A stretch of DNA of 64,000 nucleotides from Branchiostoma floridae (lineage: Eukaryota > Chordata > Leptocardii > Amphioxiformes > Branchiostomatidae), in the NCBI RefSeq assembly GCF_000003815.2, contig NC_049986.1, forward strand, positions 13,944,465 through 14,008,464, given 5' to 3'. How positions within the stretch are numbered: the stretch's first letter is position 1; each line of letters begins with the position of its first letter. The notes beneath the pieces are model-generated. The model had not been told where the DNA came from. It did no database searches and was given only the letters and a program-made list of their open reading frames with translations. Shown here piece by piece: positions 1 to 64,000 of the stretch. Position numbers and translations under genes: made by a program.

Positions 1-242
1 TCTGATTGATTGTTCACCAGCTTGTCTTGTTGGTCGTTCCCTTATTTTCAATTTATGTTGAACTATATCCTTCCCCAATGTAATTGATTTATACTTGCAT
101 TCATGTTTTGTAGAAAGAGTTTCTTATGAGCATTTTGTTTTTTGCTCCCTCCTTTTAAATAAATGAATGTGAATAGAAAAACAAATAAAATTTTCCCAGC
201 CGATAACTGTCATCCATCTCCTCTGCATGCTAATATATGCCT

Positions 243-433
243 AGGTCACATTTCCAAACAGGGGCCCGCCTGGGCTGTTTTAGGAAACGGAAAATAAAAA
301 TGAATACGTATACGCAAATCATGCCCAGGACTCTCCTTTTTACGTTTTGTGTGTTTTTAATTCTAGTGTCTTTCATATCATATTTTCGTTGCCAAAAGCT
401 ACCCGGCGGGGCACCGGTTTGGAAATATGGCCT
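243..433. mobile_element. MITE-like element, family A copy 1
   Basis: The two ends are imperfect inverted repeats of about 50 bp. The left end begins AGGTCACATTTCCAAAC and runs into a GGGGCCCGCC-type GC block; the right end is its reverse complement with scattered mismatches (GGTTTGGAAATATGGCCT). The interior is AT-rich and has no credible coding capacity. Copies with the same ends occur near 3.3, 21.5 and 21.7 kb. This is the structure of a non-autonomous DNA transposon; the superfamily was not determined and no target-site duplication is clear. Confidence 0.7.
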
Positions 434-1011
434 AACATGGCGGCAGGGTAGCCGAGGAGACTAACGTGTATGCTGTCCGTTGAACTAGATGTTTACGGAT
501 GTTCGCACGCAGAGATGAGTGATCTGTGTGCCCTACACACGGGTCTGTGGGTGAGAACACGGGTCATATGCACAAGCATTTTGAATGTCATTCCGTCCCC
601 GATAGAGACGTCCCGTGGATGGAGTGTGGTGTGGTTAGAAAACCTATGTCACTCTCACGGGTACTTGAGCTGACAAGTCAAATACAGTGAGTGACAGAAA
701 CGTTTCGTTCACCGCTAACCAGTCTTAGTTATGTTCTGTGAGTCATTCATCTATCCGCTGTTCACGCTTATTCTATCAGCTGTGCAATTCGTTTCGTAAT
801 GAACTGATTCATTTCGCGACACACTTTATTTTAAACAGATTTTCGTTCGTAACTGATTTCCACGCAAAACGTCAAGCAAGTGTCCATTGCTGAGGTGAAT
901 TCGATGTATGCAATCTTGCTTAAAATTACGAAACAGATTTAGATTCAAAATTTTACTTCCATTGTCGTTTTGAGAGGAAATGATTTGTAGATATAATCAA
1001 CAAATGTTGAT
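434..1011. other. Non-coding stretch
   Basis: Nothing in this interval is supported as a gene. Short open frames exist, but none shows family-like sequence or paired splice sites. Confidence 0.5.
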
Positions 1012-1086
1012 ATGGCTGCCTCCGATTCCGTGCGCGCGGACATCATCAAACGAATTCACATCAGCTTGCATTTACACTTGGAGAAG
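1012..1086 (+). CDS. Candidate first coding exon, product unknown
   Basis: An ATG in good initiation context (GATATGGCTG) opens 25 sense codons (MAASDSVRADIIKRIHIS...) that run directly into a consensus donor, GAGAAG|GTAAGTG, in phase 0. The start-plus-donor structure and a basic, amphipathic-looking peptide suggest a first exon of a plus-strand gene. I found no convincing following exon, and the peptide resembles no family I recognise. It could be a chance ATG next to a donor-like sequence. Confidence 0.3.
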
Positions 1087-1478
1087 GTAAGTGTGTATGG
1101 GGTCATTAGAAACACTTCACTTTGAATTTACACTTAACTTTGCTGAAATTGAATTCCCCTAATGGTGTACAGAAACGGAAACTGTAGCTGATTGACATTC
1201 CCCTCTCGCTGTTCCGTGTTTTTCTCCGGCCCTTCGCAGCGTCTTAAGGAGCACTTCAGGCTAAAAATAAAGTGAGAAGTGCGGTTTGGAAATGGTTTCT
1301 AAATTAGGAAGATGGGCCGCCGAAATAGAACAATCACGACACTCGTATCCAACGGCACAATTTTGTAATAAAAGCAAGATTGGGTGAATCATGAAGAGGT
1401 TGGTATTGGCACCAGAGCGCTGTAGAGGAATGTTGACAGCACGTCCTGTGTTCCGAGAATCCACCGGCTAAGAATAGT

Positions 1479-1640
1479 TTGACAGCGCTGACATTAACAT
1501 GTGAGGTGATATCGTCCCGGCAAATGGGCTATGTCGGCACTGTCGTATGCGTGATGGCTGAGAATCGCGCAGGCGAAGCCGGAGTAACACTATTAATGTT
1601 ACAGGTTACGCCAGACTGGACGGGAATACTGATAACACAC
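1479..1640 (+). pseudogene. Relict Ig-like domain fragment
   Basis: The plus frame reads LTLTCEV, then 15 residues later VVCVMAENRAGEAG, then TLLMLQV. This resembles the cysteine-bearing end of an I-set Ig domain, whose usual form is G-x-Y-x-C-x-A-x-N-x-A-G-E-A. The usual 40-60 residues between the two Ig cysteines are missing and the conserved Tyr is replaced, so the fragment looks internally deleted and decayed. No splice-bounded intact exon was found. It may instead be a chance match, because the similar block is short. Confidence 0.3.
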
Positions 1641-3262
1641 CGTGTGCGTGGACCACGCCTCTGGCTGGAAAGTTACCGGAAGGGGGAGGGGGATAAACTG
1701 ACGCGCTGAATCATCAGATGAGTCAGTGAATCATGATTGCCCTGTGTTCACGGAGCTTGTTCACCTGGTCATGCATGTAACTCGTACAATTTCAGGTATA
1801 ATTGGAACAGAAAATGCACTTTTATTTATCTATTAATCTGATATGTTAGGGTAGTCCTTCCAGTTACAATAACTTATTTCCAAGGGAGCCTTTTATAAGA
1901 TCATAACATATCAGAATACAAAGAAAAAAAATACTGAAATACAAGACTGACAAATCTCAAACATTCACAATAATACTACACCATCGAATATAGTAGAAGT
2001 AATAAATGATAGAAACTAGTTGCCTGTTAGTTAAAGAAAACATCAGGACTACCCTGACGGAGTCGACGTCCATGCGCGCAGTGTTCTATTGGAACGAGGA
2101 ATGGCGAAGTTACCATCGCAACGGTTTCCTCGTTACATTATTCTGCGCGTCGTGAAAAGGTTACCAAGAAATCTTTTGTGTCTCGGCAAACTTCTTGGCA
2201 GACCTTTTAGGTGCGTCCCCGGCGTTTTTGTGCGCGTGTTCAACATGGTCCAAGTTCTCCGTGCCGTACGCCCCTTTCTGGGTTGGCGTGCCGAACCGAT
2301 TCAGTTTGCCCCCAGAAAATCGCTTCAGCGCTCAGAAAACAGTGCAAACCAGCAAAAATACACCGCCAGCCATCTGCGCATCTGAGATTAGGCTCGTTGC
2401 AAGAAAAACGCCAGCACAAATATCGCCAAGCATAGCACCATCACAAAATAATATCAATGTGACATTTGAACAAAACTTGAGTCAACCTACCTTATGATTC
2501 AATCTTTGCTGTCTCGAACGTTCACGACAATGTTTCACACAACACGCTAGTTTAGTTTTGTACGTGCGTTTTGGTCGATACTTTATCGAATGTCACGAAC
2601 GACAACATGCATAAACCCATAGTGTCAAAGATGATATAATTACGAGAAAACACTGCCTTTTTTTCAAATTCCTTCTCGGCTTAACAGGTGGGTTTGTATC
2701 TAATAAAGCAATATAACTTTTTACACATCTAGAAATATATTACAGAACGAAATATATCGTCAAATCTTACACATGCCAGTCGGCCAGGGCGTTAGGCCCC
2801 ATTTCCACCAGTCGGCGATCTTTGAGCGACCAAATTTGAATCTGTGTAACGCTTAACGCTTGATTTTATAATTGGACTATGGTGCAAGATGATGATTATG
2901 ATTCAAAAGACCCCAAAAAATCCCAAATGTTAAAACATTAGTTCTTTATCTATAAAATTCGTTGAACGATTAGTCAAATTTTTGGCAGCTCAACATTCGC
3001 AGCTTCTGGTAGAAAGAGGGTGTGAGGAAAATGTCGTCTGCTTACCTAGATTCCCATAGTGCACTGCGCTCGGCTTGGTACCGGAAGACTGGACCACGCC
3101 CCCTCCGGAGACCAGGATGGGGGACTGGTACGAGCCCGTCCTCTCTATGTGCGTCACCACTGCAGGGGGGAACGGCTAGCTTACAGTCACACATTCAATG
3201 TAGTATGGAAAAGATATCTTAAAGCAGGTTTAGTAAACTCTATTTGGATAAACATTGCAAGA
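1641..3262. other. Non-coding stretch
   Basis: No supported gene. Overlapping plus-strand open frames at about 2.1-2.5 kb lack recognisable domains and splice context. An 11-bp inverted pair (AGGGTAGTCCT at 1848 and its complement at 2045) could mark a degraded small element, but nothing else supports it. Confidence 0.5.
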
Positions 3263-3456
3263 GGGTTGCATTTCCAAAAGGGCGCCCGGTCGGACAGTTT
3301 GCGGTATTAAACGAAAAGTATGATATGAAAGACAATAAAACACCCAAAAGGTCAAAGAAAATAGCCATGAGCAAAAATTGTGCATATTTCATGATAAACA
3401 CTTATTTTTGATTCCCGCAAACAGCTCTGCCGGGCCCTGGTTTGGAAATGTGTCCC
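3263..3456. mobile_element. MITE-like element, family A copy 2
   Basis: The left end GGGTTGCATTTCCAAAAGG, followed by a GC block (GCGCCCGGTCGGACAG), pairs with the right end (GCCGGGCCCTGGTTTGGAAATGTGTCCC) as imperfect inverted repeats of roughly 45 bp. The interior is AT-rich and its AATACACAAA-like words resemble those of the copies near 21.6 kb. It has no coding capacity. Confidence 0.65.
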
Positions 3457-6400
3457 TAGCATTACAGGAAATAAACGACTTAATATGGAAAAGTCATTTT
3501 TTTATTGTTAACTTTAGCAAAGTCAAACAAACACCGTGATTGAACACTAAGGAAATTGATCAATGTACATAACAGCCACCAATGTCATATCATTATGTAA
3601 AATTTGTTTTCGATAATGATAATGCTTCTTGCACAGGAAATAAGCACGCAAAACGTCCATTCTGACACAAGGTGACGTCTTGATATTACATCATTGTAAA
3701 TAAGGTCCGTCTATTTCCGTCAGCATTTCCTGTTCCTTTATCTGTAATGCAGTCCTCGCCAAGCCATGCATTTCCTCACTTCTTCTTGTGATTACAGACG
3801 GAACTGTATAGAGATGGTGGGATGGTAATTTCCGGTACTTTACAGATGTAGCGAAGAACATGCAGGCTGTTTCATATATGATTACAGGGAATGGATTATT
3901 TCTAGGTAATGCTCCGCAAAAAGTTTCCTGACTAGAAGGGAAGTGTCTTATTTATTTGGAAACCGCACGGCCATCTCTGCAGTTTTCAGGTCCAGTCGCT
4001 TTTCTTGCTTGTTTTATGTCAAAGCTACAATTTGTAGCGTTAATAACCCATGAGAATTTAGGGCCTGTTACCCCGCCTTCTTGACAAATGGATGGTGCTA
4101 ATACGACATGAATGCCCTGCAGCGGCCAATAGACACAATGCTGAGATTTTAACACGATTGAGCACGATAAAACTTTTTTTTTTAATTTTATTTGATATGT
4201 TCTTGTTTTCTCTCATAGTGATACTGGTAGACGTCAAGGCAGCCGACCACACCCTATTTCACATGTTTATAGTTAACGTTAGACTTATCTTTACTCATTT
4301 GTCATATTCTGATCTCCGTTTTCTTGCAGAGTTAGTGCGTTAGTTTGAATTTGTCACGTTGTTCAAAACTTCCGATCATCCGGTCGTTCACCCCTCGGTA
4401 AATGACCTCGGATGAACTTCCGACAAGTAAATCCCGAGTCTTTAAAACTCTGTCAAAGCATGATGCAGGACTCAGGTCTCGTTCCCAGCTTGAATCCGGG
4501 CACAAATCTCGTGCCGACTGGAGGTGGTTAGCCGCTCCAGCGCGCGGCGCTGATGGACAGATGATGGCTGCTCGATCAGCGGAAATTGCTTGGTGAATTA
4601 TTCAGCACCATTTTTATGTTCTCCTGACAAAGTGGGAAATGTAGCCACAATGTCAATGAATTTGAAAGGACTTTATAAAGTTCATCTCGAAGTTAAACAA
4701 ATGGACACAAGATATTTAGGAATAGTACCCATTTTTTTAGGCGTTATCGCATTACTTTGTGATTCAGAACTGATTGAGAGTGTGAATGAAACCTAATGGA
4801 AACGAGAAATACTATACCAAACATTAAGCAATGGTTTAGTTGTGGGCAAGGGAAGTGAATACAATAGTACTAACAAGATCATAATTTTCTGAAATGATTG
4901 AGATTAACTTGAGCATTTTTTACGGAATTGTAAAACTTTGAACTTAGTAAGTTTCTACCTATGTTATGGAGTGTTCTTGATGCCATTGGGTTCACGTACA
5001 CTTGTGGCGGTAAAGCAAAGTTATTGTTCTAAAAAAGCAGACATTCGTCAAAACAAAGTATGCCACCATCGAAAATATGAAATTCCGGTATAGCCTATGA
5101 CTTAACCACCCTAATCCGTCGGTTATCATTATTGCATGAAAGGGATTTTTCTTCTCAATCATATGCACCTGATTATAGATTACTCTAATCTTTAATTGCA
5201 AGGGTAAGAAAATCAAAATGGAACAGGCCGACGGATATCCTACTAGTTAGTCATTCTGTTTGAGATAACAAAACGCATCGGATGACATCTAAGTCATTTT
5301 CAGATACTTGTGTTAGTTTCCAAATCTCTCTGTAAAACGAATGTTGGAAGAAAAGTACCATTGTTTCTCCGATGTCCAGAGTTATACTGACATTGTGATA
5401 AACTAATAGTCCAACCGCTACGCAAATTACATCGTAGGAAACATCCACCCTTTTACCTGCGCATAACATTTCAGTGAAGAATTGGCCACAGATACTTGTG
5501 AATCGATCGCAGGATCGTTTGGCTGTAATCCAGGGTTTACTCTGCCACCTGCGCCTACTGGGCGATGATGTCATTCATTTCAAAATGTCCCGGATGTGCC
5601 TTGTAGTTCCCCGGATGTTGTCATTGAGAACTGCAAGTTTACTGACTGGCGACGCCATTTGTAAACATCTGCGTACTGTAAAATATATTTTCAGTAGAAG
5701 AGAGAGTAAGTTGCAAAATGATAAAGTGAGTTTGAGGATTTTTTTATCCTAGCGTTTGATAATGGATTTTTTTACGACCATGTTTATCTCTTAATCGCTT
5801 ATCCATCACTGTCGCGGTTGGGACCATGTCTCACTTGATCGAAACGTTTTCTGAAAATGCTGCTCATCATTCCTTGTCAAATGTGACCCTTTCTCTTACT
5901 TCTTTAATTTTTTCTTCCAACATTAGATGATTTGATACAGTTTGATGTTCGCTCACCTGCAAGTATGACATTTATTACACTACAACTTCATTAAAGGTGA
6001 ATTCTACATAATGTTATAATGTTTTAAAAGTGTTTTTCCCATTTATGCGCGAGAGCTGACATTTTGAAAAATTCAATCACGTGTATAGAACGTTACTTAT
6101 CAAATGACGCAAAGAGGCATCACGGGTGGTTTTGAGATCGTATCTATTAGATGACAATTCATCACTTCGCGTTTAATGTTGCATAATAGTTCAGCTCCAT
6201 TTTCCTAGCTTCAATTCCAAACTTTTGCGTGGTCCAGTCTTCCAAGTTCATACCGTAATTAACAAGCGAACAAAAGATCGAAAGAGGAAGTTCGAAAACC
6301 AGTCCACCGCGAGCTCTCCGGTGTGCCATTTGTGGCGCGCGCTGAGCGGTGCCGGTGTAGCCTTCGGTTAGATTAGTAGAGCATGAAATTCATACACTCA

Positions 6401-9400
6401 AATTAAGTGTGCTTAACGATGTTTGGGGGAAACATGAATAATGTAGGGTCACCGCATGCTAATGGCGTTCTGCGAAACGCTGCGGATCAGGGAGGATTTG
6501 GCTGAAGTGAGCGGTTGGTGTGCACCTCACGATGTTCTGGTCTAGCCAGATTTGTGAGGATGTAACTACGGAACAAGCATCGCCTACAAAATAAGCCGGG
6601 CAAAATCCCAATTTTGCTAATATATAACATTGGCGTTGAAGGAAGAAGACGTGTTTTCCGTTAAACCAAGACGAGAAATACACCAAAATACATGTAGCAG
6701 GTTTCAAAGATGATGGAATGCTGTCCTTAATTAAGAAGCTTTTTGTAAGGTACTTTTCCTCCTGTCTTCGGGTTAACTCGTTAGAAAGAGAAAGTGATCA
6801 ACTTACAACCCATGAAAGTGGAATAAAGTTGATTAAGAGTCCGATGATTTAGTCAATAACATTATCATATGGACGAATGATCCCAACCTGCATGTCAATT
6901 CTTTTGCGGTGCAGCACACGGTGCAGTGTCACTCTAAATTTTGCCACGAAGTGTAACACACCAAGTTAGTGCCCCGGTTAAATTGTCCCTCTTTCCGGGA
7001 CTGGCGCATCCACGATTCAAAAGTGATTATAACGTACAAACATGCACAACTAATGTGGTTAAGTCAATATTGTGTTGCATTGTAAATATCAGAATTCTTC
7101 TCAGAGCAATAGAGTTTTTGATGATGAAAGTGAATCATAAACCAGCTACATTCCAGAGATATTACACTTAAATATTCCAGAGATATTACACAGAGGTACA
7201 AACAGCACTTCACATGGTAGCGGAAAAACTCCCATTTGCTTGACGGTGTTTTCCATGGGTACGTGTTTAACGTCACTATACTTTCAAGGCTTTCCATGAC
7301 GCAAATGTACCTCAAACGCTACTGCGTCTTTACAGTGAAATTTTGACTCAAATGGCTAATAGTTCCACTGGACCACTAGTTTCTTGCGTAACAAAAAAAG
7401 TTCTCGGACTCTTACGTCATTTCCACGTAACCTTCTTTAACAGATTACCCCACAAACCTGACCGAAACAAGGTTTGAATCCCACGCCTTAGTTGAATATT
7501 ACTCTTCCAGCCAACTTGAGCCCTTAGGTTTCAGAAAGTGTCGCCTACACAATGTTATTACTTGTCATTTGTCAGGCCCCCCGAGGGAGTCTTTTGTGAA
7601 GGTATTTCGCCTACTTTAGCGGAGGTGTGAAAGTATTATGAAACACAGGATTGCACAAAAGGGCTATCAAACATGAGAAATATCCCCTAACTCTGGGTAA
7701 GCTGAAATTCTAACCCCCGCCTACACAATGGTCTGACGCCACTGCAAATTTGTCTGCAATTCGATCAAGATTCAAGTCGAACCCATCCCTTCAGAACGCA
7801 TGTACGTCAACCGCTTTGTCAAGATAATAGGGCGTGTATGATTAACAATTTGAATTGTCGGTCATCAACGGTTCCCGTACGTCAATCGACGTCAAGGTGC
7901 GACGTTGATATCGACAGGTGGAAATGGGTTGTGACGTCCGGCGTGGGCTGGACGTGTTCTTGCGTCCTCCAAAGGGCAGGGGAAAATAGAGCCGACGTCA
8001 CTCACTAGATGTGCGGGTCAGATTCCAAGACTGAAGTATCGGGTGGAAGCAGATATGCCATTGTGTGGTACGATAGGGTGAAGGATGAAAGCGTCTTAGA
8101 ATGATAAGACGTAATGGGTTTTCAAGAAGCATTGAAAGTCGCTTAAGGACACCAACAGATTGAGAAGATATAAAGTTTCGAAGTGAAAGTGGCTTCTTAA
8201 GAATAATCCAGGTAGTCACAATAGGCTTTCATGAATCCGAAGGATTTTAAAGCATTAGATAGTGTAAGTCTGACTGATCCTTGAGTATCAGAGTCTTGGC
8301 CTCACCACCTCGTTGGTCTGTCTGAAGATAACGTTGGAACTCGTGAATTCAAATATCTGAGGTGTGCATTGAATGGCAACAATCCATCCGTCCTTCCCAT
8401 GCTGCCCCAGGAGGACCACGCCCATTTCTGCAGGTCCCTTATCTCGTGTTGCAGCCGGTGTACATCAGCTCCCAGCCGTACATGGGGTCAGCAGCACCGG
8501 CTACAGGGCTGAGCCGTGTTCTGCAGCATCACGGGGCCTACTCAGGGTGTATATAGCCCCTGCAGTTATGTTAGGGAATTTATCATGTACACAATACAAC
8601 ATGTCCTCTTATTAGGGTATGAACGAAGTCCTGGAATTTAATGTAACGGCCCAAAGGAAAATTGCCAAATCCTGCCTTCTTATTGGCCCGCACTGAACGC
8701 CGCGACATTAGTAGCAAGCCGGTCACTTGTTAGGGTATGACGAAATGGCTACTTCTGTAAATACTACATGTACCACACTTCTTATGTCCAATGTTTCTTT
8801 TCTGTCTGAGATTTAGTTCCCACTTAAGGAGATTGTAATACATGTGTAATAAAATGTCGCTAGGGTGAAATGTGCAATATTTTCTTTCGTATGTAACAGA
8901 AATTTTTAACAATATTTAGTAACTGAAAAGGTGGTAAGGGAGACCAAACCTCAGCCACAGAGCATGGAGAAAGCTGTTAGCATCTCAGCCGGCACATTGA
9001 ACTGTCGTTAACACAAATCCCTAGCTCTTACCATTCACACTTTTTCAATCATCAATATTCTCAGAAACCAGTTCATTCGTTGATTTGGGATGTCTATCAA
9101 GTTGCTTGCGTTCAGGTTTCCATCCTTTGAAATGATTTTCGGACAATATGAACTTGATTCGTGCGAAAAATTCAAACACTACTTCCTCAGGCAAAGAACT
9201 ACATGTATCCAACGTTGTTACGCTTCAGTCGTCACTTCCCTGCCTTTACCACTAGCTAAGTGGGCTAATTTCAGAGCGCATCTTCTCAATCGAATTTGTT
9301 ACTACTCAGATTTAATGTACAAATGTTTTAAGGTATAATTAAGACAGGCTAGTCGCTGACTACGCATCTCCAGTTAGACAAAGCTTAAGTACGTCGTTTG

Positions 9401-9462
9401 ATTTCCTATCAGTGTAAGACAATTGTAGGGTTTTCTTTCAACAATGTACATGTACCTTCTCT
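3457..9462. other. Gene-poor stretch, no supported gene
   Basis: About 6 kb of mostly AT-rich sequence. Many short open frames occur, none with recognisable domains. One minus-strand 66-nt segment (5457-5522), bounded by TTACAG and CAG|GTAAAA, would be an open phase 1-1 exon rich in Cys (RSCDRFTSICGQFFTEM), but it is unsupported on its own. A plus-strand 68-codon frame at 4590-4796 includes a hydrophobic stretch (YLGIVPIFLGVIALLC) without similarity to anything I know. Confidence 0.45.
7150..7191. repeat. Short direct duplication (18-bp unit)
   Basis: ATTCCAGAGATATTACAC occurs twice, at 7150 and 7174, separated by 6 bp. It is a small local duplication. Confidence 0.7.
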
Positions 9463-10190
9463 GGGCAGCGTGCCACACCCAAACCGCTCTACTCCCTTCA
9501 CATAAACATACGTAGTCTTACAAAGAATATTGTTTATTTTGCTAAATATTACATTGGAGAATATATACAATGGAGCTGTAAGAATTTTCCTTTACACTAT
9601 CCCTTCTCTAGGCATCCCGCCCCACCCAAACCGAACGACTCCCCTCACATTATCATACGTATTCATTGTTTAGCTTGCTATATTGAGAGTATGAGAGTTG
9701 TAAGATTTTTCCATCACGCTGTCCCTTCCTCAGGCATCCCACCGCACCCAAACCACCCGACTCCCTCACATTACCATACGTATTCATGTTTAGCTTGCTA
9801 TATTGAGAGTATGAGAGTTGTAAGATTTTTCCACCACACTGTCCCTTCACTAGGCAGCCCACCACACTCAAACCCCCCGCCTCCCCTCAAATTAACATAC
9901 GTATTCATTGGTTTACTATATCGAGAGTATGAGTGTTGTCAAATTTTCACACTGTCCCTTCCTCAGGTTGCGTGCCACACCCAAAACCGCTCGAATCCCT
10001 CCATATCAACATATGTAGCCATAACGTTACAGCGTATATTGTTTAGCTTCATCCTTTATTGTTTAGTTTGCTATGTTACACAGTTGTAAGTATTAAAGAG
10101 AGTTGCAAGAGTTTTCCATCACACTGCCCTTCCTCAGGCATCCCGCCACACCCAAACCGCCCGCCTCCCCTCACATTAACATACGGGGTC
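9463..10190. repeat. Diverged minisatellite, about 120-bp units
   Basis: Six copies of a unit containing GGCATCCCGCCACACCCAAACCGC, CTCCCCTCACATTAACATACG, TTTAGCTTGCTATATTGAGAG and GTTGTAAGATTTTTCCATCAC begin near 9463, 9611, 9733, 9853, 9966 and 10137. Spacings are therefore about 148, 122, 120, 113 and 171 bp, so the units vary by indels. Units 2-4 are the most alike; the outer ones are more diverged, as expected of an array turned over from the centre. An open frame that crosses the array is a by-product of the repeat. Confidence 0.85.
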
Positions 10191-12042
10191 AGCGGTGTAA
10201 GCGGCCGCTATGATTATTGATGTACTGTAATCAGTACGGAACACCTGCAGCGGCTGACAATGCCTCCGCTCAACCTGCATACGCGCCGCGTTCTGCAGAG
10301 ATCATCGCGATTTCGCGCCAAAGAGCGGGAAGGAACGGCTGACACGGAGAGTTTCGGGCGGCAGCTGGGCAGGTGGATTTTATGAAAACTGACAGAAAAA
10401 AAATCATATTTCAAAGGTGGGATCCGACGATAGGAACTGGATGTCTGAATCTATCACTTCATGAAATTATGGATGGAAATAAAGCCCATGATGTAGTCTA
10501 GATCGAACAAGTTGGTTGTTGTTCGTATGACTTATAGTTCACAATACCTTTAAGTAGGCTTCTGTTTTAATCACACTTGGCTTATAATTTTTCTGGGAAA
10601 GTCAAAATCACTATATATGACATGCAAGGACAATTGTCATTTGCTAACTATTCGTCGTGAAAATTGTAACTATACTCGCGTTTTTGTACCTCTCTACTTG
10701 GCACAAGTACCTCAAAATATCAACGCTTTGAGTCAGAAAAAAAAAAACCAAAAAAAAACCAAAATCAAAACCAAAAAAAACCAAAATCAAAACCAAACCT
10801 CAATCATTAACTCCGTACATCATCATAAGAACTTTGTAGGTATAATTTTGATTACTACAAGCCCAGACAATATCTGCATCCATTTTATTTTACTTTTCTA
10901 CCATAAGATATATTACGATGACACTTACTTAAATGTTTTTGCTTTCATTTCATGCAGTTTAGAGAGAAGCCAATAATCTAGAAAAAGGATAGTTAGATAA
11001 GTTATCCAAGTCAACCCTAATCCATTTATTTTTTTATTTTTCAGTAACTGCCACCATAATTCTTTGTCCCAAATGTTTCTAAGAATTGCCAGGTGTAAAT
11101 TTGATTCTTCCATTAAGATTGGAAAAACAAATGTAAAGTTAGAATTCCATGCGGATCCTTATTTCAGAATATATTTAAGGCAACTAATATTCCAGATTTA
11201 CATGGACTTACAAGATGTTGGTTTTATCTAAGCTTAGCTTTTGAGAAAATGTGACCACGAGCTTTTCATAATGATATCGCAATGATACGTATAACGTAAT
11301 GTATTCTCGGCATGTGTTTATCTTTTTCCCATCTACAATAACGTCTGTATTAACGTCACTTCTAATATAGAAACATGGCGTCGGGTTGTTATCGATATCC
11401 ATGGCTTCATTTTGCGGTCAATTATGAAACATTGTCTGGCTTCATTCTCCAGATGGCTGGAACAGACAGGTCATTTCCATCTTCATATGCGGCTAATGGA
11501 ATATCCAAAATCAACCAGTTATTAAATGCACAAGCGTTCGTAGCATTCAGTCTCGGTGTAGAAAAATTTTTTTTTTTCACAATTAGAAACAAAGTTGCCA
11601 GTATACATCCATTTCTACATGTTATTCGTAAAACGGACTACATCTATTCTTAATCTTACTATTGTTTGTATATGACGTAGAATATATTACAAAAAGTACA
11701 ATGTATCGTCAGAATATATTTTAACAGAGGTTTTCTGCAGTATACGTCTTCTGGATGCTTCTACATGTTATCTTTTTTTTTAAGCCACTATCCATAGCTA
11801 GCTATTTTTCATCTTGTTTTGTTTGTTTATGAGTTAGGGTATAGCACAAAAAGTACAATGTATTGTCCGAATATGTTCTCACATAGGTTCTCTACGGTAC
11901 AAGTCTTCTGGAGGCTTCCGGCATGTGTCTATGATTTACAGAGCCGATTTTTTGGAGTTTTGGAGACGATCTATACCGATAACATGTACGATAAGTGAAT
12001 TCTGCGGTCAATAACTCCCCGGAGTATTCCGGAATCACTTAC
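10191..12042. other. AT-rich non-coding stretch with minor ORFs
   Basis: No gene is firmly supported. A minus-strand frame at about 11186-11388 (containing SDVNTDVIVDGKKINTC and ends at an ATCTT|GTAAGT donor) looks somewhat protein-like and could be a downstream exon of the membrane-protein gene that starts at 16.3 kb. Its upstream acceptor is poor, so I do not call it. Confidence 0.35.
10736..10799. repeat. A/C low-complexity tract
   Basis: A run of A-tracts punctuated by CC and TC, built from variants of AAAACCAAAATC. It is a simple-sequence repeat that artificially opens a Lys/Asn/Gln-rich frame. Confidence 0.85.
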
Positions 12043-12093
12043 CATGGAAAATAGCTGTATGGGGGAAGATACCAGTGGGAATACTACTGTTAT
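12043..12093 (-). CDS. Candidate 51-nt exon of the minus-strand membrane-protein gene
   Basis: On the minus strand, TTGTTTACAG|ATAAC opens a 51-nt segment ending CCATG|GTAAGTG, a good donor. Read in phase 1 it gives NSSIPTGIFPHTAIFH, and it enters and leaves in phase 1. That is exactly the phase left by the exon at 14097-14246 (G+AT gives Asp), so the joined frame continues just after the membrane segment and adds an N-glycosylation sequon (NSS). The phase agreement supports it, but an exon this short can arise by chance. Confidence 0.35.
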
Positions 12094-13490
12094 CTGTAAA
12101 CAAGCGTACAGCGCTGTAGATGGGCTTAACTTCGCCATTTGAATATTGGATTTATAGCCGCAGTAATGTGATGTAGTCGGAGTTTTATTCATGCCCAGCC
12201 AACCTTGGATTTGCGGTGTAAAAAGAGCCTTCTCTGATGGACAGGCTCCCATTACGTTTTTGTATTTCGTTCCCTTTCTGCGGGGCTGGCGCACAAAAGC
12301 GCGAGGCCACGGCGCGGGACCCCGATCCTTTTCTGCCGGCTCGGGTGGCGCCGGTCCCGCGAGCCTCTCGTAGAAATCATATTCCTAATCATACTTTTAT
12401 GATCGCATCTCGTCCATCTGGGTAATTTGCCCGTTTAGTGGCGGGCCCTGTGGAAGCGCCGCGATGGGAAAATGGTGATGTGGCCAATTTTTGGTGCGGC
12501 AGCGGCCGCCGTGATGATAGAGCGGCGGCCCGCTACTGTCTGCGTACTTGACTGTCAGAAAATAGCGCGCAATGACAGGGCACGGCGCACAGCACGCCGC
12601 ACCACTGTAGTTAGGGACTCGCCGTGATTACATACAATCTATTCTGCACAAGAAACCACTTACATCTTTTCAAGCTGGAATTTCACGTCCTTGGTGAAGG
12701 AAGGAATTTTATCCTCACAATTTCCTTATCAAGACAGCCTTGCTTATCTTCTTATCTACTGTATAGCTATTTCTAAATCACACAATGCACACAAATTTAG
12801 ATGGTTGATTTCGACTTAAACTTCCTTTTAAGCTGTACTCCATATATTAGTGTCAGAATTTCTGGTATATTCGGAAGCGATGGCGCACCACAGATGATAG
12901 CTATTTAACATTAATAATTGGCTTTAGATTGTGTACTGAATTATGTACAAACTGCGGTAGAAGGATTATTATAACGACCCTTAATTATCCTGGTTCTGAG
13001 GTAATTATTTCGGGAAATGAGTTTGGTAAAATTTCTAGAATGTATCGATTTGAAAAATATTCATGACGTTTTCATTGAATTTCTGGCCATAAATTCTGAC
13101 AAAGATGCTTTCCAAGATATATTTTATGACAACTTCATGTTACCCATTCATTATACAAAAACGTTGAGGCACGGGCGTATGGTAGTGAAGAATCAGAGTT
13201 GTTTTTTTTTAAATTATAGAACGATATGTTTTCCTTGTATATTTTCTATTGTGTTGTGAGCTTTATGTGGTTTTTGAACAAAGCATCCATAATTCATGGT
13301 ACAAGTAAATATATAACTCCCTGATTTTCCAACAAGTTTGTAATAAACTTGTACCTGTGAGCGTGGCTATTCTTTTAGGCTAAAGTGATTGAACAAGACA
13401 AACGGTTACTGTCAATGGCTTGAATGGTAATTAGTATAATGACCAGTTATATATTGCTCAAATGTTGATGTCATATGCAGATAAATTATC

Positions 13491-13590
13491 GACGTTTAAC
13501 TAAACACTGTGTTCTGTATATTCATGGTAGATTCAAGCGCGACATTTAACTAGACATTGTGCTCTGTATATTCATGGTAGATTCAGTCCC
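13491..13590. repeat. Tandem duplication, two 50-bp units
   Basis: GACGTTTAACTAAACACTGT...TTCATGGTAGATTCAAGCGC is followed immediately by a second copy starting GACATTTAACTAGACATTGT. The units match over nearly all positions, with a few transitions, so this is a recent local duplication. Confidence 0.85.
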
Positions 13591-14096
13591 AACCGTACGA
13601 CCCTTCCATCGATGTTGAATGTGCCATAATTGTGCTCCCGAACCCTTCCACACAAGAAGTCCTCTTCAAGTCCATCAAATCCCGCGCTCCGTCCCATCCC
13701 GGCGCACTTACCAGTCCTGATGCATATTACATGTCAGCTGGATTACGGGGTATCTCCTAACCCGTCCGCTCATGAAAATTCCCGTTCCGTGGAGGTGAAA
13801 AGAGGTATCCTACCCGCTCATTACCTTCTGTAGGATGTAGTAAAAGTGAGGGGGTAATTATGAGATAATGACTACCCGTGGAAGAAAACGTTCGTTGTTT
13901 GGATTCCCCTTTAATCAGGCGTTCAGGCGGGGAGAAAGCGGCCTGGTCGATACCCAGCGTCATTTGTGTCGGAATGGACCTTTTTGCGTGCGTTCGTACC
14001 ATATGGGGCCTGGCGATAAAAGTGGCTTATTAATGGGCAATTAATATAAATTTGCTTAAGCGACGCGACACTGAGCGCCGTAGGGGGTTCTCATAC

Positions 14097-16283
14097 CTAT
14101 GAAGGCGGTGGGAGCCACGGAGAGAACGATGCAGACCACCGCCAGCACCAAGAACGGCAATTTGTAGGAGCCCTTCTCGTCAAACATCCCTTCCTCTTCG
14201 TCTGCCGGCTTCCCTCTGCTGATGGGTGGGGGCTCAGGGGACGGGTCTGTAATAGATTTAAACGACCCCCTCTAGTGAGCAATGTCCCGAGGAGGGGTAC
14301 GGGGAAACGTGCGAAGGTGAGATAAGTTGTACCTCTCTCCTCAGGCAGGCTAAACGGGAGAAAAATTAATAACAGTTGACACACACTCACTACATGAGAT
14401 ACCGCAGGCGTCGCACCTTTCCCATTGTTAGCCTGTCAAAGTGTTCCTAGGAAAGAAATGCAGCAATTTACGTACAAGCCTATCGTGGAGAAACAGGCTT
14501 GTTCCCCATGCATAAATACACTTATCTGCCGCTCTAGTCTGTTATTACACCGACCAGAGATTTTCCGCAAAAATGCGCCGCGCATACAAAATCGGCGGGA
14601 GAATTTCTGCGGGAAAACTCGAGCTGAGCCAAAAAAAGGGCTCGACTCGAGTCATCCGTAAGATCTAAAAGGTCAAGACAACAAGCATGCAAATAAGGAT
14701 GACGTTTGTCAAAGGTTAGACTCGGACGTAATTTGTATTCATTCCTCGCCACACAAAAATGACTAAAGTAGCGGGTAGAAGGAGAAGAAGAACCCTACCC
14801 GACTGTCGGGAGCCGAACTGTTCAGAGAAATGACGGGGAACAACTCCGGCGGTTTTGGCTCCCCGAGCGCGGCGGGTCGCTCCCAGCCGCTATAATGATG
14901 AACTCGAACTGGGTTTGTTAATTTCATGCTCCATCGAAGTACATCTCTGCGAATGGGAGAAGGCGCATATGGCCCACCAAAGTGGCGTAATGGCACTTTT
15001 TTTCAATATCCCACCGCGCGCTTAACGAAAAAGAATTGAGCTTCTGCGTGCGATCGAACTAAATCGTAGGGTACCCACGAGTTTGTTGGGACGAGAGTTG
15101 TCCGGACTAAGTTCCGAAGAGGGCAGGCGAAAGGTCCGCCCGCCACGTTCCGGGCGCGCAGGGAATACATAATGGTATGTGTGAGCAAAATGCGGAATTA
15201 GACGAGCAATTTATCCCTGATCGTCCCGGGCCGCGTCGCGATTTACCGCAGTGCGGGGAAGCGCGCGAATTCGGGACAGGAGAAAAAGCAGCACAACAAA
15301 ACACAATTAACTACAGTTATCAATTAACCACAGTCAGGAAATTCAGCACCAAGGACAGATACGAGTCAGAACGCGACAGAGCAGAATACAAGTACATATG
15401 AATAACAAATTCAACAATACCTCACCGAATTCTCAGACAATCATTCGACTAAAGTAGCGACAAAGAAGGCTAGCCATTCGGTGCCGGGTAACATGACATT
15501 CAAGGCATGCAAATCGGGAGCAAGGTGGCTGAAAAGTGCTGGAAAAAGAGACCATGAGAATGAAAAAGGACACAGTCTCACCAGAACTCTCACTCTCTCG
15601 CTGAAGGTCCACACATTGCCGGGGCCTAATTGGCGAAATCCGGTGCCCGCGAGGGTACTCTCTGTTCAAGTTCATGAATTTACCGAGAGTTAGCTCGTTT
15701 CTCCGCTCCTCCTCGAAATATGACATGGTAATGACAATGTGGGGTGATATAAAGCGAGATAAGGTAGGGCAGGCGCGAGCGCGGTGGAGCCAGCCGCGCC
15801 CGTTTGGAAAATCCTTACCTTAGAAATGACGACCGCAAAGGACGACAGGCAAGCCAGGGTGGAGCTGACGCAAAATAATTCTAATTCAGCACAAACAAAC
15901 GAAAAGTGGCATGGCAGGAAACAGTGGCACGCTCTAAAGGGGCAAGTTAACAAGATAACCACTCCTCTCTTTACTAATCACAGTCGTCCAGGGTAGATAA
16001 CTTGTTTGTCTGTCGGTCAAAAATGATGAAGAATCATAGAACCACTGCCATTGGAGTGACACATGGAATTTTAATGAACCCCCTACATAGCTAGCCTTGA
16101 ACGGTTACCTCTGCGCCTGGGCTCGGGCCTTCGTCCCCGCGTGTCTCGGCTGGTAGGGCGTGGTGAGCCGATGTCCACAGTTTGGTAAGGGTCGCTGGTA
16201 CGTGCACGGGTGTCGCGGGAGCGGTGTCCGTTATGGCCTCTTCGGGGGCCCCGGTCCGAGTAGTCCATTCCGTCCATGGCCAT
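14097..16283 (-). CDS. N-terminal exons of an unrecognised single-pass membrane protein (partial)
   Basis: Exon 1 (16283-16109) starts at an ATG and encodes a polar, Arg-rich cytoplasmic-type tail (MAMDGMDYSDRGPRRG..., with DPYQTVDIGSP), ending AGAG|GTAACC in phase 1. Exon 2 (14246-14097) follows an acceptor, CTATTACAG, and enters with two bases, so G+AC gives Asp. It encodes PSPEPPPISRG, an acidic stretch (ADEEEGMFDEKG) and a hydrophobic helix (LPFLVLAVVCIVLSVAPTAFI), ending ATAG|GTATGA, again in phase 1. The two exons give about 108 codons. No signal peptide precedes the helix, so a type II anchor or a first helix of a multispan protein is likely. The rest must lie at lower coordinates: a possible third exon is at 12043-12093, and nothing beyond it is secure. 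The start lies in a CpG-rich stretch that probably holds its promoter. Frame continuity across the splice is seen; membrane topology is inferred; the family is not recognised. Confidence 0.55.
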
Positions 16284-17600
16284 CCGGGCTACGCACGGTC
16301 CAAAAGCTTCCGATTGTTCCGCGCGCTTCCTCTGGGCGGTCACGTGACACGTCCAACCGGGGGGTGCGACTTAGCCACGCAGGTGAAAAGATTAAGGGCA
16401 GGCGCGCACTTCCCGGGAGTCCTCGGGACAGGGCCGACTCTCTCCCGGCAGCAGAACCCTCAGCCGTGCGTTGTCTCCAGGTTCTGCGCCCTCCTCAGCC
16501 TGCTCGCCTGTATTAGTACTCGGACAAAACCATCGTGCGCGGAGGACGACTCAAGCTCAAATCCGCGCAGCTCTTTTAGATTCACCAGCACAGGAGAAAA
16601 TGCGCTGCAACTCTGCCTAATTTCGGGATGAATCGCTGCCCAACTCCAAAGCCTCTCCACAAAGCCTGCCTGTGTAGAAGTCAGTACGAACTATCAAAGT
16701 CACGCGTTTCGCACACGAACAGCCCTTCCCCACACCAGCCTCCCGGGATGATAGATTCCCCCCAGCGCCAGCCGCATTTGCATGCCGTCGGAATCTTTCC
16801 GCCTTCAGCGACAATAATTAGTTTTTCATGCTTTCGTTGACATTCCCACTTTATTATCATTAGAGGTGTTAACAGGCAGAGACACGCTGACAAAAAGGCG
16901 GGCTTTCCTGGGGAAAACGGTACTTCTGTAATTATGCTAATGAGCCAGACGCGGGTGGAGGGGGGTCTCAGAGCAACCAGCTTGCCACAGTCGGGGCGGT
17001 TCAGCGTGGGCCAATAAGAAGGAAGGATTTAGGAATTTTCCTTTGGGTCGTTTCGTCTCAAGCCTCGCTCCAGTAACGTCCGGGTCGTTGACTTTACACC
17101 GTGGGAAGACTGAGAGACAAACCAACCGACCCACTCTGCCATGAAATAGTTTTTCTTCCAACCCACAACCCCTCACCCCCACCAACACCTCGCGCATGCG
17201 CTCCCAACTCAACAACAAATAGTAAAAAAAAAGCCTCAGCCAACGACCTGCGCACAGGACCGCCGCGCATAAAATATACAGTCCCATCTGGTGATCACAA
17301 AGCATTCAGCACATAATTAAAAGCGGTCAGGAGAACGGCGGGAATCAATATGATCCCCCCGATGGCTCTCCAATATCTATTAAACGTTGATAGCTCACAG
17401 CACTCCCAACAAATCACAGCAGCGCACTGACTGCGCGGATTTCGCGCGCGCCGGGCCAAAGCTCGCGGGAAAATTGACGACGTTATCGGGCTAATCCAGC
17501 CGCCGCCCATTCCCCGCACAATGGAGAGAAAATAGCGGTGCGTTACTTTAGTCCTTTTTTCCCGTTATACAGCCGCCGCGCGGCAGGATGGAATCATGGG
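14800..17600. promoter_or_regulatory. CpG-rich stretch, probable promoter region
   Basis: This interval is visibly richer in G, C and CpG than its flanks, for example the runs around 15.1-15.3, 16.1-16.5 and 17.45-17.6 kb. It surrounds the putative first exon ending at 16283 on the minus strand, so part of it is probably the promoter and 5' UTR of that gene. No TATA box or initiator can be singled out. The open frames on both strands here reflect low stop-codon frequency in GC-rich DNA. Confidence 0.4.
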
Positions 17601-18157
17601 CGGGAATTTTGAGAGTAGAAGTGGCTGGAATTTTGAGGACAGAAGTGGCTGGAATTTGGGAATAAAAGTTGCCGGTGGAATTTGGAAACTCCGTCGCATT
17701 CGTCGTGGCACCAAGACTAACTGTTTTGCGTCCACCAAGACTAACTATTTTGCGTCCATCTTTTTCTAAAACTCACTGAACTATACTTCCATAGATAGAA
17801 AATATATGTTCTATAATTATAAAGTGCTATACATATAGAGAATTTTGAAAACAGAAGTTGCCGGGGAATTTGTAGCCACGTCGTATTGTGCGGCATCAAT
17901 TTTAACAGGATGGCGTCCAACTTTTACTAAAACTATAACATTACTTCCAGATTAAAAAAAACGTATGATTACAATGTGTCATACATATAGAGTACATCCG
18001 TGATTTGTGGTAAGACTCATGTAATTAAAGACGTACTATTGCCTCGACAAAAGGTATCTTTGATAGCCATATGTATATTCAAACGTAAAGACAAATACGA
18101 GTAACTGTTTCAGTCTTCAATCTTTTTTCTCAGGAACGCCTTTATCCAGTGACACCA
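17601..18157. other. Intergenic stretch with a short duplicated motif
   Basis: Downstream flank of the first sulfotransferase gene. Variants of GTGGCTGGAATTTTGAG, GAATTTGGGAA and GTTGCCGG recur at 17610-17700 and about 17840-17880, and the accompanying CGTCCACCAAGACTAACTNTTTTGCG segment is repeated at about 17705-17760. These look like small decayed local duplications. No gene is seen. Confidence 0.45.
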
Positions 18158-19993
18158 TTATCTGCCGAATCTATTGAATATAGAACGTGTGTAGTCTCTT
18201 CGTAATACTGGGTCCCAGCGTTGTCGTTCCGTCTTCATTTGGTCACAGAGTCGTTTATCAACACGGAAAAGTGGACCTTTGCTTGACCTCACTGTATAAT
18301 TTGGATTCCTTACCCTAGAATGGCAAATTCTACTCACAACAGTATTCGTCTTTTTGTAGTTTTGCAACTCCTTCTGAAATCCACTCCCCTCTTTTGTTAT
18401 TTGTCTTATTATTACTTCATTGAAGTGATTGTATAACAAATAATCAGCATAATTATTTTCTATGAAATTTTGTCGCATCTTGTCAGTGATGTTGTATTGG
18501 GTCTTGCCGTAATTCGACTTCTTGGACGGTTTGATGTTGTCGTAAATAATGTCCTCCACCGACCAGCACATGCGCCGTCGAAGAAGGACCATTGATTGGT
18601 CAAAGTGTTCCAGGATCATGACCAATGAGAAGTCTTTCTCGATGTCCCGGATGAAATTTTCAACGGCGGTCTTGTTTTCGTAATCCTTTTTCTGTAGACC
18701 AAGGTCCCTTGACATACAGTTCCGGTTACAAATGTGATCAACAAAATCCTGTCGTGTAGAAGGGCGATAGAGCTTGTCCCATTTCTTTGGATCTTCCAGG
18801 TATGTCAGCACCGGTGGTTTTGAGCGAGTCGCTTCCCTCAAGCCTAGGAAATACCTCTCCATCCTGAAGTATTTGAATGAAGAGCGAAGTCTTGCCAATG
18901 GTTCTCTTAAAATGGCCACATACTTGGTGTTCTTGGGCATCAGATTGTGAAAGCCCGTCCTATTGTAGATGGCGTGGTGAGCGAAGATGTTGGGGTACCC
19001 TCTCGGTAGGAACAGGTAGTCGCGCTCAGTGATGACACCAGCAGTCCCGATGGAAGGGCGGTCCCGTTCCCGGGGCAGCGCGACCGTCAGGAGATGTTTG
19101 TGTCCGTACCTGAGGAAGACTTTCTGCACAGTGGTGGACCCGCACTTGTGCACTTTCATAAATGCCACGTTGGTTTGGGGTTGGCAGGGCGTCGGCGTCC
19201 GCTCTTCTACATGTTTGGAGCTAGAAAACAACAAAATAAGTAACTTTATTGCGCAACAGTTTTACAAGGTACAAAGCATGGCATCTACTGATACATAACT
19301 ACAGTTCTATAAGGCTAATCTATTTAATACAAGGGTGTATAGCATACTGCATGGGGTGAAAATGGTCTTTTATATTTCCTATTTTCCTATGTACATGTAT
19401 ACCAAAATAAAGGACAGCGGTCAGTTTAGTAGGCTCATACGACAGCAAAACGAACGTTATCTAGATGTTTTGTGAGTTATTGTATTGAACTGGAGGCGGA
19501 TGTGTGGGGCACCTTTGTGATATTCCGATAAGGACAGAACGTTTTTGACCTCGTCGTCTTCAAATGCAAAGTTATGGAAGCTTTTAGACAGTGTTCTGAA
19601 CATTTGAATATTTGACGTTTGCAATTCTGTGGTATTACCGATGTTGTATATCACCTAAATACGTTGTACCTTGTTTCAAATGAATAAATATAGGTACACG
19701 AACGAATAAAGGTGTAGGTGTAGGGCTATCGACCAATTGAATACGTGTTACAAAGTCGATCAATGTCTAATTAAAATGATGATACAACATGTAGCTTCAC
19801 TAAAAAATGTAGAATTATTGCATTACCTGTTGGTTGCTTGTGGCGGTAGCCACCCTTTTAGCCTTGGACGAGTTTCACGGGAAGTTGACAGTTTCTCCTG
19901 CTGGCATAATAACACCAGCAAACCGACGACAAGCAGAGAGGTCATGAACAGGTAAAATCTCAAAAGGCTCTGTCGTGTCCACAGACATGTCAT
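18158..19993 (-). CDS. GAL3ST: Galactose-3-O-sulfotransferase-like Golgi enzyme, paralog A
   Basis: Two coding exons on the minus strand. Exon 1 (19993-19827) begins at an ATG and encodes a short basic tail and a signal-anchor helix (FYLFMTSLLVVGLLVLLC, about residues 13-30), ending AACAG|GTAATG in phase 2. Exon 2 (19220-18158) follows TTTTCTAG and supplies the lumenal catalytic domain to the stop. The total is 409 residues, close to the roughly 420-490 usual for the family. It carries the 5'-phosphosulfate-binding loop KVHKCGSTT (residues 78-86) and the 3'-phosphate-binding segment around ILREPLARLRSSFKYF. The family transfers sulfate from PAPS to the 3-OH of galactose on glycolipids or glycoproteins in the Golgi. 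Which acceptor this paralog uses cannot be told. It is a tandem neighbour of a second copy at 22.2-23.8 kb with the same intron phase. An upstream in-frame ATG at about 20077 is not in the track's favour because the helix sits better after the later Met. Confidence 0.88.
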
Positions 19994-21533
19994 AATGGAT
20001 GGTTGTTCCTTGATATTTTTCCCCTGATGCTGTTGCCTACACGTAGATTCAAAAGAAAGATCTGTGACGAAGTGCACATTGAGGATCGCTGTACAGTACT
20101 TTGCATGTCAATATCTGCTGTTTACACACACAGACACACAGACACCCGGATACGATCTCGCTAAGACCCCGGAGCTACCAATAGTAACAGATCGCTTAAC
20201 GTTGATAAATACAGAACAATCGTTTTGCGGTTTGTGCTTTTTGTCTTCTAAATGATATTTTTATATCGTAAACTATGAAATCAATGATTACACAGATCTC
20301 CTTGCACAGATATGATTTCGGTCTTCACGCGATCACTGAAGAGCGGAAGAGCCCTTAACTGTTAGATTGGTAGTTGCTGTGTACTTTCTGTACTAGTCAT
20401 GAAGCACCCTCTAGCGGAAAGGCAGGCGATTTCAAATTGCATGTATCATGAAAAAAGATTCAAACGCGGTCTATATGCATGCGGTTTTTCTGAGTGATGC
20501 AAACAGCTGCTTTTGCTTTTTGTTCTTTTTTTGAAATTGTACCGTCAGGACAACAGAGGCTGTCTCCCAGTGTGCGTTTCACTTGGCATCGATTTTTGGC
20601 AAACTTGATCATCATTTTTCTGAGAAAACCACGAAAAGCCACGTTATCACATAAAACTGTGCGACTCCACGTATTGCTGTTGCTGGGTAACAGTCAACAG
20701 CATGTGTTGCTATTGAGGAGATGGGGGGGGGGGGGGGGTATCGACTGATGACATTGCTAGACCAAAACCACACCAGCCTGATAGGCAAAGGACTTACGAA
20801 CATAACCACTGATGTTAGCTAAACGTAAGACACAACATGTCTACTAGGCATGACATGTCACATGGCATGTGGAACGAAATCAAGACGTTTTACTCGTACC
20901 TTTCTCCACTGGTTGCGGGCCGCGCCATGCCGGCATGTGATGTGTGGAGGAGACATATATAGCTGCAGAGGTCGCGCTCTACTGACCGAACTCTCTTTCA
21001 TTTTGACTTGTCATATCGAAAGACCTGATGCGAACGAATTGCTTACATAATACAGAATATAAATCTCAAGATTCAATGCAAAAAAATGCTATTCAGTACC
21101 CCTGTGCTTTTGTACTAGCACATGCATTGTACGAGTCAAAATTGGCCGAAATATGGAAAAGACGTCAGTACACATGTGAAACACAAATGGCCTGAGTGAT
21201 ACTGATAGGGGTTGGTGCTGTGACCGTTTCAGACCAGCGAAACACGATGCGGTAAGAATGTGAGATGTTCATGTCATACGCATCTGTCATAACGGCATTT
21301 AGTACCATATACAAACATGGGGAGGGGGCGCTTCCTAAAATGTGACGAGTTTGATATGAGAGAGTAAAGGGCAGTTTTGTCGGTTTTTAAGAATCACTTC
21401 TGTAAGACAGTTTGGGCCCGTCCTTCCGGTTACTCTCTTATTTTACGACACCCCCTAATTCAAACGCTAACCCTCATCCTAGCATAGGACAGTCGGAACA
21501 TAGAACTGTCCCCTTTGACCCCTACTAATGCTA
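19994..21533. other. Intergenic stretch between the two sulfotransferase genes
   Basis: No gene is seen. It should contain the promoter of the downstream paralog, but no core element is clear. It holds a short AC/AG-rich tract (about 20.12 kb) and a G-run (20723-20738). Confidence 0.45.
20723..20738. repeat. Poly-G run (16 G)
   Basis: Sixteen consecutive G residues follow GAGGAGAT. Such a run could form a G-quadruplex and is a frequent site of length error in assemblies. Confidence 0.9.
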
Positions 21534-21700
21534 CGATCATATATTGAAACCGGGGCCCGGCCGGACAGCTTCCGGGAACGATGATATAAAGGGCAACAAA
21601 ATACACAAAACGTGAAAAAATGTTCATGTGCATACTTTGTGTACATCAATTGATAAGCTCTTTTATTCTTCGTTTCCGCAAACGGTTTCGAAATGTGACT
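21534..21700. mobile_element. MITE-like element, family A copy 3 (degraded ends)
   Basis: It begins with a degraded left end (GAAACCGGGGCCCGGCCGGACAG) and ends CGGTTTCGAAATGTGACT. The GC block of the right end has been lost. Interior words (ATATAAAGGGCAACAAAATACACAAA, cut here to its sense) are shared with copies 2 and 4. It lies 23 bp from copy 4 in the same orientation. Confidence 0.55.
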
Positions 21701-21723
21701 GTAGGATAAAGTTGGTTATGCTT

Positions 21724-21907
21724 AGGTCACATTTCCACATCGGGGCCCGGCCGGGCCGGGAGGAAAAAGAATTATATAAAACACATCAATATACACAAAG
21801 TGCCCAAATAAGATTCATTGGCATGATTTGTGTATATTTCCAGGTATACATTTTAATTTTCCGTTTCTTAAAACATCCCGGCCGGGCCCCGGTTTGGAAA
21901 TGTGACT
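21724..21907. mobile_element. MITE-like element, family A copy 4 (best preserved)
   Basis: The left end AGGTCACATTTCCACATCGG with the block GGCCCGGCCGGGCC pairs with the right end, whose block is CGGCCGGGCCCCGGTTTGGA followed by AATGTGACT. The terminal inverted repeats are nearly perfect for about 35 bp. The immediate flanks are CTT on the left and TAAG on the right, extending the symmetry. The interior is AT-rich and non-coding. Confidence 0.75.
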
Positions 21908-22192
21908 TAAGCCTTATCAAAATTCATGCCACGGTAACCTTTCCTCATGCTTGCTTGTATATTACTTATGATTGGGATAATCTGTGTGTGTGAATAAAGG
22001 TAGAAATGTAAAGGCAATGGTTATAGGTAAATAGATGTGTTAAATGAAGTCATCAAGACTAATGACATGATAAAAACATGTATTTACACAAACAAATTAG
22101 CCATAATCGTTAAACGTCTACCGTATCATGTACAACATCTGGTATATTACATAGCATTTACATCAAAGTTACATGTAATTAAAAACCTTCCG

Positions 22193-23824
22193 TTAATGTA
22201 TGGTTTTCTTCATAGCTTTGTATCTTTTGCGAAACATCTTATCCCAAAATTCCCGTTCTTGACGTATCAAGGTGCAGAAATGGTTGTAGATGCGGATTCG
22301 TTGGTTCCACTGACTCGGTCCCAATATAAAACTCTTCGGTCTTGTTACTGTGTGACAGTTTCTACCAATGACGGCGTTTATTCTCTTGAAATGTTGCAGT
22401 TCCGGATCAAAATCTTTTCCTTCTTTCTTAATTATGTCCAAAAGAACCGTTTTGAAATGCTTGTACAGTAAATAATCCGCATAATTTTCCTCAATGAAAT
22501 TTTGTCGTCTGTCTTCTGTGATGACGTCACGTTTTCGGTACCGCGCCTTTCTTGACCAATACAAATTGTCGTAAATGATATCCTCGAAAAGCCAGCACAT
22601 CCGACGCCGTAACAGGATCAATGATTGGTCTAAATGCTCCAGGATCATGACCAATGAGAAGTCTCGTTCAATACCACGGATGAATTTGTCTATGGCGGTT
22701 CTGTTATCAAAATCTTCCTCGGGAAGGCCAAGATCTCTTGACATACAATTCCTAATGCAAATGTGATCTGCAAAATCTCTATCCTTGGGTGGGACATAGA
22801 CACTGTTCCACTTTTTCACATCATCCAGATAAGTGACAACTGGAGAACCTTGTCCTGTTTCATTCATAAGTCCCGGAAAGTATCTTTCCATCCGAAAGTA
22901 GTGGAATGCTGACAACAACCTACTGACAGGCTCTCTGAGCACTGTTATAAACTTAGTGTCTTTCTTCATCAGTTGCAGTAGCTGAGTTCGGTTGTAGGTG
23001 CCGTGGTGGGCGAACAGGTCCCACCGAGCTCCCCCTGGGGACGGTTCGTAGTCGTCACGGGTGATGAGTCCGTCGTGCCCGATGGTGGGGCTGTCACGTC
23101 CCCGGGGGAGCGCGACGTTCAGACGATGGGTGAACCCAAAACGGAGGAAGCTCCTCTGCAGGGTGGTGGAGCCACACTTGTGTACCTTGATGAACGCAAT
23201 GCTTGTGTGGGTGACGCAGTTCGAAGCGCCCGTGGGCCGGACGGTCTGTACAATAGTTCTGTGGGAATGAGTGGTGCTGCCAGATTCTACAGTCGTCCAC
23301 GATCGCGATGTGTTGTCGATGGCGTCATATTTCCCTCTTTGGGTGGTCTGAAGAACTCTGATGAGGGGATCAACAAAAGCAATCTAATTACAGAAATCCC
23401 TGGTACATAATTTTCACAGAAGGAATTTCAATTAGCTAAATGTCTCTCAAAATATCATCATTGATGCATGTTAAGAAATCTAACTTAAAGCGGTACTTTT
23501 CGTCTACGATATGCGAGTGATGGCATCTTCGTGGACTTTATATCTGCATGCAAGGGCAAATACAATACCTGTTTTCTTGCAACCATCGTGTTACCGTCTG
23601 TCTAAATGTGCAAAAACATTGCCATCTTTTATCTATGTAGAACTTCCTTGTGCAAAAACATTGCCATCTTTTATCTATGTAGAGCTTTCTTACTTGCTCG
23701 TGGAAGTTTCCTTGCCGGCCCGCCTTGGTTGGCGCCATGTCACGGACCTCCACTGCAGCTGTACGGAGAAGACGGTGTACGCCAGCAGCAGCACTAGCAC
23801 CACGGGCAGGGAATACTTCCACAT
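22193..23824 (-). CDS. GAL3ST: Galactose-3-O-sulfotransferase-like Golgi enzyme, paralog B
   Basis: Two coding exons on the minus strand. Exon 1 (23824-23694) encodes MWKY and a signal-anchor helix (SLPVVLVLLLAYTVFSV), ending AGCAA|GTAAGA in phase 2. Exon 2 (23357-22193) follows CCCCTCATCAG and restores the frame (AA+A gives Lys44). The total is 431 residues, and the coding length is an exact multiple of three. The PAPS 5'-phosphosulfate loop is KVHKCGSTTLQRSFLRFG (from residue 101), followed by the P-R-G-R-D block, the FAHHGTYNRT segment and the 3'-phosphate site VLREPVSRLLSAFHYF. Much of the catalytic domain matches paralog A almost residue for residue (for example the 18-residue run DFSLVMILEHLDQSLILL against DFSLVMILEHFDQSMVLL). 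This copy has a longer Ser/Thr-rich stem between helix and catalytic domain. It should act in the Golgi lumen on galactose-terminated glycans; the acceptor is unknown. A longer start at 23947 is possible, but it would place 41 residues ahead of the helix. Confidence 0.88.
23607..23690. repeat. Tandem duplication, two 42-bp units
   Basis: TGTGCAAAAACATTGCCATC...CTATGTAGAACTTCCT is followed at 23649 by a near-identical second copy. The pair lies in the intron of sulfotransferase paralog B, starting only a few bases after the exon 1 donor. Confidence 0.9.
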
Positions 23825-26116
23825 TCGGGACGGTCCCGTCAGACATCTGCACACAGCACCTCTGTGTTGTACTATCGGTGCACTCCTATACCTGTAGTGT
23901 GGATTGAACGTTACAAATGTACGTGTTAGTTTTGAAAGTTTATTCAATGTCGACCTGGACCAGAAAGAACATAACCTATGATTACGATTTTGATTTGAAT
24001 ATTTGACTTTTTCTATTCTTTTTCATTCATCCGAATGTGCTACTCGTGCTTTACAACACTCTCTGCAGCATGTATAACTTATGTATAACAACCTGCTATA
24101 GAGTCAGTCCAATCTGCTGCTGTCCGAAATTACATGAATATATGAATGAAATTTCAGAGTATGGATCAAGCAATGTATATGTATGACCCATCGTGCCTCT
24201 TCTGAAGTTCTGTGTTTATCAATTTCTCACAGAACTGATAAAATCAACAAACAAATCCATCTGGAGTACGAAGTGAACAACTGTATCTTGAACAACTTTA
24301 CTAACCTTTCTTTGTCGCGCTATTTTATTAACCAAACTGACAACCATGTATCACTAGCGTCATCTATCGAAAAACGTCAAAATAACAGTTGACAGATGCG
24401 AGCCTGTCATTGACGAGAAGGCGCCATGTGTGGGCGAGTCAATAGGCCACCATCCATGGAGTCACAGAAGGCAATGATCGTACTTAATAACTGACAAGTT
24501 GGTTAGTACTTTAAAGGATCAAATACCAGGGGTATATTCTATCTGCAAGCCTTATACATAAATTTGTATGGTCTAACTGAAAAATTAAAATTCTGTCCAT
24601 ATTCATTTGTGCGAACAAAGACAATCGAAAGTGACCGTCAAAACAATCAAATATCTTATCAAAAATGTATTATTTGTGTACGCTCGAGCATGAAAACATT
24701 TAGGAGACTCTTCTGGACACACAATTTCCCAAAATATTTGAGCTGTTCTTAAGAAGACCAAACATTTAACGTAAGTGCGAGACAGAATCCAGTGGCCTTG
24801 GCAGCAATATAAAACTGTGTCACATTTGGCGCTGAACCAAGTCTGCCTGTGTAGCTTAGGGACATCCTACACCAGAAATAGCGACATATACGTGTCGGCC
24901 TAGCATTTTCCTGCAATTGTGGATACTTTCATATCTGTATACACAACATTACGTACACATTTACGTACCTGCTGGTTGATTTATCGTAGACCCACCGCAT
25001 CTTACCGAGAACGTCTCTGTTTTTGTTTCTAGACTCTCTGGCACAGCAAGCTAGCTACTGCGTCAGGCAAGGTCCTTTGGAGCGGGTGTGGGGTCGGTAT
25101 TTGGACCGGCGCCTGTTCGGGGCGTACAAAACCGACAAGGGGAATGTGCGAAGCTGACATCAGAGGGCTTCAAGTCAGCACTACTAGTGCACTGCGTATT
25201 TGGCCACTGTGAAAATATCGCTACGCATCGACCACGTGTTTATCTAGGTCCGTGTAAACATGTTGTGTGTTATTTTTTTCAGTCCCGGTTGTCGGATGGG
25301 TTCCCCCAGTGTATGGTGGGTGTCGTCGTGGGTCTATGAACTTGTACCCTATGCCCTGCTTCAATACACTGGTGTACAGGCTCTAATAGCCATACCGTGC
25401 GCACTTGTGCGACTTCATTCCTAAGATTTTCAATCTGACTCATCTAAACGCTGTGTACTGTGAATGCATTTAAGTTCAACACGCCTGAGAAGTTGCGCTT
25501 TTTCATCACATGCCTTGCTTCGCCAGCAGCATAAAACGAAGAATGGGCGAAGAAAGAGGGCGCAACCATACATTCACTGATACCCATCTCTCGTGAAGTA
25601 CTTGCAGTGTTGTTTTCGAAAAGGTGACTCTCTTGTTTAGAAAGAAGGTTCATGTTGTCTTATCTCACGGTGGGTGAGAATAGCGTGGAGCTTCAGCACG
25701 TTCTTAAGCGACAGCAGTCATAACGTGCAGTGTTACAACAGAACCGCAAGGTGGACGGTATTTGCAGCTTGTAGGCTGTTGTATCTTTTTCTGAGGACAA
25801 TCATTTATTGTGGTCCATTTCTTTAAAAAATAGGAAAGCATAACTACTTTATCCATCACCTTGTTCTAAAGATACCCTTGTATCTACAGCAACCTGTTTC
25901 CAAACTGAAATATCTAACTGATCGACCGCCTGACAAGTAACTTAACAGTCAAACCTGCCCAAGAAATGTTAGGGGGGAAATCATCAAATGGACATCCAAA
26001 ACCAGGTGGTCCTTTTGTAGAGGTGGTCACTTGTACAGGTTTGACTCTTCCACAAAGATAGTAGATTTGTCAAACAGATCTTCTTTGATATTTGTAAATT
26101 ATGCTATCTGTACACC
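23825..26116. other. Intergenic stretch, no supported gene
   Basis: AT-rich sequence upstream of sulfotransferase paralog B. Short open frames on both strands show no domains or splice support. Promoter elements for paralog B are expected near 23.9-24.1 kb but none is distinctive. Confidence 0.45.
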
Positions 26117-26196
26117 AAAAAGCAGTTAATCAAGCAACTGGATATGATTTTGTCCGTTTCCAAAATCATATCCAGATCCTTGAGTAACTACTTTTT
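26117..26196. repeat. Foldback hairpin element
   Basis: Arms of about 34 bp (left AAAAGCAGTTAATCAAGCAA then CTGGATATGATTTT; right its complement with about four mismatches) are separated by a 10-nt loop, GTCCGTTTCC. Such near-perfect short foldbacks are typical of small MITEs. Confidence 0.75.
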
Positions 26197-26847
26197 GGCT
26201 TATCTTACTACCTGGATGTCTAACCTTCAACATACTACATGTATCAGTATATCAATATTTCTACAACTCACTAACTGCACTATGAGGACCATCCTACTTT
26301 CTGTGGTCACATTGCTAGACAAAATTTTCCCTGCCTAGGTGAAACATCAAGAAATTGGGAATTATATGAACACCGACTCTACATAAATGAAGAAAAGCAG
26401 AGCCTTTATTCTTTTTTACCAGTTGAGCACAAGACTCTTCCATCTTTAAGAGATCTACCAGAAGAAGTGCTGAAGTACATACTGTTGCACTTTTTACCAT
26501 GTCAACATCTACACTTCTTTTTCTCTTTCTCCTTTTTAAGGCAATTTTCAAATGCACATTTTGCACTGTCCTTCTCACAAGAACATCACTACTACCGCTT
26601 TTACATATTCTGTGTACATAATCTCATATGTAAGCTGTAACTTACCATTCCTACACAGCTACTAGTATTACATATTTGGCCCCTACACCATCCGACAGGA
26701 TTCAAGGTTTCACCTTTCTTTGCACAAAATTGGTCAACAGCACAAAGACCAAGAAAACAGCAAGTTAACAGAACTTTGCCAGAAATATTACACTTAAGGA
26801 ACATTACAGAAGCGCTTGCAGCAACTGTGTGTAGATGTATGTGTGGC

Positions 26848-27297
26848 AGGGGTGGATACCGGTATAGAAAATTCAGGTACAGGTACAAGTAAGGTCCAGG
26901 TCCAGAAGATCAGGTGCAGGTCTGAACCTGGACCTAATTGTTTGTGAATGGCCGATACTCTGAACAATGGTCCATTTCGCTACAAAGGTGTTTGGTGGAG
27001 TATCATAACTTTACGTAAACAACGCTAACTGCCTCTGTTAAGTTAGACCAAGTTAGACTGTAGAAACTTGGTGAAAATGACTATCAACTCTCCTCTACAT
27101 GTACATGCTCTTGCTCTTTTCTTGGACCAATGAGCTTCGAAACAAGCGAATGCCTGCCGCCGTATTGTTGGTATAGTCTATCCATTTCTAATCAGTCCAA
27201 CATCCGGTCCACTGAATTTTTAGGTCCGTTTTTGCAGGACCGGTCGAACAAGAAAAAAACGGTTTTGCACTCGTTCATTATACCGGTACCCACCCCT
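26848..27297. mobile_element. MITE-like element, family B, next to the NELFB stop codon
   Basis: The left end AGGGGTGGATACCGGTATA and the right end TATACCGGTACCCACCCCT are 19-bp inverted repeats with one mismatch, enclosing about 410 bp of non-coding DNA. The interior holds short ACAGGTACA and AGGTCCAGGTC repeats near its left end and a partly matching GGTCCG region near its right end. The element stops 16 bp from the NELFB stop codon, so it must lie in that gene's 3' UTR or immediate downstream flank. Part of the TGGT/GTGG flank is repeated, but no clean target-site duplication can be read. Confidence 0.6.
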
Positions 27298-27313
27298 AGT
27301 GGTAAATGCAATA

Positions 27314-30300
27314 CTATAGGGGAGCCGGGGTTGGCACACTCATTAGAGGGGACTCCAGGGCAGGGGAGTCATGGGCAGGGCTGGGGGTGTAGGAGTTGAT
27401 TTTGTCAGCCAAGGCACTGAACTGCTTGTGCACTGCCTCCGAGTGCTGAAAAACAAACAACAGAAACAGGGTCAGGAAATAGTCATGAACTGGGAGTACT
27501 GGTGACATTCATGTAACTACATGTACAAAATCCACATCTTTTACTTGCTAGAATATTTTACAGTTGAAAATCATATGGTGCACAACAAAACAAAACAAAG
27601 TAAAGCTTGAATTGTGTAGTTCCACAACTACAGAGGAAAAGACACAGGAATACAGAGGACATAACTTTGACTGTTGACTTGTTTATCATGATACTACTAG
27701 TATACGTTTATACTTCGCCGCAATGGGAAATTTGTAAATGTTACATGAAGTAATACATAAATTTAGATTTAATACTTCCACATTTGTACATCTTATTGGA
27801 CTGTCTTTGCTAACAATATAATGAAATAAAATGAAATGATACCAAAATGAAGTACAGAACATCGAAGTCACCTCTTTTGTAGGTTCGAGTTGTGTCTGAA
27901 GTTTGGCCAGTCTGGAGGTGGGCAGCTTGGGATGGAGGAACCACAGCAATCTCAGCAGATGTCTGCGTACACCTTCTCTCGACGCAACCACCAGGAAAAA
28001 GTTATCAAAAACTGCACTACAGAAATCTTCTGACGAGAACTCCTCCGCCATACTGATCAGTAGGGACACCAGCAGGTGGACAAACGGGTCTTCTAGGGAC
28101 AAGTCATTGTGTGTGTCAGTCATCTTTGGTATGATATGCATGATGGCGTCCTTGTTACGGTGCTTGGTGACGTTGTACAGGTAATAGAGCGTGAGGATGG
28201 CCGCGATGCCGTGCTGGCGGATGGACTTGGCAAAGGTTTTTGGAATCGTGCTGTTTTTGTGGTTCTCTGAGAGTTTTTTGGCCACGAGTCGGACTTGGTC
28301 CTCCACCATGAGTCCCATCAAGGCAGGCAGGAACTTGGTGATGACTTCATTGTCCTGGGGAAACAAAACACAAACAAATGAATCTACATCGGCTACATAT
28401 AGCGGCAAGAAGCAGAACTCCAGTCAGAAGCTCTGAGGAAGTTGTCTGATAGACACTGAAACGTAAGCAAAGTGAGTACATTCTGGTTGTGTAAAAGAAT
28501 TCTTCTATATCCTATATTCTAAAAACGTAACGAAATTATTTGTGGAATCTACTTAACATTTGATTCAAATCCAGAACTTGATACAGAACATCAACAGGTG
28601 TAATAAAACTAATATGGCAGTAAAGGGTTTTAGACTATATGATAGATGGTTGTATTTTTAGCAGTTTCCCTCCAAAGAAACATAACGGCTCCACTTACAG
28701 GCTTGGGTTCCTTGAAGACCTGACTGTCGATCATTTCCCAGGCCCCCAGACCCAGGGACAACATACGCAGCAGCAGGGACAACTCGGGGCTATCCTGTAG
28801 GGTGATGAAAGCACACATCAATAAAGATTGCCATTGCTATTAAAAAAATTACATTTCCTCTGACCAGCTAAATCTCTTCTTCTTCTTCTTCCCGGTAATG
28901 TCCAACTGCCAATGAGTCGGCAATGATCTAAACTGTCTAATGACCAGGGTAGCTTTTAGTAACAGCACACAACAAATCTTCCAAAATAGATACAGACAGT
29001 ATATAGGAACAACTACCAGTATTCAGTTTTGGGTACATGACACAACTACATCCTTACCCTAGGCAGTGACTCCTGTGCCACCAGGTGTTGTAGCACCTTT
29101 AGACTGCTGGAGGCTACAGTGTTCACAGCATACGGGTCACACAGGATCATGGACAGGTCACTGGGGAAAGAGGGGGAGGGTTTAAGGTTAGTGTGTGTAA
29201 TACTTGGTGCTTTGGATGATAATTTGAAGAACTAGTGCCTTGTGAGTATGGTTGATCATGTATTCATTGTGTGGGCTTTCTTTGTTACAGTCAAAATGGA
29301 CAACTCAGGGACCCACAAATCTGGTTTATGTGGATAGGTGGTCATTACAGACAAGATTTGTAATGCTTGTGTCAATGGGGAAAATCATGAAAGGGACAAC
29401 CCAAAATAGTCACATTGGCCAGGTTGTCCTCCTGTAAGATGGTCATTTGTAAAGATTTACTGTACACGTATATCGTTTACCATTCAACAAGGCCTGCATA
29501 CTGTGTTAAATACCCCCTCTAAGTACAGATGGAATCTTTTATCTTACCCCAGCACCTGCTCCTGACCTCGCTTGACCCCATCCAGAAATCCTTGTAGCTC
29601 TCGCGCCCGCTTTGCGTCGATGAAGCGTTCTCGGATACAAGCGTCCAAACACCAGGTGAACTTGTGGCAGGGGTCAACTGAACATATCTCATGGACCTAC
29701 AACAAAATGGAAACATCCACAGGTTGATTACAAATTACAACATGCATAATTACAAATACAACAATTCTATCCTTAGAAGACAAGCTGAAAGTAAGCAATG
29801 GTCAGTATTCTCTGCTATCATATCTATTTTCCTTTGAAGTTTCAAAATAACCTCTATAACCAGTGCATCCATGTTTAAGCAATCCTTGGTTCAATTAAGT
29901 ATAGTAATCCAGTCTTTCACCTATAAACCTTGACCTATGAACTTGTCCGTACCTCTGTATCGTGTAGTGCCATGAGAAGCTCAGCCCTCAGCGTACAGTA
30001 GTGCACGTTCCTAGTACGTAAGAACAGCGTCCGCAGGAACTGTAGCACCATGTCGTACAGCTTCACATCCCTGCCTATCATGTGCATCAGCTTCTGAACT
30101 ACCTGTTAAAAGTAACATCATGAAATTAAATAATAATTCATATGTACATTTTTCCTTTAGATAAGTTTGAAGTTTTAACTGGCACAGCTGTGCCATGCAC
30201 CTAATGTGTTAAGCCACTTAGACAAAGGAGGCTGATGAAACCTCCTTGGTTAAACTCAGTTTTGTGTAATAAACATTTAACATTTAACCAAACTGGAGGT

Positions 30301-31477
30301 AATTGATGGTTTATACATGCACAAGATGTTTGAGCATGAAAGCTTAGTGTTCTCATTCTAACAATTCTTGTAGCATGAGCAATATCATAATGTATTCCAT
30401 GGCAGGCCAAAGCCTAAGAAGCCCAAGTGCTTACCTCTCCCTGTCTACGAGACTTTGGTGCTGGTGTGAAGAAGTTGTTTGAGTTGGCAGGTTCCAGACT
30501 GAACAGCAGTGTGTCCTTCTCCTTAATGTACTGACTCAACAGTGGGGATACCTCGTCACCAAATAAGGACTGAAAAACATGGTACAAACCAGCAATGTTA
30601 TAGTCACCCTTCACATACACCATCTAGTTTAGCATTTGTAAATATAGAATATATATAACAGTTATAAAGTTTAACATCTATCAGTATCATTCTTCTCCAC
30701 CATCACTAGAATGATTTGTGAGACTGAGAGATCCCATTCATTCTAGTGATGCTGAAGATGAGTGATGGAAGTCATTCTTATTCTTAACATTCAGAATTAA
30801 TCTCTGCACCTTATCTTGTAGAAGACTGATTTGCCTTTGAATATTGTTTCCCTGGATGTTTTAACTTCGGGAATGTAACAATCCAAAGGAATGTACGTAT
30901 AAATAGTTTCTTAACACTATATTCCAATTCGACCCATCTTAAGACAACAGGTGATCTCATAGCTTACCTGGTTATTTCTCCAGATCTGTCTCTTGACCTC
31001 CGTGGCGCTCTCCTTGTATAGGTTTGGGTCCTCTAGTAACTTCTTCAGGTAGTCCTCCGGGATGTTGTTGATGTGCTTCATCACGTGCATCACCACCGGG
31101 CGCAGTGTCGGGTTCTTGATCGTCAGGAAACACTTCTCCAGCATGGCCTCCAGCTTGGCTTTACTCTCGGCGTCCGTGTCTCTCTCCGACACCAGACTGG
31201 AGACCTGCTGCATGAGGCGATCCTTCAGCCTCTCCACCATGGACCCGTGGAAGTCAAACCGGTTCACGCTGTGGAGATCCAGTAATGGCAGGGCCGGCTT
31301 CAGGGATGGCAGGAGGATGCTGTTCTCATCCTGGAATTCTTGGATCGCTCGGATCGGATCCGTGCACGTGGAGAGAGCCTCTCGCAACTGTTCGCCACCA
31401 GGGATCCCGAGGTCGGTCAGTCCGGTAGTGGTACTTGCCGCTTGAATCACAGTCTCGGTAGACTTCTTCTCAGCCAT
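27314..31477 (-). CDS. NELFB: Negative elongation factor B (NELF-B, COBRA1)
   Basis: Eight coding exons on the minus strand: 31477-30968, 30569-30435, 30102-29953, 29696-29548, 29160-29058, 28794-28699, 28354-27872 and 27445-27314. All have GT donors and AG acceptors with matching phases (only exons 4 and 5 join in phase 2), giving 585 residues against about 580 for the vertebrate protein. Recognisable conserved blocks, in order, are LLPSLKPALPLLDLH and VMHVMKHI with VKRQIW (exon 1), LFGDEVSPLLSQYIKEK and KSRRQGE (exon 2), YDMVLQFLRTLFLRTRNVHY (exon 3), DPCHKFTWCLDACIRERF (exon 4), MIDSQVFKEPK (exon 6), SEDFCSAVFDNFFL (exon 7) and the end SVPTPAPL. The protein is an all-helical scaffold of the nuclear NELF complex, which holds RNA polymerase II in promoter-proximal pause. 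The start is the only ATG ahead of the conserved block. A MITE begins 16 bp past the stop. A minus-strand AATAAA lies at 26410-26405. Confidence 0.96.
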
Positions 31478-31959
31478 GGTGTTTGTTTACAATAATTACA
31501 CTTACAGGTGTGTTGTAGTTTAGTGGGATGACAAATGATCAATAGTGGCTTGATACTAAGATGTTTTTCATTGCAGTTTACAGTCTTGACATGTTGCCCC
31601 CTACATCAGCACTACCTCGAACGAGATACAGAGTGCAGGGAATGTAAAAAGAATCAAGTAGTCTTTTAAGACACGCTCTGACAAGAATTACATGTAGAAA
31701 CACTTCCTATGAATGGCAGACTGCAGTACCCCCAAGAGAAGCATGGCGGCTTTCCATATGACAAAGATTCTGGGCTGGAGCCGCAGCAAAATAAAGTGTG
31801 TTTCACAAAGAAAACATGCAGTAATAAGACTGAAACTTGCCCTGATCAACCACGAATACTTCTGCAACAATTAGATCTGTGAGAGATTCACGAACGTTTT
31901 CTCCTGAAGGGGAAAATTGTCCAAAACCTCGGCAGCAGTCGTAGGGGCAACTGCTCCCT

Positions 31960-32005
31960 CTTCAAGATGGCCGCCATGGGCAAACGAGCGAAGTGCGCAT
32001 GCCTA
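31960..32005 (-). promoter_or_regulatory. Probable NELFB promoter elements (YY1-like and NRF1-like)
   Basis: About 490 bp upstream of the NELFB ATG, AAGATGGCCGCC (31964-31975) resembles the YY1 site AAnATGGCGGC with one difference, and TGCGCATGCC (31994-32003) resembles an NRF1 site. Both are common near start sites of housekeeping genes in animals. The interval between this gene and DIXDC1 is divergent, so the elements could serve either gene. Confidence 0.4.
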
Positions 32006-32339
32006 TAAAGTTGGTCTCAAGAAACATAGCGCACGATTTGCTTATATCCCTCATCTAGGTTTCTTGAACATTAGTAACCTTTAAAAAAAATCAAAAATAT
32101 ACCTCAAATATTTTAAAATACTTAAGTTAATATAAATTCTTATTATTGTGTATATTTGTATTTTTACGATTTCTAATTGTTACCGAAATGTGACACGAAT
32201 GCGTAGCTACATATTTGCACCAACACCAAAATTCAAAAGGAAGGAGTGACTGCCATGAAGTGTCAGTTGTTTTGATGTTTGCTCTTTCTCCAGCTGGATA
32301 AATTGCCATCTTAAGGACTCTTATCACCTCTAATTAACT

Positions 32340-32525
32340 GCCGGACACGCAAGAAGAAACCCGGGTCTACAAAGGTTTGGCGAGGACCCCGAAAAATGTC
32401 GCTGTTTTTGGTCAAGGCAAGCGTGTCAAGTTGTCAAGAGCAACGGGCCTTACGTCCGACATGTTCTCGGCAAATTCCTGATTTGCAACCCTGAGGCTTC
32501 TCGTGGTTTCAAGTTTGTTTTTAAG
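32340..32525 (+). other. Possible non-coding first exon of DIXDC1
   Basis: A relatively GC-rich stretch just beyond the NELFB promoter ends in a good donor, TTTTTAAG|GTGAGTTAG, on the plus strand. It contains an upstream ATG with a short frame only. Position and orientation suit a 5' UTR exon of DIXDC1, with an acceptor such as CTTTTACAG at about 35203. No direct link is visible. Confidence 0.3.
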
Positions 32526-35317
32526 GTGAGTTAGAGTTGTTGTTTTGTGGCAGCGCTGCTGACTGACACGTTGTAAATCATGGCTGGGGTTGATCCAAGC
32601 GACGTGGACGTTAGGGCGGTGCTTTCAAGCATGGCCGTTTGCTAAAAATTATGTTTCTGTGCGTGTAACGTTCAACGCGACTATTAAACCCGAAACTCCA
32701 AAAAGCGATAACCCGTGTACAGAGCTACTGAAAGCTTTTTTCACTCAATGGCATTCGTTCCGTACATTACAGTAAGTTAGCAGTTTTGAGTGTGTAAAGC
32801 ACAACAAGTGCCATGTTGACATGGCTTCTACACTTGATGGCCATTAGTGAAGGATAATAATTCTGGTGCCATGACTGTGGTTGATAACAGGGTAACAACA
32901 TGAATATGTAACATTCACACATACTTGAACTCTGTGTGTGGCCTCACAGATTCTGTTAACATTCATAATTTATGTCTTAATAGTGATGGCATGTCTATTA
33001 AACATAAGGTGGGAGTTTTCACAGAATTTGTTATCATTGACATTATTTCTGATATCAGAATATCATCATAATCATCAAATCAGTTTTACTACATGTTTGA
33101 GTATGATGACTTTCTTGCCTTCCTTCTTTGTTAGTCTCTGCAACACAAACTCTGTTGTCTGGGGGCTGTACTCGGCGGCTGTTGGGTATGCTGCTATAAC
33201 TTACATATAAAAGTTATAAGCGAGATTTTTAAATCAGGCTACTTCTTTGTGATTTAACATAGAAATGACATGTACCTTGTTTTAAGATATTTTACAGTTT
33301 GCTGATGTGGCAAATATGTCAGTACTTTATGATAACATCACTACTATGTAACAAAGAAAATGTTGATAAGCATCACACCACTGGCATTAAATGCTGATTT
33401 GATTTTTTGTAGTAGCACGTGCAGCTGTCACTATGGTAGTGCTGACCTCATTCCTAGTAGCAGATTAATTTTGGCCTTTTCAGTGTGTGAAGACTTTCCA
33501 AAACAAGTATTAAAGTGAGTAGAGGGACTTATGTATTATTCCCTTTAGGAGTAACTTTTCCCCCAACTTGCAGAAACTGTACAAGATCCCGAATCCTAGA
33601 CTGAGTCACAGGAAAGTTACTGCAGCAGGAAGAACTTCTTGTGACGGGGTCACCAACGTCCTTTTCGGGACACACCAGCTGCTTTGTTGCACTACCAATT
33701 TGTATTCATGGCATGGATCAAGGGAGATTTTGCAGACGATTATTACCAATGCAAATTATGCCCCACTCCTTTCATACTTGGTCAAAGTGTATTATTAGAT
33801 TTGGGCATTTGGGTTGATGTAGGGAATATTTCCCATGAAATTTTTCATGGTGCACAGTTTCTATACAGAAAGACAAAGAAAATAGTAGTTGGTCCCAATG
33901 ATCATTACCAATGGAAATTACACCCCATTCCTTATATATATATACTATATATGTCAGCGGACACACATATATATGTGCACTTTTTATGGTGCACAGGGGA
34001 CACTGTATAGAATTTTATTAGAAAGACAAAGAAAATAGTAGTTGGTCCAAAAATATGAAATTTTCCTTTCCGCTCTCCTGATAGCCATTGAAATCTATGT
34101 TGGAATCACACAACCTGCATAGTGGTTTTGTGTAGCAGCTCTGCTCTGGCTATTAATTATTAACAAAAAAAAGAACCAATGTCATGTCTAATTTCATCCA
34201 ATTTTCGTTAATAGTAGAACATGTACCACCAGACATGCACAATATTTCTCAGTTGTACGGAAGCAGTTGTAATAATACATAATAGTATTGATACATACAA
34301 ATGTAGTATGAAAGCATATCTTGGGTAACATTCATTAGTTGCCAATGTCCTTGACTCTGTGACTGTGGGAAGTGTTACGTCAGTACAGTTTTCTTTGTCT
34401 GAGTCTCGGAGGGATCCTTTGTTCCAGTCTGGGTAACGTACTGCATGTTACTGTAGTTGTGCAGTAATGTGTGTAGCCATTCTGTCTGTTTTTCCAATTA
34501 CACTAAGTGTTTCAGCAGCTTTGCATATGAGCTATGCATTAGTCAGAATGGATCCAAAGAAAACAAGAGTAGAGAATAGGTATCCACATATTTCAGGTAT
34601 TTTCAGAAACTATGATTGATTCCAAGTCTTTAATGCCAGAAACTTATTTCAATCACAGACTAGGATTTGCTGGATTCAATTTTTCTGAACTTAAGTCTCC
34701 AATTTTACAGTATTCTACACTGAGGTAATTGGTATAAAATTAAAAGAACCACCATTGTGCGATGTCTGAAAATTGTATTTATGACAAATCTCTCTTAGAT
34801 TGGAGCTTACTTTCTATTATTCATGGCAGAATGTGAATAAAAGACGGTTAGAATTGCCCACTGAGTGGTTGACACGTGACATCAAGGTTAGCATTTACCA
34901 CACCTTTTGCAGCCTAAGGCTAGACTGTAATATATTGTTCAGTCTGACACGGCGAGGTCACATCAATTGCTTAGTCCTCTCCTGGTAACACCCTGCATAC
35001 ACGTGGACATCCAACATTTTTTTGTCACTGCTGAATTCAATGGATGAATACAGCTAGTCTGGCAAGAAGCCAAAAGAACATGACCAGAGCTCTAGATGAA
35101 GGGCCATCCTGTTGGAGAACCGATCTTTGCTTTCCCCTTGTGTGTCTTCAGTTTTTGCTGGTCTGTGACAATGGCAAATGAGAGTTCTGTGTCGTCTTTT
35201 ACAGACTGCAGGCAGAGGACACCCAATGTCTGCTGCTTCTGTCACATCCCAGGAGCCCAGCATGTACTGGTGAGAGAAGTGTCAAGGAGTGAACCACAGC
35301 CTCAGTCAGCATTCATC
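32526..35317. other. Non-coding stretch upstream of DIXDC1
   Basis: AT-rich, with no supported coding exon. It holds a tandem duplication at 33.7-34.05 kb and is probably 5' UTR intron or promoter-distal DNA of DIXDC1. Confidence 0.45.
33735..34050. repeat. Tandem duplication of about 155-160 bp
   Basis: Two copies in direct orientation share ATTACCAATGNAAATTA with CCCCA (about 33740 and 33903), ATGGTGCACAG (about 33848 and 33986) and a perfect 29-bp block, AGAAAGACAAAGAAAATAGT followed by AGTTGGTCC (33867 and 34020). Between the copies lies a TATATATATACTATATATG low-complexity spot. Confidence 0.75.
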
Positions 35318-38300
35318 ATGGCAGAAGGACCTCCGCGTGGACAGGCCGAGTCGCAGTCCTGGGCAGAGTGGACAGAACAGCTCCAGGCATACGTGGCCTG
35401 GGTCAACTCCCAGCTGAAGAAGCGCGCCGGATGTCGTATCGTGTCGGACCTGCGGAGGGACATGCAGGACGGGGTGGCATTCGCACAGCTGGTGGAGATT
35501 CTGTCAGGTGAGTTCTGCTGTTGTTGATTGCTTGTATTATTGTGTTGTGATGATGTCAAAGTCTACAGACAGATCAGAAGTAATTATTGGGATGACAACT
35601 ACAGCTTTGTCACACAGACCATGTCTCCAAACTGTTATTTGAGTACTGGTAATAGTATATGCTAAAGTGCTTTTACAACTTACAGAATATATAATCAGTG
35701 TTCCATCCTCCTTTATTACATAAGATAATCAGTGTGTAAATTGGAAGGTTCAAAGATCAACAATTAGTAAGGTATGTGAGATAACAGCCCTATCTTTTGT
35801 TTGATTACTCACCGCTATTACTGTAGTAGAAAGGCTCTTTGAAATTGTTGGCTAATTGAATGTAATACAGGCAGTACAGGGGTAATTATTTACAATAAGC
35901 AGAGTATGTCATTATGCCCAAAGAAGCCGGCAAAGAAGCCATGAAATGTTATGTATGTAAATGATTTCTCACAGCGTTCAGTATAATTCTGGGCTTTATC
36001 TACTTATGGTTCCAGTGAGTCACTGAGTACATATCACTATTTGATTTTTAATGATGTGTGCATGTACATGTAGTTTTGTATCTACATGTATATATTCATT
36101 CAAACTGCAAAACAGCATTTGAAAGAAGGTATTCTTTTTTTGGGTACATGTATATGAAAACGTCAACATTTACAGTCAGTAAAGGTTATTTGTCAAGGGA
36201 AATGATTCAGTCTTAATGCTCTACATTATGTAAGTCTGGTTCTTGATAAATGTTGCCTTTTCTCAAGTAAAGTATCTAGCCTGCGACTATGCAGCCCTCC
36301 TGACTGTTGCCTAGTAGCCCTTTCATCTTGCTATGATGACCCAGAATTACTTTAGTGTGCCACCCGCGTTGCTTGGTGTTTTGCAGTCTCTTCCTTCAGA
36401 AAGGAAACAAAGCTAAATGCTCAGACATGTCTTCATTATTTACAGTTCCTTGTGTAATGGTAAAAAGCAGGAGAACAGTTTATAAAGCTAGGACGTTAAC
36501 AGCTATTCATCTCTCAGTTACAATTATTCCTATAGGGGTCTTTGAGAAACTGACAGGTCCCACCCCCTAGGTTGCTATTGTTGGCGGCTTGCTTGTATCA
36601 AAATGTCAGGCATATCAAATGAAACTGCTATCAATGGTCACGTCATGGCTGACAACTCTGCAAGGCGCAGGGAAAGGACGGCATTATGTTCCTGAATGTC
36701 AGGGCTTAGCCTGCTGAATGCTGAATGGGAGGCTACGAATGTGATACCCTTTGTTTGTGGGATAGGTGTGTGTCTGCTTATACTTGTAGGTATTTGTGAG
36801 GGAACACCTTGTGGGGGAGTGGCTGTGAATGTGATACCTGTTGTCTATGGGATACTGGTATGTGTAGGACTGCATGATATGTAAGGTATACTATTAGGTA
36901 TAACAACTGCAACAGTGAGAAGTGCAGTGATTGTGGCAGCCATTGTCAACTGTCGCTTTCATTGTCTGCAACAAGTATGTAAGGAAATATGTGCTGTTAT
37001 GAAAAGGCAGGGTCAAGGACGTGAAGTTTTTGACTTCCAAACTGTTTTGATAGCAAACACAAAGTAAAGATGCATTTTAAAATAAGAATAAGAATGATGC
37101 ATAGCTAAACTAGCTAGCTGAATGTTTGACTCATTTGAATGGTTGGCTAATAACATTTAATATGGTCAGTAAGTCTAAATGATTATTTACAATTGGTGGA
37201 GTGTGTCATTATGCCCAAGGGCAAGAGGTCAAGTGAAGTTCTGCATGTAATGATTTCCGAGAGTTTATAAATTTAGCCTCTTGCAACTTTTATTTCAGGT
37301 TAGTACTCATCTCTACTAGTTGATATTAGATCTAAACATCATTAAATGATCTAATGATGTTTGCATTTGGAACACATTGTATAGTATCATGACAAATAAG
37401 ATAATTGTTGATGTGAAAATTTGCAGGGTTCATGAAAATTTATGGTGAACAGGGTTCTAGTCAGGATTTCATTTTAGCGTAGTGGGAATGGTAGGGAAGG
37501 GAGGTCTTGGCCCTTCCACGGTGAGATTTTGAAAATGTAGAGTTAAAAGTTGGCACTCTGTTAAAGTCACATGTAATTTGAAGGATTTTCTGGTCAGTTT
37601 TAAGGGTCATATCATCATTTTTCATTGTTCAGACATTGATTAGACATTGTTGAACAAGCAAATGATAGCAAAACACCACTACACTAGTTGAAAATTAGCG
37701 TAGTGGCCCTTATTTTAGCGTAGTGGTCACAAATTTTAGCGTAGTGGCCCACTACGCTAAAATGCACTAGCTAGAACCCTGGTGAAGTATCCGGGCTCAA
37801 ATTACATTATTTGGTAAAGATACATACTGGGTAGGTGCAGATGGGAAAAAAGTACTTTATCTGCTTAGTCAAATCTTAAGAGGCAAATGATAAAACTTTT
37901 TTTATAAGGCACTTCAAACTAGGGGGCCCAGACCTATGTACACCACTTCTCTACAAGTCCAAGACTTCAAATTTAAGGAAAAATTATCAGCAATGATAAA
38001 ATGTGCCAAAAAAAAAATGAATCTCAATACACTAAGATCATACACAGACAAACTGGGCGGACCATTTACCATGCAAAAGGCTGCAGAAATAATTCATGTG
38101 TCCTGTTTCCTTGCAGGTGAAACCCTCCCCCATGTGGACTACTCCCCCAAGAGCCTGGGCACCATGAAGCAGAACGTGGAGATCGTCCTACAATTCATGC
38201 AGACCCACCGCATCCGCATGCACCAGACTTCAGCCAAGGATATTGTGGAGGGAAACCTGAAGGCCGTGATGAGACTCATCCTGGCGCTGGCCGCGTACTT

Positions 38301-40098
38301 CAAACCCAGCAGCGTGAAGTCATCAGCCCAGCAGCACTCGCGATCGCAGCAGAGGAACACGTCGGTCGCGGCTGCTGCAGGTGCCGCGGCTGCATTGGCG
38401 GATGCCCGTAAGGACGCGGCAAGTGCCGGGCGGCAGTACCACAGTAGGAGGGAACCACGGTCCCACGGTGATGCCGGACACCACAGGTCTCCTGCCTCCA
38501 CTCCTGACAGACAGCCTCCTAGGTTTGTTCAATTGTTGTTTCTGAATTGGATAGATTCTGGTGTATTGATGCATACATGCTTTGCAAGGTTGTCAACTGG
38601 TAAGAAATTGGTGTATATAAGAAAACAAAAATAAATCATTCTAATACCAGTAATAATGATACATGTATGAAATCCGAAGATAAGTCAGTGTGCAAGGAGG
38701 TTGTCTGACTTGTTTTCATGACAAGAAAGGTTTTCCATTGATTTTTATCCACCTTTAGATTTTGATCTGCCTTTAGCAGATCACCTGACTAATGCACTGT
38801 TCTTTCAACAGATAAAGTACTTTGAATGCTTTTTTTTATTTGACTCTCCTTTGTTCCCCAGGTATGAAGATTTGGTCAGATCCCCTCCTGCTAGCATGTC
38901 CTCTCAGTCAAGGCCCCCTACCCAGGAGCCTGATGTGCTTCCCCGTCGTGACTCCGACAGCACGCAAGGGCTGAGCTCTGGTGATGAGGGTAGCAGAGCC
39001 TCCTGGCAGGAGTTACTGGAACAGCACCTTGACCTTGAGAGTCAGATGGAGGAGGCAAAGGAGACTGTTGTGAAACTGCAGCACTTACTCCTGCAGGGGG
39101 AGGAAGAGGGGGAGGGGGTGAGACAACTGCTGGAGGGGGTGAACCCTGAGGAACAAGTGGTGCTCCTGCAGAGCAGGTTAGATCAGCGAGAGGTGGAATG
39201 TGATCACCTGAGGAAGGACCTCTCCCGTGCCAAACAGGAGAACATGAACCTGCACGGGACGAAGGTGGGGCTTCAGTCACGGCTGACAGAACAGGACACT
39301 TCCCTGCTGGAGATGAAGAACGAGCTGTTGAGGCTCGGTTTCGTCATGGAGCAGTTTGAGGCCGACAAGGCAGAGTTGCAGCGGAAGGTTGACGACAAGA
39401 ACAAGATGTTAACCGACCTGCGCAGACAGCTAACAGAAAAGGACAGACAGTTGGACGAACAGCAAGCCAAGTTGGAGGAGGCAGAACGTAAACTTTCCCA
39501 GGCAAACTCCAGTAAAACGAAGGATACCGTCTCCAGTCCTGTGTACAACGGTGTGCCAGCAGCGCTTCCTCCTGGGGAGGAACTACAGGTGGTACGGGAG
39601 GCGTTACGAGGTTTGCGTTCCTGTTTCCAGGTCAATAACCCACAACATCACACCATAGACACGCTGGAGCAGAGCATAGCAACTCTCATGGAGAGGCTAC
39701 GATTCCTGGAGTCACAGAGACTCATAGCAAGCCAGAAGGAGAGCCTGGCCAACAGGGTGAAACCTGCATCACCCAAATCACAGGACAGTGTGCTGTCGCC
39801 AACGTCACGACAGCGCAGCAATGGTGTGGAAAGTAATGGTTCCACACAAGGGACCAAGATTCTGTACTTCACCGAAAAGACGGTAACTCCCTTCATGACT
39901 TCAATAAGTAAAAAGCTAGGAGACATTACATTAAGAGACTTCAAGGAAGTCTTTGACAGACAAGGGAGCTTTAGATTCCACTTCAAGGCGCTGGACCCAG
40001 AGTTTGGAACAGTGAAGGAGGAGGTGTGCCAGGATGAGGACATCATCCCTGGCTGGGAGGGCAAAATTGTAGCCTGGATAGAGGAGGTCAGGCCATGA
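35318..40098 (+). CDS. DIXDC1: Dixin (CH domain, coiled coil and DIX domain protein)
   Basis: Three coding exons on the plus strand: 35318-35507 (ends TCAG|GTGAGT, phase 1), 38117-38522 (acceptor CTTGCAG, ends CCTAG|GTTTGT, phase 2) and 38862-40098. They join in frame to 610 residues (human about 680). An N-terminal calponin-homology domain spans about residues 10-120 (QLQAYVAWVNSQLKKR, then MHQTSAKDIVEGNLKAVMRL). An Ala-rich and Arg/His-rich linker follows at about 135-195. Long coiled-coil segments cover about 246-495, and the C-terminal DIX domain about 530-610 (TKILYFTEKTVTPFMTSI to WIEEVRP). Dixin binds Dishevelled and Axin through DIX-DIX polymerisation and acts as a positive regulator of canonical Wnt signalling; the CH/coiled-coil part can associate with actin. 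I chose 35318 because its context (ATCATCATGGCA) is good and it lies just ahead of the domain. In-frame ATGs at 35096 and 35171 would add up to 74 residues unlike the family. Intron 1 carries a MITE and an old duplicated segment. Confidence 0.93.
35883..36060. repeat. Dispersed repeat copy 1 in DIXDC1 intron 1
   Basis: A segment starting TAATTATTTACAATAAGCAG with TGTCATTATGCCCAA resembles the segment at about 37182-37370 in the same orientation, over about 180 bp with many differences. It is either an old intra-intron duplication or two copies of one interspersed repeat. Confidence 0.5.
37182..37370. repeat. Dispersed repeat copy 2 in DIXDC1 intron 1
   Basis: It shares GATTATTTACAAT, GTGTCATTATGCCCAA and TAATGATTTC with the copy near 35.9 kb, and ends with a small TAAACATCATTAAATGATCTAATGATGTTT palindrome-like stretch (shown only in part: ACATCATTA and TAATGATGT). 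Confidence 0.5.
37450..37781. mobile_element. hAT-like non-autonomous element in DIXDC1 intron 1
   Basis: The left end CAGGGTTCTAG, then TCAGGATTTC and ATTTTAGCGTAGTGG, pairs with the right end CCACTACGCTAAAAT, then GCACTAG and CTAGAACCCTG, as a 33-36-bp terminal inverted repeat. The 14-15-bp motif ATTTTAGCGTAGTGG recurs at least three more times just inside the right end, as subterminal transposase-binding repeats do in hAT elements. The CAGGG terminus also suits that superfamily. Flanks share GGTGAA (6-7 bp), an imperfect target duplication. There is no transposase frame. Confidence 0.7.
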
Positions 40099-41801
40099 TA
40101 CAGAGGGGGTAGGTGCATTGAATGGAACAGCTTCTCCTCCTGACAAAGTGAAAAATAATTCCTCTACATTTTGTAATAATTACTCGAACACATAAGTTTC
40201 CAGAAGTTTGTATCCAAGAAATTGATGTCAGTTGCTGTAACGTCTTTCAGGTTTTTATATTTGTAAAGTTGAAGACACGTTTTTGCTATGTATATTTAGT
40301 ATGATTTGTGATGTACATATTATTTCATAATCAATGATTAGATAAATATAATGACCTTAACATGTTTGAGTCTTTCATGTAATAATGTCTGGCTATGGTG
40401 CTGCCTATTATGAGAATAACTCTTCTTAATCAGAGTTGTTCAGGATCATAATGCAATTCAGTCCATCCAAAAGTTCTATTTGAAATTCGTTATATGTACA
40501 AATGTATATGCTAGCTCTGAAAGGCAAGTTGTATGCCACAATTTGGGTGCCAAATTGTTTGTTTCTTTTAGGAATATTTTTCATGGTTGCAAGATATGAT
40601 CCATCCCTTTTTTTTGTAAAAGGCTGCCAACTTTTGAAGTGAACAAGAGTCTCTTGGATGTACAGTGGTTGGTTGAATAACATACAGTTATACTGTATAT
40701 CGTTCAGTAGAAGAGCCCCCTATCAGGTCTGATCAAAACTGCAGTGGACTTAAGGTGTGAGCCCGTAAAGACAATGACATCATGATCACATGTTTCTCAT
40801 GTATTTTAGCATTTTGGAGCATGCAGTATTTTAGAAGAGCAGAGAAATGAACTCCATGTATTGTAGCTATGTTATGTTCACATTGTACCCCAGTACATTT
40901 TTTTACTACAGATCTGTTATGAACCATGTGCACCATGTGCTACATTGTATATGTGCAGTAGGAAGCTACAAGCAACTGTTACAAGTTCTGGCAACATGTT
41001 AATTTTCTTACCTTAAAATGTGTATCCGCATCATACAGATTTTATAGATTTTCAGACCTGAAAAGTTATATCATTTATCTTAGACAAGATTTTCAACTTG
41101 CTAAGTACTAGTACTTGTTGTCAAATCAACATGCAGTTGTCAATGATAATTCTACAGGATTGTACAGCATGTTGATGTTGAGCTTGAAGACTACAAATAC
41201 CCAGCGTTGTCAAATTTTTTCTAGTCTCTACTGACCTAAAGGCCAGGATACGTTACTTTGTACTAGAGTAGACTCGTCTCTTCTATACATAAACAATTGA
41301 ATACATTTGACAATTATTTTCCATATATGCTCTAGCTTTGATAAAGAGGAGTGGGGAGGACGATATGTTGCAGTCAAAGCACTACTGTACAATCCACATT
41401 GCCTTGTGGATTTACATTGAAACTTGCATGTAGTCATTGTAAATTTTACCTGTAATGTACATGTATGCAGATAAGTGGCCAACAAACTTTTTGTATATTT
41501 TGTGAGATCACAAGTCAAGATTATTTTTGTAAAGAAAAGATAGTGTAGTTCCAGCAGCTTATTACATTTAGCATTACTACATTTAGTTGCAGCCCTCCAA
41601 TTCAGTACAGCTGGAATAGTTCAGGTTCAGGACTACCTGTGTACACTGTGCACGTTTGTCACAGAAATAAATACATCTCTCTGATGACTACTTCACACAA
41701 CATTTCTTGCTTTCTGATTGCTCTGAAAAAAATTTAGAATATTTGAAATGTTGCAGGACGGATTTCAAAACATCTGTCGGAAAGTAAGAGGAGAATTAAA
41801 G
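40099..41801. other. 3' UTR and downstream flank of DIXDC1
   Basis: AT-rich with no coding exon. AATAAA at 41666-41671 is the clearest poly(A) signal on the plus strand here, so the 3' UTR may be about 1.6 kb long. The region between is otherwise featureless. Confidence 0.4.
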
Positions 41802-41956
41802 TTACTCTCCAAGCAAAGGTTGATGGGGAAAATCTCAACCTTTTTCTTATATGCCGTCTTTTTCTGTCAGCTAACCCACCAACTGATAGAAAAAGATGGC
41901 ATATATTGATTAAAAAAAGTTAAAGATTTTCCCATCAACCTCTGCTTGGAGAGTAA
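41802..41956. mobile_element. Foldback MITE-like element, family D
   Basis: The 33-34-bp arms (left TTACTCTCCAAGCAAAGGTT..., right complement ...AACCTCTGCTTGGAGAGTAA) differ by about one substitution and one indel. The inner sequence continues the pairing (ATATGCCGTCTTTTTCTGTCAG against CTGATAGAAAAAGATGGCATAT, abbreviated), so nearly the whole 155 bp is palindromic. The CTCCAAGCAGA core is shared with the element at 57.85 kb. Confidence 0.8.
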
Positions 41957-44580
41957 TAAAAGTGGCTAACAGAACATTTGACAGGCACATCAAAACAGAA
42001 ATTGTAGAAACCTGACTATACTATAGCATTCACCAACATTGTGTACTCCCATGTTTATCATAGTTCGTCTTCTTATTGACTCTTTACGTTTTCAATTTTT
42101 CCATTCCTGTATGCATTTGGTGAAAACTAATGTGTGTAGAGAATTTCTGGTGTCCTTTGTCTCAGCGCAAATCGTGAGACCACAAATTAATTGGCGTTGA
42201 CATAACCAGGTCCTGTATTAGACGCGCCTTCTCAGAAGACAAAAGTTTGTCCATAGGGAACAACAGTGCCTTGTAGTCACGTACCTGACTGTTCCCCACC
42301 ACTACGATCCGACAGGTGAGTCCACCGAAGTGTACCGAACCGTGCCAACGGCAGACCCGATCTTACACGACGACTGTCGAGAATTACCGAGCCGTGAACA
42401 GGGTTCGGCCGAGCGCGAAGAAACACGACCTGGTGTGGAGCCCCGCCCATGGTCCAGGTGTTTCCCGCATCATTACGCGCCACTTACGATCTGACAAGTT
42501 GTTTGACGTGAACGTCTGGGCTTTTACACTTTCACTTGATGTAACCGTGACCCTTAACCTCCCTGAGGAGTATGACTTTGTTATTTTCAGAATGACTTAT
42601 TCCATGTGTTGAGCATATGGGTAAATGTATGCAGCCATTGAGAGTATCGGGTATGAAAATCAATAATACATTGTAGATTGACACAAACCAGACAGGGCCA
42701 TTTTTTCTACACGGTAATTTGACTAATGGCGATTCTCAGTCTAATTGTTTATTTCTGTAGCATATTTACTTTACCTGCTATTTACACACACAACCTGTCC
42801 TTGGCTGTTCTTGAAGGAACAACAGACATGATACCCTATTAAGAGATCAAAGAAAACACCTGACTACATACGGTGAAAATGTAATAAGTAATGTCAACAC
42901 TATTAAGACAGGCTTTGTAATATGTATTTGATATCTAATGCGGATGTACTTGTGACAAGTTTGCGTAATGTCGTCATGCAGTCTACGGCTAGCGGGAACC
43001 TACTCTTCAATCCGCACACCGTAACCTCCAGTCCAGAACAGCCTCCTCGGTGAGAGGATTGATATTCAGGGTTGTTTGATGAAGATATAGTCCTCTGATT
43101 GTTGCCGCGACTACTCTAGCGTTTTACAAAACTTAACTCAATAGAACAGAATAGCAAGCAGAAAACAGTTGGGAGTCATGGAGTTGAAGAAACGGCAGTT
43201 TTAAACCCTCTACATCGAAGCGGCTACGGAGGCCAGGGCCTCATTTCCGACGACCTGCCAGCCGTCAAACGTGCCTGCAGCTGTCTTCTGTGTCCGCGCG
43301 AACATGGCACTTAGTACACACGCCGTGTCCAAACAACACGTCCTAACAACCTCACTTCTACCACCCACGTGCACGGGGCCAGACAGGTGCTTCTTTAGGA
43401 GTTCACACACAGAGCTCTACCAGAATCCCGCCTGGACGAATAGTAATAGGGAAATCTGGCCAAGTCAGGAATAAAAGTCTAGTTAATTGGCCTAGGAGTG
43501 AACTGACCGGCGGCCGCTAGCTGAATAGACTGCAAAAGACCCCGTAGTAACTTACACGTCTACCTGGAGACTGCTCAGAGCTGTTCGTTTTATTTTGTCA
43601 GCTTAAATCCCATTACTGAGAATGTCGTCACTCCTTTTATAAGTTTATTTCTAGTTTGCAGGATCTGCCAAGTTTCCAACATTCTTTCTCAACCTTTCCA
43701 ATTTCAAAGCTCGTTTGTGTACAGCCTACTTACAAACATCTTCTGGCTGTTATATCTTGTTATTAAAGTACAGACTTGCAGCATTTGTTGTTCCCCGATA
43801 TTGTTTACACGTCCCGACATTTTCTTAGGTCTTCGTTTATCTTTTAGAAAGCATGAACGTTTGTTTATGTACAATCGCCGCTGTTGTTCAAGAGGCTATC
43901 ACATGTAAGCAGGCACTCTACATTAAATCGTCTGCATGTAAGCAAAGAGAATTCGCGCGTAATCCTGCCTTGTAAACAACCACATGGTGGCTGACTTCTG
44001 TAGTGTGTTTCTCTGCACCTGTTCGTGCTACTACTGGGAGCAGACTTTGGACTTTACCATCTACAGGGTGCGCCGTTAGCTGTGAGCTTTGTACTACTTG
44101 AAGTGCCGTCTACGTTAAGTATTAGCACACAAATCAATTGAATATGGACCTTGTAACAACACTTCAAGTTGTCATTGTGATATTTTTGTCTCTGTTGTCT
44201 TTCTCTGAGACACTAGCCTGTACAATCTTTGACTAGATCAAAAAACTGCTTTGGGAAAAAAACTCTTTAGTGCGGCATGTTTTCTCGTGATCGTGTTCAT
44301 AAGGATAAAATCAATACTATATAATGGCCTTATTGTTAATCTAACATAGACATTCGAATAATCCTTCTCTTGTGTTGAAAATGGGGGCTGAGGCGTATCA
44401 AGAAATCGATATCGTTACAGGACATCGTTTCAAATCGTCCTTGCAGCGATCTGAAAACATCCGTTCCGGTAGCAAACCCCACGGTATGGCAAAATATTGC
44501 GTTGGGGCAATGTGCACCGGTGCACCATGCAGCTGGCTCTGGGTTCGGCTAGTAGAGCCCTGTTGATACCATTCCAAACG
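41957..44580. other. Intergenic stretch
   Basis: No firm gene. A CpG-richer patch at about 42290-42480 contains a donor-like CGACAG|GTGAGT. A minus-strand frame at 43410-43210 (CELLKKHLSGPVHVGG ... ALASVAASM, then stop) has even codon use and could be a terminal exon, but nothing around it supports a gene. Confidence 0.35.
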
Positions 44581-44724
44581 GACTAATATAGCCTGGTATC
44601 TAGCCATGTTATATCGATTCATAGCTCAAGAGTCTCTTCTTTCCTCTACTTTGTGCAAATACGTTTTTGCAGAGAGGACAGAAGAGACTCGTCAACTATG
44701 ATACACCTGGATACCAGGCTAGTC
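44581..44724. mobile_element. Foldback MITE-like element, family E
   Basis: The left end GACTAATATAGCCTGGTATC pairs with the right end GGATACCAGGCTAGTC, and inside them AGAGTCTCTTCTTTCCTCT pairs with AGAGGACAGAAGAGACTC. The 144-bp unit is thus an imperfect foldback over most of its length, without coding capacity. Confidence 0.65.
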
Positions 44725-45962
44725 CTCTCAATAGCAAGAAAGAACGGTCAGTGGAAAACAATATGATCTTCCTTCCCAATATCAGCTTGCAGATAACATA
44801 CTGCCCCACTACGGATGACCTCACAATGTATTGCCAACACCGCGGGTTTACTCTACCCGATAACACAAACTGCACACCAGACAAACCGATGACGTGATCT
44901 GATATCGGACACTTCCCCATGACACATATTACAAGCTGCAAAATCCACATAGGTCAATCTCCAAGCAGATGAAAGGATCACATCATCTCCCTAGCCACTG
45001 TCCCGTCTTTTCTGAGTACCCTGAGCACCATCGTATAAATGTAAAGGAAAGATGGACAATCGGAAAAAAGTAACGACCAATATCGTATTGACTGCTACGT
45101 CTGATTGGAGAATGATATCATTTTTGGTCAGTGACATGACATGGCATGAACAATACGACTGTTAATGACTGCTAACATCTGCTTAGAAAATAGATGTTCT
45201 AACAATTTTGCAGTTACACTCCACTAGCCTTCAGACCCCCTCCCACTTCACAAACAGGCTCGAAGATAAATACACACTAATGGAGTAATGCTGCACACAA
45301 AGGTGGTAGGTGGGCAAATGGCGTTTAATACAGTCCGCTTGAGTAATCGACAGTTGCCGTGAGGATTGGCACATGGGCGACAATTAAGAGGAATAAATCT
45401 CCAGTCGACACCTGGTAACCGATCGAGAGGACCGGGTAAAGCACGGTCGATTTTTATTATTAGATGAAGGACAACATAAGCTATGACTGAACACATATGG
45501 CTCGTACAAAGACCACAATGCAAATAAATAGCTCCATTGTTTTTCTCATTGTTTGCATTTTACAAATGTCACGTACAGCTTGGGAGCCGGGCGGGGCCAC
45601 ATGACCTGTCCTGTAGCACCCTGGGTCTGCCCTGGTGAAAGCCAACCCCTGTGTCTCCAGCACGTTTGAAAAGGTAGTTTTTTTTGTGCGGCGATTCTGA
45701 GTCGACCAAGCATAACATCGGGCTTTGCGACGAAACGCCAGCCGGCCGTCTGTTCAAGCCAACATAACGCGCTCCTCTTTACAGCACTTCACCAGACTGT
45801 AGGTTCATGTCAGGACAGGGTATACCGCGAATAAAACGGACAAGTGGCAACAAGAAATCCCCATCTGGAGTTTAAACATACGCCCCGCGTACACAGTCGG
45901 CATTGCCAATTTCCACGCACCGTAACTAGTCTCTGGAGGATTTACCGTAAAGGTTCTTAGGT
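44725..45962. other. Intergenic stretch with a solo MITE end
   Basis: No gene. AATCTCCAAGCAGAT at 44956-44970 matches the terminal repeat of the element at 57.85 kb but has no partner nearby, so it may be a truncated copy. A minus-strand AATAAA (45458-45453) is a possible poly(A) signal for the coiled-coil gene. Confidence 0.4.
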
Positions 45963-46845
45963 TCAGCATGCTTCCATGAACCGCACACGCTGGGCTTTCT
46001 TCTCGGGCTGCGGGTGGCTTCTACTCCGTAAGCGCCCTTTCAGCGACCCCCTGGCCTTTGGCATGTTCTCCTCTGTTAGTCTTGGCCCCGCCAACAGGGC
46101 GCGTTCTTGAAATTTGTGGTTACTATTAAGAGATTTACTGTTTGAAGTGCGTTGGCGGGGTTCCACGCTGGGGCCGCCATTTTCCAGCCCTCCCCCTCTT
46201 GCTAGCTTGAGCTGTGACAATCCACTTACAAGTCTATCATTAGCAGCCTTCAATGCTTCCACTGTCTTCTGTTGCTGTTCTATTATTCTGTCCTTCTCTT
46301 CTATCAGTCTGTCTTTATGCTTGAGTTTTCCTACGATCACCTTCTGCTCCTTCTGAAACTGTCCCTCCAAGAACATCAAGTTAGCCGCAATATCTCTGAG
46401 CTGCTTGTCATTCTCTAGTTTCTGTCTGTGCAGTTTATCCTCCCCTTCCTGCAGTCGTAGCTTCCAGGCCGCGATCAGCTGTTTGGTGTGTTTCTTCTGC
46501 AGGTCCATCTGATGGCGAACCGTCACTTCGCTCTCCTCAGCCGCCTGGAGTTTTTCCTTGAGCGAGGAGACCTCGTCTCTGAGCGCCGTGACTTCCTCCT
46601 GTAACTGCACAGGTAGAGTTGGGGTTAGATCAGCGCTACCTTCCCCCATCTTGTTGGGCAATGGAGGTAAAAGAAATGCCTAGCACGCAAACACGTACGA
46701 ACGTAAACCTTACGGCCTCACGTTACCCCGCCTAACAAAAGGATCAGTCGGCAAAAGGCGTGTACGAGACAAACAGGGCGGTAAAGATTAATCCAGTACA
46801 AAATGTCTGTACACTTACCTGTTCCAGTGATTGAGCGGAAGCCAT
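45963..46845 (-). CDS. Unrecognised small coiled-coil protein
   Basis: Two coding exons on the minus strand. Exon 1 (46845-46819) encodes MASAQSLEQ and ends ACAG|GTAAGT in phase 0. Exon 2 (46604-45963), after ACCTGTGCAG, encodes 213 residues to the stop, so the protein has 222. Residues about 8-155 are a continuous heptad-rich coiled coil (for example LQEEVTALRDEVSSLKEKL, FLEGQFQKEQKVIVGKLKHK and EEKDRIIEQQQKTVEAL). The C-terminal 65 residues are Gly-, Ser- and Arg-rich (GSLKGRLRSRSHPQPEKK) and end in a conserved-looking RVRFMEAC. No enzyme motif, signal peptide or membrane segment is present. A cytoplasmic or centrosomal scaffold role would be a guess. The upstream 46.85-47.1 kb is CpG-rich and probably the promoter. 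Splice sites, phase and a long even coding stretch make the gene credible; the family is not known to me. Confidence 0.8.
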
Positions 46846-47120
46846 GTTGACGGCCCGGTATGCTGTTCAGAACTCCACTTAAAACAGAACTCCTGGGTAA
46901 TCCATGTAGATATGCTGGTTCCCAACCTGCACGCGATCAACCGTGAAATCGCAGAAATCGTGGTGAGTTCTGCTTGTTAGGAACAGGTTTTCCGGGCGAA
47001 TGAGCGCAGCTACCGTGCGGGACCGCTACCGCGGCTGTCACACGTCAACCTCTGCCGCCTGCGTACTGCTGCTCCGCCCGGTTACGGTCCAATGACGTCA
47101 ATCTGCCTGGGAAATTAAAT
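46846..47120 (-). promoter_or_regulatory. Probable promoter of the coiled-coil gene
   Basis: CpG-rich sequence directly upstream of the ATG at 46845, with runs such as CGGGACCGCTACCGCGGCTG near 47.02 kb. No TATA box is seen. Assignment rests on position and composition only. Confidence 0.35.
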
Positions 47121-50100
47121 TCCCCACCTCCACAATCGGCCCCCTCGAACTCTCCACAGAGACCTGAGAGAAGAAACGGAGGCAGGAATATTTCATTGCC
47201 ATGCATGTGTGACCTACCCTTGTGCGCCACAGAATGGACACCGAACCCGGACACCTGAAATGTTAGCCCACCAAACAATACGTCCTGTAAACCCAGGTCG
47301 GAGGTCACACAGTGGGACTTTGGCCCAAGTTGAGTCATTCATTCCCCCGTGTCACGGTACGGTTGCGACACTTCTAAAAGCAACAGATATATTTCAGACT
47401 TCACGTTGTATCGTCTTACGATGTTTCCCTCGCTCTGTTCTAACCCGTGTACAGGTGTTTGTTTTACAGGTAGATAAACTCCGCTGGTATAACTCCGGAG
47501 CTAAGCCCGTGCCGTTAGTTTTGCGTGTCGACCCGGTTTTGTTTTGCCTGTCACGATAAGGGTTTGCAAAACACCAACACACAGCGGCCAGCGGCGCCAA
47601 CTATGTACCCCTCCACAGGGACACAACATTTACCTTTACAGAAACGAGACGGAATGTTTTGAATCGCATGGAAAAACAAGAGAGGGATAAACCACAAAGA
47701 CCCTCTGTGTACTTAATAACAATTGCGTTCGTTAAACAAGCTAGATCGCACGGTCATGAAAAACAACATTACAGCGGAACAGACATAGGAGCGCCCTTGT
47801 TTCACCAACGGCGTAAAAACATTACAAGTAAAAGAGAAGCAGAATAAAGGCGGGCGAATATAAGGCGCATGCCTACCGTTAGCAGTTCTGCTTAGGTGAC
47901 TGTATTAACGACAGAGAGACCGCGCTAAGGGGGCAATTTTCACCGTTTGGTAATTCTCTCACGAGTGGAGTCAACGTACGGACGGACTGCAGTCTAGTGC
48001 ACACAGGTGGCGATATTCACACACACATGCCGACGTGCCCGATCGCCAGGTAAGACCTCCGTTCTTCAATCCCCCCGAGTTGACTCAAAAGGCAAATAGA
48101 GTCCGAGGAAGTCCATATACATGTTAACAACTCAGCACAATGGCATGTGTGCAAACCCTGCCATTAACTCGTTCCCAGAAGGGAACAGGTACGTACAGGT
48201 GGATTTCCGGCGCCAGGTGATGTATCGGTGTTACCTGATAAGATGACAAATCGCCCGACGGGAAACTGCAAAAGATGCCGTGCGATTCGCCGATACGTTT
48301 TCCACGCTGGCTTGGTCCTTTTCATTTGACGTCGTCCTAACCTGACGTCAATATCCTCCCGCACAGGATATACTAATCCCAAGACGATAGGCTCTAACTC
48401 CTTCGAGCCAGGAAGTTAGAATACTGGCTCAAGACACGGCGAACACCTACATAAGGTACGGACCAAATCTGACACTATCATATTTTTGTTGACGTAAAGC
48501 TATTCATCAGTATTGTGTTGTTGCGCTGGTTCGTGGCAGGGATTTCGGGCAGGTTACAGATGTAGGGAGTGATAAGCTGGGAATGACACTACACAGCAGT
48601 TATAGTCGTTGATCATATCTGCTATAATGAATGGTTTCGTTTTACCTTCCTCTTTGATTAACTGTTGTTAAAAAAGGGAAGATCTGAATTCAAAACTTTG
48701 TCTCACGAGGGGACATTACGGCTATAGGAGTGGGGAAGCTCTCAAAAGTCTCTCGTCGTTGTTACTGTGGGTGTTCTTAGACGCGTTTACACCAGGGCAC
48801 GAAGTTTGTAAATGCGTCTGATTCACTGTCTTCCATCCGCCTCTGCCCCTTGTATTTATGAAGAAGGCGGTTTGCATGTGGCTTACGTCACATATGGTGT
48901 GTCTATGGGACTCTATGCTATCCCAACCCCACCCCCACCCACTCAGCAATATCCGCAACTCAATTTCAATGTTTGACTCAGGGTTTGCCCTTGGCCTTGC
49001 GCCTAATCCTAGATAAATAGTGCTCTATGCCATTTTCGGACCCGGGAGGCAAAGGTTCTTTCTAAAGCACTTGACTCTAATCTCCAAGAAGACGTGTACG
49101 TGTGAACAAGTGCCATTACGCAGAACTACGACAGTTCCATTATCGTACAGAGTGTCCGGATTGTACAACAAAAGATTTCCACGTGCCGGGATTGAATCGC
49201 CACCGACGTACATGTCAAACTTGCCGTACATGATTGATGGCTCCTGCCCTCCCTACAGAAATATGACACCTCCATAAGATATTGCATCGACAGGTGTATA
49301 AAATACGCCCCGTATTAGACAGTACGTCATGGATGCACGAGAGATGGAAGGTGCACGCTCTGCACCACAAAATGGCGTGCCAATTTTCAAACTCTGTTGT
49401 CGTCAGGGGAGAATTACAACTGATTTGTTGACAAGGGACTAATGACTATGACTATGACTATGCCCAGAACACAACTCTCTGAATAACTGATGTGAGTTAG
49501 GAGCCGCGTCTCCTCTGTAGGCTTCTCTTTTCTGTACCCCATGCCCCACTCCGAACAAACCCAGCTAGAGAAAAGGCCAAGTTTCCTCACAGTGTCTTAT
49601 CAATCGGAAATAACTGATCTCCCAGCTGATACTGGGAGAGACTGTTGTATATAACGTTCTCTACCGTAACTGCCCTGTGTCGCACTATGTCGGAAGTAAT
49701 GTCTGTCTCCAAGCAGATGCTGGGATAGAAGATTGCAACTTTTTTTCACATGCAAAGAGAGAACGACAAGATCTTACCTTCAAGTATCAGCAAGGACATC
49801 AAAGGCACGAGCGACGGTTACCCAATGCCTTCTATATCTGCCTAATGATTAATTGTAGGTGCTGTCACTACCTTAATACCCCCCATACAACTGATGACCC
49901 GTCAGTACAGTAAGTGCCCCTCCTCCCAAACAAACCAGGTCCATGTTACCTTACAAACCGGGTCAATAAATACCAAACCCCAACAACAGAACAAAGGAAG
50001 GCTCAACACGGCACGATAAGACTGAAAGATAAGGTACAATGTGTTCTTTTAGGGTCTCGCGTGCCCCTTTGAGTTGTGACAACTGGCGCAGGGGAGTTGG

Positions 50101-53100
50101 TCAGTGTTCGTTTACTATAGAACTTCAGATATGTTACTTTTGCTCGGAATTCGCATAGTGTGCCCATCAAGGCGTACTGACCGTGATCTGTTGAAAACTT
50201 TGCGATGTCGGCGTCTATGAAATTGTCTATAGCCACCATCGGACATATTAGTCCTTGTCGATACCATTAAACACATATGACATATACTTTCGTCATGTAC
50301 CAACCTTTGACTCTTGTTGCTATATTACATCAGGCTTGAACTGAATTCATACAATAGAATTGTTCTCGCGAATCTTCAAACGCAATGCAATTATGAGGGT
50401 CGGCTGCTACAGAGGAAGTCGTTGTTTAATATGATTATGTTTTTATTGTTGCAATGATTAGTATTGGGTAATGTTATTACTGCGTATCCATCCCGATAAT
50501 TGCCTGTGAGTGATAGGGACAGGGTAAGGGAAGCTGTATCTGTTAGAAAGTTCGGAAAGCACGATAGAAGATAGGAAAACCGAAAGAAATTGATAAATAA
50601 AGATGGAGAAAGAAACAGAAAGTCAGGAAGAGAATAATAAATGCTTAGTTATTTTGGACGTTTGAAAAGGCCTTGGACAACTAGAAGAACAGATTCCGCT
50701 TTCTAGAAAAGTCCGATCATATTTGACAACATATATTTGGGCATTTGTAGACCACAAAAAGGCTACATTACAAAAGGCGTTTGACAAGAGAAATTGATGT
50801 GTAGTACTACATGCGACCATAATGCTACAGCTTAATGCATTGCCTGGGGTTAAAAGGAATCTTCTTATCAATGAGAGCGGTTTCCGGGGGAATATAGATG
50901 GCACTCGGTGATGCTGCATTCCTACTTCAGTGTCTGGAGACGAGCGCTTTGGGGCTGATTACGGGATGATGGTTAGTCTGGCTGTGAGCAGTGCCGATCA
51001 GGTTACAGGTGTTCAGGTGCGTACGCACTAAGCTGTGCTGTCAGCACTAAAATCGAGGAAAGCGATACGTCCCAAACGTATCTGGTACTGGTTTAGGACT
51101 AGTAATTTTTCAGTGTATCTGTCATGTACTTGTACTCTTTTCCACAATTGACTGATGGCTTGATACAGCGTTTCGATCTTCTTTCTTTATGACATTGAAA
51201 TGTCACGCAATCACGACGTTGTACAGTAGCCACACAGACCATGGTGTACAAACAAACAAACAAACAAACAAACAAACAAAAAGACAGAACCTGTTTATGT
51301 CGACTATAACGCTATCTATCTTTCTTACCTGGCACTAGTTTTGCATGCTGGACAAATGCATCATGATCATAGAGAAAGACTAAACTAGTACATCTTTACC
51401 AGGACCATGAAAAATGGAGGTATTGTTAGGGATGTGCCTGAAGATAAATGTCGATTTTTGGGACCATCTGGTGGTTTTCCATAAAAGGGCTTTAATGTAT
51501 GTTACATGTGTAATTAAAGGCAGGTGGACCATCAACAGATACCAATTATGCAAATAAGGGCCCGATTTGCATGGTTAATGCGCAAATGCAATAATTCTTA
51601 GTGGTAATTGATGGGAATTTCATACTTGTTAGTGGCTGGATTGGCTAGAATTTATGGTCTCAGTTCTAAGTTGTCGTTAGAGCAAGGCACACAGGAATCT
51701 GGGGCAGGCTCGGTAATTTGGACTCTAACGATCTTACACTGAACAGACCCTGTCGTGATGGACGTGGTTTATTCTGAGAATTTCTGACTAATGTCAGCAT
51801 GTCTGTTTAACGCCAACAACCCCGGTCAGCAGTAGTATGAGAAGATTTGTTTAGTTCGGTCATATATAAGGCATCACTTTCATAGTCACACCTCATGTAT
51901 GTTCCCAACAACTCGGAAACACTTAGCGCATCAAGAAATACAGGCTGTATTGTTTCCTGGACTTCTATCAGCGAGATAATTGAAACAATGGCTGATGCAT
52001 ACGTATTATCTCACAAGGAACATCCGCCAGTGTTAGAAACAGAGAAGATACCTGCATGTGTTCCCGTCTCACAGCAACAGGAACATGCTTACGTATACGG
52101 CAATACCATACGGGTCATCAGCATGTCATGCAGAGGTTCCTGATAACACGGAACGACATTTACTACACACCATTGGACACGAAAAATGAAGACACCTTAA
52201 GAGTACTTAAGGGACACTGAAGCGATACCTTAAGGCGCCAGGCGGGCTAATCTATGCTGAGCTATGCGTAGGGATTGTGAGGAATTCCCATTCCATACAT
52301 CAGGTGCATGACCTTGGATAAGACAAAGATGTTGCAGACGTCGGCGTGAAGTTTATCGAACGCAACGGTTTGAGCGAGACAAGCTGCTGCACTCGACTGC
52401 AAACTGACTAAACATACCCTTGGGAATATATTGATTGTTTACACATGAGTTGTCATACCTTTATAACCATCGGCAACTTTTGTATCTGTATGTGTATCTG
52501 TATCTATATAACCGGTATAATCGCCCTTCGGCGTAACACACCAGCTTCACGAGCACGCAGCGCGGCTGCAACTTGCAAAAATACTAAGGTTCTAAAATGA
52601 ATGTATGAATGAATGAATAAAATCATATAGAGAAAGCTTCGATTTGAATAATTTGTACCTGATAATGATTTTACTTACGTCAATCCGAAATCTAATCAGA
52701 AGATTTGGTGAAAAGGTGAAAGCGGAACTTCCGTGCACAACATTGCCCTGAGGGTTTTGGTTCGAAAGGGTCGCTATCTTGTCATCAAAGTAAGAGGCTC
52801 ATCATTTGAATTGAAATACAGATCTAGACTTTGTCAGTCTCATGAAGTCGTAAGGAATATTTAGCAAATGTATAGGCGTTGCTCTTTTAACCTATACATC
52901 GTGGCTTATTTAGTACAACCTTGTTCAAAATGTTATCAAAATAATTAGACTTTCCCAGGGTACAGAACACCTTTACGCATGAGCGACCACAAATGATACA
53001 TGTACTAGTAATTCAATAATTATACCCCAGATAAACCTGTTTTTGCAACGTCGTCATTAGACATGTAAGAGGTCTTGCTGGAATACACGTTTCATATACT

Positions 53101-53123
53101 TTGATAATAACCGCGGCTACAGT
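47121..53123. other. Gene-poor stretch, no firm gene
   Basis: About 6 kb with no secure gene. A minus-strand frame ending at 49022 (MYGKFDMYVGGDSIPARG, later NPDTLYDNGTVVVLRNGT), preceded by TTTCTGTAG at about 49257, looks protein-like but is unassigned. A plus-strand frame at 51895-52143 (ADAYVLSHKEHPPVLETEK) is similar in quality. TCTCCAAGCAGAT at 49706-49718 matches the MITE end at 57.85 kb. GAAAGCGGAACTTCCGTG near 52.72 kb repeats a piece of the downstream kinase gene. Confidence 0.4.
51247..51283. repeat. (AAAC)n microsatellite
   Basis: Eight or so consecutive CAAA units follow GTGTA. It is a simple tetranucleotide repeat. Confidence 0.9.
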
Positions 53124-56018
53124 ATGTCAGTTAACTACTTGCGCCGACTCCTGCTTCTGCTCGGGGTTTACAGTCTACCGTGTCCGGCCAGTGAAGACCG
53201 CCGCAGCGTTTCTGTGCCTGAAAATGCCAAGCCTGGGACAGAAGTCCTCAGTTTGCTGGGGATAGAGAAAGCGGAACTTCCGTGTGTGATCGTGGAGGGA
53301 GATCCGTACCGTCGGTTCTACCTGAGTACGAACTGTACAATTGTGGTCGGCAGGGCGCTAGACTGGTCAGTACAATCAGAGTATCTTCTCAAGATTCGTG
53401 TTGGACAGTTTAAATATCCAAGTCACCGTGTCGTCAGCATTCACGTACACGTGAAAAACGTTCCAGGCTACCCTCCTGTGTATAACGACATGTGTGAAAT
53501 ACCGACCAGAGCTTTGGGGGACTCAGATGAATTTCTGTTAAGTTTAAGCATAAGTGCCCAGGTTGAGACGACTGTCGGGGATGTTCTTTTCGCTGAAAGG
53601 ACCTTTTCAAGACCTCTAGATCATTGGAACATGGATAATCCTACTTTTGTAATCAACATGGACAACAACTGCCAGCTTCACATAGCACTGGAAGTCCGTG
53701 GTCTAACCGACACCGCAGTCGCAGCAGAATTGTCACTGGCGAAACATCACGATCAGGATACATTTAAAGTTTCATGCTATGCTGAGTCTAACCATACATC
53801 TGAGCTCTTCATTGAGCTCTATCATGATGACGACGATGACAAAGATAAACTGCATCACCTAAAACAATACGTTCCGCAGGTTATGGCGAAGCTTAAGAAA
53901 GCACGTTTGATCTACTTAGTCTCCTTTGCATTTCCAACCAAAACCGCGACGAGATATAAATGTGACTTCCCGTCGTTGCGAAATCCAGTCAGATTCCGTA
54001 AACACCGTGACTCGATCGGTGCGATCAAAAATGTTGAGGCGGCAGCTGTGGTTTTGGCTCCAATCGGCTGCCCTCCGAGTAGATACGGGTTTCTTTGCGA
54101 CAAGAGCTGCATCTGTGAGAACGGAGCCCGTTGTCATGGTTTCAATGGTGCCTGTAAATGTACACACGGATGGCAAGGTGTGGCTTGTGACATCCCTAAA
54201 GCTGGTGTTTCGGCAACAACGACACCTAGCGACCCTGCTGATATCTACATCTCCACAAATGTCACCATTCACTGCAAGACCCATCACCTAAATGTCACAA
54301 CGTTAACACTTCGACTTCCAAACGGATCTGAGATTGTAAGCAACGTTACTACTCAACTAGACCAAACTGTCTCTAACATAGAATCTGAAGACAAAGGTCC
54401 CTATATCTGCCAGGTGCTAGACACCCATGGAAACGTTTTCAATGTGACAATTGTACTTGACATTGCCAAGTGCCCACCAAATCGAAAAGGCGACCTCTGT
54501 GATGAAACGTGTGATTGTCTCCATGGTGCGCCCTGTGACTGGCAGGCCGGCTGCGTCTGTCCGCCGGGGTGGACAGGAACCAGGTGTCAGACGACATGTC
54601 CGGACGGCACGCATGGCGAACGGTGCACGAAGAAGTGCTGCTGCCAAAACGGCGCTAGCTGTACCCCCAGCGATGGTATGTGTACATGCAAAGCTGGCTG
54701 GTACGGATCGGACTGTACCGTACCATGTCCGAGATACAGGTATGGCTTGAAATGTCAGGAGACCTGTACCTGTAAAAACAACGCCACCTGTGACAACGTC
54801 GACGGCAGCTGCACCTGTGCAGTGCCTTGGAAAGGGACGGACTGTGGCGAACTCCACGCATCTTCCCAACAGGGTGCAGTTCAACAGGCAAATGGATGGA
54901 AACTTCTTGTCGAAATCCTTGTTCCATTAGCCTCCGTGATTGTCCTGGTTGTTTGTGTAGCGACCATACTTTACAAAAAGCGCCTCCTGTGTGGCGTTGC
55001 CGCCGGTGCAGATGGGGAGACTGAAGCTCTGCTGGAGTTACAACAAGTGGAGGCTGGCCTGACACAGACCGTCCAACCGGGCTGGCTCAGCCGTTGGGAG
55101 ACGACGAGTCGTCATCTGTCTCTTGGTCACCTGGTAGGAATGGGAATGTTCGGACACGTCATACAGGCCAAGCTCAAGACACCTGCCGGTGAAATCACTG
55201 TAGCTGCCAAGGCGGTTCGTAGAAAAGACACACAGTGCTACCGAAACTTCTACAGGGAAGCGGCCATCTTGGTAGCTATACATGAGGACCAAAATCACGA
55301 GAACCTTCGCTCCAATATCATTCAATTGTTGGGGTTGGTGAACGAAACGTCGCAGAAATATATCCTCATGGAATACGCTTCTAAAGGAAATCTCTTACTT
55401 CTGTTGCGACAAGCGCGAAGGCAAAACGGCACCATATTCTTGCCATACAATCTCCGCTATGCTGTACACATATCCCGAGCTTTGCAGGAGCTCCAACGCC
55501 TGGCTCTCACTCACTGTGACGTGGCCGCTCGGAACGTCCTCATCACGGCTGACGATGTGGCCAAGTTGGCCGACTTTGGGCTTGCGCGAGATGTGTACGC
55601 CACTGTGCAGTATGTCACTGGCCACAAGAGAGAGCGTGCTAAGCGAGAAAACCTAGATGATGAAGTTTTCCCGTTAAACTGGATGTCTTTGGAGTCTTTA
55701 GAGACAGGCGAGTACACCTGTCAGAGTGACGTCTGGTCCTTTGGTGTGCTGCTGTGGGAGATCGCCACGCTGGGACGTGAACCGCGTTACGATGGCAACA
55801 ACAACCCGAGCTGCCTCCAGCTGGCACGGACACTCCGGAGGGGAGTCCGGCTGAGACGGCCTCCGGAATGTTCCGGAGAGATGTATGACGTCATGAGCTC
55901 GTGTTGGCAGGAACAGCCATCAGAAAGACCGGATCCGGATGTATTGGAGAAAAGACTACTGCAAGTGCGAAATACGATGATTCCTTGCTTATCTATTGAG
56001 AGGGAAACAACAGTGTAG
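53124..56018 (+). CDS. Intronless receptor tyrosine kinase with cadherin-like, EGF and Ig modules
   Basis: A 964-codon uninterrupted frame whose ATG is the first after an in-frame TAG (53058). Order of parts: signal peptide (residues 1-22, RRLLLLLGVYSLPCPA); cadherin-like segment about 28-120 (SVPENAKPGTEVLSLLG, DWSVQSEYLLKIRV, then VKNVPGYPPVY); a divergent region with an acidic patch (DDDDDKDK at 235-242); an eight-Cys EGF module 316-355; an Ig-like domain about 361-448 (C384, C429, DKGPYIC); three more eight-Cys EGF modules 450-488, 492-531 and 535-574; a membrane helix about 594-617; and a tyrosine kinase domain about 664-947. Catalytic residues are present: loop GMGMFG 672-677, K696, E712, D799, N804 and DFG 817-819. 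The HRD Arg is Cys (HCDVAARN), the APE motif is SLE, and the activation segment is long. The tail is short and ends ETTV. EGF/Ig content recalls Tie receptors, but this order with a cadherin-like start matches no receptor I can name. It should be a plasma-membrane receptor; the ligand is unknown. Confidence 0.93.
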   Translation: MSVNYLRRLLLLLGVYSLPCPASEDRRSVSVPENAKPGTEVLSLLGIEKAELPCVIVEGDPYRRFYLSTNCTIVVGRALDWSVQSEYLLKIRVGQFKYPSHRVVSIHVHVKNVPGYPPVYNDMCEIPTRALGDSDEFLLSLSISAQVETTVGDVLFAERTFSRPLDHWNMDNPTFVINMDNNCQLHIALEVRGLTDTAVAAELSLAKHHDQDTFKVSCYAESNHTSELFIELYHDDDDDKDKLHHLKQYVPQVMAKLKKARLIYLVSFAFPTKTATRYKCDFPSLRNPVRFRKHRDSIGAIKNVEAAAVVLAPIGCPPSRYGFLCDKSCICENGARCHGFNGACKCTHGWQGVACDIPKAGVSATTTPSDPADIYISTNVTIHCKTHHLNVTTLTLRLPNGSEIVSNVTTQLDQTVSNIESEDKGPYICQVLDTHGNVFNVTIVLDIAKCPPNRKGDLCDETCDCLHGAPCDWQAGCVCPPGWTGTRCQTTCPDGTHGERCTKKCCCQNGASCTPSDGMCTCKAGWYGSDCTVPCPRYRYGLKCQETCTCKNNATCDNVDGSCTCAVPWKGTDCGELHASSQQGAVQQANGWKLLVEILVPLASVIVLVVCVATILYKKRLLCGVAAGADGETEALLELQQVEAGLTQTVQPGWLSRWETTSRHLSLGHLVGMGMFGHVIQAKLKTPAGEITVAAKAVRRKDTQCYRNFYREAAILVAIHEDQNHENLRSNIIQLLGLVNETSQKYILMEYASKGNLLLLLRQARRQNGTIFLPYNLRYAVHISRALQELQRLALTHCDVAARNVLITADDVAKLADFGLARDVYATVQYVTGHKRERAKRENLDDEVFPLNWMSLESLETGEYTCQSDVWSFGVLLWEIATLGREPRYDGNNNPSCLQLARTLRRGVRLRRPPECSGEMYDVMSSCWQEQPSERPDPDVLEKRLLQVRNTMIPCLSIERETTV

Positions 56019-56273
56019 ACCGCGGCACCCCTGAGGTGTCGCCAAAAGATACAAACCGAATACCATCCCAGTAACGCAGACTGCAACATTGGATGTAGGA
56101 AGTAAAATACGTAAGAAACGATATGTAAATGTTGATATCATTTCCGTCTCCATTTATTATGTTCATGTACACCCAAAATAACGCAGCTTGTTGAAGTTTT
56201 TCGTTGGGTAAGCCTCAAAGCAATGCATAGTCACTCACGCACACACAAACACACGCACACACAAACACACACA

Positions 56274-56322
<49 letters not shown>

Positions 56323-57837
56323 GCACACACATTCACATACATTCACATACACACACTTTGATACACAAACACATGCGATGACCACCTCTCATCTTCAAAC
56401 ACTGGTACTCAATGTGCTCAAAGAAAGCATAGAGGACTTCGCACCCTCGAGACAGTTTCGAGCACATAACCGTATTATCAATCATACTTGACTTGACCCA
56501 AGAAGGACAAACCTTTGTGCCTTACCTTGAGGAAAGTCCTTCTCCTCCCCAGCCACTCGTACGTGAAGTTTGTCTTGAAAGGTAACCGTGATGGACTACT
56601 GTTTCCCTAGGAGTAACGGCTGCAGTTCAGTTTCAACTTATGTTTGTCCGCACAGTTCAAAGTAAACACATGACATGTAAAGCTATAAAACGGTTAACAC
56701 AATGGTAGAACGTCGGGGGGTTAGTTACACAGCTAGTAACAAAACTATACGTCTAACGTGAGCTTGATTTATGTCGGTGCGCATGCAGACATGAAATGAA
56801 AATAAAAAGTGAACCTCATGCCTTTGTCTAAATGATTTATTGTTGGCGCAATTTGATGTAAGAAGACACCATTATCAAGAGATACAAAACATTACGTATT
56901 TCGTAAAAATAGACAATGATTGCCCTTAGCTTTAGTAATATCGTAGGCCTGTTGTTGGAACAGTTTGCTAAGTATAAATTCATATTGCCTTCAGAATGAT
57001 ACAGAGGACGTAAAGACTTACGATAGGTCAAGCACGGCATGATAGTCCTAATATAAGCCTGGTCTCAGTGGTGCTCTGATGTTTTGTGTGGTGAAACAAA
57101 TTATACATCTCAGATGACGCGCGTGTATACCTAGATTTCCTCCGTAAATCTACGTAGATGTTCAGTGTAAGCATCCCTTAATCCTCAGCAAAAACCCCGC
57201 TCTATTATCATTGTTTCGCCATGCTGCTGTGTAACGTGTTATACGTAGGTGTTCCGTAATCACAGCCCGTTCCGCGGCTTGGCTCTGTTGACGGATATGT
57301 CCGTACGTATCAAGCCTGACCGCCGTCTGTAATCACTGCGTGGGTAGGAGGTGGGCGAATCGTGCGACTTGCTGACTACACGAATGTCCCAACTGCGCAC
57401 TTTGTTCGTGTATTGCGTGTTGATTTGAGCGACCCAGTGTGGGATTTGAGGTTTCGTTCGAAGGGGAACACGTCAATTTCTGCGTCAGGGAACGCCCACT
57501 GCGAGTCGTCTTCGCACGCGAGGTACTTCTGATGTTTTCTTTGTGGGCTGCATCTAGGTAACGTTACAGATTGTGGGATGAAATTGAAGCTACGCTAAAC
57601 TACAGAAGATAGGATTCTTTAGACATTACTTATTCCATGCATCACACGTTTCTTTTCTCTATTCAATTATTCTTGGTTATACGCCGCTGCCACTGATAAC
57701 ACAATTACAGGGTTGCCCGTGAGGACCTTCGTGTTCGTGAATCTTTTCTAAAGGCTAGCCTTGCAAGATGTACCTTGAATTCATGATATCGAACAGACTA
57801 TTCCCTCAATGTCAACATGGTTAGCCTCAAACACCAG
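56019..57837. other. 3' flank of the kinase gene, non-coding
   Basis: No gene. AATAAA at 56801-56806 could end the kinase transcript. It contains a (CA)n tract. The 57.2-57.5 kb part is CpG-richer but without an identifiable exon. Confidence 0.4.
56240..56350. repeat. (CA)n microsatellite
   Basis: A near-continuous run of CA dinucleotides (about 56240-56320), bordered by CACACAAACACACG and ACATTCACATACA interruptions. The purest part is about 40 bp. Confidence 0.92.
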
Positions 57838-57846
57838 ACTTGTATC

Positions 57847-57982
57847 TAGTCTCCAAGCAGATCCACGGTGGCGTAATATAGTATAAAAACCCACGCCCGT
57901 TTGACTCCCTTTGGCCGCCGGCTACACTCCTTGGCCAGCTTTGATACTATCTTATGGCACCGGAGGATCTGCTTGGAGATTA
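57847..57982. mobile_element. MITE with 18-bp inverted ends and 9-bp target duplication, family F
   Basis: TAGTCTCCAAGCAGATCC (57847-57864) and GGATCTGCTTGGAGATTA (57965-57982) are inverted repeats with one mismatch. Both sides are flanked by the identical 9 bp ACTTGTATC (57838-57846 and 57983-57991), a clean target-site duplication. The 136-bp body is itself an imperfect palindrome (GTGGCGTAATATAGTATAAA against TTTGATACTATCTTATGGCAC). An 8-9-bp duplication points to a hAT- or Mutator-like transposase acting in trans. Confidence 0.85.
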
Positions 57983-57991
57983 ACTTGTATC

Positions 57992-59232
57992 GGGCTGTAG
58001 GGGTCATAACACTGTCTACAATGACAATAAGCGAACATCCAGCCAAGCACCTGCCATAACTGTACTGGAGTTGGAGACTACTTGTAAGCTCTTGTGTAGA
58101 CTGACGCCCACTTAGATGCCGTTTGACAGTTTGCAGCCGTGCTGAGTTGAGGCCGAGTTGTTGACGGATCCTGTAGGTCGTGTTTACGCATGTCCATCAA
58201 ACTTTGGACCCCCAGGGTGGAGGGCTACGGGGTTCGCCAAGCGCCTCTTCAATCAAGGACATGCGCAAACACCGTGGATAAGCTAGCTGCAGATATCACA
58301 ACGTGGATGACGCGGGAAGCTTTTTGTGAAAAGAATTTTATTTTAGTCTCTTACAAATACGGGCTTCAAGAAATAGACGAGTAGCTTTGAGTATCAAAAG
58401 ATCATTATTGCTGCCCCCTTTTATTACTTCTGTACCCGTCGAAAGCTTACCCTTCCATGTTCAAAATCTTTAATTAAGGTGCCAGATCATAACAGCAGTA
58501 AGACCTGGCTGCAGTTTGTTATTAGTTACAAGTGCCCTTTAGCCTTCCTCTGTCAATAAATCTAGCAAGCAACGCGAATCTTTTACGTAATACCTGACGG
58601 TTGACGTGTCAGGTAAACCCTAGAAAAAGCTACGGAACTGAAACAATCCTCTGATAATGTTGTTTTTTTCACATTCCTTCCATTCATTTCTATTCTGATC
58701 ACGAATTGGGAATTTTATTTCGCAAGGCGTCAGTATTAAGTCACAACTGAGCGTGAGACGAACAAAATGACATGTGTTCTGTTACTGCAGTACTACTAGT
58801 AAACACTGTGTGTCGCTTTCACCACAGGACATTTCATTTCGTCATCAAAATTGTGTATTTATCATGCCGCGTCTTGAAGATTTAGAAAGATCATACTAAA
58901 TCTAAAACATAAAATTTGTTGCATAGAAAAATATCTCTCTCTTATCTGATAAATTGTAGAGTAACACCTTATTTTGTCGGAGTTCAATGTTACAAAGCAC
59001 CCCTACTGGGCCCAGTGGCACGGTCCATGTTGACTCAGAGCGAGGCTATGGGAATTACATTTCAGGCCCGCATTGATTGCCCATTTTCCTTGCGTGTCTC
59101 CGTCGGCTCCTCAAGTTTTACCCGCTAGATTTGATTTCCAGCGATGCCCTTTCTCTCCAGGTTACGGCGATGGATCGACAAGCGGACTAGGCAGCTGTTC
59201 TGATCCTACTGTGGGCGATCGGCGGCTCGGAC
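57992..59232. other. Intergenic stretch
   Basis: No supported gene; short unremarkable open frames only. Confidence 0.45.
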
Positions 59233-59273
59233 ATGGCTGGAGCGGCGGCGATGGACGGCTGGCTGCTAGTTTC
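59233..59273 (+). CDS. Weak candidate first exon
   Basis: In a CpG-rich patch, ATG at 59233 opens MAGAAAMDGWLLVS and meets a donor-like TTTCTG|GTGAGA. If real, it starts a plus-strand gene whose later exons lie beyond the window, with an intron of more than 4.7 kb. Unspliced, the frame closes with a stop about 75 nt further on. Composition and start-plus-donor arrangement are the only support. Confidence 0.22.
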
Positions 59274-62200
59274 TGGTGAGAGTTTGGGTTTTTTGTGTCC
59301 GAGTTGTCAGTTCGGATTTTGCAGCTGCAGGTCTGTCGAGATGGCTGGCTGATATGTTCTCCATTTAAGGCGGCCCCCAACCGCCTGCTTTCATGTTGGA
59401 AGCCCCGGCACGTTGAAGTGATTTAGTTCTACGTTAACTGGACCATTAGAGCTCAAATCTACCAGGATTTCTGGCGAGTCTGGCAGCTTTGTGGAAAAGT
59501 GATCCTCCCGACGTGTTGAAACAGGTTCTTCCTTTTCAACGCACTTGAACCAAAGTAGAGACGTATCATTTGGCTTAACGTTTGTGCTTCACACAAAGGC
59601 CGTCTGGATATGCATTTCTGCTGTTTGTTTAACACGACACTGTAACGTTACAGTGCAGCAGTCCACAGAAAAGTAGAATATCTCTCTGTTTACATTGTGA
59701 TTGAAACTGATTGAGACTGGGAGGGGGATTTGCCCTTCATTTTCTCGATTCACGCTCCCTGGGGAGATCACCTCACCACAATATTCATCAGGGAAAAACG
59801 CCCTTCCTACTTCCAAATGAATCATAACCCATGTACTAATTAACCTCAGGTTCTCTCCACCCGTACACGAAACCCTGCGGAAGCCAATCCGAGTTTTCCT
59901 TACTTTAAAAACCGAGCCTTTGGCCCATTTTGTCACCGGTTTTGTTCATTTTCACGGTGCTCCATTTTGCATTCATTTGTCCCCATTATGTTGCCCGCCA
60001 GGCCAGTGCCAGTCTTTGTGTTGTCCAGGACAATAGCACACATAATTCATGATTTTGCCCTCCACCATTTTTGCTGTGGGACACCTCCTAGCAGTAATCT
60101 TTCTGAAAACACACCCTTATCCAAGTATAACCTTACTCTAGATCCAAAATATTGCTTTTTCCTGTGTTGGAAAAGTATGTTTCCTGTCGCTAGCACCTCT
60201 TTAGAGTACAAGGTTTCCTGTTTCTGGTGCCTATCAGTGCATTTAGGAGTGGAGCTGTGCAGTTTGAAGGGGACAGATGGAGGGTCAGGTGGAACAGTTG
60301 ACCCCGCGACCTTTTAATGTTTACAAATGACCCAGATAATAACACAGTATACCCAGGAATGGACTGTAAATTTTGTGACCGCACAAAAGCTTCGCAAACA
60401 GCAGATTTTGTAACTTTGGCATGTTTTGAGATAGCAGCAAGGCATATAATGCCACTGGCTTGACATTCGTCAAACGGCACCGGGAGGTTTTGAGTGGTGG
60501 CGCATTGTGTTGAGCTAAACAATGTGAAGTGGAGCTAGCAATCAAATTCTAGCATGGTCTCTGGTAGACTTTGCAGAACACTCAAGAAGCCATGTTTTTG
60601 ATACTGTACACTGTGGATATCATATACCAATATTTGTCCAGAGAGATTTTCAACATTGTTCATTTCAACCTCCTTGTTAGGTACATCTGTGCATCTGTGC
60701 ACTTCAGCATGAAAAAAGAAGAGAAGGAAACTGTATAAGAGGAATCAAAAGTTTAAACAGACTCTGAAAGAGAAACAATGTTCTTGATAAAGCCATTCTG
60801 TACTTGACAAGGGCCATATTGTCAGGAAAACTCTGCTAATGTGATTTTCCTTCTCGGCAACAGAATAAAAATAGGATTGTTGCTGTGGCACTCACAAGTG
60901 CAAACAGATCAATCTTCATTTACAGCCAGTGGCTTTCTGGCGAATGAAATTTTGAACGATATTACAGGAAGTTCAAATATTGACCGTCGCCAATATTTTG
61001 AGATGTTTATAATCCATTGCTTTCTATGGCGGTTTGTACAATATTACCAACACTGGGAGTCAGCATTAATTTTCTATACTGACAGAACCTTTTGTCTCTA
61101 TGGCTTGAGCAGGATTAAAACTGAAGTACCCTTGAGTTAAGAATGGTCCAGGATCATAAATCACTGAAAAAGTGGGTGGTTGACCGAAAACAAGAGGGTT
61201 AAAATGTAGCCTTTCCAACTATGCCTTGCCTGAAGACAGTCAATACTTGTCATAGCATGAGCACCACAGTCCATTCTTTTACTAATGGTTCACCAAAGTC
61301 CTGAAGTATTTCTGTAAATGGATAGGCTGGACATGCACAGACTTATGGCTGTCAAACATAACACTATAGCTTTGTTTCCCACTTAGAAAGAATTCAAGCC
61401 CTGAGGAATTCTGTGTTGAAAGAAGGGTGACCTGATACACTACATCTTTAGGGAATGTGACTTTTCCCCTTGTGGAGTGTGGTCAGATATTTGATGTATT
61501 TCTGAGGGAATTGCTGTAATTTTTGCTCTCAATCACACTATTTATTCTGGCTCCATACATAAGTGCCTAGTGTCCAATCTGGTTAACTCACAGACCAAAT
61601 TTGCAGGCATTGTTGCCATGTTCAGTCTTAGATCATCTGACGGACAAAACTTTCACCCTGTCTGTGCATAAAATTTGACTCCATGACACGAAGTTGATGA
61701 AAATGTAATAGTTGTAATCTTAAAGTGACAGATTTAACAATGCAAATGAGCAACATGGGATCCCAACCAACAATGGGCAGGACAGAAAAACAAACAAATC
61801 TGGAGTCAGCCCAGTTACTGAGTTAGTGTATGTACTATGTATGACACTTCTTACTGCCAACAAGTCAGCTGTTAAATTTGTCGGTAAAATGTCTTCTTTC
61901 GAATGACTAACTTCTTACAAAAGGTTCAGATAGGTGAACCACACAGGTAATCCACACTCGTAAATTGGGCGTGGCAACAAATTATAACAAACCTACACAT
62001 GTCTAATGAGTCTGGACTCTTCCAATCTGTCTCATTCTCAAAGACAAATTTGTTCTTTCGGTTTAGGTTTGTGTCTCTTCGAAAAGTAGGAAGATAAGTT
62101 GATTGTCCTGGCACCACCTTTACCATTATGATCATTATTGAAGTCAATTGCTATTGTCAAAATTCCTACCCTGTGATGTCAGTTTTTCCAAACAAATGCA

Positions 62201-64000
62201 GCCAATTACATTAGACTTTATTACACAATAACAGCTGTAACATGAGGGATTCATGTTTGGCCAATGTTCTGAATGGGTATGCTTATAACATACAACTTAT
62301 AAGGTCAAAGAGTAGCCTCAAACCAGATGTGTACTGGGGTATTATAATGACCACAAATGATTGTGTGACACACCTGGTCCCAAAAGCAGTTTAGAACCAT
62401 AATTGAGAGTGAAATAGACAGAAGTATTTTAGATCTACTGTGAGAGATTTTAATAGCTTAGCAACCCAAGGATTCATAGTTTGACAGTTACCTCTCAATT
62501 TCATGAATGTTGTGATATAACAGATATTTCAAAATAGTTTGTATGGGGAGCTTGTCTGATGCTTTAGCCCTTTACCAACTGGGCCCATGGCTACTCAGAC
62601 GAACATCTTGGTCAACTCTGCCCAACACCCTAACCCTAACCCTGGTGCTTGGCTGAGTTGGTAAAGGTGATCTCAGATTGGTTTGCATGACAACATCCAT
62701 GATGACACTTGTCTGTACATGATGTACAACTTTGAAAGGTCTTGTCAGAGTCTGAGACATACAAAAACACATTACGCACAGACGCCTCCGGCTAGTAACC
62801 AAATTTTAGCTGTAATTCAATATAGAATATTGATTATTACATGATAAGATCTTTATTTGTTTACATTTAGACAGAGATTTATTCTCTGGTTTTATAATCT
62901 GATTTAGGTCAGCGTTTTGTCTGTTACAGCCGGAACAAGATAAAGTGTTTCTAAAACAACTGCTGGCAATATCGTGTCTGGGGATCACAAGTTATAGTAG
63001 AAATTTCATTTGTATCAGTGAGATACAATATAGACAGTGCTCAGGGTGGTGTCAGATGGACTAAAGCCAAACTACTATAAGCTGGATCTTACAGTTCAGT
63101 GGGTTCCAGAAATGGACTTTATGATTATGAATGGCAAGTGTTATTCAATGTACCTTCCCCAGCCATTGCCATCCAAAATCTTTCTATCACTCATCGTTAC
63201 AGGTAGATTTGAGAAGAAATATCACTTGTCATGATTAGTTCCTGGATCACTCATCACAGGCTGAAATCTAGTCAGGTGTGACCAGTAAACAGTTGAAATT
63301 TCAAACCCTACAACAACTCTTAAAAAACTTCCCCATCCTTTCATGAAAGATACATGTAGTAGTGGGAGCTTTGACCGTCAGCCTGCTCAAATATCATCCT
63401 GCCTGACTTTTATCAGTCACCGATAGTAATTAAATCAGACAAGAGAGTTGACAAAATAGTGAGTCACTTTCCTCCATGTTGGACGTTGTAACTACGCCCT
63501 GCACGCTGCGCCAGTTGTGTCCCCCTCTAATTGAGTTACTACACAGGCCATCTGGCTCGGATTATCTGTTTCTGCTGGCACACTAGACCTTGGCAGGCTG
63601 GAAGCCTGTTTATTAGTTCCCTCCGGGTGTGCGTTCTTCTGTTATGGAGACGTGAGGTAGCAACGTTCAGGACAGCCATCTGATAAATGTTGGACAGATT
63701 TTCTATTATGGATCATATCTTACCGCTTATTCAGCTGTTGGACATACATTTGTGTTATTAACTGTACCAGCAGTCAGAAATTCCTCATTACCAACTGCGG
63801 GGTTAAGCCATGTTCTGTGTACGGAAGTAGGGTGGACATACAGTCTACACCTGCCATGATAAAGTTGGGAACACACGTTTCAGAGTTGTTGACTTGACAG
63901 TTGGTATTTGGACAACATGATTCAATGCCTGAGTAGGAAGGATTGGAGGGATGGGTAATTAACCTTCCCTTGCTCTGGTAACTCAATGCATCAGCTTTGA
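59274..64000. other. Non-coding stretch to window end
   Basis: AT-rich, intron- or intergenic-like. The longest frame (60841-61140, +) has no domain or codon pattern suggesting a protein. A telomere-like (CCCTAA) short run sits at 62.63 kb, inside arms CTTTACCAACT and AGTTGGTAAAG that form a small inverted pair. Confidence 0.45.
62628..62644. repeat. Short telomere-type repeat
   Basis: CCCTAACCCTAACCCT, about two and a half TTAGGG units on the complementary strand. It is flanked at about 60 bp by an 11-bp inverted pair, so it may belong to a small element rather than mark an old telomere. Confidence 0.6.

Follow-up and report, generated by a model that had tools for sequence, protein, structure and literature searches.

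A lancelet receptor tyrosine kinase belongs to a large, mostly intronless family with one hypervariable domain

The window analysed here, a 64,000-nucleotide stretch of Branchiostoma floridae contig NC_049986.1, contains a receptor tyrosine kinase gene at 53124–56018 of the forward strand. The gene is a single open frame of 964 amino acids, with an in-frame stop upstream at 53058, an AATAAA at 56801, and full-length matches elsewhere in the genome. The product has a signal peptide, one membrane helix, and a kinase with its K, E, D and N residues and DFG. On the same strand, the parts follow one another as a signal peptide assigned by eye (aa 1–23, 53124–53192; hydrophobic core LLLLLGVYSL); a degenerate cadherin domain (aa 24–122, 53193–53489), assigned from Pfam and PDB searches and a family profile; a hypervariable four-cysteine domain, here termed the middle domain (aa 123–315, 53490–54068), delimited by family alignment and paralogue comparison; a first EGF-like domain (aa 316–357, 54069–54194); an Ig domain with C384 and C429 (aa 358–449, 54195–54470); EGF-like domains 2–4 (aa 450–576, 54471–54851); a transmembrane helix at the hydropathy maximum (about aa 594–616, 54903–54971); and the tyrosine kinase domain (aa 661–950, 55104–55973), placed by Pfam and alignments. 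The cysteine list supports all four EGF-like domains, each of which has eight cysteines spaced C-x8-C-x3-C-x1-C-x5-C-x5/6-C-x1-C-x8-C, with one extra (C506) in EGF3; Pfam ranks EGF-type families top for each of them, under the respective cut-off, and EGF2–4 are further supported by a PDB match. Pfam places the Ig piece over its cut-offs (Ig_2, 27.4 bits; ig, 24.3 bits) and the kinase piece in PK_Tyr_Ser-Thr at 2e-60. A first-pass annotation had proposed this module order (cadherin-like, divergent region, EGF, Ig, three EGF, membrane helix, kinase) and EGF modules of the eight-cysteine type, and both hold for the 964-residue frame; in the Pfam check of the ectodomain the Ig match is over its cut-off, while the Cadherin and EGF-type matches are under theirs for the window gene alone.

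The cadherin assignment is weak from the window gene by itself and firm once its relatives are included. Pfam Cadherin matches the window gene at E 0.0016 (19.2 bits, under the 28.8 cut-off), and a PDB search with its N-terminus alone returns six weak matches, five of them protocadherins (best E 0.051). Of the motifs typical of cadherins, VPEN and LD are retained, and NVPGYPP stands where DxNDNxP is expected. A 34-row family profile, by comparison, matches 128 PDB sequences, with CELSR1 best at E 5.5e-57 over several domains (5.4e-9 for its best single domain); among the 60 matches listed, 57 bear cadherin-family names and the other three are 'MCG133388' isoforms. Pfam Cadherin is also found at E≤0.01 in 24 of 34 family members. 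The earlier description of residues 28–120 as cadherin-like is thus borne out by the profile and the Pfam matches.

In the kinase of the window gene, K696, E712, D799, N804 and D817 are present. The catalytic loop reads HCD in place of HRD (aa 797–799, 55512–55520), a cysteine unique to this gene among the 45 kinases compared, and N852 occupies a position that is K in 35 of 36. Aligned to human kinases, the activation loop contains eleven extra residues (aa 832–842, 55617–55649) after Y825 and Y830; the loop is also long relative to most of the paralogues aligned. In view of these features, this particular kinase may be altered. The catalytic residues of the family are intact. The protein ends in ETTV (56004–56015), presumably a class I PDZ-ligand-like motif, and 28 of 36 paralogues, counted by eye, have T at −2 and end in a hydrophobic residue.

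A genome-wide kinase census gave 134 matches, of which 118 were counted and 16 rows omitted. All but two of the counted places (116/118) are family-level, with at least 44% identity; 105 are nearly full-length (at least 270 of 300 kinase residues), and 74 of these lie in open frames of at least 880 residues. Copies are spread over 18 contigs, and 82 of the 116 family places fall within 19 clusters. Among 46 loci retrieved, 36 have a single frame of at least 880 residues, and 32 of these 36 match all four eight-cysteine EGF patterns; five related loci (L058, L060–L062, L064) have only two EGFs after the Ig. These counts support the earlier proposal of a receptor family with a module order of its own. 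The window gene and its relatives, roughly a hundred receptor kinases of the cell surface that are mostly intronless, share one plan: degenerate cadherin, four-cysteine domain, EGF, Ig, two or three EGFs, membrane helix, kinase and, often, a PDZ-type tail. Intronlessness and copy number are additions to the first-pass annotation, and the region that it called divergent is what sets the paralogues apart. No relative was confirmed when viral contigs were scanned for the kinase.

At the position equivalent to Q641/V642 (55046–55047), where the window gene is uninterrupted, four of its sisters have a phase-0 GT-AG intron. Only one intron has been lost, so that retrocopying and in-place loss are indistinguishable for the window gene; a repeat search of 52600–57400 returned a CA microsatellite and short matches, with no clear insertion repeats, and a recent retrocopy was not adopted. 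In-place loss is favoured for L009, which lacks the intron and shares a tandem array with two sisters that have it. Parallel intron gains are also possible.

It is the middle domain in which paralogues differ most. Mean all-pairs identity among 37 members is 25–29% in this domain, compared with 55% in the cadherin, 79% in EGF1, 48% in the Ig, 68% in EGF2–4 and 67% in the kinase. (EGF1 is the most conserved part of the ectodomain.) Across 107 pairs of otherwise close paralogues, which are not independent of one another, the middle domain is discordant in 79; the corresponding counts are 0 for the cadherin, EGF1, Ig, EGF2–4 and kinase C-lobe, 2 for the transmembrane/juxtamembrane (TM/JM) region and 10 for the kinase N-lobe. 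Divergence begins at about aa 120–132 and ends at about aa 312, coinciding with domain borders, and it extends to fourfold sites, where the difference is 0.371 in the middle domain versus 0.076–0.174 elsewhere. For example, L019 and L026 differ by 0.004 per nucleotide in the cadherin and by 0.50 in the middle domain, and the L026 middle domain lies at a distance of only 0.037 from that of L012. Because the divergence is bounded by domain borders and affects silent sites, we infer that paralogues share flanks and carry different middle cassettes, a pattern shown by 26 genes from two array groups. The middle domain and its flanks have different histories. Some variation also lies outside this domain: distances rise, to a smaller degree, in the Ig (up to 0.21) and TM/JM (up to 0.17), and the kinase N-lobe is divergent in one gene, L026.

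Comparison of the middle domain with Pfam and PDB yielded no recognised family. Its profile has only two PDB matches at E≤10, to Thy-1 (E 0.049) and beta-2-microglobulin (0.92); these weak matches are kept as a lead toward an Ig-like identity. Neither a second cadherin nor a duplicate of the Ig found in the family itself is supported, with hhalign probabilities under 1%.

The kinase tree places the family in a clade of its own (stem 1.04) near Tie, RET, FGFR and Cad96Ca, and outside Tie; its position beside the TIE/FGFR/PDGFR/RET group has 86/88 support in the midpoint-rooted tree. Forcing the family together with Tie is the least bad of the constrained groupings (delta lnL 2.4, p 0.315), followed by RET (delta lnL 10.0, p 0.143) and Cad96Ca (p 0.061, with a provisional Cad96Ca sequence). 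Grouping with FGFR1 is weakly rejected (p 0.025 in one of the four constraint tests). The best single-sequence matches to the window kinase include FGFR. Identity to the kinase sequences used for comparison is about 36% for Tie, 38% for RET and 32% for Cad96Ca. A C16 pair separate from the family (L055, L056) joins this Cad96Ca sequence with 99/98 support.

We consider it probable, at roughly 60%, that the mostly intronless receptor tyrosine kinases of this large family have a diversified recognition head. Sharp differences in the middle domain between otherwise similar copies are what one might expect if the receptors recognise many things. The cadherin and middle domains would form the head, and the EGF-Ig-EGF string, as in Tie receptors, would serve as a stalk and mediate dimerisation; on binding a ligand or partner, the receptors would bring their kinases into contact, allowing trans-phosphorylation on Y825/Y830. 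Through recombination or gene conversion among paralogues, constant signalling parts would acquire different heads, and the whole set could thereby recognise many partners, be they self/non-self, microbes, gametes or cell-type labels. More tentatively, the family might be a diversified recognition system of a chordate, in which about a hundred mostly intronless receptor kinases with constant stalk and kinase and an exchanged four-cysteine cassette provide germline-encoded self/non-self or microbe recognition wired to tyrosine phosphorylation.

A somewhat unlikely alternative is neutral birth and death, in which the middle domain is a spacer under weak constraint and free to diverge, its flanks are homogenised by gene conversion, and diversified recognition plays no part. 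Median dN/dS over 206–232 pairs is 0.44 in the middle domain, below 1 and near the 0.35–0.38 of the other ectodomain parts, EGF1 apart (0.11); the kinase has 0.27, and the family overall is under purifying selection. The maximum for the middle domain is 1.0, and single close pairs reach 2.69 in the cadherin and 1.65 in the Ig, so that the middle domain is unremarkable by dN/dS, which gives no support to positive selection on it. Several family loci are fragments, bear stops or lack parts, which speaks for birth and death. On the other hand, C124, C183, C218 and C280 are invariant in all 33 aligned rows, which argues for a folded domain, and the jump in silent-site difference at the borders points to exchanged or anciently distinct cassettes and not to local drift. 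It is very improbable that the pattern is an assembly artefact, with unmerged haplotypes inflating the copies or misassembled arrays mimicking cassette swaps. The C12 copies at 17.74 Mb and 22.89 Mb are equal in score and length, and there are members on contigs C146 and C200; nevertheless, the pattern extends over both array groups, copies lie on many contigs, and many cassettes differ by 0.25–0.5 per nucleotide, which we judge far beyond allelic levels.

The family could also be a domain-shuffled branch of the Tie lineage: ordinary growth-factor receptors that have few conserved ligands and expanded in copy number only. We regard this as improbable. Tie1/Tie2 and the product of the window gene share an Ig followed directly by three eight-cysteine EGFs, membrane helix and tyrosine kinase; Tie2 is the best solved match to the Ig-EGF3 block, collinear at E 6e-19 (6.7e-28 by profile), and, as noted, grouping with Tie is not rejected. 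The EGF-only structure 6u11, however, scores nearly as well by profile (2e-23), the free tree sets the family outside Tie, and few ligands would leave the cassette pattern unexplained. The angiopoietin receptors Tie1/Tie2 have additional Ig domains as well as FnIII repeats and no known cadherin, whereas the present family starts with cadherin, four-cysteine domain and EGF, and Pfam finds no FnIII in the window protein, in which EGF4 ends at about aa 574–576 and the helix starts at about aa 594. The suggestion of a Tie relative has the Ig-EGF block and an unrejected grouping in its favour and the free tree against it. RET likewise has cadherin homology in the ectodomain, and its activation-loop tyrosines stand in a matching DVY....YV context. 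It has several cadherin-like domains, a cysteine-rich domain and no known EGF/Ig string; the window protein has one cadherin, and hhalign finds no second one in the middle domain. The Cad96Ca/Stitcher type is a cadherin-bearing receptor tyrosine kinase, again with no known EGF/Ig string.

D'Aniello et al. (2008) reportedly described an amphioxus 'EXTK' expansion, in which kinases near TIE, FGFR, PDGFR and RET have multiplied, with 118 tyrosine kinases reported in total, and the present family may thus be partly known; by itself it accounts for 105 long kinase matches. Among the literature matches listed, no paper was recognisable as describing a cadherin/four-cysteine/EGF/Ig kinase family. One study (PMC12373286) names protein tyrosine kinase activity, with the kinases unspecified, among the functions that dispensable genes have in common in two lancelet species.

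If our preferred reading of a diversified recognition head is correct, about a hundred receptor tyrosine kinases with one exchangeable variable domain would represent a different use of this receptor class, in an animal that stands near the base of the vertebrates. A role for cadherin/Ig/EGF kinases in immunity, allorecognition or gamete recognition would become testable, and the many natural domain swaps among paralogues could be used to map what the head binds. Usually, receptor tyrosine kinases are small in number, evolve slowly and bind fixed ligands. Variable immune and allorecognition families, such as Dscam1, sponge receptor kinases and SpTrf, combine a constant frame with a recognition part that is diversified. 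In the lancelet family, by contrast, the diversity is distributed over numerous individual kinase genes that have a single variable cassette and a putative recognition role.

The receptor tyrosine kinase gene of the window is a single open frame on the forward strand (53124–56018, 964 aa), with an in-frame stop shortly 5′ at 53058 and a poly(A) signal 3′ at 56801. The first-pass annotation read its product in the order cadherin, EGF, Ig, EGF, kinase, and Pfam searches on domain-sized pieces, together with the cysteine pattern, bear this order out. The kinase piece matches at 2e-60 and the Ig piece scores over its cut-off; in the whole-protein search, kinase and ig are over cut-off. For this gene alone, the proposed cadherin-like N-terminus matches Pfam Cadherin at E 0.0016, with a score under the cut-off; its relatives make the assignment firm. 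Likewise, EGF-type families are the top match of all four EGF pieces, but always below the cut-offs; the eight-cysteine type ascribed to these modules was correct, as all four have eight cysteines in one common spacing. We put at about 95% the probability that the gene belongs to an expanded family sharing its plan, namely a putative signal peptide, cadherin-like domain, a hypervariable four-cysteine middle domain (aa 123–315 here), EGF1, Ig, two or three further EGFs, membrane helix and kinase. No second copy of the gene was found by tblastn within the 64-kb window. Through an exact 18-nt repeat (52718–52735 and 53267–53284), part of the conserved KAELPC-coding sequence is also present 549 nt 5′ of its site in the gene, perhaps as a small relic, and a CA-rich microsatellite lies directly downstream of the gene (56206–56391). 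Elsewhere in the window, the reverse strand carries two galactose-3-O-sulfotransferase-like ORFs (PF06990; 18161–19231 and, partial, 22196–22969), two COBRA1-matching ORFs that are probably exons of a NELF-B gene (PF06209; 27689–31477), and an ORF similar to the DAB2IP C-terminal domain (PF12004; 45966–46661). Domain matches on the forward strand identify CH and DIX ORFs (37936–40095), which we take to resemble Dixin/DIXDC1.

The full protein finds at least 53 matches in the genome (513 Mb, 431 contigs; 47 of 683 candidates scored). We fetched 46 loci, comprising all matches listed except the window's own; in 36 of them a single frame runs for 880 aa or more, and 32 of these 36 match all four eight-cysteine EGF patterns. 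The window kinase domain as query gives at least 134 matches (131 of 429 candidates scored), of which 118 were counted as places rather than genes, since at least one broken gene (C7:24.418 Mb) takes two rows. The 16 omitted rows, which include one C6 copy, are ten of 45–123 residues each at 45–73% identity, three at 40–43% (one, C1:380713, with 177 residues in an 872-aa frame) and three at 34–36%. Identity is at least 44% in 116 of the 118; the other two, on C16, are at 36–37%. These 116 places are spread over 18 contigs, 82 of them in 19 clusters (spacing <60 kb), and 105 cover at least 270 of the 300 kinase residues. With the window gene counted, the open frame reaches 830 aa or more at 78 of the 105 places and 880 aa or more at 74; two of the 74 have a stop within the match (C18:18505315 and C5:776773). 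Intronless is judged here by open-frame length, and the UTRs may contain introns. By contrast, the kinase of Trk-like L057, which joins TRKA (100/96), is split over separate frames. Two members 5 Mb apart, C12:17735836 and C12:22892725, have equal score, identity and frame length, and reflect either recent duplication or assembly duplication.

The loci in which the full plan was read are the 36 long ones and eight more. The order of cadherin, four-cysteine, EGF, Ig, EGFs, helix and kinase also appears in L058 and L060–L062, whose sequences are cut at the 5′ end, and in L063–L066. Three EGFs follow the Ig domain in L063, L065 and L066, and two in L058, L060–L062 and L064, so EGF number varies within the family. 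A 34-row profile of the cadherin domain matched 128 PDB sequences, CELSR1 best (E 5.5e-57 with several domains combined, 5.4e-9 for the best single domain); cadherin-family names are borne by 57 of the best 60 of these 128, the other three being 'MCG133388' isoforms. Pfam Cadherin is found at E≤0.01 in 24 of 34 members (best 1.9e-8). The VPEN and LD positions are kept, and the calcium-binding motif DxNDNxP is replaced by D-V-x-G-Y-P-P; calcium-dependent cadherin adhesion by this domain is therefore doubtful.

The middle domain behaves differently from its surroundings. Four cysteines of the domain are present in every one of 33 aligned rows; its profile found no PDB family, and no Pfam family at E≤1 occurs in more than one of the 33. 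Mean pairwise identity among 37 long members is 29% and 25% in its two halves, against 55% (cadherin), 79% (EGF1), 48% (Ig), 68% (EGF2–4) and 67% (kinase). Between the window gene and its five nearest relatives it is again lowest (37–42%; cadherin 60–68%, kinase aa 661–770 72–76%). We compared 107 close-paralogue pairs (median regional nucleotide distance <0.12, any pair short of bases in a region being skipped), calling a region discordant at a distance >0.2 and >3 times the median. Pairs within an array are not independent, so the counts describe a pattern and are no statistical test: the middle domain is discordant in 79 of 107 pairs, the kinase N-lobe in 10, the TM/juxtamembrane region in 2, and cadherin, EGF1, Ig, EGF2–4 and the kinase C-lobe in none. 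The middle domain is more distant than its flanks in 54 of 55 pairs of the C12 array and 83 of 91 pairs of the C7/C8/C15 group. With looser length limits (84 pairs, 26 genes), mean distance rises from 0.03 at aa 108–119, via 0.13, to 0.28–0.57 over aa 132–311 and returns to 0.02–0.05 at aa 324–359, with lesser peaks in the Ig domain (0.21, aa 396) and the helix (0.17).

Faster amino-acid change by itself would leave silent sites unmoved; in the same 84 pairs, the difference at fourfold sites is 37% for the middle domain versus 8–17% elsewhere. The discordant middle is therefore best explained by an exchange of cassettes or by gene conversion that has homogenised the flanks. L026 and L019, for example, differ by 0.004 in cadherin and 0.50 in the middle domain, and L026 and L012 by 0.037 in the middle domain. 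The kinase N-lobe of L026 is as divergent as a swapped cassette (nucleotide distance 0.333 to L011), which suggests that exchange may extend beyond the middle domain. Median dN/dS (206–232 pairs, dS<1) is 0.27 in the kinase, 0.11 in EGF1, 0.38 in cadherin and Ig, 0.35 in EGF2–4 and 0.44 in the middle domain; the family evolves under constraint. The highest single-pair values are 2.69 (cadherin), 1.65 (Ig), 1.4 (EGF2–4) and 1.0 (middle); over these pairs, dN/dS does not demonstrate positive selection. On balance, we favour reading the middle domain as a recognition cassette.

Four sister genes (L034, L050, L031, L035) share a single phase-0 GT-AG intron of 336–451 nt at one juxtamembrane site. 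The uninterrupted window gene (99/97) and L009 (96/96) are nested among these sisters in the tree, in which L031 and L035 are truncated within the kinase. One simple history would be a single gain and two exact losses. The introns of L031 and L035 are 84% identical; the others are not alignable, which makes parallel gain possible. With the remaining members read as intronless and the nested sisters uninterrupted, this site may be useful for the study of how introns are gained and lost.

Among the literature matches listed, no identifiable description of the family was found. D'Aniello et al. (2008) reportedly counted 118 amphioxus tyrosine kinases, with the TIE/FGFR/PDGFR/RET group expanded. 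In one paper that cites this study, the family with cadherin ectodomains is given as Ret (PMC8662651). In another, the functions listed for dispensable genes common to two lancelet species include protein tyrosine kinase activity (PMC12373286), and two more deal with Ryk and with errors of gene prediction in lancelets (PMC4967905, PMC6071037). The open frames used here are independent of gene models.

In the kinase tree, the 19 family rows form a single clade (100/100) with a long stem; with a midpoint root and human and fly references of which TIE2 alone is verified, this clade falls beside Tie, Cad96Ca, RET, FGFR, VEGFR2 and KIT (86/88). Forced groupings, against the same references, give p 0.315 with Tie, 0.143 with RET, 0.061 with Cad96Ca plus C16 and 0.025 with FGFR1. 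Across 36 paralogues, conservation of the catalytic residues is 95% or higher. At the middle position of HRD, 20 of them have R and 16 have G, and the window gene has C; on a 45-row tree masked at this position (R 27, G 17, C 1), the states require at least three changes. HGD stands for HRD in 17 of the 45 kinases read (L009, L036–L049, L051, L066), most of them one non-RD branch. The block of Ig and the three EGFs after it matches Tie2 best and collinearly (E 6e-19; profile 6.7e-28), but an EGF-only match, 6u11, is close behind (2e-23, profile), so the score is mostly EGF and the block match alone is no proof of common descent. The best genome matches to the human TIE2 kinase are a Cad96Ca-like receptor kinase pair, L055, which reads N in part, and L056 (C16:16.61–16.62 Mb). 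In L056 a single frame encodes an Ig-like ectodomain, the membrane helix and the kinase, so a one-frame receptor kinase is not unique to the family.
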